From contig NZ_JAAKXY010000006.1 of NCBI RefSeq assembly GCF_011043775.1, positions 310,001-374,000 of the forward strand: a stretch of 64,000 bases of DNA, given 5' to 3'. Below are positions 1 to 64,000 of the stretch, one piece after another (position 1 is the stretch's first letter; each line of letters opens with the position of its first letter). Made by a program: the position numbers and the translations under genes. A model generated the notes under the pieces. It was not told the DNA's origin, did not search any database, and saw nothing but the letters and a program-made list of their open reading frames with translations. The DNA comes from Natronolimnobius sp. AArcel1. GTDB taxonomy: Archaea > Halobacteriota > Halobacteria > Halobacteriales > Natrialbaceae.

Positions 1-58
1 GGGGTGTACTCCCCACGGGAGCTTCGAAGTTCATTCTTGATCACCGGAGCTACCTTCT

Positions 59-93
59 GGGCGGCGTGCCAGCGCCGCCCGGTCTCACAGACC
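59..93. other. Two adjacent strong hairpins at the left edge
   Basis: Bases 59-66 (GGGCGGCG) pair perfectly with 73-80 (CGCCGCCC) around a 6-nt loop. Immediately after, 81-85 (GGTCT) pairs with 89-93 (AGACC). The surrounding 1-110 stretch is GC-rich and open in more than one frame on both strands up to the window edge, while the sequence after 120 becomes AT-rich. It could be the structured end of a transposon-type element or a terminator lying mostly to the left of the window. I cannot identify it. Confidence 0.4.
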
Positions 94-265
94 GACGCGA
101 GTTATCTTCACTCGAGTTGATAGCTCCTTAGTACCATAATCACCCAAGTATTGCATAAATGCAACGGTTAGGTACAACTAACTGATTTAGTCTTGGACAA
201 CAGATTCCGTGGCATTACGAACGTCTATGCTGAGATAGGATACAATGCGACTGTCTGGGACGTGG

Positions 266-520
266 ATGACGATCTGGGATGATCGAATTCTCGAGATCAT
301 TCGAGCTGAAGATGCAGGTCGGGTTGGCGATCTCGCTGAACGAGATGCGATTCGTATTTCTCAGTCCTCGGTTTCCCGTCGCTGCAAGAAATTAGCTGAA
401 AACAGCCTGCTTCGCCCTCTTGGGAACGGGGTTTACACGATTAGCGACAAAGGAGAAGCGTATCTTGACGGAGAGTACGATGCTGAGAACGACGTCTACT
501 TGAAAAGGAGTAGTTCATGA
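266..520 (+). CDS. Small PhiH1-type winged-helix regulator
   Basis: An 84-residue protein that is almost entirely one winged-helix domain. It opens with the MTIWDDRILEII motif typical of haloarchaeal PhiH1-repressor-like proteins, has a recognition helix around residues 32-48 (SQSSVSRRCKKLAE) and a wing (GVYTISDKGEAYLDGEYD). I prefer the ATG at 266 over the one at 245 because a TATA-like stretch at about 234-242 would place transcription start at that codon. The neighbour at 558-1382 carries the same type of domain on a membrane anchor. DNA binding is inferred from the family; the target is unknown. Confidence 0.75.
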   Translation: MTIWDDRILEIIRAEDAGRVGDLAERDAIRISQSSVSRRCKKLAENSLLRPLGNGVYTISDKGEAYLDGEYDAENDVYLKRSSS

Positions 521-557
521 GACAGTCCAATTGAGACTGAAATCTATGAGTCGTAAA

Positions 558-1382
558 TCATTGAATATTGTCTATCTTTGTCTTTTTATATTTTCCTTTC
601 ATAATCTTGTCGCCGGTTGGGGTTAATCTGTAGGCAAAGTATCGATCACGGGTGACAAGTCCATGCTGACAGAGAATTTCACATCGGTTTCCGATTCGCT
701 TGTTAGTTGTTGATAAACCAATCTCATTCGGTAATTTAGCTTCCTCACTCTCAGAGAGAGATTTTAAAATTCGATAATCAATTGGTTCCATCCAACCTAC
801 GTGATGATGTATGGATTTTGGGTTGATAGCGATTATATAAATAATAGTATTTATGATGAATCTAATCGAAGTATTAATAAAAACCAGTATATTCACTAGG
901 GCTTCTGCTATGATCCCTACTGAATAGACAACAAGAAGTGCTGCCATCATTAGAATTGGGAGCAAAAGAGCAGGTACAGACTCTCTAGATGGGTTCCCAT
1001 AGACTTGAATTAGCGCATCAAGAAAGCCAGCTACTAAAGCCATAGAAGTTCCTACTAAAAGGATAACTGACAATTTCCAAATTCTTATCAATAATTTATC
1101 ATTAAAAGAAATAATATCTGGCGAATCTCTAGAATTCCCTCTTGGTTTAGAAATTAGAACACCAAATGATACACAAAGTAATATCGAAAACCAGCCAACG
1201 AGTCCCCATCCTATGAATTGACTATTCGTTATTTCTGTGAAAATAGAATTGTCTACATCTACACCAATAAGCAAAACAAGTAACGAGACAAAACCAGACA
1301 CAAGTATAAGTGATAGTCGATAAACACGCATCAACTGTTCCTGATAATACTCATGGGTACTGTTCTTTTCGCTCACAGACAT
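558..1382 (-). CDS. Polytopic membrane protein with C-terminal winged helix
   Basis: A 274-residue protein in strongly AT-rich DNA. Four to five hydrophobic segments occupy roughly residues 20-185. The cytosolic C-terminal 75 residues form a PhiH1-like winged helix starting at YRILKSLSESEE and ending in the wing LTPTGDKIMKGKYK. A membrane-tethered transcription regulator is the simplest reading, but no ligand-binding domain is recognisable. The base composition is far below that of the surrounding genes, and the protein is rich in Ile, Asn and Lys, unlike typical haloarchaeal proteins, which points to recent acquisition. I took the ATG at 1382; an in-frame GTG at 1388 is possible. Confidence 0.6.
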   Translation of the reverse strand: MSVSEKNSTHEYYQEQLMRVYRLSLILVSGFVSLLVLLIGVDVDNSIFTEITNSQFIGWGLVGWFSILLCVSFGVLISKPRGNSRDSPDIISFNDKLLIRIWKLSVILLVGTSMALVAGFLDALIQVYGNPSRESVPALLLPILMMAALLVVYSVGIIAEALVNILVFINTSIRFIINTIIYIIAINPKSIHHHVGWMEPIDYRILKSLSESEEAKLPNEIGLSTTNKRIGNRCEILCQHGLVTRDRYFAYRLTPTGDKIMKGKYKKTKIDNIQ

Positions 1383-1388
1383 AATCAC

Positions 1389-1994
1389 AAATAGAGATAT
1401 ATTAAATACTCTGGTAATTGACTGGTATGCTCTGAAAAATGAATTGTATATTAGATAAATATATGTTGTGTTGGGGTGGGGTTTATAGAGAACGATTTCT
1501 TACTCATTGGTTGTTGAGTTACCTATATACTTATCTCCCTGAGTAACTCGAATAGTTGATTTGCACCCATATGTTGAGAAACCAACTAGAAAATCCAAAA
1601 TTTGCTCTTTGACAGGTAATCTCACAGGAATAGGCAGGAAATCTGTGTTGACACATTCACTACCTAAAAGCCAGGAACGTAAAGCCGGTCTCGAGGATAT
1701 CCTTGAACACTTGTTAGGAACACAACCTACTGAATAACGACAATCACAATCAAATACCGAAGAATTTCCAACTCACTCGAGACACTCCTGAAAGCAACGC
1801 ACTGTCCTACTGTCGTAGTTTGCACTCGGCTACTGTGTTCTGCGCGACAGGCCTTCCGTAGATTTGGAAGATAATTCTACCACTGAAGTGTTGGTATAGA
1901 AAATTAAATTACAGACACAAAAGTCAAATGAACAACCAAAAATACTCGTTCTTCTCAAACAGATTTATTCCTCATAGGTGATATGCTGTGCATC
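1389..1994. other. AT-rich intergenic stretch
   Basis: About 600 bases with low GC and no confident gene. A frame from 1543 to the TAA at 1735-1737 (+ strand) is free of stops for 64 codons and reads like protein near its end (ERKAGLEDILEHLLG), but it lacks an ATG, so it may be a gene remnant. A TATA-like ATTTATTC at 1962-1969 fits the nuclease gene starting at 1995. Confidence 0.4.
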
Positions 1995-3308
1995 ATGACT
2001 CGAATGACCGCTGAACGGTTTTTCGGCGGGAACGACCATCGGATTGAAACTCTTCACTCGACGCTTCGATTTGTCTCGAGGCAAACCCCTACAGAACACG
2101 AGCTAACCAACTGGCTACTCGAGAATACGTCCGCTGGCTCGGAATCAACAATCTCGAAAAACATCTCCTTTCTCGAGTCGGTTGATCTGCTTGAGCACAC
2201 GCCTGAGGGCTACGAGTCGACGAACAAGGGCGAGGCCTTCTGGAAACACGACGAACCGCTCGTGATGTATGAAGGGCTCGCAACGGTTGTCGACGGATTT
2301 CGGGAAATCGCTCGAGCGATTCCGAACGGCCATCGAACGGTCACGGAGATTCAAGAGCAGCTCCAAGAGGCCTATCCCGATCACGTGCTCCCAAAAGATG
2401 TCGTCACGCGCCATCTCGGATGGCTCGAGTCACTCGATCTGGTCACCAAACAAGACGAGAGCTATTTCATCCCAATCGAAAACGGCGAGTTCGAGGTCGG
2501 CAAGACCTACAGCCGGTGGTTCATTCACGACGTGCTCAAAGGCGGGCGATACAAGGGAATTGCGACGCCAAGCGACCACCCGCTCATTTTCATCTTCACG
2601 GGCGACGCCGGAAGCACCTACGGCTATCAGGACGAGTTTCTCGAGGACGACACCTTCCTCTACACTGGTGAGGGAACGGAAGGCGAGATGACGATGGACG
2701 GCGGGAACGAAGCAATTCGAACTCACAAAGCGAACGACGAGAACCTCCATCTCTTCGAGAATACCGACCAGCCCTGGATCAGTACCTATCTCGGCGAGTA
2801 CGAGTACGTCGGCCACCGCAGAACGGAGTTACCCGACGAGAACGGCGACCTGCGAGACGCGTTTCGGTTCGAACTGGCTCCCATCGGCGGCACGGACGTC
2901 GAACTCGAGACCACACCGACTGCACTCTCGGACCACGAACTCTTCGAGAAGGCCAAGCAGAGTTCGCCAGGAGGGACACAACCAGACGAACCCGACGAGA
3001 CACCGGCCAACTCGAGCACCAGCCGAACCTACCCCCGATCCGATATCGTCCGTGAATTCGCACTGCGAGTCGCGGACGGCGTCTGCCAGGGCTGTGAGGA
3101 GGCGGCCCCGTTCCAAAACTCGAGTGGCGAGCCCTTTCTCGAGGTGCACCACCTCACGCGCCGGAGTGACGGCGGCCCGGACGACCCAGAGAACGTGATC
3201 GCGCTGTGTCCGAACTGTCATCGACGGGTGCACGAAGGCCGTGACGGCGACGAATTCAACCGCCGACTGAAAGACAAAGCCACAGTCCGAAACGAGACGT
3301 TTCGATAA
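1995..3308 (+). CDS. Modification-dependent HNH endonuclease (wHTH-SRA-like-HNH)
   Basis: A 437-residue protein, likely a type IV-style restriction enzyme cutting modified DNA. Residues 1-155 contain two winged-helix-like repeats (DNA binding). Residues about 160-290 match the SRA-like domain of ScoMcrA-type enzymes, with GKTYSRWFIHDVLKGG, FIFTGDAGSTYGYQDEF and YTGEGTEGEM. After an acidic linker, residues about 355-425 form an HNH nuclease: paired Cys in CQGC and CPNC, the catalytic motif LEVHHL, and HRRVHEG. The start at 1995 sits about 30 nt after a TATA box at 1962-1969; an upstream codon at 1983 is less likely. Its neighbours (VapBC, Mrr) form a defence island. Which base or backbone modification it reads is unknown. 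Confidence 0.8.
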   Translation: MTRMTAERFFGGNDHRIETLHSTLRFVSRQTPTEHELTNWLLENTSAGSESTISKNISFLESVDLLEHTPEGYESTNKGEAFWKHDEPLVMYEGLATVVDGFREIARAIPNGHRTVTEIQEQLQEAYPDHVLPKDVVTRHLGWLESLDLVTKQDESYFIPIENGEFEVGKTYSRWFIHDVLKGGRYKGIATPSDHPLIFIFTGDAGSTYGYQDEFLEDDTFLYTGEGTEGEMTMDGGNEAIRTHKANDENLHLFENTDQPWISTYLGEYEYVGHRRTELPDENGDLRDAFRFELAPIGGTDVELETTPTALSDHELFEKAKQSSPGGTQPDEPDETPANSSTSRTYPRSDIVREFALRVADGVCQGCEEAAPFQNSSGEPFLEVHHLTRRSDGGPDDPENVIALCPNCHRRVHEGRDGDEFNRRLKDKATVRNETFR

Positions 3309-3424
3309 GTGTCGTTCTCGAGTCACACCGTCGTCCCAGAGTCGGACGACCCTCGAGAATCACTGTTGGAAAGCCAATTCCCACAACTGTTCTCGAGGGC
3401 AGACGTCGCGGACAGAAAGCACCC

Positions 3425-3820
3425 TCACTCGAGGCGCAGATTCGTCATGTCCAGCCGGTCCTCGAGCACGCCGGTCTGGAAGTCAGAATCAGCGACGAGC
3501 AGGCGATCCCCGGTCGAGCGTGCCGTTGCTGCGATCATGAGATCACGGGCTGCCATCCGTTCACCGTCGGCAAGCAGTTCGTCTTGGAGTCGCGCGGCCT
3601 CGAGTGCAAGTTGTTCATTGAACTCGAGCGCGCGGACGCCGCCGAAACGCTGTCGCTCCGCTTGGACGTTCGTTTCACCACGCCCAAGTGTCCCTGCGAG
3701 GACCTCGTAGACGCAAATCGAAGAGGTAAGATACGGTGTGCCTCGAGATTCGACAGCAGCGACGGTCTCATCAACACCCTCGAGCATGTCGATAATAACT
3801 GACGAATCGAGAAACGTCAT
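3425..3820 (-). CDS. vapC: VapC-type PIN-domain ribonuclease toxin
   Basis: A 131-residue PIN-domain protein of normal VapC length. The acidic metal-binding residues are visible: Asp5 in FLDSSVIID, Glu39 in VYEVLAG, Asp93 in AARDLMIA, and Asp111/Asp113 in VADSDF. Such toxins cleave RNA (often tRNA or rRNA) when freed from antitoxin. The start codon overlaps the stop of the upstream vapB by 4 bases (ATGA), the usual antitoxin-first arrangement. It is convergent with the HNH nuclease gene and sits between two restriction-type nucleases, so it may stabilise the island or act in defence (inference). Confidence 0.88.
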   Translation of the reverse strand: MTFLDSSVIIDMLEGVDETVAAVESRGTPYLTSSICVYEVLAGTLGRGETNVQAERQRFGGVRALEFNEQLALEAARLQDELLADGERMAARDLMIAATARSTGDRLLVADSDFQTGVLEDRLDMTNLRLE

Positions 3821-4014
3821 CGCTCGAAACTATCTCGTGATCGACTGATAGCGTCACGAGCTCGGTCAGCGGTGTCGGAATCCCACGACCCGATTGCAAT
3901 CGGTTCTTCGTCGTCCGCTAATCGCTCGAGCAACTCGTCGAAACTCTCGTCGTCCTGCTTGAGACGATTGAGTTTGGCTTTCGTCTCTTCGGAGACACGA
4001 ATTGACGTGCTCAT
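3817..4014 (-). CDS. vapB: VapB-type antitoxin
   Basis: A 65-residue protein starting MSTSIRVSEETKAKLNRLKQ, a ribbon-helix-helix-like N-terminus as in the haloarchaeal antitoxin VapB family. Next comes an acidic middle and a C-terminal tail (DRARDAISRSRDSFER) that would wrap the toxin. It is first gene of the pair and overlaps vapC by 4 bases. It should repress its own promoter, as known for the family. No separate promoter for vapC is visible. Confidence 0.85.
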   Translation of the reverse strand: MSTSIRVSEETKAKLNRLKQDDESFDELLERLADDEEPIAIGSWDSDTADRARDAISRSRDSFER

Positions 4015-4098
4015 ATGTATGCAGAGTGTATGCAGAATCTAAGTCTTTTCGACGAACTCCACCTTTGGTATTTAAACAGACGCGACGGTCTAATACCG

Positions 4099-4197
4099 CT
4101 ACTCGTCAGCCAGTTTGTCGTAGATATCACGGTGGCGATCCATGTCTCGTTTGACGATGAACCGGACCATGTGCTCGCGAATCTCATCGGCTGTCAT
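4099..4197 (-). CDS. Possible 32-residue basic protein
   Basis: A short frame encoding MTADEIREHMVRFIVKRD followed by a charged helix and ending KLADE. A GAGG ribosome-binding site lies five bases before the ATG (CTGAGGATATG). The peptide is predicted to be one or two amphipathic helices. It lies upstream of vapBC on the same strand and could be a separate small regulator or the remnant of a larger helix-rich protein. No family recognised. Confidence 0.4.
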   Translation of the reverse strand: MTADEIREHMVRFIVKRDMDRHRDIYDKLADE

Positions 4198-4436
4198 ATC
4201 CTCAGGTCTGGTTGAATGGCTTGTCACGGGTTACGCCTCTCTTTTCGAATAGTCGTTCGGATCGATCACAGATACGTCTCACGTTCCCATGTCTGGGCCA
4301 CCTGAACAGGCTGCTCTTTCACGTTCCCGTTCTTATCGACCAATCCAAGCGCCATTCTCGAGTGGCACTCAAACGCCCTCGAGAACCTCCGTCGATGCGA
4401 ACTGTTTTGCTATCGCGATGACGAGGACACAGCGGG

Positions 4437-5432
4437 ATGGATACGGGACTCCCGAAGTCAGCAATCAGTCGTCCGCTCCAGCAATTGGACGGCCACGAGT
4501 TCGAGCACTTCGTCGCGGACCTCTGGTCTCGTCGCGGGTGGGACACCGAGGTGACGTCCCAGTCGAGTGACAAGGGCATCGATGTCGTCGCCAGGAAAAC
4601 GTTCCCGTATCCGAAGAAGCTCCTCATCCAGGCGAAGCGATACGCCGAGACGAACGCCGTTTCCGGGCCTGAACTACAGACGTACGCCTCGCTGAAACAA
4701 CGCGAGAACGTCGACGAAGTCGTCGTCGTCACGACGAGCGGGTTTACGAACCAGGCCGAAACCATCGCCGACGATTTCAACATCAAACTGGTCGACGGCG
4801 AGACCCTCGAGCGACTGGTCAGAGAGATGGGTGCCGAGGATCTGGTCGCAGCCTACGCAGACGGGATCGACATCTCGAGTCACTCATATACCGAATCCAT
4901 TAGCGCGTTCGACTCGAGCGAGCCGACGACCGTCGTTGCCGAGTGCGACCTTTTCAGAGCGACGCTCGTCGGCTACGAGTGGGTAACGTCGTCGGACCCC
5001 GACGTGATCGAGCCGACCGAATTCGACGGGCCGTGCTTCGCGTTCGAACTCACGAATCTCGTCGAGTACGATCTCGTCCTCCATCCGTGGGAGGATTTCA
5101 CCGTCTACGACGACACCGGGCAGTCGTACACTCAGTCACTCGGCTTCTCGAGGAACAGCTACTTTCCGGGCGACTGGCAGGTCGCACAACCGCGAATTCC
5201 CGCTTCGGGGACGGCACAGTTCGCCTTCTACGTCGACGGCGTCGACAGCGCCGTCTCCAGAGTCCGATTCCGGAACACCACGCATCTCCTTCTCGAGGAG
5301 TACGACCGGGAGGCAGACGGGCTCTCGAGGGCGGATTTACTCCGGAAGGTAGAGTGGATGCTGTACCTCTCCGAAGCGCAAAAAGACGCGCTGCCGGGGC
5401 TTCCGCCGGAGTTGGCAGCTGCGGTCAAGTGA
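4437..5432 (+). CDS. Mrr-family restriction endonuclease with C-terminal beta domain
   Basis: A 331-residue protein. Residues 15-125 are an Mrr_cat endonuclease fold: Glu21 in GHEFEHFV, the catalytic pair Asp49 (KGIDVVA) and Gln65-x-Lys67 (LIQAKRY), then VVVVTTSGFTNQA, the motif that follows in Mrr enzymes. Residues about 155-290 form a separate, mostly beta region (Ig-like, with VYDDTGQSYTQSLGF and PASGTAQFAFYV) seen in proteins that bind ligands or partners. Mrr enzymes cut methylated or foreign DNA. The fused domain is unusual and may sense something else. It follows the HNH nuclease and VapBC genes in the same island. Confidence 0.8.
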   Translation: MDTGLPKSAISRPLQQLDGHEFEHFVADLWSRRGWDTEVTSQSSDKGIDVVARKTFPYPKKLLIQAKRYAETNAVSGPELQTYASLKQRENVDEVVVVTTSGFTNQAETIADDFNIKLVDGETLERLVREMGAEDLVAAYADGIDISSHSYTESISAFDSSEPTTVVAECDLFRATLVGYEWVTSSDPDVIEPTEFDGPCFAFELTNLVEYDLVLHPWEDFTVYDDTGQSYTQSLGFSRNSYFPGDWQVAQPRIPASGTAQFAFYVDGVDSAVSRVRFRNTTHLLLEEYDREADGLSRADLLRKVEWMLYLSEAQKDALPGLPPELAAAVK

Positions 5433-5719
5433 GACGGACTGTTGTCCCTTGGTAGCGCTGATCACCGACCCTGTTCGGTGTTTGTAGGAAGTGACTATAC
5501 TCGGCGAGATTGCACACTCGCGTTCTGCGCCTTTGAGGGCAAATCAGTGCTGAAACACCCTTCAGTCACACCTGTCCACGGTCGGTTGACCGAGTGGCGC
5601 TGTGACTCCACAGCGTCGTTCCAAGATGGCGATGCCCACGCCGAACTGGCGTCGATGTTCTCGTCATACTGACTGTCAGTGGGTACTATATGGTCCGAGC
5701 CAGTGTTGGTGCAAACAAT
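5433..5719. other. Intergenic stretch ending in a mobile-element terminus
   Basis: No gene is supported in these 287 bases. The right part (5668-5690) matches the terminal 23 bases of the palindromic element at 19722-19808 at 21 positions. A minus-strand frame crosses the region and continues into the esterase gene, but it reads as a shadow. The segment may be what is left of an insertion. Confidence 0.4.
5668..5690 (+). promoter_or_regulatory. Mobile-element end that supplies a TATA box
   Basis: The sequence begins with the perfect palindrome ACTGACTGTCAGT (5668-5680) and ends GGGTACTATA. It differs from 19785-19807 at two positions. The TACTATAT segment (5684-5691) lies about 30 bases upstream of the esterase ATG at 5720, the distance expected for a leaderless haloarchaeal promoter. 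Confidence 0.5.
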
Positions 5720-7027
5720 ATGGACTCGAGTGCGCCTCGAGACGACGACCAAATACAGTCTGGCGACGGCGTAGAACTCCCTGGCACCGAGTTCGCGATT
5801 CCGGACGACGTCACGCCAGTTTCGGAACGTACGCCACAGGCCGACCCTCCGCACGTCCTCGAAATCGGCGACGGTAAGCGAGTCGAATCCGCAACCGCGT
5901 GGCGCGAACAGCGCCGACCACGACTGAAAGCGCTTCTCCGACAGTATGTCTACGGCTACGCGCCGCCGGCTCCAAGGCGGCGCTTCGACGTCGACGAAGT
6001 ACACGAGTCCGTGTTCGCCGGAGCCGCGACGCTGAAACGGATCGCGATCCGATTTCCGGACCTTCCCGAGGAGGCACCCGCAATTCGCCTCGCACTGTTC
6101 GTTCCCACGACGACCGAGACGCCGAGTCCTGTCATGTTCGGGCTCAATATGGCCGGGAATCACACGGTCGCAGATATCCCCGCTCTTTCGGTCCCGGCTT
6201 GGGCCCGAGAGCGCGAAACTGCGGCCGAACATCTCCTCGAGCGAGGGGAGCGGGCGGACTACTGGCAGGTCCGGGAGACAATTGATCGCGGGTACGCGTT
6301 CGCGACGGCGTGCACCTGGGACATTCATCCGGATACCCCTGAGATGGGACTCACGAAGTACTGCTGGCAGCACCACGGGGATGTCCCAGGGGCGCTCCGG
6401 GGTGGGGCACTCGCGGCGTGGGCGTGGGGAATCAGCCGCTGCGTCGAGTACCTCCTCGAGGACCCCGACATCCGAGACGACGCCATCGCCGCGTTTGGCC
6501 ACTCTCGAGCGGGCAAAGCGACTCTGCTGGCGGGTGCACTCGATGAGCGGATCGCCCTGGTGGTCCCGCACCAATCCGGGACGGCGGGCGTTGCACTGAG
6601 TCGCCACGAAGCGACGGCCTCGAGCGGAGAGACGGTCGAACAGATCGTGACTGCGTTCCCTCACTGGTTCAACGGGTACTATCCGATGTTCGCCACGGAC
6701 GTGGGTCGGTTCCCGATCGATCAGCACCACCTCGTCGCCCTCGTTGCTCCTCGAGCGATTCTGGCCACGGAAAGTACGCCCGAGGCAGATGCCTGGACGA
6801 ATCCAGACGCCGCACGGCTGTCGATTCAACTCGCGAGCGACGCGTGGGAACTGCTCGAGGACCGATCACTGAGCGATGGCGAACTCTCTCAAGAGGGTGG
6901 CTCGATCCCGGACGACGCCCCGCCAATTTTGCACTACCGGCGTGACGTCGAGCACACAATGACGCCGGACTACTGGGAGGCGGTGTACGACTTCGCGGAC
7001 CAACATCTCGAGCACGGATCGCGGTAA
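5720..7027 (+). CDS. CE15-like alpha/beta hydrolase (glucuronoyl or acyl esterase)
   Basis: A 435-residue protein with the serine-hydrolase elbow GHSRAGK (Ser262), the form found in carbohydrate esterase family 15 (GxSRxGK). The oxyanion region PHQSGTAG and a late His in DVEHTMTPDYW complete a plausible triad. CE15 enzymes cut esters between glucuronic acid and lignin alcohols; related haloarchaeal and bacterial proteins act on other sugar esters, so the substrate is not certain. There is no signal peptide, so it is probably cytoplasmic. The start at 5720 is favoured by the TATA at 5684-5691; an in-frame ATG at 5690 overlaps that box. It stands alone, downstream of the defence island. Confidence 0.7.
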   Translation: MDSSAPRDDDQIQSGDGVELPGTEFAIPDDVTPVSERTPQADPPHVLEIGDGKRVESATAWREQRRPRLKALLRQYVYGYAPPAPRRRFDVDEVHESVFAGAATLKRIAIRFPDLPEEAPAIRLALFVPTTTETPSPVMFGLNMAGNHTVADIPALSVPAWARERETAAEHLLERGERADYWQVRETIDRGYAFATACTWDIHPDTPEMGLTKYCWQHHGDVPGALRGGALAAWAWGISRCVEYLLEDPDIRDDAIAAFGHSRAGKATLLAGALDERIALVVPHQSGTAGVALSRHEATASSGETVEQIVTAFPHWFNGYYPMFATDVGRFPIDQHHLVALVAPRAILATESTPEADAWTNPDAARLSIQLASDAWELLEDRSLSDGELSQEGGSIPDDAPPILHYRRDVEHTMTPDYWEAVYDFADQHLEHGSR

Positions 7028-7197
7028 ATCGACGTCCTCGAGGACAGGCTACCGGTCACGAACCTGCGGGACGATTGACCGACACTATGAATTCGATTTT
7101 GGGGGAGAGAGGCCGGCTCGAGAGGACAGAATCCGTGATGAGCAAACAAGTTGTAGAAATTACAATATTTTCTTACAGTGTCTCGAATCTCTGTCGT

Positions 7198-7422
7198 ATG
7201 GTTTCGTTCGTCTTCCAGTTAGTCGCGCTCGTAATCGTAGTCTTCGGGCTTGCACAGGCCGCGTTCCCTCGGCAGATGAGTCAGTGGGAAGCGCGTGGCC
7301 CTGCTGGCGAGACGCAGATTCAGCCCGGGCCGATGCGCCTCGTCATGATGCGTGTAATGGGACTCGTCGTCGCTGTCGTTGCGCTGCTCGTGGTATTTGG
7401 TAGCCCCTCGCTTCTGTTCTGA
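7198..7422 (+). CDS. Small two-helix membrane protein
   Basis: A 74-residue protein with two hydrophobic segments (residues 3-24 and 49-71) separated by a hydrophilic loop containing FPRQMSQWEARGPAGE. It resembles the many short haloarchaeal membrane proteins of unknown function with a loop near FPRR/QMS. A longer in-frame start at 7075 is unlikely: the extension is not hydrophobic and a TATA-like ACAATATTTTC lies at about 7161-7171, fitting the ATG at 7198. Confidence 0.65.
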   Translation: MVSFVFQLVALVIVVFGLAQAAFPRQMSQWEARGPAGETQIQPGPMRLVMMRVMGLVVAVVALLVVFGSPSLLF

Positions 7423-7511
7423 CTGGCAACGGCGGTGGTACGTGCTCGTCTCGGTTGTGCTGTCGTCTTCGCTCGCCGACTCGGACGACGCGCATTCACA
7501 TTGCGAGACGA

Positions 7512-7778
7512 TTATTCGCCGGTGTTGTCGTTCTCGCCATCATCGTCATCGGTATCTTCGTCCGTCGGATCATCTTCTGGGCCGTCACCCTCTGGCTGGG
7601 CAGGCTCTTCTTCGGGTTCGGTCCCAGTTTCGTCGGGGTCGCCAGCATCTTCTTCACCGGGTCCCTCGTCAGCGCAACCGGCAAGCGCAGCTGTGAGACC
7701 GACTGCGAGGACGCCGCCATCCCGCAGCGTTCGTCGTCGAGTCTGTCCTCGAGCGCGACGAGCAGTTCAGTCTGTCAT
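7512..7778 (-). pseudogene. Tat-lipoprotein gene with in-frame TGA at codon 4
   Basis: The minus strand reads ATG ACA GAC TGA from 7778, and then in the same frame 84 codons continue to the TAA at 7514-7512. They encode a perfect haloarchaeal lipoprotein: RRRTLRDGGVLAVGLTAA, lipobox LAGC, then a long Asp/Glu/Pro-rich tail (DETGTEPEEEPAQPEGDG and onward). No ATG, GTG or TTG lies between the TGA and the twin-Arg signal. A TATA-like CTTTATTTGC at about 7823-7832 precedes it. Either a nonsense mutation killed the gene or translation starts at a non-standard codon. The intact tail suggests the loss is recent. Confidence 0.65.
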
Positions 7779-7901
7779 CAGTGTCTCGTATCCATGGACC
7801 GTATAACACGCCCGTGCTTGCAAATAAAGGAGTGACACGACCAGTGACCAGTCACTGCGTCGCCCAGTACCATTATCATGTAGTATGTTAACTACGTACA
7901 T

Positions 7902-8027
7902 ATGGTTGGTCGACTTGTTGCACTGTTCGTCTTCGTCCTGCTTGTGGCCTTTCTCATCGCAGGCCCGACGTTCGCCGAAACAACGGCTGCAGGTGTCTGT
8001 GAGTTCGTTCTGACGCTCGAGTGTTGA
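7902..8027 (+). CDS. 41-residue single-helix membrane protein
   Basis: A short frame encoding MVGRLVALFVFVLLVAFLIA, then GPTFAETTAAGV and a C-terminal tail with two Cys (CEFVLTLEC). One transmembrane helix or an uncleaved signal; the Ala-rich junction near TFAETT could also be a signal peptidase site. A TATA-like CATTATCA at 7871-7878 lies about 28 bases before the ATG, which supports a leaderless transcript. Function unknown. Confidence 0.55.
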   Translation: MVGRLVALFVFVLLVAFLIAGPTFAETTAAGVCEFVLTLEC

Positions 8028-8108
8028 GACGCCGATAGCATCCGGACTGGGTTTCGGCTCTCGAGCGGTCGACAAGTTGTGGTGGCCGACAGCGGACGTG
8101 TTGGCCTG

Positions 8109-8255
8109 CTATAACAGCAACGACACGATCGCGAGGACGACGAAAATCAACACGAGCCACTTCGCAATTGCCATTGTGAACCCGGCGACGCCTGTCGCGC
8201 CCAGTGCTCCTGCGATGATTGCGATCACGAAGAACAGTATTGCAAGTTCTAACAT
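8109..8255 (-). CDS. DUF1328 (UPF0391) family small membrane protein
   Basis: A 48-residue protein: [20 protein letters not shown], then [27 protein letters not shown]. Two short transmembrane helices with Gly/Ala packing motifs are the signature of the DUF1328 family, widespread in bacteria and haloarchaea and often stress-linked; its function is unknown. A TATA-like CCCTATCC at about 8280-8288 supports the ATG at 8255 rather than the long upstream extension. Confidence 0.85.
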
Positions 8256-8494
8256 ATGCGTAGTATTGGGCGGACAGTGGATAGGGATTTGGCCTGAATA
8301 CGCCGCCGAGAGCCACCGTGTTCCGAGGTTTCGAGAGACCCGAAACTGTATTCTCCTCGAGACAATCCGGATGAGAAATAGTTCTCCCGAGATAGGTCTG
8401 CGACCAGTGGAGAACCACTGCTCCGAAGTCACGAAGTGCCCAGAAAACCTCCCTTCTCCACTCACCCGCTCATATCGCAGTCGGTCTCGAGTCG

Positions 8495-8890
8495 CTACTC
8501 GTTGAGATGCGATCGGTAGCCTTTGGGTTCGAAGCCGCGACGACAGATGACTCGTTTTCTGCCGACCGTAATAGCGCTGATCTGGTCGTCGTCTTCCATC
8601 TGGTCGATAACGGTTGTGAGTCTCTCATCCGTCCAGCCAGTCTCTTCGCGGACAGTTGTTTCGTCTACGCGGCCACCGCGTTTGACGAGCAGTCGAAGGA
8701 TTTTGTCGTCGTCCTGAAGGTCGCGTTCGTCGACGCCGTACTCGATTTCTTCGGCATAACTCAGCGTCTGGTCGTCGCTTGATTCATCGCTCAGTTCGTC
8801 GTCCGTCGTCGTGGACTCAGCTGTCGCCTCTCCGGTCGAATCGGTTGACCAGAGTGAGGCGAGGCGAGCCCGAAGTGCACTCAGTACCAT
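8495..8890 (-). CDS. wHTH protein (DUF7343/MarR-like)
   Basis: A 131-residue protein. Residues 1-55 are a low-complexity acidic Ser/Thr region. The C-terminal 70 residues form a winged helix: [42 protein letters not shown] and the wing [14 protein letters not shown]. This layout is found in haloarchaeal transcription regulators such as those in the DUF7343 group, in which the wHTH often follows a membrane or flexible segment; here no membrane segment is present. Target unknown. The upstream 200 bases (8891-9095) hold no recognisable gene. Confidence 0.65.
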
Positions 8891-9095
8891 GGTTGGGTTG
8901 CTAGCGAGTAGATCAATCCCTGTCCGTCGTTACGATACTCTTCTGTCTCATCGGTTATATGTGTGCTGCTGGCGAGTCGGTAGCAAGGACCGTCACCAAA
9001 TCGTGACTGGCGCCATCCCAAAGGACACCCACCTTGCACGCCGCAAGTTTGGTGCAGTCGTCGTCGGTCAGAGGTCACAAATCGGACGCGACTAC

Positions 9096-9326
9096 TTAGA
9101 GGCATTGGCGGGCACTGCGGACGATTTCGTCGACATCGTACTCGTCATCACCCTTCTCGAAGATGACAGTATCGTCAACCCGAACGACAAATACCCCATT
9201 GTCTCCCGGGACCAGCGCGACCGCCTCGAGGTCGGCTTCGAAGGCCGTCAACAGCGCATGTTGGACGTCCTCTGCTCGTGACAAGAACCCACACGGGGCG
9301 CAGTATTCAATCTCGACCGTTGCCAT
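9096..9326 (-). CDS. Rdx/SelW-like thioredoxin-fold protein
   Basis: A 76-residue protein beginning MATVEIEYCAPCGFLSRAED. The CAPC pair (Cys9, Cys12) right after the first beta strand, and the ending strand VIFEKGDDEYDVDEIV, match the Rdx family (SelW/SelT/SelH-like), in which the CxxC or CxxU acts in thiol redox reactions. I chose the ATG at 9326, removing a 16-residue extension that lacks any family similarity. A TATA-like TTTGTATC sits near 9348-9355. Its redox partner is unknown. Confidence 0.8.
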   Translation of the reverse strand: MATVEIEYCAPCGFLSRAEDVQHALLTAFEADLEAVALVPGDNGVFVVRVDDTVIFEKGDDEYDVDEIVRSARQCL

Positions 9327-9409
9327 ACGTGAGTGTTCAGCGTCGAGATACAAAGCACTCCGGGTTGGTTGCAACGCGAGCGGACACTGCGGGGATGGTC
9401 ACAGATCGA

Positions 9410-10219
9410 CTATACGTCGGTCTGGGAGATGGATGCGTCGGAATATCGCTCGATGAGTTGCTCGAGTGAGTCGTGCGTGTTCGTTGTGTGGGGGGCGGTC
9501 AGTGGGGTGATGCTGATTCGGCCTTCGGCGATGGCTCGCCGGTCGGTGCCGTCGGGGTCTGGAATCGTATCGGGATCCATCGACTCCCAGACGCGGTCGT
9601 GAAGGTGAATCTGTCCGCCGTTGCGTTCGGCATCCATCTCGTAACGCTGTGAGGGGCGAGTGAGTTCGACTGGTGCTGGCTCGCCATCTGCAACGGGGAC
9701 GTTGACGTTGAGATACGCTGCATGATCGAAGACACCGGAGTCGAGACCATGGTTGGCAAGGTACGCGGTGATGCGGGTTGCTTCGGCGTACTCCGCAGCA
9801 GTGAGGTCGACGGCCTCGAGCGAGTCGCCGTCGATGGGGACGTACATTGAGGTTGCAATCGCGGGCACGTCGAAGAAGGCGGCTTCGACGGCGGCGCTGA
9901 TGGTTCCCGAGCGCCCGAGGACATACTCGCCCAGATTTGCGCCCTTGTTACAGCCGGCGACGACGAGATCAGGATCCGGGCCGAGTTCGGCCAGTCCGGC
10001 GACGACACAGTCAGCGGGCGTGCCGTGGACGGCGTAGCCAAGGTCGTGCTCGGAGACATCGACTTCGTGCGAGATCGAGCGCCCGCAGGCGCTTTGATCG
10101 GTCGCTGGGGCGACGACGGTGACGTTCGCATCGACCGAGAGCGCGTCATGAAGCGCGCGAATCCCGGTGCTATCGATGCCGTCGTCGTTCGTCAGGAGAA
10201 TCTCGAGTGGCTCGCTCAT
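9410..10219 (-). CDS. surE: 5'/3'-nucleotidase SurE
   Basis: A 269-residue cytosolic phosphatase that removes phosphate from nucleoside monophosphates. The SurE hallmarks are present: the N-terminal metal site LLTNDDGIDSTG, the VVAPATDQSACGRSIS loop with Ser/Asn ligands, the HGTPADCV motif and SGCNKGANLG-like GCNKGANLGEYVLGRSGT. The annotated start is placed at 10219 (MSEPLEILLTNDD), because the 22 residues upstream are not conserved in character. It lies 73 bases downstream of the Rsm22-like gene on the same strand. Confidence 0.93.
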   Translation of the reverse strand: MSEPLEILLTNDDGIDSTGIRALHDALSVDANVTVVAPATDQSACGRSISHEVDVSEHDLGYAVHGTPADCVVAGLAELGPDPDLVVAGCNKGANLGEYVLGRSGTISAAVEAAFFDVPAIATSMYVPIDGDSLEAVDLTAAEYAEATRITAYLANHGLDSGVFDHAAYLNVNVPVADGEPAPVELTRPSQRYEMDAERNGGQIHLHDRVWESMDPDTIPDPDGTDRRAIAEGRISITPLTAPHTTNTHDSLEQLIERYSDASISQTDV

Positions 10220-10292
10220 AGCGGGTGGGTTGGAGGCCGGCGCGAAAAGCCCACCGTTTCGTGCTGTCTCACGAACACCAGTCACCCGACGC

Positions 10293-11903
10293 TCACATCA
10301 CGTGGTCGACAATGGTCTCTTCGTCGACGATCAGATTGTACGCCTGTTCGTCGTCGTTCCACAGCACCAGTATCTGCTCGAACGAGAGGATGGCACCGTA
10401 TTCGGCCTCGAGCAGCGGGCGGTTGAGCGAGGTTTCGTTCGTGAGGACGGCGTAGTGGCCGATTGATTCGCTGCCGTCGCTGATTTTGAAGACGGGATTC
10501 GACCGTGACTGGCCATACTCGTCGTCGTTGGCGCTAAGGGAGTGACTGAGTTTGGCTGCGGCGAGGTCGATTCGGTTCGTGACGTGGCGGTCCATCTCGG
10601 CCATTTTCGCCCAGTCACTGGTCTCGAGTGCAACGTCGATTCGTCGGGTGCCATCCAGGCGCAGGAGCGACGCAGAGTACTGGACGTCGACGTTGATGAA
10701 CTCGCCGGGGGCGTGTTCGTCGTCGTGCTCGGGCGTCGCGTCGTCGAGGTTGCGCTGGAACGGCGGCACCTCGAGGTCGGGGCGGACGTCGAACGACCAG
10801 CCCCGGTCCGAGGGGCGTTCACCCGGCCAAAGGCGCACGGCGGGGCTGTAGACCGTGACGGTCCCCTGCCGGCGCTGTCGTCGGGTAGCGGCCGCGGTTT
10901 CGTTTGCGTCGCCGTCGTCGCCTCCATCGCCGTCTGTGCCGTTGTGCCCGTCATCAAACACCGACTGTGCGAGCACGCGCTCGTCCTCGAGCGTGCGCTC
11001 GAGATCACGCAGTTGGACGCTCGTGTTCTTGTCGGCTGGCGCAATTGCGAGCAGCGTTCCATCAGGAGCGAGCAACTCGAGGGTCTCACGGAGAACGGCT
11101 TCAGGGTCTGAAAGCTCGCTCAGGACGTTACAGGCCAGAATCAGATCGAAGCCGTCGTCGGCTGCGGTCGGATCGAACGTCGCGGCTGCGTCCGCCGTTT
11201 CGTCTCGCGTGACGGTTGCCGGATCGAACGCCTCGATAGTCGTCTCATGCACCGTTGTATGGACGTTCCGACCCGTTTCAGAGAGAAGTGCCTCGAGCAC
11301 GTCGGCGGCGGCGCTCGGTTCGATCGCGTGATAGTCGAGTAAGGCATCTTCGGGGACGTAATCTGCGAGTCCGAGGGCAGGACCGCCGACGCCAGCCCCA
11401 ATGTCGAGGACGCGCATCGTCTGGTCGAGCAGGCCACGATCGGCGAGGTCCTCGAGTGCGTACTGGATCGCAGCGTAGTACGCCGGTAGGTGATAAATCG
11501 CATAGCCAGCGGCGACGTCATCGTCGTACTCGACAGGCCGGCGCTCGAGATAGCTTGCTTTGAAGCGCCGGATGGTCGACCGCAGGAGGTCGCCCGTTGC
11601 GTCTTCGTGCCAGTTGACGCCGTACTGGTCGACGAGGAACTCCTCGAGGGCGTCCGCATAGGCCGACGGGAACGCGGTGACTGGCCGCCGATTCGGCCGA
11701 ATCGCCTCGTCGGGGACGGGTTCGAAGGTGCCATCCTCGCGCTCGACTAATCGGAGGTCGACCGCATCCTCTCGTAGGTGTTGTCGAACAACTGCGGGAT
11801 GTGGATTCCCTTCGACGTACTCACAGATTTCGTCGGGATCAATTGGTCGGACATTGCGTAGATACTTCGCGTTCGATCGGATCGCCTCTCGCTGGTCGCT
11901 CAT
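10293..11903 (-). CDS. Rsm22-family class I SAM methyltransferase
   Basis: A 536-residue protein. The N-terminal 140 residues are helical. A Rossmann methyltransferase core follows, with motif I MRVLDIGAGVGGPAL (SAM binding), motif post-I HAIEPSAAA, and FDLILACNVLSELSDPEAVLRETLELLAPDGTLLAIAP. The order and the phrase SELSD match the Rsm22 group, related to a mitochondrial small-subunit rRNA methyltransferase, so a ribosome-assembly role is likely (inference). A Gly/Asp-rich insert (residues about 330-345) interrupts the second half. Its start overlaps the stop of the upstream prephenate dehydrogenase by 4 bases, so the two are co-translated. Confidence 0.75.
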   Translation of the reverse strand: MSDQREAIRSNAKYLRNVRPIDPDEICEYVEGNPHPAVVRQHLREDAVDLRLVEREDGTFEPVPDEAIRPNRRPVTAFPSAYADALEEFLVDQYGVNWHEDATGDLLRSTIRRFKASYLERRPVEYDDDVAAGYAIYHLPAYYAAIQYALEDLADRGLLDQTMRVLDIGAGVGGPALGLADYVPEDALLDYHAIEPSAAADVLEALLSETGRNVHTTVHETTIEAFDPATVTRDETADAAATFDPTAADDGFDLILACNVLSELSDPEAVLRETLELLAPDGTLLAIAPADKNTSVQLRDLERTLEDERVLAQSVFDDGHNGTDGDGGDDGDANETAAATRRQRRQGTVTVYSPAVRLWPGERPSDRGWSFDVRPDLEVPPFQRNLDDATPEHDDEHAPGEFINVDVQYSASLLRLDGTRRIDVALETSDWAKMAEMDRHVTNRIDLAAAKLSHSLSANDDEYGQSRSNPVFKISDGSESIGHYAVLTNETSLNRPLLEAEYGAILSFEQILVLWNDDEQAYNLIVDEETIVDHVM

Positions 11904-12685
11904 AATGAATCTCCGTCAGCTGTCTGCCACGTCTGTGTTGCCTCGCGATACAGCGCCTCGAGTTCCGCGCTGTCTGCGTCGGCGACTCGTGTGGCCGCGT
12001 CGGCTACCGCATCGGCTCCCGCGAACGTCTCCTGAATATCGGCGTAGACGCGTGGTGTCCCACCGGTCATCTGCGTGGCGAGCGTCGCGAGTTGGTCGTA
12101 GATCGGTGTCTCGAATCCTTCTGGAACTGGCTTGGCTGCAATCGCGAACGACAGTACTGCTGCGTGCGTTGCTGCCTGCACCGTCTCCATGGCTTCGTCG
12201 TGTTCCGTTGCCGTCGTCTCGAGCAGCGAGTTCCCACGATCATCGAGACTCTCGAGGAGTGCCTCGGTCACCGGCCCCGACTCATCGCGGACGACGGCGA
12301 TCGAGCCCGGTGCGCGTTCGGGCGCAAACAATGGATGCAGGCTCACACGCTCACAGTCCGGTGCGTGTTCGGCCATCGCCTCGAGTGCAGGAGCCATCAC
12401 GCCAGAGACGTCAATGATGGCCTCGCTGGCGCGGTCGGCGTGGGCGGCGATCGCATCGGTGACGTGGATCATCGGAACGGCCAGACAGACGAGGTCATAG
12501 CGATCCTCGATCGCAGTTGCCTCCCCATCGTCACTCGAGGCCAGTGAGACGGCCGTTGCGTCGGGAACCGTCTCGGCGGCTGCAGCGGCAGCGTCGGCGT
12601 CGACGTCGGCGAACGTCACCGGGGCGTCGAGGGCGCGCCCGATCCACGTCCCCATTGCCCCCGCGCCGACGATCAGTACGTCCAT
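11900..12685 (-). CDS. tyrA: Prephenate dehydrogenase
   Basis: A 261-residue protein that oxidatively decarboxylates prephenate to 4-hydroxyphenylpyruvate on the tyrosine route. Residues 1-10 (MDVLIVGAGAMGTWIG) form the Rossmann GxGxxG. The family motif DVSGVMAPALEAM and the catalytic SLHPLFAP (His of the substrate site) are visible, then an all-helical C-terminal half. No ACT domain. Cytosolic. The aroA and aroC genes of the same pathway lie 27-30 kb away at 39964 and 41787. The 4-base overlap with the methyltransferase gene downstream is unexpected for a metabolic enzyme. Confidence 0.88.
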   Translation of the reverse strand: MDVLIVGAGAMGTWIGRALDAPVTFADVDADAAAAAAETVPDATAVSLASSDDGEATAIEDRYDLVCLAVPMIHVTDAIAAHADRASEAIIDVSGVMAPALEAMAEHAPDCERVSLHPLFAPERAPGSIAVVRDESGPVTEALLESLDDRGNSLLETTATEHDEAMETVQAATHAAVLSFAIAAKPVPEGFETPIYDQLATLATQMTGGTPRVYADIQETFAGADAVADAATRVADADSAELEALYREATQTWQTADGDSL

Positions 12686-12835
12686 CGGCCTGTGATAGCC
12701 CCCGCCGTCGCAAAAGCCGTTCGATCGATCACGTTACCTGACGGTCGCTGCAGCCGCCAGTATCGATTCCTCGCCATCGTATGCTGGCTGCTACCGCCCA
12801 CCAAGGACTAAACCGTCGGTTCCCGTAGCGTGTGT

Positions 12836-13567
12836 ATGGGAGCGACCGACCGCCCACGGTTTGCATCCGATGCAAGCCAACAAATCTACGAGTACGTCGA
12901 ACGCCACGGCACCGTCGACCGCGATAAACTCCTCGAGTTCGTCGCCCTGCCCGCCGAGACGTTTCGAACCCACCTCGAGGAGTTGCAAGCTGATGGTTAT
13001 CTCGAAGAAGACGATGGTACGCTGCGAATCGCCGTCGAATTCGGGGCTGTCGAGGAGTGCGAAATCGACGAGTTTTCAGTTACGATTTGTCCGGCCCATC
13101 ACGACGACTTCGACAGCCTCATCGAAACGATTCGAGACGTTACTGCCGCAGAGACGTACGTCGTCGCCGAATCCATCGCGGAGGAACTCCTCTACGAGAA
13201 CGCGATCACGCGCCACAACGCCGTTCGCTCGCGCGTCTTCTTCGTCGCAACCGTCGAAGGCGAAGTCATCGGCTGGACCCACCTCGAGTTGCCCCAGGTC
13301 GACCGACTACACGGCACTGCCCAACAGACCGTTGGCGTTCGTCAGTCCTACCAGGGTCACGGCATCGGCGAGACACTCCTCGAGCGTGGCATCGAGTGGG
13401 CCGAAGCCAACGGATTCCGGAAGGTGTACAACAGCGTGCCAGTCACCAACGACCACGCGCTCGCGTTTCTGACGGATCGTGGCTGGGATACCGAAGCGAT
13501 CCGTCGCGATCACTACGTCGTCGGTGACGAACTGGTCGACGAGGTGATGATGGCGCGCGAACTGTAA
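12836..13567 (+). CDS. GNAT acetyltransferase with N-terminal winged helix
   Basis: A 243-residue protein. Residues about 10-60 form a small winged helix (QQIYEYVERHGTVDRDKLLEFV, then the wing GYLEEDDGTLRI). Residues 80-240 are a GNAT fold with the acetyl-CoA loop SYQGHGIGETLLERGIEWA and the conserved NDHALAFLTDRGW. The family transfers acetyl groups to amines. A fused regulator domain suggests it senses or modifies something near DNA, but the substrate is unknown. The ATG at 12836 is preferred over the GTG at 12830. It is followed 68 bases later by the FAD oxidoreductase gene. Confidence 0.78.
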   Translation: MGATDRPRFASDASQQIYEYVERHGTVDRDKLLEFVALPAETFRTHLEELQADGYLEEDDGTLRIAVEFGAVEECEIDEFSVTICPAHHDDFDSLIETIRDVTAAETYVVAESIAEELLYENAITRHNAVRSRVFFVATVEGEVIGWTHLELPQVDRLHGTAQQTVGVRQSYQGHGIGETLLERGIEWAEANGFRKVYNSVPVTNDHALAFLTDRGWDTEAIRRDHYVVGDELVDEVMMAREL

Positions 13568-13635
13568 TCCAACACAACGCGACACGGGGTCGTGTTGGGT
13601 CAGCACTCTTGGTCGGTCGGTTCGAAGCCACTGCT

Positions 13636-14700
13636 ATGACACAGATCGCCATCGTCGGCGCTGGTGGTGCCGGTGCCGCCGCCGCGTACGCCCTCGAGCA
13701 GCGAGATAGAGACGTTTCGATCACCGTCCTCGAGAAATCTGGCGGCGTCTGCGGCCGAGCAGCGACACGACGGCGTGATGAACTCACCTACGACTACGGC
13801 GCGAACTACGTCAAAGACGCCGACGAACGCGTCACGGAACTTCTGACAAAAACGCTCGAGACCGAGGGACTGGTCGACATCAGCGAGCCGATCTGGACGT
13901 TCGACGGCGACGGGTCGATTTCCGAGGGGCGCGACGCCGACGAGCACAAGTGGACCTATCGTGAGGGACTGACCCAGATCGCAAAGCGATTGTTTGCACG
14001 GACAGAGGCCAATGTTCACCGCCGGACACGAGTCAAGCGAGTCAGCTGCGATGACTCCGCTGGCTCGGACGGTGACTCACCCGAGTGGCGACTCGAGGAT
14101 GACGACGGCAAGACGTGGGGACCGTTCGACCGGCTGTTGTTGACTCCGCCAGCGCCACAGACGGCCGAGTTGCTCCGGGCGGCCGAGTGGGGCGACCGCG
14201 ACCTCCTCCGCGAGCGCCTCGCTGGTGCGATCGATGACGTCCCCTACCGATCGATCTGGACCGGTATCTTCCACTATCCGTTCGAACTCGAGGTACCCTA
14301 CTACGCGCTGGTGAACACCGACAAAAACCACGAAATCGGCTGGCTCGCCCGGGAAGAGTGCAAACCGGGCCACGTTCCCGACGGCGAATCAGTGCTCGTC
14401 GTCCAGGCGAACCACGAGTGGTCGCTCGAGCATTTCGATGATCCTCCTGCAGAAACGCTCGCGGAACTGGCGGCGCTCACTGCAGACCTGCTCGAGGACG
14501 ATCGGTTAGCGGACCCCGATTGGACTGATCATCAGGGCTGGCGCTACGCACAACCCGACGATGGCGTCGACCTAGAACCGCTTCGACGGGCCGAACGCGA
14601 GGGGCTCTATTGCCTCGGCGACTGGGTCGTCGGTGAGGGCCGCCTCCACGCTGCGCTTCGATCCGGCCTCGAGTGTGGTGACCGGATTTCGCTCGAGTAA
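13636..14700 (+). CDS. FAD-dependent oxidoreductase (renalase/amine-oxidase-like)
   Basis: A 354-residue flavoprotein. The N-terminus has the FAD Rossmann motif IVGAGGAGAAAAYAL and the acidic end of strand two with VLEKSGGVCGRAATRR, the GR loop typical of NAD(P)-binding flavoproteins and renalase. A C-terminal FAD signature YCLGDWVVGEGRLHAALRSG aligns with the GD motif. Renalase-like proteins oxidise small amines or NADH isomers; the substrate here is unknown. The start at 13636 removes a 9-residue leader. A TATA box is not obvious. Confidence 0.82.
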   Translation: MTQIAIVGAGGAGAAAAYALEQRDRDVSITVLEKSGGVCGRAATRRRDELTYDYGANYVKDADERVTELLTKTLETEGLVDISEPIWTFDGDGSISEGRDADEHKWTYREGLTQIAKRLFARTEANVHRRTRVKRVSCDDSAGSDGDSPEWRLEDDDGKTWGPFDRLLLTPPAPQTAELLRAAEWGDRDLLRERLAGAIDDVPYRSIWTGIFHYPFELEVPYYALVNTDKNHEIGWLAREECKPGHVPDGESVLVVQANHEWSLEHFDDPPAETLAELAALTADLLEDDRLADPDWTDHQGWRYAQPDDGVDLEPLRRAEREGLYCLGDWVVGEGRLHAALRSGLECGDRISLE

Positions 14701-14701
14701 T

Positions 14702-14787
14702 ACGTTGGTATTGGACGCAATCTCTGGACAGTCGGTACTGGCCTCAAGACTAGGAATTTCTCGGAACTATCGTTCGAATACCAACGT
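14702..14787. repeat. 11-base inverted repeat 64 bases apart
   Basis: ACGTTGGTATT at 14702-14712 is the exact complement of AATACCAACGT at 14777-14787. It lies right after the oxidoreductase stop codon and before the histidine kinase gene. It may form a large hairpin in the transcript, or be a pair of protein-binding sites. Confidence 0.55.
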
Positions 14788-14850
14788 GTATTGGCTCGCT
14801 GCTTATTACCCCTGCTACACTTTTCCAGATAATTACTCCTTATAGTCCTC

Positions 14851-16809
14851 ATGAGCCAACCCCTCCACACCTCCAAACCGGACGTTCTCAACCTCGAGAG
14901 TCCACTCGATGCCCTGCAGCAAAGTCCCGAATTCAACGGCCCGATCGAGTCGCCCGATGGCGAATTCTGCAACGATCACTTCGCACTGATCTACGAGAGT
15001 CGCGATGAGCAGTTCGCCGCCGCAGTGCCGTTTATTCGACAGGGACTCGAGCGCGGCGAACACTGTCTGTACGTCCTCAGCGAGACATCTGAATCGGCGG
15101 TCCGAGACGCGCTTCAAGCGGATGGGATCGACGTCGACGCTGCCGTCGACTCCGGTGCGCTTGCGTTCGCGACTATTAGAGAGACCTATCTCGAGAACGG
15201 GTCGTTCGACGCCGACGAGATGATGGCCCAGTACGCCGAGCGCATCGAGGCAGCCACTGCGGAGTTCGAGGCGTTCCGACTGGCCGCCGAGATGGACTGG
15301 ATCCTCGAGGCTGACGTCTCGACGGCGGAGTGTATGGCCTACGAGAGCAAGGTCAACGCCCTCTTCGACGATAAAGACGCCATTGCGGTCTGTCAGTACA
15401 ACCGCGAGACGTTCCCGCCAGAGGTTCTCTGTGACGTCATCCGGGTCCATCCCCATCTCATCTATGACAGCACTGTCTGTCACAACTTCTACTACACGCC
15501 GCCGGAAGAGTTCTGCGAGGGTGGGCGCTCCTCGAAATACGAACTCGAGCGGATGCTCGGGACGTTGCTCGACCGGAGCAAAGCCAGAAGTGCGTTGCAA
15601 GAGCGCGAACAGTTCCTGCAGCGACAGAACCGAATTACCGCAGATCCGGATCGGGCTTTCGAGGACAAACTGCAGGCGCTGTTCGAACTCGGGTGTGAGC
15701 GCTTCGACCTCGAGATCGGTGCGATGGCCCGCGTCGATGTCGAACGCGATTGGCTCAAACTCGAGCACGTCAGCACCGACGAGCACGAACACTTCCAGAC
15801 CGGTATTGAACTCCCACTGTCGGAGACGTACTGTACCGCTGCCACCGATATCCAGTCGGTCGGGAGCATTACGAGCCCGGAATTGGATGGGTACGATGAG
15901 ATTACTGCCTATCAGGAGTTCGGCATCCGGACATATCTCGGCACCTACATCGACGTCGATGGCGGCACTGACCGAACGTTTTTCTTTCTCGATTCCAACT
16001 CCCGCACCGAGCCGTTTTCTGCCGACGAACGCGCCTTCCTCCAGTCAATGAGTCAGTGGGTAAAGTACGAACTCGAGCAACACCAGCGCGAGCGCGAACT
16101 CGAGCGGACGGTCGACCGCCTCGAGACCTCGAACGAACGACTCGAGCAGTTCGCCTACGCTGCTAGCCACGATCTGCAAGAGCCGCTCCGGATGATCTCG
16201 AGTTACTTGCAACTGATCGAGCGGCGCGCCGATCTCACCGCAGAAAACGAGGAGTTCCTCGAGTTCGCCGTCGACGGCGCTGATCGGATGCGTGAGATGA
16301 TCAACGGCTTGCTTACGTACTCCCGAATCGAAACCCGGGGAAAGCCGTTCGAATCGGTTGCACTCGCAGACGTGTTTGCGGATGCCTGCGAGAACGTGCA
16401 GTTCCAACTCGAGGACAGCAATGCGGACCTATCAGTCGACTCACTCCCGCGCATTTCGGGCGATCGCAGCCAACTACGCCAACTGTTTCAGAACCTGCTA
16501 GCGAACGCAGTGAAGTATGCAGGCGAGGAGCCCCCAGACATCGAGGTGACGGCGTACAAAGACGACACAGAGTGGGTGATTTCGGTTCGCGACGAGGGTA
16601 TCGGTATCGCTCCCGACGAACAGACCCAGATCTTCGAGGTTTTTGATCGACTCCACAGTCGGGCCGAGTACGACGGTGCGGGAATCGGACTCGCACTCTG
16701 TGAGCGTATCGTCGAGCGCCACGGCGGCCGGATCTGGGTCGATTCAGACGTCGGCGAGGGCTCGACGTTCTCGTTTACACTGCCGGCGGCAACGGACTGC
16801 ACCCAGTAA
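14851..16809 (+). CDS. MEDS-GAF sensor histidine kinase
   Basis: A 652-residue soluble kinase. Residues about 30-200 are a MEDS domain (as in methanogen/DcmR proteins; FALIYESRDEQFAAAVPFIR, GEHCLYVLSE, EMDWIL). Residues about 255-400 form a GAF sensor (CERFDLEIGAMARVD). A coiled coil leads into HisKA, with phospho-acceptor His440 in AASHDLQEPLRMIS. The ATPase carries the N box QLFQNLLANAVKYA, G1 DEGIGI and G2 GAGIGLAL. No membrane helices, so a cytoplasmic signal is sensed. No response regulator lies beside it. Its kinase core is strikingly like that of the kinase at 59060-61102. Confidence 0.9.
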   Translation: MSQPLHTSKPDVLNLESPLDALQQSPEFNGPIESPDGEFCNDHFALIYESRDEQFAAAVPFIRQGLERGEHCLYVLSETSESAVRDALQADGIDVDAAVDSGALAFATIRETYLENGSFDADEMMAQYAERIEAATAEFEAFRLAAEMDWILEADVSTAECMAYESKVNALFDDKDAIAVCQYNRETFPPEVLCDVIRVHPHLIYDSTVCHNFYYTPPEEFCEGGRSSKYELERMLGTLLDRSKARSALQEREQFLQRQNRITADPDRAFEDKLQALFELGCERFDLEIGAMARVDVERDWLKLEHVSTDEHEHFQTGIELPLSETYCTAATDIQSVGSITSPELDGYDEITAYQEFGIRTYLGTYIDVDGGTDRTFFFLDSNSRTEPFSADERAFLQSMSQWVKYELEQHQRERELERTVDRLETSNERLEQFAYAASHDLQEPLRMISSYLQLIERRADLTAENEEFLEFAVDGADRMREMINGLLTYSRIETRGKPFESVALADVFADACENVQFQLEDSNADLSVDSLPRISGDRSQLRQLFQNLLANAVKYAGEEPPDIEVTAYKDDTEWVISVRDEGIGIAPDEQTQIFEVFDRLHSRAEYDGAGIGLALCERIVERHGGRIWVDSDVGEGSTFSFTLPAATDCTQ

Positions 16810-16838
16810 CCGCCGCGCTGGGCAGTTAGCCACGGATG

Positions 16839-18029
16839 TTACTCAGTGACGGGCTCGAGCCCGATCCGATAGTCGGTCAGATTCTCGTAGCCGTCGTCAG
16901 TGACCACGACGAGGTCCTCGATTCGGACCCCGCCAACAGCAGGATCGTAGATACCTGGTTCAATTGAGATGACGTGGCCCGCCTCGAGTTCGCCGCCGAC
17001 GGGCGAGACGCTTGGCTGTTCGTGGATATCGAGACCGACGCCGTGGCCGGTGCTATGAATAAAGCCGGTGTCGGTGTTCGGATCGCTTCGCAGCGTCTCG
17101 TAGCCCGCCTCCTCGATCACATCACAGACGACGCCATGCACGTCTGCCCCGGTGACACCGGCTTCGACGGCCTCGAGTCCGGCCGCATAGGCCTCGTGAG
17201 TCACGTCATAGCGGCGTCTCGCTTCCTCACCCGGGTCGCCGCGGGCGAACGTGCGGGTCATGTCGCCGAAGTAGCCAGTTTCCTTGTCTCGCGGGAAAAT
17301 GTCGATCACAATGAGTTCGTCTGCACGGAGTGGGCCGCTACCGCGGTCGTGCGGGTCTGCGCCGTCCGCGCCGCAGGCGACGATCGTTTCATCCAGTCCG
17401 CAGCCATGGTCTAGGAGTGTGCGCTCGATTTCGTGGGTGACACGCTCGCTGGTTAAGGCTTCGTCGTCGTGGATGAGCGTCCCATCGCCGGCTATCTCTG
17501 CAGTCGCGATCAGTTCCTCGGCAGCGGCCATCGCTGCTTGATTTGCGCGCTGTGTGACCCGAATCTGGTCGACCTCCCACTCGGTTTTCGTCGCCCGAAT
17601 TTCCTCGACAACGCCGTCGGTCTCAACGGTCACCTCGAGCCCCTGCGCTCGGAGACCATCAGCGGTTCCGGTTGGAAAACTCCGAGGGACGGCAAGCGAG
17701 TCGACATCGTGGTCCGCACAGAACGCGGCGATTGTCGACACAGTTCCCTCGTAGGTGCCCTGTTCGGCGACGCGCTCCTGGTAGTCGTATTCCGAGCGCC
17801 GGGACACTGTGTCCGCGCCAGCCTCCGAGTTCGCGCGGCCGTACTCGAGGCCCGAGACGAGCAGGTGTACCCCCTCGTCGGTGACGAGCGTCTGGTAGGC
17901 ATCCGGTGCGCTAAACCCGGAAACGTACCGCTGGTCGGAATCTGAGGCGTCGTCATCGATCAGATAGCCGTCAACCTCGAGCGACTCGAGTGTTACTCGA
18001 AGTGCTGAGAGATCGGGATCGACGTTCAT
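16839..18029 (-). CDS. Xaa-Pro aminopeptidase family (M24) peptidase
   Basis: A 396-residue protein of the creatinase/prolidase N plus M24 layout: an N-terminal domain to about residue 150 and the pita-bread catalytic domain. The metal ligands are visible: Asp in VIDIFPRD, Asp in GDMTRTF, His in GHGVGLDIHE, Glu in EPGIYD and Glu in GVRIEDLV. These enzymes remove an N-terminal residue in front of proline or cut X-Pro dipeptides. Cytosolic. A TATA-like ATACTATAG on the minus strand lies at about 18050-18060, about 25 bases before the ATG. Confidence 0.9.
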   Translation of the reverse strand: MNVDPDLSALRVTLESLEVDGYLIDDDASDSDQRYVSGFSAPDAYQTLVTDEGVHLLVSGLEYGRANSEAGADTVSRRSEYDYQERVAEQGTYEGTVSTIAAFCADHDVDSLAVPRSFPTGTADGLRAQGLEVTVETDGVVEEIRATKTEWEVDQIRVTQRANQAAMAAAEELIATAEIAGDGTLIHDDEALTSERVTHEIERTLLDHGCGLDETIVACGADGADPHDRGSGPLRADELIVIDIFPRDKETGYFGDMTRTFARGDPGEEARRRYDVTHEAYAAGLEAVEAGVTGADVHGVVCDVIEEAGYETLRSDPNTDTGFIHSTGHGVGLDIHEQPSVSPVGGELEAGHVISIEPGIYDPAVGGVRIEDLVVVTDDGYENLTDYRIGLEPVTE

Positions 18030-18262
18030 GATGCGCTCTGGGGTCGGCCGACACTATAGTATTGGTATCACTGGAGTCCCTTGCCGGCACGGACACAGCA
18101 GCTGCCGATTTCAGCGATACTCTTCCCACATGAAAGACGTGACTGGTGTTGGAAACGACAACGCACCGCCGCCGCAGTCACGATCGCCCGACTCGAGAGG
18201 GCTGTTGCTGAGCGATACACAACTCCCGCATACTTATCAATTTTCGAGTCACTCTTTCGAGT

Positions 18263-19411
18263 ATGCGCCGTCGACGGCTGTTGACTGCGGGGACAATCTT
18301 AGGGCTCGCCGGCTGTGTGTCGGTCCCACGAGCCGAGACACCTTCGAGCGAGCAACTACTGGACGACGCACTCGAGACGCGTCGCACCCTCTCGACACTC
18401 GAAATGCGTCGGCGAATGCAGATGGAAACACCGACCGACACGACCGAACGCCTCGATACGCTCATCCAGCGACCACCGGGTGAACAGCGACTCGAGGTAA
18501 GAGAGTCCGAAAACGAGAAGACGGTCGCAGGCGAGGTCTCGGTTCGCAGTCGCGCCGTCACCTGGGAATACAATCCGGAGACCGACGTGGTGAGCAAGCG
18601 ACACCACCCAGATCGCGTCGTCCTCGATCGCACACGCCAGGTGCTCGAGACGCTCCAATCGGAGTACGAACTCTCGTATGCTGGCTCCGACACTGTTGAT
18701 GGACGCGATGCACACAAAATCCACGCTCAGCCGATCGATGACGCTGCCGAGAGCCAATCGATCGACTTACTCATCGGTGAAACAGTGTATCGAATCCCAT
18801 TTGATGGCATCGCAAGCGACGAACTGGCTGATGCCACCGTCGAACGGTCGATCTGGATCGACGACGAGTACCGGTATCCGACTCGAGAGCGCGATACCGT
18901 CCGCGGTGAGGACGGCATTCTCCATCGCGTCACAGTCACCTCCGAAAACCTCACACTCGACACAGACCTCGAAGAGGACGCGTTTACCTACGATCCGCCG
19001 GCAGATGCAACCGTGGTCACGGTTGGCACGGAACCCGAGGGGATCTTCGACAGCCGGTTGGAAGCAGCGGCTGTCGTCCCCTACGATCTCCCTGACCCAT
19101 CCGTTCCCGATCCGTTCGCCCTCGACCGAGTAACTGTTGTCGAGCACCCGGATGGCTACCGGACGACACTCTGGTACACTGACCCTGATGTTGCCGACCA
19201 AGAGCTGTTTATTGCCATTCGCGAAACACAGCGTTTCGACCCGAATAGCCTCGAGGAAACGACCCTCGAGTTCGACGGCCAGCCGGTCTATCGTCGCGAT
19301 GGGCAGATTGAGAGTCTCTTTTGGTCGTGCGATGGCCTCTCATTCGAACTCTCGAGTCCAACTGCTGATCTCGAGTTAGAGACGATTGCATCGTCGGTCG
19401 GCTGCTCGTGA
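18263..19411 (+). CDS. Tat-type lipoprotein with LolA-like beta fold
   Basis: A 382-residue protein. The N-terminus MRRRRLLTAGTILGLAGC has a twin-Arg start and a lipobox, so it should be exported folded and lipid-anchored outside the cell. The body is rich in alternating beta strands with repeated patterns (RLEVRESENEKTVAGEV, VVSKRHHPDRVVLDR), like outer-membrane lipoprotein-sorting LolA/DUF4367-type domains found in many haloarchaeal lipoproteins. Two such halves can be seen before residue 240 and after. Function unknown. The TATA-like ACTTATCAA near 18230 fits the ATG. Confidence 0.7.
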   Translation: MRRRRLLTAGTILGLAGCVSVPRAETPSSEQLLDDALETRRTLSTLEMRRRMQMETPTDTTERLDTLIQRPPGEQRLEVRESENEKTVAGEVSVRSRAVTWEYNPETDVVSKRHHPDRVVLDRTRQVLETLQSEYELSYAGSDTVDGRDAHKIHAQPIDDAAESQSIDLLIGETVYRIPFDGIASDELADATVERSIWIDDEYRYPTRERDTVRGEDGILHRVTVTSENLTLDTDLEEDAFTYDPPADATVVTVGTEPEGIFDSRLEAAAVVPYDLPDPSVPDPFALDRVTVVEHPDGYRTTLWYTDPDVADQELFIAIRETQRFDPNSLEETTLEFDGQPVYRRDGQIESLFWSCDGLSFELSSPTADLELETIASSVGCS

Positions 19412-19815
19412 CAGCATACATTCTATGTCGGTATTATGTCTTATCTAGAAACAAACTATTGTGGCGAGAATCAACTAACCTGCCCCACAGAGCATTGCTG
19501 TGGATCACATAGCCAATTTAGTAATATTCCACCAGAATATCCCATCATATATCTATATACGGCCCACATATGATCATCAACCATCAAAATAGCATAAAAA
19601 CCAGATATTTGTACGAGATAACCGCCTTTACCTGTATTTTGTGTTGGAAACGCCACTTGGAGGTTGACCTTCTATATTGATATTGAAAGTGGTATTTTGG
19701 GCCAACTATTGACTACCGTATACTATAGTAACAACTGAAACTGTTTACACACCAATCGCACAGTTGTCGTGCGATTGGGTGTGCACTGACTTTCAGTGGC
19801 TACTATAGCTGTTGT
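19412..19815. other. AT-rich convergent intergenic region
   Basis: About 400 bases between the convergent lipoprotein and iclR genes. It holds no supported gene. The last 90 bases hold the palindromic element described separately, which could also work as a two-way terminator for both genes. Confidence 0.5.
19722..19808. mobile_element. Nested palindromic element, possible MITE
   Basis: Outer arms CTATAGTAACAACTGAAA (19723-19740) and its complement at 19791-19808 match at 16 of 18 positions. An inner stem pairs ACACC and AATCGCAC on the left with GTGCGATT and GGGTGT on the right around AGTTGTC. One end recurs at 5668-5690. No clear target duplication was seen. Confidence 0.5.
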
Positions 19816-20580
19816 TCAGTCTCTGAACAACTCGAGTTCGATTTCGTTTGTCGTACTGACGACCAGTCCCGCGAGATCTTCCTCGAGTTTTTTGCCGCTC
19901 ATCTGGTCGATGCTGCCGGAGACGCTAATCGACCCGACGGGGCCGTCCGTGGTCGTAATTGGGGCGGCAACACACTGGACAGACGGGAGGTGCTCGCCGC
20001 GTTCGAACGCGAGTCCACGATCCTGAATCGAGCGCAGTTCCCGTCGGAGGGCATCCCTCGAGTCGATGGTCTTGTCGGTCAGCTTCGGCAGGCCGTTGGT
20101 CTCGATAATCTCCGTGATTTCGTCCCACTCCATCTGAGAGAGAATTGCCTTGCCGCCCGCCGTTGCGTGGAGATGGACGCGGTCGCCGACGACAGGGAGA
20201 TAGCTGTTCATGTTCGACGCACCGCCGGTTGCGCGGTAGGCGTAGACGCCATAGCCGTGTTCGACAAGCATGAGATTCGTGACGGCACCAGCCGTGCTGC
20301 TGAGGCTGTCAACAGCAGGTTTCGCCGCCTGAACGACCTCTCGTTGGCTCCGGACTTCATTCCCAATCCCGAGAAAGCGCAGACTGAGTGAGTAACTGGT
20401 GCCGTCCTTTCGCACGTAGCCGAGTGATTGCAGCGTATCCAAGTGCTTGTGAACGGAACTGTTCGAAACCCCCGTTTGCTCGGACAGATCGGTAATTCCC
20501 GCCTCCCCGAACTCGTTCAGCGCCTCGATGATCCGAACCGTCGTTGCGACGGAGCCCACGGGATAGTCCGACTCTGGCAT
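19816..20580 (-). CDS. IclR-family transcription regulator
   Basis: A 254-residue protein. Residues 10-65 form the winged helix (TTVRIIEALNEFGEAGITDL, VSNSSVHKHLDTLQSLGYV). Residues 75-250 form the IclR effector domain (VVQAAKPAVDSLSSTAGAV, HLHATAGGKAILSQM and a late CVAAPI). IclR proteins respond to small acids or sugars and commonly control sugar catabolic operons. It sits downstream of the ABC importer, 131 bases after the permease stop, on the same strand, at the head of a galactose-like island. The palindrome at 20610-20626 overlaps its own promoter, so it is probably self-regulated. The start at 20580 excludes a doubtful 82-residue upstream extension. Confidence 0.9.
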   Translation of the reverse strand: MPESDYPVGSVATTVRIIEALNEFGEAGITDLSEQTGVSNSSVHKHLDTLQSLGYVRKDGTSYSLSLRFLGIGNEVRSQREVVQAAKPAVDSLSSTAGAVTNLMLVEHGYGVYAYRATGGASNMNSYLPVVGDRVHLHATAGGKAILSQMEWDEITEIIETNGLPKLTDKTIDSRDALRRELRSIQDRGLAFERGEHLPSVQCVAAPITTTDGPVGSISVSGSIDQMSGKKLEEDLAGLVVSTTNEIELELFRD

Positions 20581-20609
20581 ACCACACTGTTGGTGCCAGC
20601 CGGGATATA

Positions 20610-20626
20610 TTTTCCCATGGGGAAAA
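20610..20626. promoter_or_regulatory. Palindromic operator at the iclR promoter
   Basis: TTTTCCCATGGGGAAAA is a near-perfect palindrome, centred 38 bases upstream of the iclR start and touching a TATA-like AAAATATAT (minus strand, about 20606-20613). Similar TTTYYnnnnnRRAAA palindromes occur before the kinase gene at 29890, 29961 and 30121, which suggests a common operator. Confidence 0.55.
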
Positions 20627-20711
20627 CGGTTGCCGCTGGACGATCGAGAATACACTCGAGTCGGTCGCCAATGGCGAGATGAGAAACTGCGAGTGAGAGA
20701 CGGACGGTCGG

Positions 20712-21728
20712 TTAGCCGTCCATGCCGCCGAAGGAGAGGCCGCTCTCGACGTAGCGTTGTGCAAAGAAGTAAATCAGCACAACGGGCAGCGCATACAGCA
20801 TCGAGAACGCGGCGAACTGCCCCCACGGGGTGCCGTACTCCTCTAAGAGGAGGTACAGTCCGACCGAGAGGGGGTATTTGTCCGCCCCGAGCAGGATCTG
20901 TGCGAGGATAAACTCGTTCCAGCCCGACAGGAAGACGAAGATCAGGACTGCTGCGAGTCCGGGCTTCGACAGCGGGAGGATAATCTCGCGGAAGATCGTC
21001 CGACGCGGCGCTCCGTCCATGATCGCCGCTTCCTCGTAGGACCGCGGAATACTGTCCATGAACGTCTTGAGCAGCCAGGTGTTAAACGGCAGCGCACCCG
21101 CCGCATACAGCGCGGCGATCGCGAGGTGGCTGTTCGTAAAGCCAAGCCAGTTAAACACCACGTAGATGGCGATCAGTGCTGCAACGGTGATCCCGCTGCC
21201 AACCTGCGTGAGCAGGACGTAGCCATACAGCAGCGGCGTTCGCCCGGCAAAGTCGTGTCGGGAGAAGGCATACGCTGCTGGCACGATCAAGACCATCGAG
21301 AAGATGACCGTCGGGATAACGATCTGCAGGCTGTTGGCGAGGTACGAACCGCTGAACGCATACAGGTAGTCAAGCAGTCCGGCCTCACCCTGTGGGTACG
21401 AGTCGAAGACGAACGCCGACTCGTAGATAACCCACTCAAATGCCTCGAGACTCCATTCAGTCGGTGAGGCGAAGAAGCCTTCCTCGTAGAGACTCGCTGC
21501 GCCGGTTCCGGCGGCAAACGCTGCAGCGATCATCCAGTACACTGGGAACAGGATGATCAGCAGGACCAGGATGGCAAACAGCGTCCCGACAACTGGTGGG
21601 GCAATGTCGGTGATGCCGATTTCGCCATCTTTGAGTCCACCGAGCGTTCTGCGAGTCTGTTGGCCGACGCGAATCGGCCATCGGGCAGCGTGAACCGCAT
21701 CGTCTCGAAGTGATTGTGCGATACTCAT
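20712..21728 (-). CDS. Carbohydrate ABC transporter permease (MalG-type)
   Basis: A 338-residue inner-membrane protein with six hydrophobic segments from about residue 40 to 325. The EAA loop (SYEEAAIMDGAPRRTIFREIILPLSKPGL) marks contact with the ATPase, and the long cytosolic N-terminus is common in haloarchaeal MalG homologues. Its start overlaps the stop of the MalF-type permease by one base (TAATG). I chose 21728 over the upstream codon at 21776 for this reason. It forms the importer with the genes at 21728, 22704 and the ATPase at 26379. Confidence 0.9.
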   Translation of the reverse strand: MSIAQSLRDDAVHAARWPIRVGQQTRRTLGGLKDGEIGITDIAPPVVGTLFAILVLLIILFPVYWMIAAAFAAGTGAASLYEEGFFASPTEWSLEAFEWVIYESAFVFDSYPQGEAGLLDYLYAFSGSYLANSLQIVIPTVIFSMVLIVPAAYAFSRHDFAGRTPLLYGYVLLTQVGSGITVAALIAIYVVFNWLGFTNSHLAIAALYAAGALPFNTWLLKTFMDSIPRSYEEAAIMDGAPRRTIFREIILPLSKPGLAAVLIFVFLSGWNEFILAQILLGADKYPLSVGLYLLLEEYGTPWGQFAAFSMLYALPVVLIYFFAQRYVESGLSFGGMDG

Positions 21729-22684
21729 TAGTTGTTGATACCCTCCGCAAGTCGCCCTTTCTTGACGTTGAGCCACATGAACATGCCAATGAAGATGAGA
21801 GCGATCACCATGATCGCGGCACCTTCACCCATGTTCGGCGGCGCCTGGAACGCCTCCCGGTAGCCGTAGAACAGGATCAATTCGTTCTGTCGGGCCGGCC
21901 CACCGTCGTTGAAGATCAGTGGGATGAGGAACTGCTGGAACGATGCCGCAGCAGTCAAGATTGAGGCGAACCACACGGGTCGCTTGATCTGTGGAAGCGT
22001 GACGTGATAAAAGCGGTTGAAGAAACCGGCTCCATCCACTTTTGCTGCGTCGTGTAGCTCCTTGTCAACGCCTTGGAGGGCGCTGACAACGATGATCAAA
22101 ACGAACGGATATGCCATCCAGACTTCCGTCAGCACATACGTCATAAACGCAAGCCAGCGGTTGGCAAACCAGCCAATTGGGGTCGGGTTCTCAACAACGA
22201 GTCCCGCGATAGTGATGTACACTTCGTTCGCGACCCCGAATCGGGCCCCGCTAAAGATCGATCGCCAGAGTGTGATCATGAAGATCGGTGGCAATCCAAG
22301 CGGAATAATCGCGAGTGCACGCATGTAGCGCTTTCCGCGGACCCACTGATGGGTCAACAACATCGCGAGCGAAACACCGAGGATGATCTTCAACGCCAGA
22401 CTCGTAAAGACGAACAGCCACGTTACGAGAAACGAGTTCCAGAACTGTCTATCGGAGAGAAGTCCAGCGTAGTTGTCGAACCCAATGAAGGTGTACGTTC
22501 CTCGAAGCAGATCTTCCGCGCCGTTTGCATCGGTAAACGAAAGAAAAACGAGATACACCAGTGGAAAGGCCATAAACAGGCCATACCAGGCGATGTTGGG
22601 TACGACTAACAGGCCGGGGAGATCATCACGGGTCGGCATCCGCTGGGACAGCCACGTCCCGTCACGTCCTGTTGAAGTGCTCAT
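21728..22684 (-). CDS. Carbohydrate ABC transporter permease (MalF-type)
   Basis: A 318-residue membrane protein with about six transmembrane helices. The EAA motif is KELHDAAKVDGAGFFNRFYHVTLPQIKRPVW near residue 195-225, where it docks on the ATPase. It is the second gene of the operon binding protein, MalF-type, MalG-type. Its start lies 19 bases after the binding-protein stop, and its stop codon overlaps the next start. The substrate is a sugar; the neighbourhood suggests a galactoside or glucan oligosaccharide. Confidence 0.9.
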   Translation of the reverse strand: MSTSTGRDGTWLSQRMPTRDDLPGLLVVPNIAWYGLFMAFPLVYLVFLSFTDANGAEDLLRGTYTFIGFDNYAGLLSDRQFWNSFLVTWLFVFTSLALKIILGVSLAMLLTHQWVRGKRYMRALAIIPLGLPPIFMITLWRSIFSGARFGVANEVYITIAGLVVENPTPIGWFANRWLAFMTYVLTEVWMAYPFVLIIVVSALQGVDKELHDAAKVDGAGFFNRFYHVTLPQIKRPVWFASILTAAASFQQFLIPLIFNDGGPARQNELILFYGYREAFQAPPNMGEGAAIMVIALIFIGMFMWLNVKKGRLAEGINN

Positions 22685-22703
22685 TCTTGTGCTCTACCAG
22701 GAG

Positions 22704-23936
22704 TTAGAAGATGTCTTCGTCGTCCCACGTTTCACGGATCTCTTCTGCCGCTGCCGTGAAGGCTTCCTCAATGTCTGCATCCTGGGTCAACACCTGTGCA
22801 ACAGCCTCGTCAGTTGGATCCCAGACGTAATCCATCGCGATGTCGCTTGGCATCGGAATCCCCATCTCGAACGTCTCCGAGAACGGCTCGATCGTCTCGG
22901 GCAGTTCGTCGCTTCCGGACAGCTCCTGATGGACTGGGATGTAGCCGTGCTCATCGACGAGCTCGAGGAGGTTGTCCTGGTTCGTCGATACCCATTCCGC
23001 GAACGCGATAGCCGCTTCACGTCGCTCTTCGTCCTCGTTCTCGATCGAGAAGTAGTACATGTCCACGCCGGTGTACGGTCGTGGCTCATTGCCCTCGATC
23101 GTTGGCAGCGGTGCGATTCCGAGGTCAACCTCAGAGTCCTCGAGGTCTCCAACGCCCCATGGGCCGTTAACCGAAAACGGTGCGTTACCGTTCTGGAACG
23201 TACTGAACTGCGGATCGTACTCGCGGTCGTTCGGCGCGTACTCCCAAAGAGAGTCCCGAACGACTTCCATACCTTCCCACACTTCAGGCTGGTCGAGTCC
23301 AGTCTCTTCTTCCTCATCGGAGTAGTAGTAGCCACCGAAGGCGTGCGTAACCCACGTGCACATGTACTCGTTGAACTCCATGGTAAAGCCATACTCCCCA
23401 GCGGATGGGTCGTGATGCTCTTCCATGATCTCGACCATTTCCTCGAGCGTTTCCGGCGCTTCGTCGACCTTGTTCTGGTCGTACATCAGCGTCGGCACCT
23501 CTCCACCAGTTGGGAGTGCGTAGACGCCGCCGTTGTGCGAAATTGCGTCGACGCCAGTGTCGACGAACTCCTCTTCGATGTCAATCTCGAGGTCGTCGCT
23601 GACATCGTAGACGAGTTCTCGCTCGACGTGTTCGCCAAGCCAGTCGTGTGCCCAGTCGTACAGTTCGGGACCGTCACCGGCTGGCACAGCGGTATCGATC
23701 TGGTCGCCCAGTTCGCTGACCTGCTCGGCCGTGATTTCGAACTCGTCGTCGTTTTCCTCGTTAAACTGGTCGATGAATCCCTCGATCACATCGCGCTCGG
23801 AGCCCGTCCGTTCGTGATAGATTTCTGCATCGCCTGAGCTCCCACCGTCGCCGCCCCCACCGAGACAACCGGCCAGTGCTGCACCAACTGCGACTCCAGT
23901 CGTACTCTTGAGTACGGTCCGCCGATTAAGTGTCAT
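22704..23936 (-). CDS. Sugar ABC transporter substrate-binding lipoprotein
   Basis: A 410-residue protein. The N-terminus has NRRTVLKSTTGVAVGAALAGC, a Tat signal with lipobox Cys24, so it is anchored on the outside of the membrane. After a Gly/Ser linker the mature part shows the family-1 solute-binding fold: RTGSERDVIEGFIDQFNEEN, APLPTIEG and FAEWVSTNQ. It is acidic, as usual for an exported haloarchaeal protein. First gene of the operon; the TATA-like AATTAAATAAGC at 23964-23975 (minus strand) lies about 30 bases before the start. Confidence 0.92.
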   Translation of the reverse strand: MTLNRRTVLKSTTGVAVGAALAGCLGGGGDGGSSGDAEIYHERTGSERDVIEGFIDQFNEENDDEFEITAEQVSELGDQIDTAVPAGDGPELYDWAHDWLGEHVERELVYDVSDDLEIDIEEEFVDTGVDAISHNGGVYALPTGGEVPTLMYDQNKVDEAPETLEEMVEIMEEHHDPSAGEYGFTMEFNEYMCTWVTHAFGGYYYSDEEEETGLDQPEVWEGMEVVRDSLWEYAPNDREYDPQFSTFQNGNAPFSVNGPWGVGDLEDSEVDLGIAPLPTIEGNEPRPYTGVDMYYFSIENEDEERREAAIAFAEWVSTNQDNLLELVDEHGYIPVHQELSGSDELPETIEPFSETFEMGIPMPSDIAMDYVWDPTDEAVAQVLTQDADIEEAFTAAAEEIRETWDDEDIF

Positions 23937-24166
23937 GTATCAACAGTGCCCTATTGCCACGTTGCTTATTTAATTGTTTGGGTATCCTTTATGATGAGGG
24001 TTAGAACCCACCGACTCGCCGTCATCAATGGACGTACACTGCGGTAGTAGGCCGGATCAAGCAAGCGCGTTGGTTCGTTATACTCGAGAGATATGTACAA
24101 ATTTGTGAGTGGTTTCACGAGTGCGTCACGTAACATATTAACACTAACCGACCTATCGTGGAAACG

Positions 24167-26242
24167 ATGCAACTGCGCGACGCAGTCGATGACTATAAGC
24201 GACACGCATCGGCGACGACCCGGTTTCCGGGTGAACGCCGGACGACGGGAGGGCGGTTCTCTGGCGGAAGTGGGCGATTGGTCCACGTCCGACCGAACGG
24301 CCGTCTCCGTGACTTTGGCTATCCGCTGACCAGCCTCAACGGGATCGCACGCTCGCGATTCGGCCTCGAGGGGCCCGACGGCGAGATCATCTGGAGTGAC
24401 TCCTTCGAGAGCGAGCAACACTATCTCGAGGATACGACGGTCGTCCGGACAAGACAGGAGACACCGTTTGGCAGACTCGTACGCGACGATCTGACGATCG
24501 GTGACGGCCATCTTACACAGTTCGAACTCGAGTCCGACGGTATCGATTCCGACGAGATTGCACTCGTCACCTCAGTTGGGTTCGCCCCGGACGGCCAGGA
24601 CGACCGTGTGGGACAGCTTCGGTTCGATAACACCGTGGAACTGTACCACCGAACGGAACACGACTTCCTTGCCAGTGCGACGGGTATCACTGACCTTCAT
24701 GGCGTTACTCAACCGGACCCCGAAGACGTACTCGAGGATGAGCCGACAGACACGACGGCTGCTCGCGACGGCGATCGATACGAAGAGGCACGTCTCTCGG
24801 GAACCGTCGTCACGACGATACCGTTCCAAGACGGCTCCGCTGCGATTGCCACGCTGTTGACTGATAGCGACGCAACCGACCGCGACACAGCGCGAGCAAC
24901 GCTCGAGGAGTTACTCGCAATTGAATCGACAGCTGATGCCCTTCGAGAGGCTAGCTCGTCCGCGATTCCGAGCGTTCCGACGACCGTTCCCAACCACGAG
25001 CAGGTCGCTGCTGACCTGCGCGTACTCTCGTTGCTCTCCGCTGAAAGCGGCCTGCGAATCGCTGGTCCCGATTTCGATCCATACTACTACCACTCCGGCG
25101 GCTACGGCTACACCTGGTTCCGCGACGACGCAGAGATTTCGCGCTTCCTGCTCGAGGCAGGCGAGCAACTCGATCTCGACCTCGAGTCGTGGCACCGTCG
25201 CTCGGCCGAGATGTACTGTCAGACACAGCGAGCAGATGGCTCGTGGCCACACCGGGTCTGGCCGGTCGACGGCTCGCTCGCACCCGGATGGGCGAATGGC
25301 CGCCTCGAGACGGGAGACGGAACGGAGTATCAGGCCGACCAGACGGGCAGCGTGATCGCGTTCCTCGCGATGGTCGCCGACCGCGAGATGGAGATTTCCG
25401 GCCTCGAGGACACACTTGAGCCGGCGCTGGCAAGCCTCGATGAAACGCTCGAGGACGACGGCCGGCCGACATGCTGTCAGAACGCTTGGGAGGATACCTC
25501 TGGCCGGTTCATCCACACGGCTGCGACGTTCCTCGAAGCCTATACCGCACTGGCAGCGGCTGGTCTCGAGGACGCCTGTTCGGACGAGCGACTCCCCGAC
25601 GACACGACGCTGTCAGCCCACGCGAGCGCACAGGCTGCTCGAGTGGTCGACGCCATCGACGACCTGTGGCTCCAAGACGACTACTATGCCGTCCGCGAAC
25701 GTCCCGATGGAACCATTGACGAACGCGTCGATTCTGCGACGCTCGCGCTCGTGAGCGCCCACCGCGCGTATGATTCATTTGCTCGAGCCGAAATGGGCAG
25801 CGGTCTCAGCACGCAACGTCTGGACCGCCTCGTCTCACACGTCGACACCTGCCTCGAGCGACTCCGGCACGATCCAGCCGAAAGCGACGTCGACGGGTTG
25901 ATTCGCTACGAAGGGGATGAGTGGCGCCAGCGCGGGCAGGGCCACGAGAAAATCTGGACGGTCTCGACAGCGTGGGGTGCAAACGCCTGTGCCGAGTTGA
26001 CGGCACTGCTTCAGGCTCACGATGATCCCCGGGCCGAGCGATTTGCTGCCACGACAGAGGAACTGCTGGACCTGGTCGCACTCGAGGGGCCACTCTGTGC
26101 GGAGACGAGTTACCTCCCCGAGCAGTTCTTCGACGACGGAACGCCTGACAGCGCAACACCACTTGGTTGGCCACATGCGCTTCGACTAGCAACGACTGCC
26201 CTGCTCGAGGAACAATTGGGTAGCGCTGACAACACGCAGTAG
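24167..26242 (+). CDS. GH15 family glucoamylase-like glycosidase
   Basis: A 691-residue protein with the two-domain layout of archaeal glycoside hydrolase family 15: an N-terminal beta-sandwich to about residue 270 and an (alpha/alpha)6 barrel. The barrel shows YGYTWFRDDAEISRFLLEAG, the acid pair region GTEYQADQTGSVIAF and a late ETSYLPEQFFDDGTPDSATPLGW, the segment containing the catalytic base Glu. It would release glucose from alpha-glucans or trehalose-like sugars. No signal peptide, so it is intracellular, degrading sugars taken up by the ABC importer. The ATG at 24167 fits a TATA-like CATATTAACA at 24134-24143 better than the GTG at 24158. Confidence 0.88.
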   Translation: MQLRDAVDDYKRHASATTRFPGERRTTGGRFSGGSGRLVHVRPNGRLRDFGYPLTSLNGIARSRFGLEGPDGEIIWSDSFESEQHYLEDTTVVRTRQETPFGRLVRDDLTIGDGHLTQFELESDGIDSDEIALVTSVGFAPDGQDDRVGQLRFDNTVELYHRTEHDFLASATGITDLHGVTQPDPEDVLEDEPTDTTAARDGDRYEEARLSGTVVTTIPFQDGSAAIATLLTDSDATDRDTARATLEELLAIESTADALREASSSAIPSVPTTVPNHEQVAADLRVLSLLSAESGLRIAGPDFDPYYYHSGGYGYTWFRDDAEISRFLLEAGEQLDLDLESWHRRSAEMYCQTQRADGSWPHRVWPVDGSLAPGWANGRLETGDGTEYQADQTGSVIAFLAMVADREMEISGLEDTLEPALASLDETLEDDGRPTCCQNAWEDTSGRFIHTAATFLEAYTALAAAGLEDACSDERLPDDTTLSAHASAQAARVVDAIDDLWLQDDYYAVRERPDGTIDERVDSATLALVSAHRAYDSFARAEMGSGLSTQRLDRLVSHVDTCLERLRHDPAESDVDGLIRYEGDEWRQRGQGHEKIWTVSTAWGANACAELTALLQAHDDPRAERFAATTEELLDLVALEGPLCAETSYLPEQFFDDGTPDSATPLGWPHALRLATTALLEEQLGSADNTQ

Positions 26243-26378
26243 TCCGTCCAACGCGATTCAGACAGACTGCTGTACCGGCTGCTTGGCCCACCCATACTAC
26301 ACTCTTTCGCCACTGCGTCTCTGTCGTCAGTCTGGGAGAAGGAAAGGTCTATATGTTCGTACAATAATGTGCGATCTA

Positions 26379-27527
26379 ATGGCAAACGTTACGCTCGAGA
26401 GTCTTCGGAAGGTCTACGACCAGGGAGACATCGTCGCCGTTGACGATCTGTCTCTCGAGATCGAAGACGGTGAGTTCGTGACCGTCGTCGGTCCATCCGG
26501 CTGTGGGAAAACGACAACGCTGCGGATGCTCGCCGGCCTCGAGATGTCGTCTGATGGGCGAATCGAAATCGGTGAGGAAGATGTCACTGGCATCTCAGCG
26601 AAACAGCGCGACGTGGCGATGGTGTTCCAGAACTACGCGCTGTACCCACACAAGACGGTGTTCGAAAACATGGAGTTCGGCCTCCGGATGAGCACCGACT
26701 TGACCGCAGACGAGCGCGAACAACGCGTCGTCGAAACGGCTGAAATGATGGGCATCGAGTCCCTACTCGAGGATAAACCGGACGAACTCTCGGGCGGCCA
26801 GAAACAGCGTGTCGCACTCGGTCGGGCAATCGTTCGCGAACCCGACGTGTTCCTGTTCGACGAGCCACTCTCGAATCTCGACGCCAAACTGCGGACGACG
26901 ATGCGAGCGGAGATCCAGCACCTCCAGAACGAACTCGGCATCACGGCCATCTACGTCACCCACGATCAGGAAGAGGCAATGACGATGGGCGACCGAATCG
27001 TCATCCTGAACGACGGTGAACTCCAGCAGGTTGGTGCGCCGAAGTACGTCTACGAAAATCCGATCAACCAGTTTGTCGGCGGCTTCATCGGCAGCCCAAG
27101 CATGAACTTCGTCGATGTCGTTGCAACGGCAAACAGTTCGGGTATCTCTCTCGAGTCTGCAGACGGACAGGTACAGTACCAGTTGAGCAACGAGTACGTC
27201 GACGCCCTCGAGATGGATCTCGACGAAACACGTCTCACGCTTGGCATCCGACCGGAAAACATCTCACTCAGCGATGCAAAGTCGCGAAACGCCGTCGAAG
27301 CCGACGTCGAAGTCGTTGAACTCATCGGCTCGGACAATCACATTCATCTCGATATCGCTGATTCGTTCATCGCTCGTGTCGACTCTGATATCCAGCCCGA
27401 TGTGGGTGAGACGATTTCGATCACGTTCGACGAAGACCACGTCCATCTGTTCTCCCAGGAGACCGGATACGATATTCTCGCTGACAAGCAAGAACGGAAG
27501 AAGGCAACGGCAGCATCACTGTCGTAA
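26379..27527 (+). CDS. Sugar ABC transporter ATPase (UgpC/MsmX type)
   Basis: A 382-residue cytosolic ATPase. Walker A is GPSGCGKTT (residues 38-46), the signature is LSGGQKQR, Walker B is DVFLFDEPLSNLD and the H-loop is YVTHDQEEAMTMGDR. The C-terminal 130 residues are TOBE/OB-fold repeats found in the sugar importer class, in which one ATPase often serves several transporters. A TATA-like TCTATATG at 26348-26355 places transcription start at the ATG at 26379 rather than at 26367 or 26283. It stands apart from its permeases but is in the same sugar island. A T-rich tract at 27541-27552 is a likely terminator. Confidence 0.93.
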   Translation: MANVTLESLRKVYDQGDIVAVDDLSLEIEDGEFVTVVGPSGCGKTTTLRMLAGLEMSSDGRIEIGEEDVTGISAKQRDVAMVFQNYALYPHKTVFENMEFGLRMSTDLTADEREQRVVETAEMMGIESLLEDKPDELSGGQKQRVALGRAIVREPDVFLFDEPLSNLDAKLRTTMRAEIQHLQNELGITAIYVTHDQEEAMTMGDRIVILNDGELQQVGAPKYVYENPINQFVGGFIGSPSMNFVDVVATANSSGISLESADGQVQYQLSNEYVDALEMDLDETRLTLGIRPENISLSDAKSRNAVEADVEVVELIGSDNHIHLDIADSFIARVDSDIQPDVGETISITFDEDHVHLFSQETGYDILADKQERKKATAASLS

Positions 27528-27540
27528 CGCAACTGCTACG

Positions 27541-27552
27541 ATTCTTTTTGTT
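27541..27552 (+). terminator. T-rich terminator of the ATPase gene
   Basis: The sequence TTCTTTTTGTTG begins 14 bases after the stop codon. Haloarchaeal terminators are short T tracts without need for a hairpin, so this fits; no RNA data. Confidence 0.4.
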
Positions 27553-27662
27553 GCTCTCACAGGCGGTTGTTCCGCATAGTCACCGCCGATCACGTCGGTA
27601 GCCATCCGGCTGCCCGGCATTGAGGTATATTTATAATAGACGAGGATAATCGATACCAACAC

Positions 27663-27785
27663 ATGCATTCACTGCCACGACAGCGAGGCGAATCTGTGGC
27701 CTCGCTCGAGTGGTGTGAGTTGGGCCCGCAACGGGCGATGACTCACGTCGCATTCGAAACCCGCGCAACCAGCACGACCAACTGA
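27663..27785 (+). CDS. Possible 40-residue leader ORF before galactonate dehydratase
   Basis: The ATG at 27663 lies about 29 bases after the TATA-like TTTATAATA (27631-27639), so the transcript would be leaderless with this codon first. The frame (MHSLPRQRGESVASLEW, later GPQRAMTHVAFETRATSTTN) ends with TGA at 27783-27785, four bases before the ATG of the galactonate dehydratase gene. It is not a known family. It may couple translation of the dehydratase or encode a small protein. Confidence 0.4.
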   Translation: MHSLPRQRGESVASLEWCELGPQRAMTHVAFETRATSTTN

Positions 27786-27789
27786 TCCA

Positions 27790-28944
27790 ATGTCCGAAAT
27801 TGTCGATTACGAACTGTACGAGGTACCGCCACGATGGCTCTTCTTGCGTATCGAAACGAGTGACGGCCTAGTCGGCTGGGGTGAACCAGTCGTCGAAGGC
27901 CGCGCTGCAACCGTTCGCACGGCCGTCGAAGAGTTGATGGATAACTACCTGATCAGCAAAGACCCATCACGGATCGAAGACCACTGGCAGACAATGTACC
28001 GCGGTGGCTTCTATCGCGGCGGTCCAATCCTCATGAGTGCCATCGCCGGCATCGATCAAGCGCTGTGGGACATCAAAGGCAAGCGCTTTGGCGCGCCAAT
28101 TCACGAACTGCTCGGCGGGCGCGCTCGAGATCGGATTCGCGTCTACCAGTGGATCGGTGGCGACCGACCCTCCGAGGTCGGCGACGCAGCCGCGGAAAAG
28201 GTCGACAACGGCTTTACGGCCCTGAAGATGAACGGTACGTCGGAACTTCGCCGCGTTGATAATCCGGCTGCCGTCGAGAACGCTGTCAATCGACTCCGAG
28301 AGGTTCGCGAACGTGTCGGCCCCGAAATCGACATCGGCGTCGACTTCCACGGCCGCGTCTCGAAACCGATGGCAAAGCGACTCGCCAAGGCGCTCGAGCC
28401 CTACGAGCCCTTCTTCATCGAAGAGCCCGTCCTGCCGGAGCACAACGACGAGCTCGGTGATATTGCCCAGCATACGACGATTCCAATCGCGACGGGTGAA
28501 CGGATGTACTCCCGCTGGGATTTCAAAGAGATCTTTGAGAGCGGTGCAGTGGACGTGATCCAACCGGATCTTTCGCATGCGGGTGGCATTACAGAGGTCA
28601 AAAAGATCGCTGCGATGGCTGAAGCCTACGACGTTGCACTCGCACCACACTGTCCGCTTGGTCCGATCGCACTCGCCTCGTGTGTCCACGTCGACACCAT
28701 CTCGCCGAACGCGTTGATCCAGGAACAGAGCCTGAACATCCACTACAACGAGACCAGCGACGTCCTCGATTACCTCGAGAACACGGACGTCTTCCAGTAC
28801 GACGACGGCTACATCGAGGTGCCGACAGATCCGGGTCTCGGGATCGACATCGACGAGGACTACGTCACACAGCAAGCGGAGAAAAACGTCAACTGGCACA
28901 ATCCAGTCTGGCGCAGCGAAGACGGTAGCGTCGCAGAGTGGTAA
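27790..28944 (+). CDS. dgoD: D-galactonate dehydratase
   Basis: A 384-residue enolase-superfamily enzyme, removing water from D-galactonate to give 2-keto-3-deoxygalactonate (KDGal). The order of catalytic groups fits galactonate dehydratases: DFHGR (metal Asp and catalytic His), FIEEP (metal Glu), TGERMYSRWDF (metal Glu) and HCPLGPIALASC (catalytic His). Length and ends (MSEIVDYELYEVPPRWLF; NWHNPVWR) also fit. It is followed 3 bases later by the SDR gene, so the pair forms an operon. A gluconate or arabinonate specificity cannot be excluded. Confidence 0.88.
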   Translation: MSEIVDYELYEVPPRWLFLRIETSDGLVGWGEPVVEGRAATVRTAVEELMDNYLISKDPSRIEDHWQTMYRGGFYRGGPILMSAIAGIDQALWDIKGKRFGAPIHELLGGRARDRIRVYQWIGGDRPSEVGDAAAEKVDNGFTALKMNGTSELRRVDNPAAVENAVNRLREVRERVGPEIDIGVDFHGRVSKPMAKRLAKALEPYEPFFIEEPVLPEHNDELGDIAQHTTIPIATGERMYSRWDFKEIFESGAVDVIQPDLSHAGGITEVKKIAAMAEAYDVALAPHCPLGPIALASCVHVDTISPNALIQEQSLNIHYNETSDVLDYLENTDVFQYDDGYIEVPTDPGLGIDIDEDYVTQQAEKNVNWHNPVWRSEDGSVAEW

Positions 28945-28947
28945 TCA

Positions 28948-29787
28948 ATGGCTGAACCGCATCGCAACGGCGAAAACGGCGCCGGAAGCGGCGGGCCGAC
29001 ACGACTCGAGAACCAAACGGCAATCATCACTGGCTCAACTCGCGGCATTGGTGCGGGAATTGCCCGCCGATTTGCCAGCGAAGGTGCGAACGTCGTCATT
29101 TCCGGACGGAGCGAAGATGCCGGAAGCGCCGTTGCTCGAGAGATTACGAATGCCTCGACACCCGGTGAGGCAACCTTTTTCGAGGCGGATATGCGGGCTC
29201 CAGACGAGATCACAGCACTTGTCGACGACACTGCCGACCGGTATGGTGGCATCGACATTCTCGTCAACAACGCGGCTGTCCAGACGGAGACTGGTATCCG
29301 CGAGGCGACGCTCGAGGATTGGAATTTCGTCGTCGAAACGGACTTTCGTGGCTACTGGCTGCTCGTGCGCGAAGCAATCGAGTACGTTCCGGACGGCGGC
29401 AGTATCATCAACATCTCTTCGAATCACGCGCGGGTGACGGTTCCCGAGACGTTCCCGTACAACGCGGTCAAGGCAGGAATTGATGGGATGACGCGTGCAA
29501 TGGCGGTCGAACTTGGCCCGCTTGGCATCCGAGCGAACACAATCAATCCTGGCTGGATTGAAGTCGATCGGACGCGTGAAGAACTCGCAGACGGTCGGTA
29601 CGAGGCAGTCGAAGAGCTTCATCCAGTCGACCGGATCGGACAGCCGGCCGACGTCGCGGGTGTGGCGGCGTTTCTCGCCAGTGACGACGCTGCGTTCGTG
29701 ACTGGATCGTCGATTCTCGTCGACGGTGGCCGATCGGCCGTCATGCAGGACGAAGACCTGCTCGCGTACAAACAGACCGTCAGATAA
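28948..29787 (+). CDS. SDR sugar dehydrogenase, candidate galactose dehydrogenase
   Basis: A 279-residue classical short-chain dehydrogenase. The NAD(P)-binding motif is ITGSTRGIGAGIA, followed by NNAAVQTE, the catalytic Ser in IINISSNHA and the YxxxK pair in PYNAVKAGIDG. The C-terminus carries the usual TGSSILVDGGRSA. In context with galactonate dehydratase 3 bases upstream it most likely oxidises D-galactose (or another aldose) to the lactone. A closely related alternative is a glucose 1-dehydrogenase. The N-terminal 20 residues are an extra flexible stretch. Confidence 0.75.
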   Translation: MAEPHRNGENGAGSGGPTRLENQTAIITGSTRGIGAGIARRFASEGANVVISGRSEDAGSAVAREITNASTPGEATFFEADMRAPDEITALVDDTADRYGGIDILVNNAAVQTETGIREATLEDWNFVVETDFRGYWLLVREAIEYVPDGGSIINISSNHARVTVPETFPYNAVKAGIDGMTRAMAVELGPLGIRANTINPGWIEVDRTREELADGRYEAVEELHPVDRIGQPADVAGVAAFLASDDAAFVTGSSILVDGGRSAVMQDEDLLAYKQTVR

Positions 29788-29889
29788 CCGGCCTGCGACG
29801 AGACGAACCGCAGCCTCTTGACCCACATTCTGCGCTCAAGCAAAATAAAATTTGTGAACTACTTGTTCTACACTCTTTTCGGGACGAAC

Positions 29890-29904
29890 TTTCTCAATGA
29901 GAAA
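29890..29904. promoter_or_regulatory. Palindromic site TTTCTCAATGAGAAA
   Basis: A 15-base palindrome with only its central base unpaired (TTTCTCA, A, TGAGAAA). It shares the CAATGAG core with the site at 29961 and the half site at 30159. Likely operator of the island's IclR-type regulator (inference). Confidence 0.5.
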
Positions 29905-29960
29905 TAAACCCCAACTGATCAAAACTCGAGTCAGATGAGCAGCGTCATCTGGGCGCGGTT

Positions 29961-29975
29961 TTTCCAATGAGGAAA
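29961..29975. promoter_or_regulatory. Palindromic site TTTCCAATGAGGAAA
   Basis: Arms TTTCC and GGAAA flank AATGA. It is 71 bases from the preceding copy, centre to centre, close to seven helical turns. Same proposed regulator. Confidence 0.5.
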
Positions 29976-30120
29976 TCATATACAGCGTAGGCGGCACCGG
30001 GGCAGAGAATTACATTCGTATGGTTGTAAATATTGGGGCATCTGTGAGCGTTCTGCTACTCTATAGAGCACGTTTTACAGTAGTACCCGCGTATATACCT
30101 ATTTATCATCCAGATATCTA

Positions 30121-30177
30121 TTTCTTATAAGGAAAATAGTATCGCGCTGGGAGCGGCACAATGAGAAAGGGTATATA
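30121..30177 (+). promoter_or_regulatory. Kinase promoter with operator sites
   Basis: TTTCTTATAAGGAAA (30121-30135) is a third palindrome. A half site CAATGAGAAA (30159-30168) abuts the TATA box GTATATATG (30171-30179). The kinase ATG at 30203 lies about 28 bases after the box, so transcripts would be leaderless. Binding beside the box would allow control of transcription start. Confidence 0.5.
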
Positions 30178-30202
30178 TGCCGGTGCGAAAATGTCTGTAT
30201 AG

Positions 30203-31186
30203 ATGTCAACACTGGTCACGTTCGGTGAAACAATGCTTCGCCTGTCGCCGACGGCAGGTGATCGGATCGAAACAGCAACGCAACTGGACTTTCGGACCGC
30301 TGGCGCCGAGAGCAACGTCGCGATTGCGGCCTCGAACCTCGGCTGTGAGGCAATCTGGGCGTCCAAACTCCCGGACTCGCCACTCGGCCGGCGCGTTACT
30401 CGTGAGGTCCAAAGCCACGGCGTCGAGACACACGTTGCCTGGAGCGAGGAGGGCCGACAGGGTGCATACTACATCGAACAGGGCAGCCAACCGCGCAGCA
30501 CGGATGTCATCTACGACCGCGCCGATGCCGCGATCACGACCGCAACGCCCGCAGACCTTACCGACGGCCTCGAGTTCGAGTGCGCCGATGCGGTCTACAC
30601 GAGCGGCATTACGCCTGCACTCTCTGACCAACTCGAGGAGACGACTGCGACGCTGCTCGAGCGCGCGAACGCGGCTGGCGTGACGACCGTCTTCGATCTG
30701 AACTACCGCTCGAAGCTCTGGTCGCCAGCTGAGGCAAAGGCGTGCTGTACCAGCCTGCTCGAGTTCGTCGATATCCCGATTATCGCGGCTCGAGACGCAC
30801 GAACTGTCCTCGAGCTATCCGGCAGCGACGAGGAGATCACCCGTGAGATCGCCGACTCCTACGATGCCGAGATCGTCATCATCACGCAGGGCGAGGATGG
30901 GGCACTCGCGCTCGAGGCTGGTGATGGCGACAGCGACGATGGAACCCTGTACGACCAGCCTGCCTATCCCGCAGAGACCGTCGATGCAATTGGGACGGGT
31001 GATTCGTTCGTCGGTGGCTTCCTCGCACGCTATCTCGAGGACGACGAGCGGGATGTTGAACGCGCACTCGCGTACGGCTCGGCCACCGCAGCGCTGAAGC
31101 GTACGCTCGAGGGCGATTTGGCTGTTGTCACACCCGACGAAGTCGAAGCGGTTATCGACGACGCTGACGGCGGGATTGCGCGGTAA
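30203..31186 (+). CDS. kdgK: PfkB-family 2-keto-3-deoxy sugar-acid kinase
   Basis: A 327-residue ribokinase-fold enzyme, phosphorylating KDG or KDGal at C6. It opens LVTFGETMLRLSP (sugar site) and has GAESNVAIAASNLG, and the C-terminal PfkB signature AIGTGDSFVGGFLARYL with the catalytic Asp in GTGDSF. These match haloarchaeal KDG kinases. In this island it would make KDPGal for the aldolase encoded 100 bases downstream on the other strand. Cytosolic. Transcribed from a TATA box that is bordered by operator sites. Confidence 0.88.
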   Translation: MSTLVTFGETMLRLSPTAGDRIETATQLDFRTAGAESNVAIAASNLGCEAIWASKLPDSPLGRRVTREVQSHGVETHVAWSEEGRQGAYYIEQGSQPRSTDVIYDRADAAITTATPADLTDGLEFECADAVYTSGITPALSDQLEETTATLLERANAAGVTTVFDLNYRSKLWSPAEAKACCTSLLEFVDIPIIAARDARTVLELSGSDEEITREIADSYDAEIVIITQGEDGALALEAGDGDSDDGTLYDQPAYPAETVDAIGTGDSFVGGFLARYLEDDERDVERALAYGSATAALKRTLEGDLAVVTPDEVEAVIDDADGGIAR

Positions 31187-31283
31187 AACCGACTGCGATT
31201 ATACGGTTTACTGTACGTCAGTTTCGGCGCAACCGCGACCCGGGCGGCGGTTGCGCAGACAAATCGGTACAGCAATCCGTATT

Positions 31284-31937
31284 TTATTCTGCTCGAGCGT
31301 CCTCGACGGCGGCGACGAACTTGCGGGCGGTCGCTTCGACCTGCTCCATGTCGTCGTCAGCGATGGCGTCGTAGTCGACGATGGCGCTGCCAGCACCGAC
31401 AGCGACGGCACCGGAGTCGAAGAAGTCCTCGACGTTGTCGGGGGAGACGCCGCCGGTCGGCATGATGTCGACATCGCCGAGTGGGCCCTGCAGCGCGCCG
31501 ATGTGTCCCGGACCGACCGTGGTCGCGGGGAACATCTTGAGCATATCTGCGCCGGCTTCCATCCCGGTGACGGCCTCAGTAGGCGTCATAACGCCGGGAA
31601 TCGAGACGACGTTCTGTCGGTTACAGGTGCGAATCATCTCGGGGTTGCAATCCGGTGCGAGGACGAACTCAGCGCCCGCGTCGATCACGGACTGTGCGGT
31701 CGGGGCGTCGAGAACGGTCCCGGCACCGACGACAGCCTCGGTGTCGGCGAGTTTGCGGTCCACTGCGGCGATTTTCTCGCTCGCGCGTTTGCCGTCGGCT
31801 GTGACTTCGATTGCTGTGACGCCGCCTTCGTAAATCGCGCGTGCGACGGGCGCGATCTGTTCCTCGCTGATACCGCGAAGGACTGCCACAACGCCGCTGT
31901 CGACGATTCGGTCCTGCACCGCGTTCGTGTTGGCCAT
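31284..31937 (-). CDS. KDPG/KDPGal aldolase
   Basis: A 217-residue class I aldolase that cleaves 2-keto-3-deoxy-6-phosphogluconate or the galacto form into pyruvate and glyceraldehyde-3-phosphate. The Eda family motifs are visible: GVVAVLRG, the catalytic Glu in AIEVTADG, AGTVLDAPTA, and the Schiff-base Lys in MLKMFPATTVGPGHI, followed by IMPTGGVSPDN. A bacterial-type aldolase in an archaeon is known from the haloarchaeal semi-phosphorylative pathway. The ATG at 31937 or 31943 both fit a TATA-like GGTTAAAGG at about 31964-31972. It is divergent from the beta-galactosidase gene. Confidence 0.88.
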   Translation of the reverse strand: MANTNAVQDRIVDSGVVAVLRGISEEQIAPVARAIYEGGVTAIEVTADGKRASEKIAAVDRKLADTEAVVGAGTVLDAPTAQSVIDAGAEFVLAPDCNPEMIRTCNRQNVVSIPGVMTPTEAVTGMEAGADMLKMFPATTVGPGHIGALQGPLGDVDIMPTGGVSPDNVEDFFDSGAVAVGAGSAIVDYDAIADDDMEQVEATARKFVAAVEDARAE

Positions 31938-32033
31938 ACGCATGCTTGGACCATCGCCCCCTTTAACCTAGTGACTTGGAGAGCGGAACTATCACGATTT
32001 GTCCACGCTCCGGGAGCGAGCGGCGGATCCGCG

Positions 32034-32058
32034 TGATTTAAGACGATGCTCTCGTCTT
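32034..32058. promoter_or_regulatory. Beta-galactosidase promoter with inverted repeat
   Basis: A TATA-like GATTTAAG at 32035-32042 is followed by the perfect inverted repeat AAGACGA (32040-32046), TGCTC, TCGTCTT (32052-32058). The start codon at 32067 is about 28 bases after the TATA. The repeat between box and start looks like an operator that would block initiation. The site differs from the TTTYY-type sites, so a different regulator may bind. Confidence 0.5.
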
Positions 32059-32066
32059 GTGGATAT

Positions 32067-35000
32067 ATGTCTCGAGCGCCGACTGCTATCGACTCTCTCT
32101 CGGAGTATATCGAGAACCCCGAACGGCTGACAGAGAACACGGAACCGGTGCGTGCGCCGACGATTCCCTACGACTCGGTCGACGCTGCACTCGACGCGAA
32201 CGAGCACCTGACTGAACTCGAGGCCCGGTGGGACCACTCACCCTATTTCGAACGCCTCGACGGCGAGTGGGACTTCTGTTGGGCAGAACGCCCTGCGGAC
32301 GTGCCCGCTGCACTCGCCACAGACGAGTGGGACACGATTCCCGTCCCATCGGTCTGGCAACTCCATGGCTACGACCGTCCGATCTACCGCAATCACGCGC
32401 TCACGTGGGAGCGACTGCCGGAAGTCGACCCGCTGCCGGAGGCCCCCGACGTTCCCGAGACGTTCAACCCAGTTGGCACCTACCGGCGCTCGGTGAGCGT
32501 TCCGGACAACTGGACTGACGATCAACCAACCTACCTGCACTTCGAGGGCGTCAAATCCGCCTTTTTCGTCTGGATCGACGGCGAGTACGTCGGCTACGAT
32601 CAGGGCTCGATGTCGCCCTCGGAGTTCGACGTCTCCGAACACCTCTCACCCGGATCCGAGCACGAACTGATGGTCCAGGTCGTACGCTTTTCGGATGGCA
32701 GCTACCTCGAGACACAAGATATGATCCGCTTCAGCGGAATCTTCCGCAGCGTCTACCTGTACGCGACGCCACCCGCACACGTTCAGGATTACGACCTCCG
32801 AACGGATCTCGACGCCGGCTACGACGCGGCGACGCTCTCGCTCGAGGCCGACGTACACGGCACGGATCGACTAGACGGGGACGAGGCAACCCTCGTCGCT
32901 CACGTGTTCGACGCTGCGGACGACCCCGTTACGTCGGTCGAGACCGGCCTCGAGTCAGCCACCGAGGCGACGGCTGGACTCGAGACGACGATTAACGCGC
33001 CTGAGCTGTGGTCTGCCGAGGACCCGACGCTGTACACGCTCGTCCTCGAATTGCAAGATGAGGGGGGCGAAACACTCGAGGCAATCTCGCATCGCTTCGG
33101 CGTTCGTGAGTACGAAATCGTCGACGGCGTTTTGCAAGTCAACGGCGAGCCAGTCACGATTCGGGGCGTCAACCGCCACGATCACGATCCCGACGGCGGC
33201 CGCACGGTGCCGTTCGAGCGCGCACTCGAGGATCTGCGGCTGATGAAGCAGAACAATATCAACGCGATCCGGACGGCCCACTACCCCCACGACCTCTCGG
33301 TGTACGCGCTCGCCGACGAACTGGGCCTGTACGTCTTCGACGAGGCGAACGTCGAGACGCACTTCGACCTCGAGTTCGTCCACAAACACCCCGAGTTTCA
33401 CGAGTCGTTCCTCGAGCGATTCCGCCGGATGGTCGATCATCACAAGAATATCACGAGCATCGTTGCCTGGAGTACGAGCAACGAGGCTGGGACGGGCGAG
33501 CCACACGCGGCGATGGCTGAGTACGCCCATGAGGTCGACGGCACTCGGTTCGTCTTCCATCAGGGCGATGGCGACGCGCCCTACGCGCAGTTCCACGAGT
33601 CGATGACCGGCACTGCGCCGTTTACCGATATCTCGGGGCCGCGATACCCAGTTCCGGACACCATCGCCCAGTTCAGCGCCGTCGACGACCGGCCGATGAT
33701 CATGGGCGAGTACGCCCACGCGTTCTGTAACAGCCTCGGCCATCAGGAGGCCTACTGGGACCTCGTCGACCGAATCGACAGCCTGCAGGGGGGCTTCATC
33801 TGGGAGTGGGCCAATCAAACGCTGAACGCAGATGTCGTCGCTGACGCCGACGAGGAAACGGACCTCTGGTTCGGCGACGACGCATTCCTGCTCGATGGCA
33901 TCGTCTTCTCTGATCTCTCCCCACAGCCCGTCCTCGAGCAGGTCAAGTGGACTCACCAACCCTTTGCCGTCGAGCCAATCGTCCCCGAAACAGGTGTCGT
34001 GACGATCACGAACAGCCACGATTTCACGAACCTCAGCGAGCTTGAGGCCGTCTGGGAACTCACCGTCGATGGCGAGGTGCTCGAGGAGGGGACGCTCGAA
34101 CTCGACGTGCCGGCTGGCCACACGAGCGGGGCAATTGTCCCGTTCGAAACGCCGGACGTCGCGCCCGGCCAGCAGTGTTACGCGACCATTCGACTCCGGC
34201 TACCAGCCGACACGGACTGGGCAGAAGCGGGCCACGAAATCGGTTTTGAACAGTTTGAGGTGCCCGTCGACACTGACCCTGCGCCCGCTGTTAGGTCGGG
34301 CAAGGACGAGGGTGACCTCGAGGTGGAGTCTACCGACGACGAGATTACGTTCCGCGGCGACGGCTTCACGTACACGTTCGACACCGCCAGCGGCCAGTTC
34401 AGCGAACTCGCCGTCGACGGCCACCCGGTGGCAACTGGCGGTCCGCAGGTTGACGCGTTCCGCGCGCCGGTGCCAAACGAGGGTCGCATCCAGAGTTCGA
34501 CTGAATGGGGCTACGAAAACCAGACCGAGTGGGAGTCGCTGGGGCTGGACGACACCCGCCATGAGGTGTCCGATCTGACACTCGAGCAGCCAGCAGCTGA
34601 CCACGCCCACCTCGTGGTCGAGACGGCTGTGCAGAACCCGGACGACGAGACGCTGTTCGAGGTCACAACCACGTACGATGTCCACGCGAGCGGGGACATC
34701 GTCCTCACGACCGATATCGAGCCGACGGCGTTCCTCCGCGACTCGCTCGAGTCGTGGCTGCCGCGGCTCGGAATCGACTTCGAGCTGCCGTCGTCGGTGA
34801 CCGACCTCGAGTGGGTCGGCCGTGGGCCACACGAGACGTATCCGGACCGCTCGGCAAGTGGCGAAATTGGGCGCTACAGCGGGTCGATTGCGGACCAGAC
34901 CGTCCCGTATCGTGTGCCACAGACGAACGGGAATAAGACGGATGTCTCCTGGGCGAGCCTCACCGGGCCACAGTCGGGACTGCTCGTCTTCGGCGACGAG

Positions 35001-35252
35001 TCGTTCACCCTCCGAACGGATATTTACGAGAATCTGGCGACAGCCGACTCGCCGGCGGATCTCGAGCCACGGGATGGCACGCGACTTTCCATCGACGCGG
35101 CCGTATCGGGTGTTGGCGGAACACCCGTGAAACCGCTCGCCGAGTACCGAGTCGAGCCTGCGCCGACGACGTTCACGGTGGCACTGCGCCCGTACGAACT
35201 AGCCGCTGTCGATCCTGCAGAACTGGCTCGCCGAACCTTCCTTGAGAAGTAG
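32067..35252 (+). CDS. lacZ: Beta-galactosidase (GH2)
   Basis: A 1061-residue enzyme of E. coli LacZ size and domain order: jelly-roll sugar-binding domain, two Ig-like domains around a TIM barrel, and the large C-terminal beta domain. The barrel has NAIRTAHYPHD (substrate site), the acid/base Glu473 in WSTSNEAGTG and the nucleophile Glu548 in MGEYAHAFCNSLG. It hydrolyses lactose and other beta-galactosides to galactose. No signal peptide, so intracellular. It lies at the end of the island, divergent from the aldolase, and would feed galactose into the dehydrogenase/dehydratase route. The start at 32067 fits the promoter; an earlier codon at 32046 does not. Confidence 0.95.
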   Translation: MSRAPTAIDSLSEYIENPERLTENTEPVRAPTIPYDSVDAALDANEHLTELEARWDHSPYFERLDGEWDFCWAERPADVPAALATDEWDTIPVPSVWQLHGYDRPIYRNHALTWERLPEVDPLPEAPDVPETFNPVGTYRRSVSVPDNWTDDQPTYLHFEGVKSAFFVWIDGEYVGYDQGSMSPSEFDVSEHLSPGSEHELMVQVVRFSDGSYLETQDMIRFSGIFRSVYLYATPPAHVQDYDLRTDLDAGYDAATLSLEADVHGTDRLDGDEATLVAHVFDAADDPVTSVETGLESATEATAGLETTINAPELWSAEDPTLYTLVLELQDEGGETLEAISHRFGVREYEIVDGVLQVNGEPVTIRGVNRHDHDPDGGRTVPFERALEDLRLMKQNNINAIRTAHYPHDLSVYALADELGLYVFDEANVETHFDLEFVHKHPEFHESFLERFRRMVDHHKNITSIVAWSTSNEAGTGEPHAAMAEYAHEVDGTRFVFHQGDGDAPYAQFHESMTGTAPFTDISGPRYPVPDTIAQFSAVDDRPMIMGEYAHAFCNSLGHQEAYWDLVDRIDSLQGGFIWEWANQTLNADVVADADEETDLWFGDDAFLLDGIVFSDLSPQPVLEQVKWTHQPFAVEPIVPETGVVTITNSHDFTNLSELEAVWELTVDGEVLEEGTLELDVPAGHTSGAIVPFETPDVAPGQQCYATIRLRLPADTDWAEAGHEIGFEQFEVPVDTDPAPAVRSGKDEGDLEVESTDDEITFRGDGFTYTFDTASGQFSELAVDGHPVATGGPQVDAFRAPVPNEGRIQSSTEWGYENQTEWESLGLDDTRHEVSDLTLEQPAADHAHLVVETAVQNPDDETLFEVTTTYDVHASGDIVLTTDIEPTAFLRDSLESWLPRLGIDFELPSSVTDLEWVGRGPHETYPDRSASGEIGRYSGSIADQTVPYRVPQTNGNKTDVSWASLTGPQSGLLVFGDESFTLRTDIYENLATADSPADLEPRDGTRLSIDAAVSGVGGTPVKPLAEYRVEPAPTTFTVALRPYELAAVDPAELARRTFLEK

Positions 35253-35398
35253 CGTCTAAACCATCTGTTTTCTGACTGTATTGTGGGTGTACTCGAGTAC
35301 GGACTCGAGTAAACGTCTGAACGTCCTGTTTAACCGTATTGGCCGTCAGGTGGGACATGTGCCATAAAGGATAATATGCCCTGGAAGTGTATCCGAGT

Positions 35399-37903
35399 AT
35401 GGACAAACGGATTCGAGGACTCGTTCCCACAGTGGTGCGGGAACGATATGCGCTCAAATTCGGGATTGTACTCTTACTGATGGGACTCTCAATCGGTGCG
35501 ATTGGATTTATTGCGACTGCAGAAATCACTGAGAGCGTCGAGGGCTCGGCACTTGAAGAACAAGAAGATACGGCGGTCCGTGAGGCGGCGGCGTTCGACG
35601 AGTGGGATGAACAGAACGAGAATTTCCTCGTAACGGCATCGAACTCACCTGTCATCCACTCAGATGATGATGAGGCTATCGAGAGCTATTTACAGGAGAT
35701 TTACTACGACTTCCCCGAAGAGCGGATGAACGTTCTGTTCGTCGATACCGCGAGTGAAGAGGTTATCGCTGGCGTCGACAGCAACGCGGCGTCAGTGTCG
35801 GACAACAACTTCCCCGATGGAGACGAACTTGATGACCTCTCGATCCACACGGTCCAGCGAACGGGTCCGTATGAGATGCCAGACGAACTCGGGATTGCCG
35901 ATGACGATTCCCCCGTTGTCTCGTACTACATCGGCATCGAAGACGCAGATCGTGCCCTCATCTTTACTGTCTCACTTTCAGATCGGGTCGGAGATCACAC
36001 AACACAGACCAGAAGTGACACCGTCGTAACGATGCTCGACGAGCAGGGCCGCATCGTGAGTGACGATGCGCAACTTGGATTCGTCGATAACGAAGACATG
36101 AACTCGAGTTTTCTCCGATCCTATGATGGCTACGAGGAGTATGCAGAGATCGCCGACCTCGAGGGGCCGGGCGCAATGACCGTCGACGGCCAGCCAAGTG
36201 AGTCACTTCACGACGAACCGTACGAGTTCGCCCCCGAAAACTACGTCGTGGGCTACCACACGACCGACGACGACTGGACGGTCCTGGTCCACACCAGCGA
36301 GGCGAACGCCCTCGGATTCGTCAACACCGTCAACCAGTTCGGCTATCTGCTCACCGCAATCGGAGTCGGCCTGATCGGCGTCCTCGGCGTCGTGATCGGC
36401 CGTAACACCGCGACCTCGATTCGAACGCTCTCGCGGGAGGCCGAACAGATCAAAGACGGCAACTACGACGTGACACTCGAGTCCGCACGCGAAGACGAAC
36501 TGGGCGATCTCTACCGCACTGTCGACGAGATGCGCGCCTCGCTCGTCACGCAACTCGAGGAATCAGAGCAAACACGAAAGCAAGCCGAACGCGCCCGCGA
36601 GGAAGCCGATGAAGCGCGACAGGAAGCCGAACAAGCCCAGCAACAGGCTGAACAGGCCCAGCGAAACGCCCAGGAGCAGAACGACCACCTCGAGCGAACG
36701 GCGGCTCAGTACTGTGACGTGATGCAGGTCTGTGCTGATGGCGACCTGACGCGCCGTCTCGAGCCGGATACGGAGAACGAAGCGATGGCCGACATCGCGA
36801 CGACGTTCAACGCAATGCTCGACGATATCGAGCAGACAGTTGCCTCGATTTCGACGTTCGCAGACGACGTGTCGGACGCGAGCGACGACGTTCGCACCGA
36901 GTGTGTCGATCTCGAGGCGAGCAGCGACGACGTGGCGGGCTCGGTCCAAGAGATCACGACGGTTGCGGGACAACAAAACGACCGGATGCAGACTATCGCC
37001 GCCGAAATCCAGGGGATGTCTGCGACAATCGAAGAAATCGCGTCGACGGCCGATACGCTCGCAAGCACCTCCCAGCAGGCTGCGAAGCAGGCCGGTGACG
37101 GGATGGACGCCGCTGAGGACGTCGTCGAAGAGATGGAAGTGATCGAGCACCGCGCCAATGGCGCACTCAGCGAACTGCGCGACCTCGAGGCGGCGATGGC
37201 TGAAATCGACGAAATCGCGGGCGTGATTACGGATATCGCGGATCAGACGAACATTCTGGCACTGAACGCCTCGATTGAGGCTGCTCACGCGAGCAACGGC
37301 GGAAACGGCGACAACAGCGGTGCCGGCTTCGCGACGGTCGCCCAGGAAGTCAAAGGCCTCGCCGAGGAGACGAAGACCTCTGCGGAGGAAATCGAAGAAC
37401 TGATCGCGACCGTCCAAGACCAGACCGACACCACCGTCACGGAGATGGAAGGAATGCGCTCGCGGGTTATCGAAGGTGCTGAAACCGTCGAGGAGTCCGC
37501 GGCTGCCTTCGAGGAGATCGAATCTGGCGTCCGTGAAGCCGACCACGGCGTCCAAGAAATCAACGACGCGACCGACGATATCGCCGACGCGACGCAGGAA
37601 CTCGTCTCGATGGCCGACGACGTGACTGAACTCAGCAAAGCGACTGCCAGCGAAGCCGATACTGTCGCAGATGCGGTCACCGACCAGACTGCTGCAATTA
37701 CGACGGTGTCTCGAAATGCGAGTGACCTCTCCGAGCAGTCCGTCGAACTGCAAGAGCTGCTCGAGGAGTTCGAGGTTGACGATGCAACTGCTGACGGCCG
37801 TGATGGTGACGGTATTCGCACCGATCCCGACCGCGACGACCAAGCCAGCCGTGACGACGACACCCCAGGCGACCGCACACCAGTCGTTCACGACTCCCAG
37901 TAA
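35399..37903 (+). CDS. Methyl-accepting chemotaxis protein (membrane transducer)
   Basis: An 834-residue receptor. TM1 is near residues 15-40 (FGIVLLLMGLSIGAIGFIAT), then an extracellular sensor domain of about 260 residues with Cache-like features, TM2 near 305-325 (GYLLTAIGVGLIGVLGVVIG), a HAMP domain, a long Glu/Ala/Gln coiled coil (EEADEARQEAEQAQQQAEQA), a second HAMP-like unit (LTRRLEPDTENEAMADI) and the signalling hairpin with IADQTNILALNASIEAAHA. It would bind a small molecule outside and control CheA. Next to the sugar island, it may sense a sugar or acid. The ATG at 35399 fits the TATA at 35371-35377. Confidence 0.92.
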   Translation: MDKRIRGLVPTVVRERYALKFGIVLLLMGLSIGAIGFIATAEITESVEGSALEEQEDTAVREAAAFDEWDEQNENFLVTASNSPVIHSDDDEAIESYLQEIYYDFPEERMNVLFVDTASEEVIAGVDSNAASVSDNNFPDGDELDDLSIHTVQRTGPYEMPDELGIADDDSPVVSYYIGIEDADRALIFTVSLSDRVGDHTTQTRSDTVVTMLDEQGRIVSDDAQLGFVDNEDMNSSFLRSYDGYEEYAEIADLEGPGAMTVDGQPSESLHDEPYEFAPENYVVGYHTTDDDWTVLVHTSEANALGFVNTVNQFGYLLTAIGVGLIGVLGVVIGRNTATSIRTLSREAEQIKDGNYDVTLESAREDELGDLYRTVDEMRASLVTQLEESEQTRKQAERAREEADEARQEAEQAQQQAEQAQRNAQEQNDHLERTAAQYCDVMQVCADGDLTRRLEPDTENEAMADIATTFNAMLDDIEQTVASISTFADDVSDASDDVRTECVDLEASSDDVAGSVQEITTVAGQQNDRMQTIAAEIQGMSATIEEIASTADTLASTSQQAAKQAGDGMDAAEDVVEEMEVIEHRANGALSELRDLEAAMAEIDEIAGVITDIADQTNILALNASIEAAHASNGGNGDNSGAGFATVAQEVKGLAEETKTSAEEIEELIATVQDQTDTTVTEMEGMRSRVIEGAETVEESAAAFEEIESGVREADHGVQEINDATDDIADATQELVSMADDVTELSKATASEADTVADAVTDQTAAITTVSRNASDLSEQSVELQELLEEFEVDDATADGRDGDGIRTDPDRDDQASRDDDTPGDRTPVVHDSQ

Positions 37904-38354
37904 CACGACCACTTCGGTTTTGTGCTCGGTTGCGTCTGCAGTCACATATATCAATTTCAGTATTTACTAATGGTCCATACAGGAATAATTGCATAGAGAG
38001 GTTTAATAGAATCGTGTTGCTTCTTTAAGCGCGCTATATACTATGTAGCTGGCCTCTATCTGGTATCTCCATCACTCAGTAGGACAACTTTCATTACTCG
38101 CGTATTTCTTCCTATAATGCAATCAGGCGCTCTACCAACGCTACTAGTGTGGTATGAGTGGTATTATTCATTCACGAGCGGGAATCCATATATACAACTA
38201 CATATTTGAGAAGTCCTAATCTAAATGACTAGTAATCCCTTGGTACCTCTCGCTCATCGTTGTTCGCCGGGGACCCTCGAGGTGGTCGCCCCTGTATCGC
38301 CCGATCTGTCCTGGCGCACGTAGTTTTAAGCCGATCCGTGGACCGTCGTTAGGC
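37904..38354. other. AT-rich intergenic region
   Basis: About 450 bases with many AT runs, no coding frame of note. A TATA-like GTTTTAAG at 38323-38330 serves the dehydratase-like gene at 38355. Confidence 0.4.
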
Positions 38355-39530
38355 ATGGCGCCAACGATCACCAAAATCGAGAGCCGGGAGTTTCGATACC
38401 CGCTCGAGGATCTTGGGACGGACGAGCACGGCTTTAACCTGATCTACGAACCCGGTGAAACGACGTGGCGAAAGCTGTTCGGGATTAAAATCCACACGGA
38501 TACGGGCATTACCGGTGAGTACGTGGGCGGCAACTCCCCCGGCGCGGCCCAGATCAACATGTTCGCGGACTACCTCGTCGGGAAAAACCCGCTCGAGCGC
38601 GAGAAACACTGGAGCGAGATCAAGCGGGCGCTGCGAAAGTACGACCGGATGGGAATCGGCCCCATCGACATCGCACTCTGGGACTTCGCGGGGAAGTACT
38701 ACGACGCGCCGATTCACGAACTGCTCGGGACCTATCGCACGTCGATCCCCGCCTACGCGTCGACTTACCACGGCGACGAAAACGGCGGCCTCGACTCGCC
38801 CGAGGCGTTCGCCGACTTCGGTGAGGAGTGTGCTGACCGCGGCTTCCCGGGCTACAAAATCCACGGCTGGGGAGGTAGTGACAGCAGCCGCGACCTCGAG
38901 CGCGAAATCGAGGCGATCCACGCCGTCGGTGAGCGTGTTGGCGACCGCGTCGACCTCATGTACGATCCGGCCTGTGAGTACGAGACGTTCGCCGACGCGC
39001 TCAAGGTCGGCCGCGCGCTCGATGAAGAGTCATTCCTCTGGTACGAAGACCCCTACCGTGACGGCGGTATCTCCCAGCACGGCCACCGAAAGCTTCGAGA
39101 GATGCTCGAGACGCCGATTCTCCAGACCGAACACGTGCGCGGGCTCGAGGCCCACGCGGATTTCGTCGCAAACGGCGGAACAGACTTCGTCCGCGCCGAT
39201 CCGGAGTACGACGCAGGGATCACAGGAGCGATGAAAGTGGCGCGGATGGCCGAATCGTTCGGACTTGATGTGGAGTTCCACGCGCCGGGGCCAGCCCAGC
39301 GACACTGTATCGCCGCGACCCGGAACACGAATTACTACGAACTCGCGCTCGTCCATCCAGACTGCCAGAACACGCAGCCACCGGTCTACAACGGCGACTA
39401 CTCGGATATGCTCGATACAATCGACAGCGACGGTCACGTCCAGGTGCCAATGGGGCCAGGCCTCGGCGTCGACTACGACTGGTCCTACATCGAAGACAAC
39501 CAGACTGGCTCACTCCACATCTACGAGTGA
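38355..39530 (+). CDS. Enolase-superfamily sugar-acid dehydratase (unknown substrate)
   Basis: A 391-residue protein of the mandelate racemase/muconate lactonising group. Catalytic features: the Lys-x-His motif GYKIHGWG, metal Asp in MYDPACEY, metal Glu in WYEDPYRDG, a Glu in QTEHVRG and a late His in VEFHAPGPAQR. The specificity differs from the galactonate dehydratase at 27790 because the motif DFHGR is absent. It could act on another sugar acid such as fuconate, rhamnonate or mannonate. It stands alone between the chemoreceptor and aroA. TATA at 38323-38330 fits a leaderless start. Confidence 0.78.
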   Translation: MAPTITKIESREFRYPLEDLGTDEHGFNLIYEPGETTWRKLFGIKIHTDTGITGEYVGGNSPGAAQINMFADYLVGKNPLEREKHWSEIKRALRKYDRMGIGPIDIALWDFAGKYYDAPIHELLGTYRTSIPAYASTYHGDENGGLDSPEAFADFGEECADRGFPGYKIHGWGGSDSSRDLEREIEAIHAVGERVGDRVDLMYDPACEYETFADALKVGRALDEESFLWYEDPYRDGGISQHGHRKLREMLETPILQTEHVRGLEAHADFVANGGTDFVRADPEYDAGITGAMKVARMAESFGLDVEFHAPGPAQRHCIAATRNTNYYELALVHPDCQNTQPPVYNGDYSDMLDTIDSDGHVQVPMGPGLGVDYDWSYIEDNQTGSLHIYE

Positions 39531-39963
39531 TCTAAAACACTCTCGAGTTTGACTATAGTTCCACCGTCAGTATTTCTAACAAAGAACTATTCTGCATCCA
39601 TTCTATTCTCGACCGATGAAGGAGACAAGTTATGTCTAAAACAGCCAAAAGGAGACGTTTAAACTGCGAATTGGCATAATAACTGGTGTTCGTGAGGAAT
39701 AAAACTGCAAAATCAACTCTCATATCGAGGGTCTTCTCGTTACTTGCCTGAGAAATAGAACCTGCGTACAACGCTTGGGGAACTCAAACTTGGCGTTAGA
39801 ATTGTGCCTCGAGCTGCTGTTTCGATGGTGGAATTGTATATTTAAAGAAATACCAACTGAGAAATGTATAGTTTAGATACTATCCTGTTACTCGAGCCTG
39901 CATGCACTCGAGTCGTTTGCTCGGATCGGTATCGGTATAGGGCGGCCCCGACACGTGGGGAGT
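39531..39963. other. AT-rich intergenic region before aroA
   Basis: About 430 bases. At 39632-39682 there is a tiny frame MSKTAKRRRLNCELA after a strong AGGAG site (39620-39624), but it stops after 15 codons; it may be a remnant. Bases 39552-39574 (ACTATAGTTCCACCGTCAGT and onwards) resemble the end of the element at 19722 in part. The TATA-like GGTATAGG at 39935-39942 fits the aroA start. Confidence 0.35.
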
Positions 39964-41253
39964 ATGAACGTCACTATCACACCCTCGAGCGTTCGAGGAA
40001 CGGCACGCGCACCGCCGTCGAAGAGCTACACCCATCGAGCGATTCTCGCTGCTGGGTACGCAGACGGTGCAACGGTTCGAGACGCCCTCTGGAGCGCCGA
40101 CACACGGGCGACCGCCCGCGCCGTCGAGCTGTTCGGCGGAGCAGTCGAGCGCCAGTCCGATGGCACCCTCGAGATCGAGGGCTTCGATGGGCGGCCCGAG
40201 GTCCCAGCGGACGTGATCAACTGTGACAACAGCGGGACGACGATGCGACTCGTCGCCGGCACAGCCGCACTCGCCGACGGCATGTCCGTGCTGACGGGCG
40301 ATGAGTCACTGCGCTCGCGGCCACAGGGGCCGCTGCTCGAGGCCATTCAGGACCTCGGCGGCTGGGCCGAGAGTACCCGCGGAAACGGACAGGCCCCGCT
40401 AGTCATCACCGGCCCAATCACCGGCGATGAGGTGTCGATCCCTGGTGACGTCTCCTCGCAGTACATCACCTCGCTGCTGATGGCCGGCGCGGTGACCGAC
40501 GAGGGCATCGAGATCGACCTCGAGACCGAACTCAAGTCCGCGCCCTATGTCGATATCACGACGGAACTGCTCGCGGACTATGGTGTTGATGCCGAGCAGA
40601 CCGACCAAGGATTCACCGTCGCGGGCGGGCAGTCCTACGCGCCAGCGGACGGCGAATACGCAGTTCCAGGTGACTTCTCGTCGATTTCGTACCTGCTCGC
40701 CGCGGGCGCAATCGCCAGCGAGGAGGGTATTCACGTCGAGGGAGCCCAGCCGAGCGCGCAGGGTGACACTGCCATCGTCGATATCGTCGACCGCATGGGT
40801 GCGAACGTCGATTGGGATCGCGAAAACGGAACGATTGACGTTTCGAAGGACGCGCTGTCAGGTATCGAAGTCTCCGTCGAGGATACGCCGGATCTACTGC
40901 CGACGATTGCGACGCTCGGCGCTGTCGCAGAGGGAGATACCCACATTACGAACGCAGAGCACGTCCGCTACAAGGAGACTGACCGCGTGAGCGCGATGGC
41001 CGAGGAGTTAGGGAAGATGGGCGTCGAGACAACCGAGGAACAGGACTCGCTGACGATCCACGGGAGCGAGTCGACGCCCTCCGGGGCGACCGTCGAGGGA
41101 CGGGCCGACCACCGAATCATCATGTCGCTCGCGCTCGCGGGACTGGTCGCCGACGGCGAGACGACAGTGCAGGGAACGGAGCACGTTGACGTCTCGTTCC
41201 CCGGCTTTTTCGGCCTGCTCGAGGAGTTAGGCGCGGACGTGACTGAGGCGTAA
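39964..41253 (+). CDS. aroA: 3-phosphoshikimate 1-carboxyvinyltransferase (EPSP synthase)
   Basis: A 429-residue enzyme joining shikimate-3-phosphate and PEP. It has the substrate site [16 protein letters not shown], the PEP site [17 protein letters not shown], and [14 protein letters not shown]-like [21 protein letters not shown]. Six-fold repeats of the two-domain enzyme are visible. With tyrA and aroC it forms part of the aromatic amino-acid pathway. Cytosolic. The start at 39964 is placed at [10 protein letters not shown] because it follows the promoter by about 26 bases. Confidence 0.95.
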
Positions 41254-41261
41254 GCCCCAGG

Positions 41262-41675
41262 CTACGGCAGTTCTGCGCGAATCCGGTCTGTGAGTTCCGC
41301 TTCAACCTCCTCAGTGAGCGTCGTGCGGTGAAGACTGATCGAAATGTCGTCGTCCTCGTATCGTGGCAACAGGTGAACGTGTGCGTGTTCGACCTGCCCG
41401 ACAATCGACCCCGTCGAGTAAAAGACGCTGAAGCCATCTGGCTCGAGGGCAGTTTCCATCGCACTCGAGACGCGCTGGACGGTTTCGAAGACGGCGGTCG
41501 TGGTCTCGGCATCGGCGACGAGCAGATCCGGTCGGTGCGCCGTCGGCACGACGAGCGTATGGCCGAGGCAGGCGGGATTTTCGTCAAGAAACGCAATCGT
41601 TCGCGCATCCTCGTAGACAACCCGAGCGTCCCGCTCATCCTCGAGAATGCGACAGAACGGGCAGTCGTCGTCCAT
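41262..41675 (-). CDS. HIT-family nucleotide hydrolase
   Basis: A 137-residue HIT-domain protein. The zinc-like Cys pair CPFC at the N-terminus, NPACLGHTLVVPTAH in the middle and the triad HAHVHLLPRY at the end match the HINT/Fhit-like group that hydrolyses phosphoramidate or dinucleoside polyphosphate bonds. The in-frame codon at 41690 precedes the first domain residue by only 5, so 41675 is preferred. It is squeezed between aroA and aroC on the opposite strand. Confidence 0.88.
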   Translation of the reverse strand: MDDDCPFCRILEDERDARVVYEDARTIAFLDENPACLGHTLVVPTAHRPDLLVADAETTTAVFETVQRVSSAMETALEPDGFSVFYSTGSIVGQVEHAHVHLLPRYEDDDISISLHRTTLTEEVEAELTDRIRAELP

Positions 41676-41786
41676 ACCGAGTGCTTTCACTCAGGATACC
41701 TAATCGTTCCGACCCGACTGCAGCCACAACAGTGTGGAGGGGAAAGATTGCAAAACCTAAATGCCAGGCCCACCCACGGGTGAGTA

Positions 41787-42938
41787 ATGAACGGCAACTC
41801 GTTCGGTCGTCTCTTTCAGGTGACCACGTTCGGCGAGAGCCACGGGGACGCAATGGGCTGTACCGTTTCGGGGGTACCAGCCGGCCTCGAGCTCTCCGAG
41901 GAGGATATTCAGGACGATCTGGACCGCCGGAAACCGGGCCAGTCGATGATTACGACCAGTCGCGGCGAACCCGACGCCGTCTCGATCAAGTCGGGCGTCC
42001 AAGACGGCTACACGACGGGCACGCCAATTGGGATGGTCATCCAGAACAAGGACGCGCGCTCGGGCAAGTACGAGCCCTTCATCACCGCGCCGCGCCCCTC
42101 TCACGGCGACTTCACCTACTCGGCGAAGTTCGGGACGCGCAACTGGGGCGGCGGCGGGCGCTCCTCCGCGCGCGAGACGGTCAACTGGGTTGCAGCGGGC
42201 GCAATCGCGAAGAAACTGCTCGCACAGGAGGGCATCGAACTCAAGGCCCACGTGAACCAGATTGGTGACGTTGAATCTCCCGAGGTGAGCTTCGAGGAAA
42301 TGCTCGAGCACTCCGAGGAAAACGACGTTCGCTGTGCCCATCCCGAGACGGCGGAGGAGATGCAAGAACGAATCGCTGCGTATCAGGAAGAAGGCGACTC
42401 CATCGGCGGTTCGATCTACTTCGAAGCGCAGGGTGTGCCGGTCGGCCTCGGTGCGCCTCGATTCGATTCGCTGTCAGCCCGCCTCGGGCAGGCGATGATG
42501 GCCGTCCCGGCGACGACGGCATTCGAGTTCGGTCTCGGCACCGATGCCGCGGAATGGACGGGCAAAGACCGCAATGATGACTGGGAGTTCGACGATGACG
42601 GAAACCCAGTGCCTGTCGAGAACGACCACGGTGGCATTCAGGGCGGTATCAGCTCCGGCGAGCCGATTTACGGCGAAGTCACGCTGCACGCGCCGACCTC
42701 GATCCCGAAGACCCAACAGACCGCAGACTGGGAGACGGGCGAGTTGAAAGAGGAGAAAGTCATTGGCCGCCACGACCCCGTTCTGCCGCCGCGTGGCGTC
42801 CCCGTCGTCGAGGCGATGCTCGCGCTGACGCTCGTCGACTTCATGTTCCTCTCGGGCCGGATGAACCCCGACCGTGTCGACGACCAGCCCGGAAAGTACG
42901 ACACGGACTACCACCCGAGCAACCCGGCGAACGAGTGA
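41787..42938 (+). CDS. aroC: Chorismate synthase
   Basis: A 383-residue FMN-dependent enzyme making chorismate from EPSP. The three signatures are present: GESHGDAMGCTVSGVPAG near the N-terminus, SSARETVNWVAAGAIAKKLL, and a late region RHDPVLPPRGVPVVEAMLALTL. Length fits archaeal chorismate synthases. The TATA-like CCTAAATGCC at 41756-41765 suggests a leaderless start. The upstream neighbour aroA is in the same pathway, separated by the opposite-strand HIT gene, so the two have separate promoters. Confidence 0.96.
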   Translation: MNGNSFGRLFQVTTFGESHGDAMGCTVSGVPAGLELSEEDIQDDLDRRKPGQSMITTSRGEPDAVSIKSGVQDGYTTGTPIGMVIQNKDARSGKYEPFITAPRPSHGDFTYSAKFGTRNWGGGGRSSARETVNWVAAGAIAKKLLAQEGIELKAHVNQIGDVESPEVSFEEMLEHSEENDVRCAHPETAEEMQERIAAYQEEGDSIGGSIYFEAQGVPVGLGAPRFDSLSARLGQAMMAVPATTAFEFGLGTDAAEWTGKDRNDDWEFDDDGNPVPVENDHGGIQGGISSGEPIYGEVTLHAPTSIPKTQQTADWETGELKEEKVIGRHDPVLPPRGVPVVEAMLALTLVDFMFLSGRMNPDRVDDQPGKYDTDYHPSNPANE

Positions 42939-43132
42939 GCGAAGCACTGTAATCGGTCGCTGGATATCGTCGTAACATGATCCGTCTGAGATAATTCAGA
43001 TGGTATTCTCCAGCTACGAACGGAGGTCACATATACAGTTATTGGCCACTATGTTTTAGGTATTTTATCTATAGAACGTCTTAAGTCTCATATCGATCAA
43101 TTCTTTTATAGCATCCGTTCATCACGTTTGAT

Positions 43133-44686
43133 ATGTCACACACCGGGTCGGCAGCGACCGCCGAGAGACTCGACGGTGCCGACGAGGTCGTTGGTATCGA
43201 CGACGATGGACTCGTGACCGCACAGGGTGCACTAGGCGTCGTCCATGAAACGTCGGAGATGGTCGACCAGAAATTATCGACGATCAACGAGTCAGCGACA
43301 TCCCAGGTGACGGAGATGGTTGACGTCTCCGAAGACGTTGCCGAACTCAATGCGACAATCGAAGAGGTTGCTGCCAGCGCCTCCCAAATGGCTTCGCGGA
43401 GCGACCACGCGGCTGAAGCCGCTATTGATGGGCAAAACGCGACGGCCGATGCGACCGCAGCACTCGAGGACGTGACGGAGTTGATCACTGCCGTCGCGGA
43501 CGATGTCGACCAACTGGTCGAGAGCGTCGAACGAATCGACGAGATTCTCGACGTGATCTCGACGATCGCCGAGGAGACAAATCTGCTTGCGCTGAACGCT
43601 TCGATTCAGGCTGCTAAAGCGGGTGCGGACGGCAACGGGTTTGCCGTCGTTGCTGACGAAATCAAATCGCTGGCCAACGAATCCCAGAAGCGAACCGACG
43701 AGGTTGAGACAGTGGTCGATGAGATTACGTCGGCGACGACGACGGTTTCCGAACGTCTCGAGGCGGCCACCGACGCCGCCGAAACCGGAACCGAACGGAC
43801 TGCAGACGCCGAGCAAGAACTCGAGACGGTCTCGTCGTCGATCGAGGAGGTGGCATCGGGAATCGAGCAGGTTTCAACGGCAACTACGAAGGGTGCAGCG
43901 GCGAGCGAGCGTGTCGCCAACCGCTGCGAGGAGACTGCCGACGCGGCCGACCGCATCGACGGCGCACTCACCGAAATCGAAACTGACCGTTCGAGGCAGA
44001 CTGACATGATCGCGGAAGTCGATCGCACCCTCGAGGCGGCAACTGAATCGCGCCGAGACCAGTTAGCTGCAGAACCGTCAGTCCCGACCGCAATTGACGC
44101 CATCGACGACGTTTCGGGCGGATTTCCGCGCGGTGGTCGAGGCGTCGTCGACGCGACAGCCGAAACCACCGCTCGAGTCGACGATGTCCTTGCATCGACT
44201 GTAACCGCGGCGATTGCGGCTGGATACGACGTCTCACTCTCACCGACGGCCTCGCTCGAGCGGCGGACGCTTCGAGATGCGTTCCGCGAGCGTGACACTG
44301 ATCACACGCTCGAGACGGCGCTTGAGGCGGATCGACTGTTCGTCATTGATCTCTTCGATGCCTGGACTGGCGAGAGTGAGAACGTCTTCGGTGTCGAGAA
44401 CCGCTCACTCGGGTCGGTCAACGAGTGCATCGACCGACAGCGGGAGCGACCGCTGCTCGTTATCGGCAACATCGCTGGTGAGTGCCACGCCTTCGGTGAA
44501 CAGGCCACTCGAAAGACGACCTACGACAACGACGGTGGCATGCTCGAGGCGACAGATACCGTCGTCAACGTCATCGATGAGGACGTGCCCGCGACGCTCG
44601 CGCAGTTCTACCGCGGCGCAGCGGATCAACTCGTCCGCATCGACGAAGCATCGGTTGTCGTCGCGCATGCCCCGTCTGCGGACTGA
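43133..44686 (+). CDS. Soluble chemotaxis-type transducer with RecA/KaiC-like tail
   Basis: A 517-residue cytosolic protein without membrane helices. Residues about 50-320 are a methyl-accepting signalling domain with the hairpin AEETNLLALNASIQAAKAGADG. The last 180 residues (from SVPTAIDAIDDVSGGFPRGGRG) resemble a RAD55/KaiC-like ATPase domain, including the common strand LFVIDLFDAWTGE, but the Walker A GxxxxGKT is absent (GGRGVVDATAETTAR). It may be a sensor that couples a degenerate ATPase fold to CheA. A TATA box TTCTTTTATA at 43101-43110 fits the start. Confidence 0.75.
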   Translation: MSHTGSAATAERLDGADEVVGIDDDGLVTAQGALGVVHETSEMVDQKLSTINESATSQVTEMVDVSEDVAELNATIEEVAASASQMASRSDHAAEAAIDGQNATADATAALEDVTELITAVADDVDQLVESVERIDEILDVISTIAEETNLLALNASIQAAKAGADGNGFAVVADEIKSLANESQKRTDEVETVVDEITSATTTVSERLEAATDAAETGTERTADAEQELETVSSSIEEVASGIEQVSTATTKGAAASERVANRCEETADAADRIDGALTEIETDRSRQTDMIAEVDRTLEAATESRRDQLAAEPSVPTAIDAIDDVSGGFPRGGRGVVDATAETTARVDDVLASTVTAAIAAGYDVSLSPTASLERRTLRDAFRERDTDHTLETALEADRLFVIDLFDAWTGESENVFGVENRSLGSVNECIDRQRERPLLVIGNIAGECHAFGEQATRKTTYDNDGGMLEATDTVVNVIDEDVPATLAQFYRGAADQLVRIDEASVVVAHAPSAD

Positions 44687-44752
44687 CTTCGAATACGGGC
44701 TCCAAGGAACGCTTGGCACAACACCTAACATCTCGACGCTGGTTCGGGATGT

Positions 44753-45529
44753 ATGAAGTGTTTCCACGCTCATTCGAACTACTCGGATGGCGAGTTTCTT
44801 TTCCGGATGGCTCGAGCGGCCGCAGATGCTGGTCTCGAGGGACTCGGGTTTGCCGACCACTGCAACGTCGCCTCACGTGAGAGTCCACAACAGGAACGAC
44901 AACTCCTCGGCTTCAATCTGGATCTCACCTACGAGCGACGCCGGCAGGCGCTTAATGAACTCCGCGAGCAGTCCTCGATCGAGATCTACGATGCCGTCGA
45001 GATGGATTACGTTCCGCACGATGAACCTGCGATCCGTGCGTTTCTCGAGGAGGCGAACTTTGACTACACGCTCGGGAGTGTCCATCAGGTCGACGAGCAG
45101 AACGTCCAGGATGTCTCAAACTTCACTGCGCTTTCTGCTGACGAACGTGACGAGATTGTCACGCAATACTTCGACAATCTGGTCGCACTCGTCGAGTCGG
45201 AACTGTTCGACGTCGCAGCCCACGTCGACCTCCTCGAGCGCACGCCACCGCTGCGTGGCCGGTCGAAGATTGAGCAGTATCATCACGTCGCCGAGGCGTT
45301 TGCTAACTCGAGGACGGTCCCAGAAATCAACGCTGGCCGTGCGCTCACCGACGCGGCAATCGTCCATCCTGACCCCTCCTTCCTTGAAATATTACAGGAG
45401 TACGACGTGTCGGTGACGGTCGGGACGGACTCCCACGAACCGGCAGAGATCGGTAAGCGCGCAGCGTTCCTTGAGGACTTTGTCGCCGAGACTGATCTCG
45501 AGGTCGTCGAGCCGCCGTCGCTTGATTAA
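44753..45529 (+). CDS. PHP-domain histidinol-phosphatase-like enzyme
   Basis: A 258-residue protein with the PHP-domain metal motif HAHSNYSDGE at residue 5, GLGFADHCN, the MDYVPHDEPAI strand, the histidine GSVHQVD, and AAHVDLLERT, with a late TVGTDSHEPAEIGK. In histidine biosynthesis such an enzyme removes phosphate from histidinol-phosphate; members can also be phosphoesterases of other types. Cytosolic. It ends only 7 bases from the convergent OsmC-fusion gene. Confidence 0.8.
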   Translation: MKCFHAHSNYSDGEFLFRMARAAADAGLEGLGFADHCNVASRESPQQERQLLGFNLDLTYERRRQALNELREQSSIEIYDAVEMDYVPHDEPAIRAFLEEANFDYTLGSVHQVDEQNVQDVSNFTALSADERDEIVTQYFDNLVALVESELFDVAAHVDLLERTPPLRGRSKIEQYHHVAEAFANSRTVPEINAGRALTDAAIVHPDPSFLEILQEYDVSVTVGTDSHEPAEIGKRAAFLEDFVAETDLEVVEPPSLD

Positions 45530-45536
45530 GACGTGT

Positions 45537-46256
45537 TTAGTACCGCTCCCAGCTGACGGTTGGTGCGACTTCCTCAGAAAGCAGTTGCGAGACGTGACAG
45601 CCGCGTTCGGCGATTTCGACGAGGTGTCCGACAGTGTCGTCGTCTGCGTCAGTCTCGAGTCGGATCGTCGCCTCGAGCGACTCAACGGGGCCATGGTCGG
45701 GTGTTGCAGCCGCTGTCACGGAAATCGCGTCGACAGCCACGTCTCGTTTTTCGGCCTGAAACCGCACACTCAGTGAAAGGCAGGCTGCGAGCCCACCGAG
45801 GAAGACATCGACCGGTGTCGGCCCGGTTTCCGTACCGCCGTAGTCGGCGGGTTCGTCGTACCGCCATGCGAAGGGACCTGCCTCGAGTCGCCCGGAGAGA
45901 CCGCTGTCGGTCGAGGCTGTCACGGTTCGGTGGGGCATTGCTGTGGAGTGTCTCGTGTCTGCATGACTCTGCTCGAGCGAATCCTGTGCGCTCGCTACGC
46001 GGTCGTCGATCACCTCGTCTGGACCTGCGATGATGCCGATCGGGGTCCCCGGCGGCACTGACGCGCCCGCGGGAATGAATTGCTCTCGGAGCACCCCGTC
46101 TGTCGGGGCGATCACCGGGCCAGTTTCGGCCGCCGTCTCGGCGGTTGCGATGGTGTCAGCAGCCGCGACCGATTCGCCTTCACTGACGAGCCACTCGAGG
46201 AGGGTTCCCTGAGCGGCGCCGGGCTCGAGTGCGGCCATTCTGAGGAGTCGGCTCAT
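45537..46256 (-). CDS. Lipoyl-like domain fused to OsmC peroxiredoxin-type protein
   Basis: A 239-residue protein. Residues 1-70 form a biotinyl/lipoyl-type barrel (AAQGTLLEWLVSEGESVAAADT, APTDGVLREQFIPAGASVPPGTPIGII), but the usual Lys of the DKA hairpin is replaced by Ala (ETAAETGP), so it cannot carry a lipoyl group there. After a linker, residues about 100-239 are an OsmC domain with the two reactive Cys in GGLAACLSLS and ERGCHVSQLL, which reduce organic hydroperoxides. The start at 46256 keeps the whole barrel. It is divergent from the korA gene. Confidence 0.8.
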   Translation of the reverse strand: MSRLLRMAALEPGAAQGTLLEWLVSEGESVAAADTIATAETAAETGPVIAPTDGVLREQFIPAGASVPPGTPIGIIAGPDEVIDDRVASAQDSLEQSHADTRHSTAMPHRTVTASTDSGLSGRLEAGPFAWRYDEPADYGGTETGPTPVDVFLGGLAACLSLSVRFQAEKRDVAVDAISVTAAATPDHGPVESLEATIRLETDADDDTVGHLVEIAERGCHVSQLLSEEVAPTVSWERY

Positions 46257-46383
46257 ATGTGGTGTATAAACGCCAATTGCAAAAATATCGTTGTTGACGT
46301 GTTCGACAGTGTTGCTGGCGCTGTTGCCGAAGACCAATATTGAAGAGTACTCATTTCCGCGGTTGTTCTATGATCAATCATCT

Positions 46384-46397
46384 GGCTTTTATAAGCC
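46384..46397. promoter_or_regulatory. Palindrome GGCTTTTATAAGCC upstream of korA
   Basis: A perfect 14-base palindrome containing a TATA-like TTTATAA, 104 bases upstream of the korA start codon and 128 bases from the OsmC start. It may be a promoter core with overlapping operator serving the divergent pair. Confidence 0.4.
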
Positions 46398-46500
46398 ACA
46401 CTCAATCCTTCACGAAAGATCCTTGGTAATCTATAGCAAAGGCTTTAGGTTTGGTAGGGCAAAATTCCGCTACGGTTGGCCACTGGCCACTGATTTACCT

Positions 46501-48405
46501 ATGAGCGACGACGAACTCATCTGGCGAATCGCAGGCGGTTCCGGAGACGGGATCGACTCGACGAGTCAGAATTTCGCGAAGGCGCTGATGCGCTCGGGGC
46601 TCAACGTGTTTACACACCGCCACTATCCATCCCGGATCCGTGGTGGCCACACATACGTTGAGATCCGTGCCGCAGAACGGGAGGTACAGTCACGGGGAGA
46701 CGGCTACAACTTCTTGCTCTCACTGGGCGACTCGTTCGCCCGGAACCCGCAGGAAGATGCCTTCTACGGGAACGAAGAGCTCAAGCCACTCTCAGAAAAC
46801 CTCGATGAACTCCGCGAAGGCGGTATCATCGTTTACGACTCGGGTCTCATCAGCGACGAAGACGTTGCTGACCTCAACCTCGAGGAACGTGCCGAGGAGA
46901 ACGGCTGGCACGTCTACCCGGTCGATCTGCGCGGCCTCGCCAAGGAACACGGCCGCGAAGTCATGCGAAACACCGCTGGTGTCGGTGTCACCGCAGCCCT
47001 GCTCGATCTCGATCTCGAGCACATCGAGGACCTGATGTCCGATGCAATGGGCGGCGACGTGCTCGAGGCAAACCTCGAGATTCTGCACGACGCCTACGAG
47101 ATGACCGAGGAGGACTTCGAGTTCGAACACGACCTGCGCGCCCCAACGGGCGACCACGACGCCGAGCAGGCGCTGCTGTCGGGTTCGAACGCAATCGCCT
47201 ACGGTGCCATCGACGCCGGCTGCCGATTCATCGCTGGCTATCCGATGACGCCGTGGACGGACGTCTTTACTATCCTCAGCCAGAACTTCCCCGACATGGG
47301 CGGAGTCTCTGAGCAGGTCGAAGACGAAATCGCCGCCGCTGCACTCGCAGTCGGTGCGAGCCACGCCGGTGTCAAGGCGATGTCCGGCTCCTCGGGTGGT
47401 GGATTCGCACTGATGAGCGAGCCACTCGGCCTCGCAGAGATGACCGAGACGCCGCTCGTGCTGGTCGAATCCATGCGCGCCGGTCCCTCGACCGGACTGC
47501 CGACCAAACCCGAGCAGTCCGACCTCGAGTTCGTGCTCTACACGAGTCAGGCAGACTCCCAGCGCGTCGTCTTCGCGCCGGGTAACATCGAAGAAGCCTA
47601 CGAGCAGACGCGACTGGCCTTCGAGATCGCCTGGGACTACCAGATTCCAGCGATCCTCATCTACGACCAGAAGCTCTCCGGTGAGAACAAAAACGTCGAT
47701 GTCGAATTCTTCGACCGCGAGGTCTCGCCTGACCTCGGCTCGACGCTCACCGAAGACGAACTTCGCGAGGCAGCCCACGACAACTCCGGGAAGTTCAAGC
47801 GCTTCAATTACGAGGACGCCGAAGACGGCGTCTCGCCGCGTTCGATCCCCGGCCAGAAAGATGGGCGCTACCTTGCGACGGGTAACGAACACTCGCCAGT
47901 CGGTCACATCAACGAGGACCCCGACAACCGCGTCGCCCAGATGGAACGTCGACTCGAGAAACTCGAGGCGATCCGGACGGAACTCGACGAGGAACGCGAG
48001 TCGACCCAGACCTACTTTGGCCCAGACGAAGCCGACTACGGCATCATCACCTGGGGCTCCTCCCAGGGCGCCGTCGAAGAGGCAATCGACCGCCTGAACG
48101 ACGACGGGCACTCGGTGAAAGGGATCAGCGTCTCCGACATGATGCCGTTCCCCGAGACAGAAGTCACGGAGTTCCTAGAGAGCGTCGACGAGGCAATGGT
48201 CGTCGAGATGAACGCCACCGGGCAGTTCCGCGGACTGATCCAGAAGGAACTGGGTCGGTACGGCGACAAGATGACCAGTCTGTTGAAATTCAACGGCAAC
48301 CCATTCGAGCCCGGCGAAGTCGTCGAGGGCTACGAGGTCAACGTTGCCGAAGAGGACCAGCAGCCAGACGCACAGGTACGAATCGAACCCGCTGCAGGTG
48401 ACTAA
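46501..48405 (+). CDS. korA: 2-oxoacid:ferredoxin oxidoreductase, gamma-alpha fusion
   Basis: A 634-residue subunit. Residues 1-190 are the gamma domain (IAGGSGDGIDSTSQNFAKAL). Residues about 210-620 are the alpha half with NAIAYGAIDAGCRFIAGYPMTPW and the Rossmann segments GTSHAGVKAMSGSSGGG-like GASHAGVKAMSGSSGGGFAL. With KorB it decarboxylates a 2-oxoacid (2-oxoglutarate or pyruvate) to an acyl-CoA and reduces ferredoxin. The haloarchaeal system has no separate delta subunit. The next gene starts 4 bases after its stop. The start at 46501 follows a long leader, whereas earlier codons in the frame are outside the domain. Confidence 0.92.
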   Translation: MSDDELIWRIAGGSGDGIDSTSQNFAKALMRSGLNVFTHRHYPSRIRGGHTYVEIRAAEREVQSRGDGYNFLLSLGDSFARNPQEDAFYGNEELKPLSENLDELREGGIIVYDSGLISDEDVADLNLEERAEENGWHVYPVDLRGLAKEHGREVMRNTAGVGVTAALLDLDLEHIEDLMSDAMGGDVLEANLEILHDAYEMTEEDFEFEHDLRAPTGDHDAEQALLSGSNAIAYGAIDAGCRFIAGYPMTPWTDVFTILSQNFPDMGGVSEQVEDEIAAAALAVGASHAGVKAMSGSSGGGFALMSEPLGLAEMTETPLVLVESMRAGPSTGLPTKPEQSDLEFVLYTSQADSQRVVFAPGNIEEAYEQTRLAFEIAWDYQIPAILIYDQKLSGENKNVDVEFFDREVSPDLGSTLTEDELREAAHDNSGKFKRFNYEDAEDGVSPRSIPGQKDGRYLATGNEHSPVGHINEDPDNRVAQMERRLEKLEAIRTELDEERESTQTYFGPDEADYGIITWGSSQGAVEEAIDRLNDDGHSVKGISVSDMMPFPETEVTEFLESVDEAMVVEMNATGQFRGLIQKELGRYGDKMTSLLKFNGNPFEPGEVVEGYEVNVAEEDQQPDAQVRIEPAAGD

Positions 48406-48408
48406 CCA

Positions 48409-49344
48409 ATGAGTGCATTCAACGCAATCGGTGAGGAGCGAGAGATCGACCGGGATGAGTTCACTCCCGGTGTCGAACCACAGCCGACCTGGTGTCCTGG
48501 CTGTGGCGACTTCGGTGTCCTGAAGTCGCTCAAGCAGGCACTCCCGGAAGTCGGCAAGAACCCAGAAGAGGTCCTGACCGTGACCGGGATCGGCTGTTCG
48601 GGCAAACTGAACAGCTATCTCGACACGTACGGCTTCCACACGATCCACGGCCGCTCGCTGCCCGTGGCCCGTGCCGCCAAACTCGCAAACCCTGAACTCG
48701 AGGTCATCGCCGCTGGCGGTGACGGTGACGGGTACGGCATCGGTGGGAACCACTTCATCCACACGGCTCGTGAGAACCACGATATGACCTATATCGTGTT
48801 CAACAACGAGATCTTCGGCCTGACGAAAGGCCAGACCTCGCCAACGAGCCCGAAGGGTCACAAATCGAAGACCCAGCCATCCGGCAGCGCGAAGACGCCG
48901 ATTCGGCCACTGTCCCAATCGCTGACCGCTGGTGCGAGCTACATCGCCCGCACGGCTGCGGTCAACCCGAACCAGGCCAAGGAGATCATCAAGGAAGCCA
49001 TCGAACACGACGGCTTCGCTCACGTTGATTTCCTCACCCAGTGTCCAACGTGGAACAAGGACGCCCGACAGTACGTCCCCTACATCGACATTCAGGAGTC
49101 CGACGACTACGACCACGATGTCAACGACCGCGCCGAAGCCGCTGAGATCATGCGCGAAACTGAGGACGTGCTCAACGAGGGCACCGTCCTGACCGGCCGG
49201 TACTACGTCGACGACGACCGACCATCCTACCAGCAGGAGAAACAGGCTGTCGGCGAAATGCCTGACGAGCCGCTCGCAGAGCGCTACTTCGACGACGACG
49301 CCGAGTGGGAACGCAGCTACGACCTGCTCGACCGACACAAGTAA
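48409..49344 (+). CDS. korB: 2-oxoacid:ferredoxin oxidoreductase, beta subunit
   Basis: A 311-residue TPP-binding subunit. It has the iron-sulfur or zinc-type motif PTWCPGCGDFGVLKSL, the CSGKLNSYL loop, the TPP signature GGDGDGYGIGGNHF and FNNEIFGLTKGQTSPTS. These match haloarchaeal KorB very well; the pyruvate-specific paralogue is similar, so the acid is uncertain. Cytosolic complex with KorA, the product of the gene 4 bases upstream. A T-rich tract at 49381-49390 after the stop may terminate the operon. Confidence 0.94.
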   Translation: MSAFNAIGEEREIDRDEFTPGVEPQPTWCPGCGDFGVLKSLKQALPEVGKNPEEVLTVTGIGCSGKLNSYLDTYGFHTIHGRSLPVARAAKLANPELEVIAAGGDGDGYGIGGNHFIHTARENHDMTYIVFNNEIFGLTKGQTSPTSPKGHKSKTQPSGSAKTPIRPLSQSLTAGASYIARTAAVNPNQAKEIIKEAIEHDGFAHVDFLTQCPTWNKDARQYVPYIDIQESDDYDHDVNDRAEAAEIMRETEDVLNEGTVLTGRYYVDDDRPSYQQEKQAVGEMPDEPLAERYFDDDAEWERSYDLLDRHK

Positions 49345-49464
49345 TCCGCGAGCGTCCCACACGGGACTCGAGAAACGGTTTCAATTTTTGGACACCCAAC
49401 CCTCGAGACGGCCGTCCCAAGGGCCGTATCACTCAGAAGTAAGAGAGTCGATGACTCGAGACGA

Positions 49465-49791
49465 TCAGGAGTGGGTATCGCGATAGCCAACGCCGCGTGC
49501 GAACAGTTTCGTGATGTAACTCAGGATGAGTAAGGTGACGATGAGCATGGCCAGTGCGTACGGATGGAAGCCATACAGCATCTCCCGGATACCGTAGCCG
49601 ACGACCAATGCACCCATCAGAAAGGTTGTCCCGCCAACCCAGCGCGAGACGAAGGCGGGATCGACATCGTCATCGTAGTTTGCGTGCAGATCCGCACGTC
49701 CCTGCAGGCCGATCTTGTACGTCCCGAGATACAGAATCAAGAGTCCACACAGCACCCAGACGGCACCGCTGATGTAGTTCGGATCGACCAT
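49465..49791 (-). CDS. Small polytopic membrane protein (DUF3784-like)
   Basis: A 108-residue protein with three hydrophobic segments: SGAVWVLCGLLILYLGTYKI, GGTTFLMGALVVGYGI and YALAMLIVTLLILSYITKLF. The central loop is acidic (NYDDDVDPAFVSRW). The length and loop recall DUF3784-like proteins. Starts at 49791 (MVDPNYIS); the 50-residue extension upstream to 49941 overlaps the lrp gene and is rejected. Divergent from lrp across a region with a palindrome, so probably controlled by it. Confidence 0.7.
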   Translation of the reverse strand: MVDPNYISGAVWVLCGLLILYLGTYKIGLQGRADLHANYDDDVDPAFVSRWVGGTTFLMGALVVGYGIREMLYGFHPYALAMLIVTLLILSYITKLFARGVGYRDTHS

Positions 49792-49864
49792 TCCGTACGC
49801 AGACTCCGGCCAGCGAGTGAATAAGTCCGACGGTTGGCTGGTGCATACGGATCGGTGACCCAAC

Positions 49865-49881
49865 CTTTTCGTATACAAAAG
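49865..49881. promoter_or_regulatory. Palindromic site between the membrane gene and lrp
   Basis: CTTTTCGTATACAAAAG has half sites CTTTT and AAAAG around the self-complementary GTATAC. It is directly beside the TATA-like GATATTTTCC of lrp (49881-49890). Likely Lrp autoregulation site. Confidence 0.5.
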
Positions 49882-49912
49882 ATATTTTCCCGTCGGAGCA
49901 AAACAGTACTGT

Positions 49913-50341
49913 ATGAGCACGCAGGCAACGGAAGATCGCATCCTCGAGGTCTTAGAAGAGGATGCCCAAGCTTCCTACTCGGAAATCGCCGATCGGGCAG
50001 GGGTATCAAAGCCGACGGTCCGGAAATACATCAACCAACTCGAGGATGAGGGCGTTATCGTCGGCTACTCGGCCGAGATCGATCCGAAGAAGCTCTCGAG
50101 TCAGACCATCGCACTCGTCGGGCTCGATGTCGCAAGCGAACGCTACGTTGAGGCGACCAAGACGCTGAAAGGACTCGAAGAGCTTGAATCGCTCTACAGT
50201 TCCAGCGGTGACCATATGCTGATGGCCGAAGTTCGAGCGGCAGACGGCGATTCACTCGGTGAGTTTATCTCTGAAACGCTTCTCGAGATTGACGGCGTTA
50301 CGGCTGCCCATCCCTCGTTTTTGCAAGAGCGACTGAAGTAA
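49913..50341 (+). CDS. lrp: Lrp/AsnC-family transcription regulator
   Basis: A 142-residue regulator. Residues 5-60 form the winged helix (EDRILEVLEEDAQASYSEIA, VSKPTVRKYINQLEDEGVI). Residues 65-140 form the RAM ligand-binding ferredoxin fold (TIALVGLDVASERYVEATK, GDHMLMAEVRAADGDSL). Members form octamers and respond to amino acids. The TATA at 49881-49890 gives a leaderless start. It faces a small membrane protein gene, and a palindrome lies between them. Confidence 0.93.
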   Translation: MSTQATEDRILEVLEEDAQASYSEIADRAGVSKPTVRKYINQLEDEGVIVGYSAEIDPKKLSSQTIALVGLDVASERYVEATKTLKGLEELESLYSSSGDHMLMAEVRAADGDSLGEFISETLLEIDGVTAAHPSFLQERLK

Positions 50342-50424
50342 CAACTCACGTTGCACTGATCGCGAGTGTGAGTATCGAGCGGGGAACTGCCCACTGACGG
50401 TCGTGTCGATGCGTGTGAACGCTT

Positions 50425-50491
50425 GTGGCCCCGGACCTCGTGCGGAGTTTCACCGCGTGGAGACATCGATCGCAAAGCGATCCGAGGCCAC
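50425..50491 (+). ncRNA. Possible structured RNA (three-way junction)
   Basis: P1 pairs GTGGCC (50425-50430) with GGCCAC (50486-50491). P2 is a nine-pair hairpin from CTCGTGCGG (50437-50445) to CCGCGTGGAG (50453-50462) with one bulge. P3 pairs GATCGC (50468-50473) with GCGATC (50477-50482) around AAA. The three helices fit one compact fold between lrp and the MFS gene. No family is recognised; it could be a small RNA, a leader element or chance in GC-rich DNA. Confidence 0.35.
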
Positions 50492-50584
50492 CTAGACCAA
50501 GTACTCGAGCGCGGAAAGCACTGACACTTGGTATCTCATGGGACCCGGTGACTATACGATTAGATGTGACGGTGTGCAGACCAG

Positions 50585-51802
50585 ATGAGCGGGGCTGAAA
50601 CAGGGACGACGCGGCGTGCCTACGCGCTCGTTATTGCGGCAACAGCCAGCTATACGTGTTTGATGTTCGTCTGGTTCTCGTTGCCAGCGTATCTCCCGAC
50701 GATTATCTCGGATGTTGGGCTGACGAGCACCCAGGCAGGGATGCTCGCTGGTGCAGTGCCGCTTACGTACATTCCGCTGGCGCTTATTTCGGGGCTTGCC
50801 GTCGACCGAATCGGTCCCGGCCGGATCATTGGGCTTGGTGTCGTGGTCTACGCTGTCGGGCAACTCGGCCGCAGCATTGCGCCTGATTTCCTCACACTGC
50901 TTGCCTGTACGCTCCTGATCGGCGTTGGCGCGACGACGATTACGTTCGGCCTGCCGAAACTCGTCTCCGTCCTCTTCCCGCCGGAGCAAACTGGCCGCCC
51001 GTCTGCGATCTATCTCGTCGGCGCGTCGGCCGGTTCAGGGTTTGTGTTCGCGATTGGCAGACCAGTCCTCGGTCCGGTACTTGGTGGCTGGCGCGAACTG
51101 TTCTTCTGGAGTGGCGTCGTTGCGCTGTGTTACGGCGTCTGCTGGCTCGCTCTTGCCGTACGTACCGGGATCGATGACGGAACTGCCGAGAGCGCCTCGT
51201 TCTCACTCGAGTCGATTCTTACGGACCTCCGAGTCGTACTTGGGCACCGCGAACTCCAGCTCGTCGTCATCATCGGAACGATGTATCTGCTGCTCAATCA
51301 CGGTCTGCAGGGCTGGCTCCCGACAGTACTCGAGTCGCGTGGGCTCTCAGCGGCACTCGCCGGACAAGCGACGAGTCTGTTTATTGGGGCGTACGTCGTC
51401 GGCGTGCTCTTGGTTCCCGAACTGGCAGACCGGTTTGCGATTCGTCGCGCTGTCTTGGTTGGCTGTGGCGCGTTCGTCGCCGTCGGGATGACGGGTGTCA
51501 TCCTCGGCGGAACCGGTGCAGTACTCGTCGCCGGCATCGTCATCACCGGACTCGGAACTGGTGGTATCTCGCCGCTCGTGCGAGCGATTCCGCCGGCACT
51601 CGAGGGAATTGGCGCGCGGTTGACCGGGACGGCAGTCGGCTTCATTTTTGCCGTCGGTGAAATTGGTGGCTTCTTCGGTCCGGTGCTCATCGGCGTGCTC
51701 CACGACGTGACGGACTCGTACGTTCCCGGTTTTGGCCTGCTCGCAGCGGGTGGGTTGGTCGTGGTGCTCGCCGGAACAGCACTCGTGTCGCTCGAGGAGT
51801 GA
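50585..51802 (+). CDS. MFS transporter (CynX/NarK-like)
   Basis: A 405-residue membrane protein with about twelve helices. The first helix follows RRAYALVIAATASYTCLMFVW, and the loop 2-3 signature is GLAVDRIGPGRIIGLG (Gx3DrxGr). The overall arrangement (12 TM, no large loops, SPLVRAIPPALEGIGARLTGTAVGF late) fits the anion/nitrate-like or cyanate-like clade, but the substrate is not certain. The TATA-like CTATACGA at 50553-50560 fits the ATG. The structured stretch at 50425-50491 lies in its leader region but upstream of the TATA. Confidence 0.83.
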   Translation: MSGAETGTTRRAYALVIAATASYTCLMFVWFSLPAYLPTIISDVGLTSTQAGMLAGAVPLTYIPLALISGLAVDRIGPGRIIGLGVVVYAVGQLGRSIAPDFLTLLACTLLIGVGATTITFGLPKLVSVLFPPEQTGRPSAIYLVGASAGSGFVFAIGRPVLGPVLGGWRELFFWSGVVALCYGVCWLALAVRTGIDDGTAESASFSLESILTDLRVVLGHRELQLVVIIGTMYLLLNHGLQGWLPTVLESRGLSAALAGQATSLFIGAYVVGVLLVPELADRFAIRRAVLVGCGAFVAVGMTGVILGGTGAVLVAGIVITGLGTGGISPLVRAIPPALEGIGARLTGTAVGFIFAVGEIGGFFGPVLIGVLHDVTDSYVPGFGLLAAGGLVVVLAGTALVSLEE

Positions 51803-51948
51803 GCCGAGATTGAGTGCTATCAGAGCTACCCGTGACTCTCACCACGCCGGTCGAGGCCCCCGTCGTTCAGACTGAAAGTCTGCGTGCTGGGCGTACGCTG
51901 GTGGCAGTCGAGGGGAGAGTTTTCACTCCAGAGTACGTACCGACTGCT

Positions 51949-52425
51949 ATGGCGGTATACGAACGCCAGACTCGAGTGCGCGCTCCACTCGAAGATGTCT
52001 GGGAGTTTCACTCGAACGTCTCCGGTCTCGAGACGCTGACACCCGATTGGCTCGGCTTGCGCGTTGAGTCTGTCGTCGGCCCTGATGGCGAGCCAGATCC
52101 TGCCGTCCTCGAGGCAGGGTCGACGATTTCGCTTTCGTTGCAGCCCTTCGGGGTTGGCCTGCGCCAACACTGGACCTCGGTAATTCGCGTCCGCGAACGA
52201 ACCAACGGGACAGCGTACTTCCGCGATACGATGGCCGACGGACCGTTCAAGACGTGGATTCACACGCACGTCTTCTATGCTGATGGCGACGAGACGATCC
52301 TTCGGGACCACGTCGAATACGAACTGCTGGGGCCACTCGATGGAGTCACTGCACCGTTCTCCATGCTCGGCTTTGAGGCCATGTTTCGCAACCGCCACCA
52401 ACAAACAAAGGCTGTACTCGAGTGA
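51949..52425 (+). CDS. SRPBCC-domain (START-like) ligand-binding protein
   Basis: A 158-residue protein with a Bet v 1/START fold: MAVYERQTRVRAPLEDVWEFHSN, GSTISLSLQPFGVGLRQHWTSVI, MADGPFKTWIHTHVFYADGDET and the C-terminal helix PFSMLGFEAMFRNRHQQTKAVLE. Such proteins bind lipids or aromatic ligands or act as cyclases. The start was moved from 51814 to 51949, since the extra 45 residues are not part of the fold. It follows the MFS gene by 146 bases and precedes the EamA exporter by 47. Confidence 0.82.
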   Translation: MAVYERQTRVRAPLEDVWEFHSNVSGLETLTPDWLGLRVESVVGPDGEPDPAVLEAGSTISLSLQPFGVGLRQHWTSVIRVRERTNGTAYFRDTMADGPFKTWIHTHVFYADGDETILRDHVEYELLGPLDGVTAPFSMLGFEAMFRNRHQQTKAVLE

Positions 52426-52472
52426 GGGCGGTTTTCGGAACACGTTTGCAGGCGACGCCGCGTTGAACGAAC

Positions 52473-53381
52473 GTGAGTCGGACTGATCTCGAGACGACGC
52501 CATACGCGGCGCTCGTGTTTGCGGTACTGGCTGCAAGTACGAGCGCGATTTTGGTCCGCTGGAGTCATGCGCCGAGTTCAGTTGCGGCGCTGTACCGCGT
52601 CGTCTTCACCATCGCACTTATCGCACCCATTGCCTTCTTTCGCTACCGCGATGCGTTCGGACAACTCTCGAGGCGAGATTTCGGATTCGCAGCCATTGCC
52701 GGGGTTGCACTGGCCATCCACTTTGCGGCCTGGTTCGAGAGCCTCAACTACACGAGCGTGGCCGCGAGTGTGACGCTTGTCCAGACACAGCCGCTGTTTG
52801 TCGCACTCGGTGCCGCGCTGGTCCTCAACGAGCGCGTCTCCCGCACGGCTGTGTTTGGAATCGTTGTCGCCATCGTCGGCGCTGGCGCGATGTCTTTTGG
52901 CGATGCCGGACAGGCACCGCTGGCGGATGCAACCTTCTATGGGAACGCGCTGGCGCTGCTTGGTGCGATTACCGTCGCCGGGTACGTCCTCGCCGGCCGG
53001 TCTATCCGCCAGCGCGTCTCACTGGTTCCGTACGTGACGGTTGTCTACACGGCGTGTGCGGCGACCTTATTCGTCCTCGTCGGTGTGCAAGGCCACGACT
53101 ACGTCGCCTATCCAGCCCACGAGTGGCTGCTCTTTCTCGCCATGGCGATCGGCCCCGGCGTCTTCGGGCACACGGTTATCAACTGGGTCTTGAAACATCT
53201 CGAGTCAGTTGTCGTCAGCGTCGCCTGGCTCGGTGAACCCGTTGGTGCGACGATTCTCGCACTGGTCTTGCTTGAGGAGATTCCGGACGCCGTTACGGTG
53301 GTTGGCGGACTCGTCGTCCTCGCAGGTATCTACATTACGACGATTGAGCGCGAGCGCCGGACCAGCGCGACAGCGCAGTGA
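52473..53381 (+). CDS. EamA-family drug/metabolite exporter
   Basis: A 302-residue membrane protein with two EamA repeats and about ten helices. The first half has AASTSAILVRWSHAPSSVAAL and LVQTQPLFVALGAALVLNE; the second half has VLKHLESVVVSVAWLGEPVGATILALVLLEE, matching the family ending. It starts with GTG at 52473 by necessity (no closer ATG in the frame). These exporters move amino acids, nucleosides or drugs; specificity unknown. Confidence 0.88.
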   Translation: MSRTDLETTPYAALVFAVLAASTSAILVRWSHAPSSVAALYRVVFTIALIAPIAFFRYRDAFGQLSRRDFGFAAIAGVALAIHFAAWFESLNYTSVAASVTLVQTQPLFVALGAALVLNERVSRTAVFGIVVAIVGAGAMSFGDAGQAPLADATFYGNALALLGAITVAGYVLAGRSIRQRVSLVPYVTVVYTACAATLFVLVGVQGHDYVAYPAHEWLLFLAMAIGPGVFGHTVINWVLKHLESVVVSVAWLGEPVGATILALVLLEEIPDAVTVVGGLVVLAGIYITTIERERRTSATAQ

Positions 53382-53415
53382 GCGGTCTTTTCTGGCCCTC
53401 TCGAGTGCCATGAGC

Positions 53416-54282
53416 CTATTCGTCGATGTCACCGTCGGCTGCTGTGTCCGTCTCTGGCTCGTGTACTGTGCGCTGGTCGGTCTCCTCGTCTGCGCGACGC
53501 TCGTCATCGGCCCCCTCGGCCGACGTATCCGTCTCGGGTTCGTGTCCCGTGCGCTGGTCGGCATCCCCATCTGAGCGGCTCTCATCATCAGCCGCGTCGT
53601 CCATCAGTTCCGTTGGATCGACCTCGAGGTCGGTGCGTGAGTCTGTCCCTGTCTCTCGCTCGCCGGTGTCGCCACCTGGAGCGCGCTCGTCGGTCGTCTT
53701 CTCGAGCGGGTCCTGCCGCTCGGGATCGGTCGTGTTCGACTCGTCGATTTCACCCATCGGGTCGACCTCCTGCGTCGGTTCCGGATCGGCAGCAGTGTGG
53801 CGGTCAGCGTCGTCTCGGCGCTCGGTGTCGTCGTCCCGCGCAGCCGCGTCTGAAATCGGCTCGTCGACGGAGTCCGTTCCGACCCCACGGTCGGACTGGC
53901 CAGCGTCGATCTCGGGATCGGTCACCGTCGATCCGACTGGCTCGCCGGGAGTGTACTCGTCGTCGTCTCGATCCGCCGTTGACCGATCGTCGTGGTCGAG
54001 ATCGTCGCCTGGGTCTGCCCGCGAGGTGACTGCCTCGGCTGGTGCTGCCGCCTCGAGTTGGATCGTGTCTGCCGTGTTATTCGCGACGGCGTCCCCGGCG
54101 ACCGGGATGGTGTCGTCGGCGCTGCCGTCCCAGTCGAACACGGCCGCGATCGTGTTGATCATCCCCGGTTCGGGGTCGACGAATGCAGTCTCGTGCTCAA
54201 TTTCTGCGACGACGCCGATTGTGTCGCCGTCGGCACTTTCGACACGCTTTCCGATATCGTCGTCAGTGAACGTCGGGCACAT
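53416..54282 (-). CDS. PRC-barrel protein with very acidic disordered tail
   Basis: A 288-residue protein. Residues 1-75 form a PRC-barrel-like domain (MCPTFTDDDIGKRVESADGDTIGVVAEIEHETAFV). The remainder is almost all Asp, Glu, Thr, Ser and Gly, hence disordered, and ends in two near-repeats (DQRTGHEPETDTSAEG; DQRTVHEPETDTAADG). PRC-barrel proteins occur in RNA processing and chromosome-partition complexes; here it may bind basic partners by its acidic tail. No membrane segment. The region downstream (53382-53415) is very short. Confidence 0.65.
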   Translation of the reverse strand: MCPTFTDDDIGKRVESADGDTIGVVAEIEHETAFVDPEPGMINTIAAVFDWDGSADDTIPVAGDAVANNTADTIQLEAAAPAEAVTSRADPGDDLDHDDRSTADRDDDEYTPGEPVGSTVTDPEIDAGQSDRGVGTDSVDEPISDAAARDDDTERRDDADRHTAADPEPTQEVDPMGEIDESNTTDPERQDPLEKTTDERAPGGDTGERETGTDSRTDLEVDPTELMDDAADDESRSDGDADQRTGHEPETDTSAEGADDERRADEETDQRTVHEPETDTAADGDIDE

Positions 54283-54410
54283 ATGCGTGCCTCGAGTCTG
54301 CTGACAGAAGTGTTCGTGCCTGCAACGGCCGGGATGTCATCCGACCGCGAACAACCGACGCTCTCGAGTCCGTCAGCAATCTGGAAGTGGATTGTGTCTG
54401 CGTGGTTCAC

Positions 54411-54986
54411 TTACGCTTCGTGATCGCCAGCAATGGCCGAGCGCGTGCCATTGCTGGTCGTTGTCTCCGTCGAATCGCGGCCATCGGTCAGCGTCACGTG
54501 AACCTCCTCGGGCGTCCACCCGCTCGCACGGTCGATGCGAACGAGTCGGGCCTGTGGAGCCAGATCGTCGGTCAGACCTTGACGCCGGATACAGACGTAG
54601 CACTGAACCGCTGCCTCCGCGGCAACGGTGTGCGTGACCGCCGCTTCGGTCGACTGGCCAGACGAGCCAACCACGAGGCCAACGATGATCGACTCGTCGA
54701 AATCCGTCTCCTCGAGAAACGCCTGTTCGTCCGCAGGTCGATCCGGATCAAGTCCCCGTTCCTCGATGATGCGTTCCGGTGGCTCAAACCGCTCGAGGTG
54801 GGCCGGTTCAGTCGCCAGTATCGCGCCGGGCTGGGACCACCAGCCGCCGACGGTGGAAAACGAGCGGCTCTCGAACTCGAGGCGGTCGGCACTGAACGAT
54901 GGGCGAGCGCAGACTGCTGGCCCGGAGACGGTACAGCCAGCGAGCATCGTACTGCCGAGCGTTGCGAGGAGGGCACGGCGTCGCAT
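54411..54986 (-). CDS. Tat-type lipoprotein of unknown function
   Basis: A 191-residue protein. The start MRRRALLATLGSTMLAGC has twin Arg and a lipobox Cys18, so it should be exported and lipid-anchored. The mature part is beta-rich, with FDESIIVGLVVGSSGQSTEA and TVAAEAAVQCYVCIRRQGL containing a Cys pair that may form a disulfide. Haloarchaeal homologues are usually annotated as hypothetical. A TATA-like CACCTTAGGC at about 55012-55019 (minus strand) favours this ATG over the one at 55007. Confidence 0.7.
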   Translation of the reverse strand: MRRRALLATLGSTMLAGCTVSGPAVCARPSFSADRLEFESRSFSTVGGWWSQPGAILATEPAHLERFEPPERIIEERGLDPDRPADEQAFLEETDFDESIIVGLVVGSSGQSTEAAVTHTVAAEAAVQCYVCIRRQGLTDDLAPQARLVRIDRASGWTPEEVHVTLTDGRDSTETTTSNGTRSAIAGDHEA

Positions 54987-55114
54987 GCCACAGGCTCTCG
55001 TCGCCATTGCCTAAGGTGTTGCTCGCCCGGTTGTCGCAACCGCGGCGTTCTTGCTCACTCGCTTGCATCGACGCCGGGCGGTGCGTTCATTGTGCCAGCC
55101 GACACAGCAGACGT

Positions 55115-55771
55115 ATGCACGTCGTCGTCAACGCCGCCATGAGCGCGGACGGAAAGCTCTCCTCGAGACGCCGCGAACAGATCGCGATCAGCGGTGAGTC
55201 GGATTTCGAGCGCGTCGACCGTTTGCGGGCCGACAGCGATGCCGTCGTCGTCGGCGTTGGGACTGTGCTCGCCGACGATCCACGGCTGACCGTCAAAGAC
55301 GAGACGTTGCGAGAGCGACGAGTCGAGCGTGGTGACCCCGAAAATCCCGCCCGCGTCGTTATCGACTCGAAGGCACGAACGCCGGCTGACGCCGAAATCG
55401 TCAACGACGACGCCGAGACGTACGTCTGCGTGAGCGAGGCTGCACCCGTTGGACGACGGATGGACCTCGCTGATCGTGCAGAACTCGTGACTGCGGGCGA
55501 CGACCGCGTTGATCTCCTGCGCGCGTTCGCCGCGCTTCAGGCTGCCGGCCTCGAGCGGATCATGGTCGAAGGCGGCGGCGAACTCATCTTCTCGCTGTTC
55601 GAAAACGGGCTGGTCGACGAACTCCGCGTGTTCGTCGGTCCGAAGATCATCGGCGGCCGAGAGGCACCGACGCTGGCCGACGGCGACGGATTTGTCGCTG
55701 ACTTTCCGACGCTCGAACTCGAGACACTCGAGCGACTCGACGACGGCGCGCTGTTAGTCTGGAACGCGTAA
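55115..55771 (+). CDS. 2,5-diamino-6-ribosylamino-pyrimidinone 5'-phosphate reductase
   Basis: A 218-residue RibD C-terminal/dihydrofolate-reductase-like enzyme. It opens MHVVVNAAMSADGKLSSRRR, the characteristic start of archaeal ArfC/RIB7 enzymes. Next come GVGTVLADDPRLTV, VVIDSKARTPADAEI and the NADPH motif IMVEGGGELIFSLFENGLVDELRVF. It reduces a riboflavin/F420 precursor. No deaminase domain is present, as in other archaea. The start at 55115 is chosen because the upstream frame overlaps the lipoprotein gene. Cytosolic. Confidence 0.9.
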   Translation: MHVVVNAAMSADGKLSSRRREQIAISGESDFERVDRLRADSDAVVVGVGTVLADDPRLTVKDETLRERRVERGDPENPARVVIDSKARTPADAEIVNDDAETYVCVSEAAPVGRRMDLADRAELVTAGDDRVDLLRAFAALQAAGLERIMVEGGGELIFSLFENGLVDELRVFVGPKIIGGREAPTLADGDGFVADFPTLELETLERLDDGALLVWNA

Positions 55772-55843
55772 CGAGAATACGAGTTAATTTTGACAGTCAC
55801 ATAGCGACAGATTAATACGACGTTTTCGCGACGTTGTCGACAG

Positions 55844-56755
55844 ATGCCGACAACAGGACCGACTCATGACGTATCGATCCGCGGCGTACTCCCGCCGACG
55901 ATAACTGCCTACACCGCTGACGAAGAACTCGACCTCGAGGCAACGGCGGCTCACGCCCGATTCGTCGTTGACCGGGGCGTCCACGGGGTGTTCCCGCTCG
56001 GAACGAACGGCGAGTTCCCGATGCTCAAGCCTGACGAGCGCGCAGCGGTTATCGGAGCCGTCGTCGACGAAGTGGGCGACGAAGTGCCGGTGATCGCCGG
56101 TGTCAGCGCCCCAAGCACCCGAAACACCGTCTCGTATGCTCTCGATGCGGAGGCAAGCGGTGCAGATGCCGTCGTCGTCGGTATTCCCTACTACTACCCA
56201 ATCGATAGCGCGGCCATCGTCGAACACTACGAGGAAGTCACCGACGCGGTTGACATCCCGGTCTACATCTATCACTTCCCAGCGCGGATGGGCAACAAAC
56301 TCGAGTTAGAGACGCTCGACCGGATCGCCGCGATCGACGGCATCGTCGGTGTCAAAGACTCGAGTGGCGATGTGGCGTGGCTCGGTCAGGCTATCGACCA
56401 GAACCCGGACCTGACGTACCTTGCTGGCCTCGACTCGCTGTTGTTCGCCGAACTCGAGATTGGCTGTACGGGTCTCGTCAGCGCCGTCTCGAACATCTTC
56501 CCGGAACTTACCGTTGACCTCTATGAGTCCTATGTCGAGGGCGAGGAGGCACACGCTCGAGAACTCCAGAGCACCGTCTTCGATATCTGGAAGGCAGTCG
56601 ACCGCGGCCCCTACCTCGGCGGCGTGAAGTCCGCACTCGACTTGCATCCCGAGGTCGAGTTCGACCCCGGTCCAATGCGTCGGCCGCTCCAGCGCATGAG
56701 CGACCGGGAAGAGGTCCAACTCGAGCGAACACTGCGGACGCTCGATCTGATCTAA
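55844..56755 (+). CDS. DapA/KDG-aldolase-family lyase
   Basis: A 303-residue TIM-barrel protein of the N-acetylneuraminate lyase superfamily. GVFPLGTNGEFPML carries the GTxGE substrate loop, VYIYHFPARMG the catalytic Tyr, and IVGVKDSSGDVAWL the Schiff-base Lys, with AGLDSLLFAELEIGCTGLVSAVSNIFPEL later. It could be dihydrodipicolinate synthase (lysine route) or a 2-keto-3-deoxy-sugar aldolase; the YHFPAR form and lack of neighbouring lysine genes favour the second in haloarchaea (inference). The TATA-like GATTAATACG at 55810-55819 gives a leaderless start. Confidence 0.82.
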   Translation: MPTTGPTHDVSIRGVLPPTITAYTADEELDLEATAAHARFVVDRGVHGVFPLGTNGEFPMLKPDERAAVIGAVVDEVGDEVPVIAGVSAPSTRNTVSYALDAEASGADAVVVGIPYYYPIDSAAIVEHYEEVTDAVDIPVYIYHFPARMGNKLELETLDRIAAIDGIVGVKDSSGDVAWLGQAIDQNPDLTYLAGLDSLLFAELEIGCTGLVSAVSNIFPELTVDLYESYVEGEEAHARELQSTVFDIWKAVDRGPYLGGVKSALDLHPEVEFDPGPMRRPLQRMSDREEVQLERTLRTLDLI

Positions 56756-56801
56756 GAGAGTCATCCGTCATCCCTTTCCTCGCTCACCCCCTAGGGCGGG
56801 T

Positions 56802-57335
56802 ATGGAACACGCAACGTTCGGCGGCGGCTGTTTCTGGTGTGTCGAAGCCGCGTTCAAGGAACTCGAGGGAGTCAACACGGTTACGTCCGGCTACGCTGGC
56901 GGTCACGTCGAAAACCCGACCTACGAAGCAGTCTGTGCAGAGTCGACCGGCCACGCTGAGGTTGTCCAGATTGAGTACGACCCAGCCGAGATCACCTATC
57001 CAGACCTGCTCGAGGTCTTCTTTACGATTCACGACCCAACGACGAAAGACCGCGAGGGACCCGACGTTGGCTCGCAGTATCGCTCGGCGATTTACACCCA
57101 CGACCGCGACCAACTCGAGACCGCAACCCAGTTCGTCGACGCCCTCGAGAACGATGGACTGTACGAGGGGATTGTGACGGAAATCGAGCCACTCGAGCGG
57201 TTCTACGAGGCGGAAGCGTATCATCAGGACTACTTCGAAAAGAATCCAAACGATGCGTATTGTACGATGCACGCGGCTCCGAAAGTCGAGAAAGTGCGCG
57301 AGCAGTTCAGCGAGAACGCGCCAACGAGTACGTAA
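56802..57335 (+). CDS. msrA: Peptide methionine-S-oxide reductase MsrA
   Basis: A 177-residue protein. The catalytic site is TFGGGCFWCVEAAFKELEGV (reactive Cys10, with Cys13 next to it), and GYAGGHVENPTYEAVCAESTGHAEVVQI completes the substrate pocket. A late YCTMHAAPK contains a probable resolving Cys. It repairs methionine S-sulfoxides with thioredoxin. The last 24 codons, stop included, are echoed twice in the 440 bases after the gene, see the repeat entry. Cytosolic. Confidence 0.95.
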   Translation: MEHATFGGGCFWCVEAAFKELEGVNTVTSGYAGGHVENPTYEAVCAESTGHAEVVQIEYDPAEITYPDLLEVFFTIHDPTTKDREGPDVGSQYRSAIYTHDRDQLETATQFVDALENDGLYEGIVTEIEPLERFYEAEAYHQDYFEKNPNDAYCTMHAAPKVEKVREQFSENAPTST

Positions 57336-57772
57336 CTGCATGCGTTTGCTGTTTGAGTGAGACGTCCAACACCGCGAGCGACGATTCGGAGCGAGCGGGC
57401 TTTTTCATCGAAGTTTTTGCACGAGGGTGAGCGAGTCCAGCGAGCGAACCCGAGGTGGAAAAAGTTCGGATTGCGTGCTGTACGATGCATGCTGCGCCGA
57501 AAGTGGAGAAAGTTCGGGCGCAGTTCGGCGAGAACGCGCCGACGAGTACGTAACTGCGTGTGTTCGCTGTCTGAGTGAGTTGTCCAACAGCCGCGAGCGA
57601 CGACCCGGAGCGAGCGGACTTTTTCATCGAAGTTTTTGCACGAGGGTGAGCGAGTCCAGCGAGCGAACCCGAGGTGGAAAAAGTTCGGATTGCGTGCTGT
57701 ACGATGCACGCCGCACCGAAAGTGGAGAAAGTTCGGGCGCAGTTCGGCGAGAACGTGACTCCTGAACAGTAA
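57241..57772 (+). repeat. Tandem repeat of the msrA 3' end, period 218-219 bases
   Basis: Unit 1 is the true msrA end plus spacer (57241-57458), unit 2 is 57459-57677 and unit 3 is partial (57678-57772). An 89-base stretch (57401-57489) is identical to 57620-57708. Units 2 and 3 keep the msrA reading: CTMHAAPKVEKVRAQFGEN is followed by APTST stop in unit 2 (TAA 57551-57553) and VTPEQ stop in unit 3 (TAA 57770-57772). Differences from unit 1 are mostly synonymous. Units 2 and 3 have no start codon of their own and are gene-end remnants. Confidence 0.85.
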
Positions 57773-57807
57773 CGGAGTGTGTTCACGTTCCGGCTGTTGA
57801 CAGTTCG

Positions 57808-58536
57808 TTACGACGAGTTTGCCGATGAACCGGGATTGTCGAGATCGTCTGATTCCTCGTCGGCAGCCGACTCGAGGTCGGTATCGAAGACGAACGAATC
57901 GAACTCGCCGTCGGACTCGAGGACGACGGTTTCGCCCGCAGTCACCGACTCACCGGGCGCAACGGCAATGTCATCGATGTCGACCGTCGGTGGAAAGAGC
58001 AGGTCGACGCGGCTTCCAAAGGCAATGTGGCCCAGTCGGTCGCCGCGCTCGAGGTCGTCGCCGGGTTCGGTGTAGGGAAAGATTCGGCGAGCGAACGCAC
58101 CGGCGATGAGGGTGACGGTGGCGTTGCTGGGTTCGTCAGTTGTGGGAAGCTGGTCGGAGTCGATCTCGAGGGAGACGTGGACGCGTTCGTTTCGGTCCGA
58201 CTCTTTGGAAAAGGCGGGTTTGTGGGCACCAGAGACGTGCTCGACATCGGTGACGTGACCGCCAAAGGGCGCGCGGATGACGTGGACGTGCCAGACGTTC
58301 ATGAAGACGCCGAGGCGGACGCGGTCACCCTCTTTGCGTAAGACGGAGACTTTTCCGTCGGCTGGTGAGACGACACCGGTTGGCGGCGCTCTGCGGTCTG
58401 GATCTCGAAAGAACGCGAGGACACCGAGGCCGACTGCGAGCGAGAGCACGGCCGCCGTCGCGCTGATGACGAGCGCGAACGGGGCGGCCACCAGTGGGAG
58501 CAGGGCGTACTTCCAGCCCCCCGGAGCGATGTTCAT
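57808..58536 (-). CDS. psd: Phosphatidylserine decarboxylase
   Basis: A 242-residue pro-enzyme. Hydrophobic helices lie near the N-terminus (YALLPLVAAPFALVISATAAVLSLAV), so it is membrane-bound. The active region contains GVVSPADGKV, FMNVWHVHVIRAPFGG and the self-cleavage site GHIAFGSRVDLLFP, with Gly-Ser where the pyruvoyl group forms. It makes phosphatidylethanolamine in archaea from archaetidylserine. The acidic tail after residue 220 is extra. The ATG at 58536 is preferred over 58548 since the first 4 residues add nothing to the fold. Confidence 0.9.
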   Translation of the reverse strand: MNIAPGGWKYALLPLVAAPFALVISATAAVLSLAVGLGVLAFFRDPDRRAPPTGVVSPADGKVSVLRKEGDRVRLGVFMNVWHVHVIRAPFGGHVTDVEHVSGAHKPAFSKESDRNERVHVSLEIDSDQLPTTDEPSNATVTLIAGAFARRIFPYTEPGDDLERGDRLGHIAFGSRVDLLFPPTVDIDDIAVAPGESVTAGETVVLESDGEFDSFVFDTDLESAADEESDDLDNPGSSANSS

Positions 58537-58605
58537 AGCTGTCCCCACGCGCGCGACTCGTATGGCCGTTACGGACGGCTATGGGCGACCAACTGCCAGG
58601 CTGGG

Positions 58606-59004
58606 CTACCTGTGTGCTTCGATTGCCAGTCGAATCCGGTTCGCAAAGACGTTCATCTCTCCCGTTGCGTGATTGCTCTTACTCACGAACGCCGTTACTC
58701 CCGCCTCGAGTGCGTCTTCGACGAGTGGCTCGAGGGGATTGCCGGTAAAGAGAATAAATGGAATATCTGGCATGCCGGGTGTTGCGTCGCCGTTGATCGA
58801 GGCCGCAAGGTCGAGGCCGCTTTCTTCGAGCAGTTCGTAACTCGAGATCAGACAGTCGTAGCCCGTTTCCTCGAGGGCGGATCGAGCCTCCGGTGCGGTG
58901 GCGACAGTTTCGACGTCGAACCCGTGTACTGTCTGTAACGTATCACTGACGTGGGTGGTGAGGAAGTCACTGTCTTCGACGAGGAGAACGGTGTACGATG
59001 ACAT
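58606..59004 (-). CDS. Receiver-domain protein with missing phospho-acceptor Asp
   Basis: A 132-residue single-domain receiver. The acid pair (Glu10, Asp11 in LLVEDSDF), Thr87 in ILFTGNP and Lys109 in AFVSKSN are conserved. The strand that normally ends in the phosphorylated Asp reads YDCLISSYELL, so Ser55 sits where the Asp should be. It therefore probably cannot be phosphorylated in the normal way and may act as a pseudo-receiver or decoy. It starts 55 bases after the stop of the kinase gene at 59060-61102 on the same strand, so the two are one operon. Confidence 0.85.
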   Translation of the reverse strand: MSSYTVLLVEDSDFLTTHVSDTLQTVHGFDVETVATAPEARSALEETGYDCLISSYELLEESGLDLAASINGDATPGMPDIPFILFTGNPLEPLVEDALEAGVTAFVSKSNHATGEMNVFANRIRLAIEAHR

Positions 59005-59059
59005 AGACAGATAACGGAATCAGGATACGATAAATGATTTGGCACCACGGCCGGAACGC

Positions 59060-61102
59060 CTATACGTCTTCGTCAATCGCTGTGGCGGCTGGAAGGGTAA
59101 ACGAGACGGTGGTCCCATCACCGGGCGCTGACTCGATCCAGATGCGCCCGTCGTGGCGCTCGACGATCCGTCGACAGAGTGCAAGCCCGATGCCTGTGCC
59201 GTCGTACTCCTCGCGACTGTGCAGTCGCTGAAAGACCTGAAACACGCGATCCGTTTCCGCTGGATCGATACCGATACCGTTGTCGACAACCGAAACCGTC
59301 CACGACTGTCCGTCTCGAGTGGCAGAGACGGCTATTTCCGGTGGACCCTCGCCGCTGTATTCGATGGCATTCGACAGCAGGTTTTGGAACAACTGTCGCA
59401 ACTGACTGGCATCGCCGTAGACAGTCGGCAATGACTCAGCCGTAATCTCGGCGCTCGAGTCTTCGATTTTCATTTGGAGATCCATCATGACGTCGTCGAA
59501 GACGGTGTCGAGGTCGACGGACTCGAACGACGCTCCCTGGGTATCGATTCGGGAGTACTCGAGCAAGCCATCGATCATCGCTCGCATCCGCTCGGCCCCA
59601 TCGACCGCGTAGCCGATGAACTCCTCGGCCTCTTCGTCGAGCGCCGTCGCGTACCGGTTTTCGATCAGTTGGAGGTAGCTCGTGACCATCCGCAGCGGTT
59701 CCTGGAGGTCGTGGCTGGCAGCGTAGGCGAACTGTTCTAAGCGCTCGTTCGAAGCCTCGAGTTCGTCGACGAGTTCGTTGAGACGACGCTCGTACTGTTG
59801 GCGTTCGATGCCAGTCGCAAGCACTGTTGCAGCGCTTACGACGAACTCGATGTCATGAGTTGCAAACTCGCGTTCACGCTCGTCGTACAGAGCCAGTACG
59901 CCCCATGGGTTGTCGTTCGGCCCAATCGTGACACCCATGGCGCTTTCGATGTTGCTGTCGGCGAGCACCGATGAGTACGCAGCTCTGTCGTCGGCTTCGA
60001 AGGATTCGACAACGACTGGGTCGTCCGACTGAAGCGTCCGCTCCGCCAACAGTGCAGGTTCAGTGCGAGAAATGCCCGTCGTCATTTCGTTCTCGAGCAG
60101 TGCAGGATCACAGCCAACGTCCGCACGGACAGTCAACGCGGAGTCATCCTCGGCTGGCGTCGTTGGCTCCACTTCGAACACGAGACAGCAGTCGATACCG
60201 AGTGCTGTCCCAACTATCTGGATCGCACTCTCGAGTAAGTCATCTGCGTCGGTGCTTTCGAGCGCCTGCTGGCCGAGGTAGTTGACGGCCTCGAGTTGAG
60301 TTACTTTCTCACGCAGCGCCCGTTCGGCGTCTTTCCGGGGTGAAATATCGCGAAAGAGACCGACGAAGTATCGATTCCCTTCGTACGTAAAGTCATTTAG
60401 GGACACGCCCAGTGGCACTTCGTGGCCTGCCTCGTGTTGGCCGGGAAGTTCAACATACGTCCAATCAAGATTTCGCTCGCCTGTTTGGAGGTACCGCTCG
60501 AGGGCGTCCAGATGGGGCTGTTGTAACCGAGGTGGGATGATCGTGACCTTGCTCGAGCCGACCAGTTCGTCGGGTGAGAAGCCAAGAATTCGTTCGACAG
60601 CAGGATTTGCGTACTGAATATTGCTGTCGGTATCGAGAACGATAATGCCATCTGGAAGCGCATCCGCCAGCGCCTCGAACGTTTTACCGTATGCGAGATC
60701 GGATGCGGATGTCGCTGCCGTTGATGTGTCCGATGGTTGCTCGATAATGCCGTCTATCACTGTTTTGCCGTTGTCGTCTGCAACGACGACATGAACGTCA
60801 CAGGCGACCGGTGTGCCTGCAGCGGCTCGGACTGAAAGCGTCGTCGAGGCTGGATTCCCCTCGGCCCTCGTGAGCGCTATGAGTGCCTCGTCTTCGACAA
60901 CAAGCCTCGAGAATGGGGTCTCGAGCAGATCGCTGTGATCGATGCCAACCAGCGCTGTGAATGCGTCGTTCGCGTCGATGATCGCTCCGTCGGTCGTCGT
61001 CCGAAAGCGGGCGATACCCGCCGCCGAAAGCAGGGACGCGTTCAGATCTGAATTCAAATTCGCCCCATGGGTCGACGGCGTGGACGACGAATCAGGGTCC
61101 AT
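59060..61102 (-). CDS. PAS-PAS-GAF sensor histidine kinase
   Basis: A 680-residue soluble kinase. Residues about 30-130 and 145-270 are PAS domains (FRTTTDGAIIDANDAFTALV; ADALPDGIIVLDTDSNIQYA). Residues about 280-425 form a GAF domain (IDCCLVFEVEP). HisKA has the phospho-acceptor His464 in AASHDLQEPLRMVTSY; the ATPase has QLFQNLLSNAIEY, DNGIGIDPAE and GTGIGLALCRR. It senses an unknown signal in the cytoplasm. Its own receiver partner (58606-59004) lacks the Asp, so its real output may go elsewhere. The HisKA/ATPase half is nearly the same as in the kinase at 14851. Confidence 0.92.
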   Translation of the reverse strand: MDPDSSSTPSTHGANLNSDLNASLLSAAGIARFRTTTDGAIIDANDAFTALVGIDHSDLLETPFSRLVVEDEALIALTRAEGNPASTTLSVRAAAGTPVACDVHVVVADDNGKTVIDGIIEQPSDTSTAATSASDLAYGKTFEALADALPDGIIVLDTDSNIQYANPAVERILGFSPDELVGSSKVTIIPPRLQQPHLDALERYLQTGERNLDWTYVELPGQHEAGHEVPLGVSLNDFTYEGNRYFVGLFRDISPRKDAERALREKVTQLEAVNYLGQQALESTDADDLLESAIQIVGTALGIDCCLVFEVEPTTPAEDDSALTVRADVGCDPALLENEMTTGISRTEPALLAERTLQSDDPVVVESFEADDRAAYSSVLADSNIESAMGVTIGPNDNPWGVLALYDEREREFATHDIEFVVSAATVLATGIERQQYERRLNELVDELEASNERLEQFAYAASHDLQEPLRMVTSYLQLIENRYATALDEEAEEFIGYAVDGAERMRAMIDGLLEYSRIDTQGASFESVDLDTVFDDVMMDLQMKIEDSSAEITAESLPTVYGDASQLRQLFQNLLSNAIEYSGEGPPEIAVSATRDGQSWTVSVVDNGIGIDPAETDRVFQVFQRLHSREEYDGTGIGLALCRRIVERHDGRIWIESAPGDGTTVSFTLPAATAIDEDV

Positions 61103-61232
61103 TGCATGGCCTTGGCCACTGCGTCGGATAAGGACTGCGACGTACTGGTAAACATCTCACTCCTCAACCATATGCGCTTACTGTGTGAACGGCGTACTCA
61201 GTCACGGTATCCGGACTATACTGATTCGTATA

Positions 61233-64000
61233 TCAATCCCAAAATGATTGTGTTCGGGCGTATTCGCGCTCTTTCGAGAGAATATCTCGGTAGAACTCAT
61301 CTTCGTTCTCCCGAAGCTTGTTGATGATCTGGGCGGCATTGTGCGGGCCGACTCCGCGGGCAGCCATCGCGATGACAGCTTGCTTGCCGTGGCTCTGGAC
61401 CAGACTCGCTCCCCGATACGCACGCTCGGTCATCGCCGCTTGCTCGTCGTCCTTTTTGGCAGCGCGAACCGCCTGGACGACCTCCTCAGCCCATGGATTC
61501 AACGAGGCGATCCGCGTCGATCCACACTCGGGGCACTCTGGCTGATCGGCCACCCGCTTGACTTTCGTTTTTACCTTCCACTCCTGGCAGTGCGTACACA
61601 ACAAGATAACACGGTCGTCTTGCAATCGCTCGCGAACCGTCTGAATTACGCTCGAGTCCGCGTTTTCGGGTGCGAGCAGTTCCTTCCCGCCCGAGGAGCG
61701 CCCGCCCTGGCCGACTGGTGTGCGACCGCGGTGAGTCACGAGGTCGATCTCGTCGGACTGAATGCCCTCGAGCACCGCACTCGCACGGTCGATATCCAGA
61801 TCCTCATGGAACACCTCACGAACGGATTCCGCGTACATCGGCGTGTCCTCGAGAGCGGCAAGCAGGCGTTCGTTCGAGATTCGGCCCGATCCAGAACTTT
61901 GCCAGCGTTTGAGCGCGCCGAACTTCGCCGAGACCTGTGCGAGCCGAAACGCGAGCGCATCCGAGTTCTTGAGGCCGAGTTTGACAATCGCCTCGACGTG
62001 ATCAGGATCGGTCTCTTCGAGCACCTCGAGTATGTCGCTGGTTGCAATCGAACTTGGCACCTCGAGTTCGATTCGGTAAGGGTCGGTCTCGAGTCCGACT
62101 GAAGACCCTGCCCGCTGGCCAAGCAGTGCGGAGAGCGTTCGCCCAAGCGTCTCGTTGGCCATGTGGCCGAGACAGGCGTTGATGACGACCGTTCGGCCCC
62201 GGCGCTCGAGGACGATCCGGTCGGCCGTCGGCATCGGGGACTCGCCGTCGATCTGGCGCTCGAGTTGTTCGCAAGCCTCGGTCAGTGTATACTCGTCGGC
62301 CGGATAGCGACCGGCGAATTCGCGTCCAACGCTGGCTGCATCCGCGCCCGCCTCAAACTGCGGTTCTGCAACAGCACGGATTTCGCCGACCTCACCTGCG
62401 ACAGCGGCGGGAACGGGAATCTCCTGGCCGATCCAGGATGGCACCTCGCCTGCTGGGTCTTCGATAGGGCTGACCTTTACGCGTCCCTCCTCGTCGTCGA
62501 TTTCCGCAATCCGCCACATCTCGCCGCGCTGGATGAACACCTCGCCGGGCTGGGCGAAGTTGACGACGAATCGCTCGTCTAAGGTCCCGATCTGGCCGCC
62601 CGAGGCGATGTCGTGGACGTCGTAGGTCTCCTCGTCGGGAATCATCGAGAGATTCGCGTAGACGTACTGCCAGGTGCCACCGGAGGTCTCGATGCGATTT
62701 TCGCCCTCGTCGTGCCACAGAATCCGGTTGCGACTCAGTTCGGAGACGACCTCGCGGAACGTCTCCTCGGTGAGGTCGCGAAACGGATACGCGCGAGTGA
62801 TCGTGGCGTAGGCGTCCTGTATGTGTCTCGAGCCGCGGCTCTTGACGATGCCGGGGATCTGGTTTGCGACTACGTCCAGACTCCCCTCGTGAATCGCCGC
62901 GGGTTCGACCTCGCCTGCGCGGGCGCGGCGAGCAATCGCCAGCGCCTCGAAGGTGTCGTCCGGTCTGGTCGTGACGATCGTCCCGCTCGAGACCTCGTCG
63001 CGGCTGTGGCCGGCGCGTCCGATCCGCTGGAGCAAGCGCGTGACCTGTCGTGGACTCTTGTACTGGATCACGTGATCGACGCGGCCAACGTCGATGCCCA
63101 GTTCCATCGAGGAGGTACAGAGTAACCCGTCCAGTTGACCGGCCTTAAAACGATCCTCGACGTCTATTCGGGCCTCTTTCGAGAGCGAACCGTGATGAAC
63201 ACCGATCGGTAACTCGAGTTCGGTAAACCTCGAGCCGAGTGCCTCGGCTGTCTGGCGGGTGTTCACGAAGATCAGCGTTGATTCGTGCTTGTCGACGAGA
63301 TCACGAATCACGCGAACGTGACTCGCGGTGTCGGGTTCGGTCATCAGTTTCCCGGCGAGTGTCTCGTCCTCGTCGGTGATCTCTGGCTTGTGGACGGTCA
63401 CGTCGACGTTACTCCCGACGTCGATTTCTCGCACTTCGCAGGGCCGGCCACCCGAGAGGAATTGACCGACCTCACCGGGGTCACCGACCGTCGCCGAGAG
63501 ACCGATGCGCTGGAACTCACCCGCCAGATCGTGCAGTCGCTCGAGACCGATGGCCAACTGCGCGCCGCGTTTTGAGGCGGCGAGTTCGTGGACTTCGTCG
63601 ATCACGACGTGAGAGATGTCGGCCAGCCCCTTGCGCAGGCGCTCTCCCGTCAACATCGCCTGCAGTGTCTCTGGCGTCGTCACAAGCACGTCTGGTGGGT
63701 CCGTGGCCTGCTTACTGCGCTGGTAATCCGTGGTATCACCGTGGCGAACGTCGACCTCGAGATCTAAGTACTCGCCCCACCACTCGAGGCGTTCGCGCAT
63801 GTCGCGGTTGAGCGCCCGCAGCGGTGTGATGTACAGGGCACCGAACCCCTCGGGTGGGCCAACGTCGGAGGAGACCGCCGACGGGGATCGCGTCGCTGCG
63901 CTCCGCTCGCCCGCCTCGGCGTCGTCGGTTGTCTCATCTGTCGCTACGAGGTGATCGAAGACGGGTAACATCGCCGTCTCGGTTTTCCCACTGCCGGTCG
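61233..64000 (-). CDS. Lhr-type superfamily 2 helicase (5' end beyond window)
   Basis: The stop is at 61233. The frame runs through the right edge, giving 922 visible residues, so the start lies beyond 64000. Visible motifs: Walker A end TGSGKTETAM, YITPLRALNRDM, DEVHELAASKRG (motif II), SATVGDP (motif III), IFVNTRQTAEAL, LLCTSSMELGIDVGRVDHVI and QRIGRAGHSRD (motif VI). The C-terminal part has a four-Cys zinc motif in CTHCQEWKV and CPECGSTRI. The archaeal Lhr family unwinds DNA or RNA-DNA duplexes during repair. The gene is separated from the histidine kinase by 130 bases. Confidence 0.92.
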   Translation of the reverse strand, partial: TGSGKTETAMLPVFDHLVATDETTDDAEAGERSAATRSPSAVSSDVGPPEGFGALYITPLRALNRDMRERLEWWGEYLDLEVDVRHGDTTDYQRSKQATDPPDVLVTTPETLQAMLTGERLRKGLADISHVVIDEVHELAASKRGAQLAIGLERLHDLAGEFQRIGLSATVGDPGEVGQFLSGGRPCEVREIDVGSNVDVTVHKPEITDEDETLAGKLMTEPDTASHVRVIRDLVDKHESTLIFVNTRQTAEALGSRFTELELPIGVHHGSLSKEARIDVEDRFKAGQLDGLLCTSSMELGIDVGRVDHVIQYKSPRQVTRLLQRIGRAGHSRDEVSSGTIVTTRPDDTFEALAIARRARAGEVEPAAIHEGSLDVVANQIPGIVKSRGSRHIQDAYATITRAYPFRDLTEETFREVVSELSRNRILWHDEGENRIETSGGTWQYVYANLSMIPDEETYDVHDIASGGQIGTLDERFVVNFAQPGEVFIQRGEMWRIAEIDDEEGRVKVSPIEDPAGEVPSWIGQEIPVPAAVAGEVGEIRAVAEPQFEAGADAASVGREFAGRYPADEYTLTEACEQLERQIDGESPMPTADRIVLERRGRTVVINACLGHMANETLGRTLSALLGQRAGSSVGLETDPYRIELEVPSSIATSDILEVLEETDPDHVEAIVKLGLKNSDALAFRLAQVSAKFGALKRWQSSGSGRISNERLLAALEDTPMYAESVREVFHEDLDIDRASAVLEGIQSDEIDLVTHRGRTPVGQGGRSSGGKELLAPENADSSVIQTVRERLQDDRVILLCTHCQEWKVKTKVKRVADQPECPECGSTRIASLNPWAEEVVQAVRAAKKDDEQAAMTERAYRGASLVQSHGKQAVIAMAARGVGPHNAAQIINKLRENEDEFYRDILSKEREYARTQSFWD

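Follow-up and report, generated by a model that had tools for sequence, protein, structure and literature searches.

The gene at 7512–7778 on the reverse strand of the window (the whole stretch of DNA analysed here, 64,000 nucleotides long) is probably a pseudogene in early decay of a short acidic Tat lipoprotein: its promoter spacing has changed, it would yield no product, and its genus seems to be losing it. Homology to intact genes is combined here with a disabling lesion, an in-frame stop at codon 4; counting against this reading is the lack of a second stop or a frameshift in the 84 codons that follow. The family concerned, short acidic Natrialbaceae Tat lipoproteins, was grouped in this work and is not a named family.

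The broken reading frame

The genome that carries the frame comprises 22 contigs (4.56 Mb). The frame reads MTD, a stop, TARRARGQTRRRTLRDGGVLAVGLTAALAGCADEGPGEEDAGDPDETGTEPEEEPAQPEGDGPEDDPTDEDTDDDDGENDNTGE and a second stop, that is, three codons, TGA, 84 codons and a TAA at 7514–7512. Translation bears out the preliminary description, which had reported ATG ACA GAC TGA (7778–7767) followed by 84 in-frame codons carrying a Tat signal with lipobox and an acidic tail; RRR and LAGC are both read in frame. Its further statement that no standard start separates the TGA from the signal also holds, as none of ATG, GTG, TTG or CTG is found among the nine codons from the TGA to RRR (ACT GCT CGT CGC GCT CGA GGA CAG ACT). 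The features referred to below, all on the reverse strand, are these:

8109–8255, reverse: DUF1328 small membrane protein, the upstream neighbour, which also adjoins the intact orthologue in genomes G024 and G048
7814–7821, reverse: GCAAGCAC promoter box; GCAAGC in 19 of 19 chosen homologues, 43–49 nt from the ATG in 18
7803–7805, reverse: TAT of a TATA-like element, 8 nt past the box, where all 19 homologues have 6 nt
7776–7778, reverse: ATG start codon (M T D, then the stop), likely ancestral, 43 nt 3′ of the GCAAGCAC box, as in both positional orthologues
7767–7769, reverse: in-frame TGA, codon 4; GAG in G024 and G048, TAG in the congener G001
7515–7766, reverse: 84 open codons comprising n-region, Tat signal, lipobox and acidic tail; the TAA at 7514–7512 ends the frame
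7731–7739, reverse: RRR arginine motif; RR invariant in the 20-row alignment
7674–7685, reverse: LAGC lipobox; LAGC invariant in the 20-row alignment

Openness by itself is weak evidence of a gene, because three frames on the opposite strand of the same stretch are open for 105–126 codons, and because a mere 22 of the 756 single substitutions in the 84 codons create a stop. On the homology to G024 and the conserved gene order set out below, the broken frame is nevertheless a gene and not a chance frame. Third-position GC was dropped as a sign of decay: the broken frame stands at 0.50 and so does an intact paralogue in the same genome, which makes the value neutral for the pseudogene reading. 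Elsewhere in the window, a 313-codon stop-to-stop frame at about 561–1499 (reverse strand) has GC of 0.42, 0.34 and 0.30 by codon position, far under that of the other long frames listed, and is perhaps recently acquired DNA. The TGA might also have arisen through an indel and a later compensating indel, under which the other frame would by eye give an acidic n-region; the n-regions vary too much to settle this.

Intact relatives and the promoter box

Intact copies lie beside DUF1328, in the same orientation, in G024 and G048, two species of another genus of the same family. Four neighbours keep their order in the window and both of these genomes: DUF1328, then homologues of 8495–8890, 9096–9374 and 9410–10285. 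The best match in G024 has 58% identity over residues 9–82 (E 4.2e-12 in a one-genome search), partly within the acidic tail. Both orthologues start MTDEPLETDRSPLGRRRTLR, and like the window they combine the place beside DUF1328 with an MTD start, RRRTLR, LAGC, EEPAQPEG..PEDDPT and a GCAAGCAC box at 43 nt. They differ from the window in having glutamate where it has the stop at codon 4, a box-to-TAT spacer of 6 nt against its 8, and a longer tail; in them, moreover, no divergent 41-residue gene separates DUF1328 from the lipoprotein gene (the gap is 80 bp in G024). That divergent gene, at 7902–8027 on the forward strand of the window, encodes a hydrophobic small protein (MVGRLVALFVFV...) that is conserved in G001 (dN 0.08, dS 0.65) and has no Pfam match.

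A family search of 125 genomes gave a list of 71 matches that includes the window itself. We read 33 of the other 70, namely 28 of the 29 loci L069–L097 (the 29th is the window) and five more, and in each of the 33 an ATG opens the gene and no stop intervenes before the signal. Nineteen of the 28 were chosen for their like signal type, after the upstream GCAAGCAC had been noticed; the nine left out are L086 and L091, near copies of L083 and L085, and seven of other types (L081, L082, L084, L087, L090, L095 and L097). The wider lipoprotein group has at least eight Natrialbaceae loci among the matches listed in a separate scan. Neither the window protein nor its G024 orthologue received a Pfam name, two of the 20 aligned members matched DUF7537 weakly (Pfam, best E 0.0012), and the window protein and three homologues tested received no NCBIfam name.

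Compared with the 19 homologues, the window keeps RR, G23, G28, LAGC and the acidic tail, and departs from the family in its signal at L21 (to D; L in 19 of 19), L24 (to V; L in 18 of 19) and S29 (to L; S in 19 of 19). By Nei-Gojobori counting, pS is 0.65–0.75 and pN 0.26–0.37 against G022, G008, G024, G048, G114 and G115, and 0.61–0.82 and 0.26–0.52 against all 19, synonymous sites being near saturation and the ratio therefore rough. The lipoprotein genes of G024 and G048 differ from each other by dS 0.29 and dN 0.04.

The box-to-ATG distance is 43–49 nt in 18 of the 19 chosen homologues and 62 nt in one; that of the window, 43 nt, equals those of G024 and G048, so ATG 7778 is likely, on this positional evidence, the ancestral start. 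TAT or TTT stands exactly 6 nt past the 8-base box in all 19 and 8 nt past it in the window. Among the 14 further homologues (the nine left out and the five added) the GCAAGC box is present in two, L086 and L091. GCAAGC(AC) with TAT or TTT 6 nt on is thus found at 21 of the loci L069–L097, in several Natrialbaceae genera, and this element upstream of short acidic Tat lipoprotein genes may be an unusual BRE or a regulator site.

With a matrix built from the 19, the window site scores 15.0; 18 of the 19 leave-one-out scores, which range from 12.4 to 31.2, are higher, and a chance site within the hydrolase gene outscores it (18.3 vs 15.0). The matrix score alone being unconvincing, it is the exact 8-mer and where it stands that make the case for the box. 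Its 6-nt form occurs three times in the genome and twice in the control, and no gene of the lipoprotein group was seen in the frames read after these occurrences.

Since the TAT lies 27 nt before ATG 7778, the transcript should begin at or near that codon. An upstream mini-frame, MDTRH, whose stop overlaps ATG 7778, was considered as a leader and set aside given the position of the TAT. Leaderless mRNAs make up 72% of the protein-coding transcripts of Haloferax volcanii (PMC4983044).

The congener and the age of the stop

Our sample of the genus consists of two genomes, the window's own (G000) and that of the congener G001. At the matching place G001 reads GTG ACC GAA TAG, with its stop at the same codon 4; its upstream genes are still there, as are some 30 bp beyond the start, and soon after these comes the neighbouring hydrolase gene, reached from its 3′ end. 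The lipoprotein body and the adjoining small gene are missing there, and no GCAAGC box lies upstream of the stump. To judge by this 5′ stump, which has no promoter box and whose stop falls at the same codon, the genus seems to be losing the gene, and we take the difference to reflect loss in G001, not gain in the species of the window. The comparison with relatives proposed in the preliminary description therefore divides: the congener lacks the frame, and an intact one is present in two species of another genus.

Two further observations concern the flanks. A 74-residue frame at 7198–7422 on the forward strand, weakly like DUF2065 (below the Pfam cut-off), is missing at the matching place in G001 along with the lipoprotein body. 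The hydrolase, at 5690–7027 on the forward strand, matches Pfam GCE_fung (glucuronyl esterase, fungi; PF22244, E 6.2e-32).

Acidic Tat lipoprotein paralogues with intact starts exist elsewhere, two in the window genome and one in G001. None of the three has a GCAAGC box, so the two in the window genome are not direct replacements of the broken gene.

Between G000 and G001 the hydrolase gene has a dS of 0.275. Were the stop older than this split and the frame neutral, one would expect, at 0.13 per lineage, some 0.95 new stops, and the chance of seeing none would be about 0.39. The intergenic alignment of the two genomes has three internal indels in about 150 bp, both lineages taken together, which makes 252 undamaged nucleotides less likely still if the stop predates the split. 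The clean frame accordingly points to a younger stop or to residual selection: either the stop is younger and the TAG of G001 arose independently in a stump that was already dead, or selection persisted for longer.

Alternative readings and known systems

The preliminary description had offered four explanations: a recent nonsense mutation, a sequencing error, a rare start and stop readthrough. Of these a recent nonsense event fits best, with positional orthologues, codon constraint, start and box all in its favour. The pseudogene reading is favoured by the intact orthologues in G024 and G048 with four shared neighbours, by pN below pS, and by the same start distance and box; it also gains from the genome's other acidic Tat lipoproteins, whose starts are intact. 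Against continued function stand the 8-nt spacer, the three departures in the signal, the state of G001, the 33 of 33 homologues with ATG and no stop, and the lack of a UGA-reading tRNA among those found. The gene would once have encoded a short acidic Tat-exported lipoprotein of a Natrialbaceae family, with translation beginning at ATG 7778 of a transcript that had a very short leader or none; codon 4 would then have become a stop and the promoter spacing would have shifted, so that lipoprotein would presumably no longer be made, and the rest of the frame would not yet have decayed.

A sequencing or assembly error, with the gene intact in the organism and the TGA an artefact, is unlikely. It would suit a frame that has one lesion and is clean elsewhere, seen in one genome of the species, but codon 4 is a stop in the separate assembly of G001 too, and the gene further departs in its promoter spacing and at three near-invariant positions of the signal.

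That the gene is instead long dead, its frame persisting because few codons are one step from a stop, we regard as quite improbable. The 22 stop-creating substitutions among 756, the open frames on the opposite strand, the changed promoter spacing and signal, and a G001 stump old enough to have lost its box are all in keeping with it; against it, pN is about half of pS or less relative to the six closest homologues compared, 252 nt have passed without a frameshift, and start and box are still recognisable.

Very doubtful is a stop that is read through or bypassed to give small amounts of the lipoprotein. An undecayed downstream frame with codon constraint would fit, as would a stop at codon 4 in both species of the genus with different identities (TGA and TAG). 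The tRNA search supplied no positive evidence for this suggestion of the preliminary description: among 43 matches, 39 named directly by ARAGORN and a further four, which have introns, named in a second pass, none has a UCA anticodon, in a set that also lacks tRNA-Trp and so misses some, and the best tRNA-Sec match falls short of the cut-off and sits at the same place as a serine tRNA. (One of the intron-bearing tRNAs was called glycine CCC; its loop looks by eye like an arginine anticodon.) A stop conserved where the downstream frame is kept, as recoding would leave, was seen in the n-region of 0 of the 33 homologues read; G001 has the stop without the downstream frame, and with its gene body gone that stop has nothing of this lipoprotein family to read into. 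In Archaea, moreover, recoding is unequivocally established solely for Sec, Pyl and a −1 frameshift, according to PMC8037382; frameshifting also occurs in viruses of halophilic archaea, as PMC8211752 reports. A more specific proposal, that the sister species keep different codon-4 stops and that the window frame is under selection through low-level UGA readthrough as a dosage control of a surface lipoprotein in a haloarchaeon, has scant probability.

An unusual start codon after the stop, for which the open frame alone speaks, has a negligible chance, since no ATG, GTG, TTG, CTG or near-cognate start lies between the TGA and RRR, homologues begin at an ATG placed by the promoter box, and the spacing of the box and the MTD of the orthologues both indicate ATG 7778.

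A pseudogene in early decay is an ordinary event, one more gene caught early in loss, and matters little alone. Automatic annotation may leave a gap at such a gene, and box-marked short acidic lipoproteins in several Natrialbaceae genera could aid the annotation of small secreted proteins, most of which are without a Pfam or NCBIfam name.

Haloarchaeal Tat lipoproteins, as described by Storf et al. (2010, PMC2945643), have a twin-arginine signal and a lipobox, and the window has both. A functional member has an uninterrupted frame from a start codon; unlike these lipoproteins, the window has a frame broken by TGA at codon 4, from which no product would be expected.
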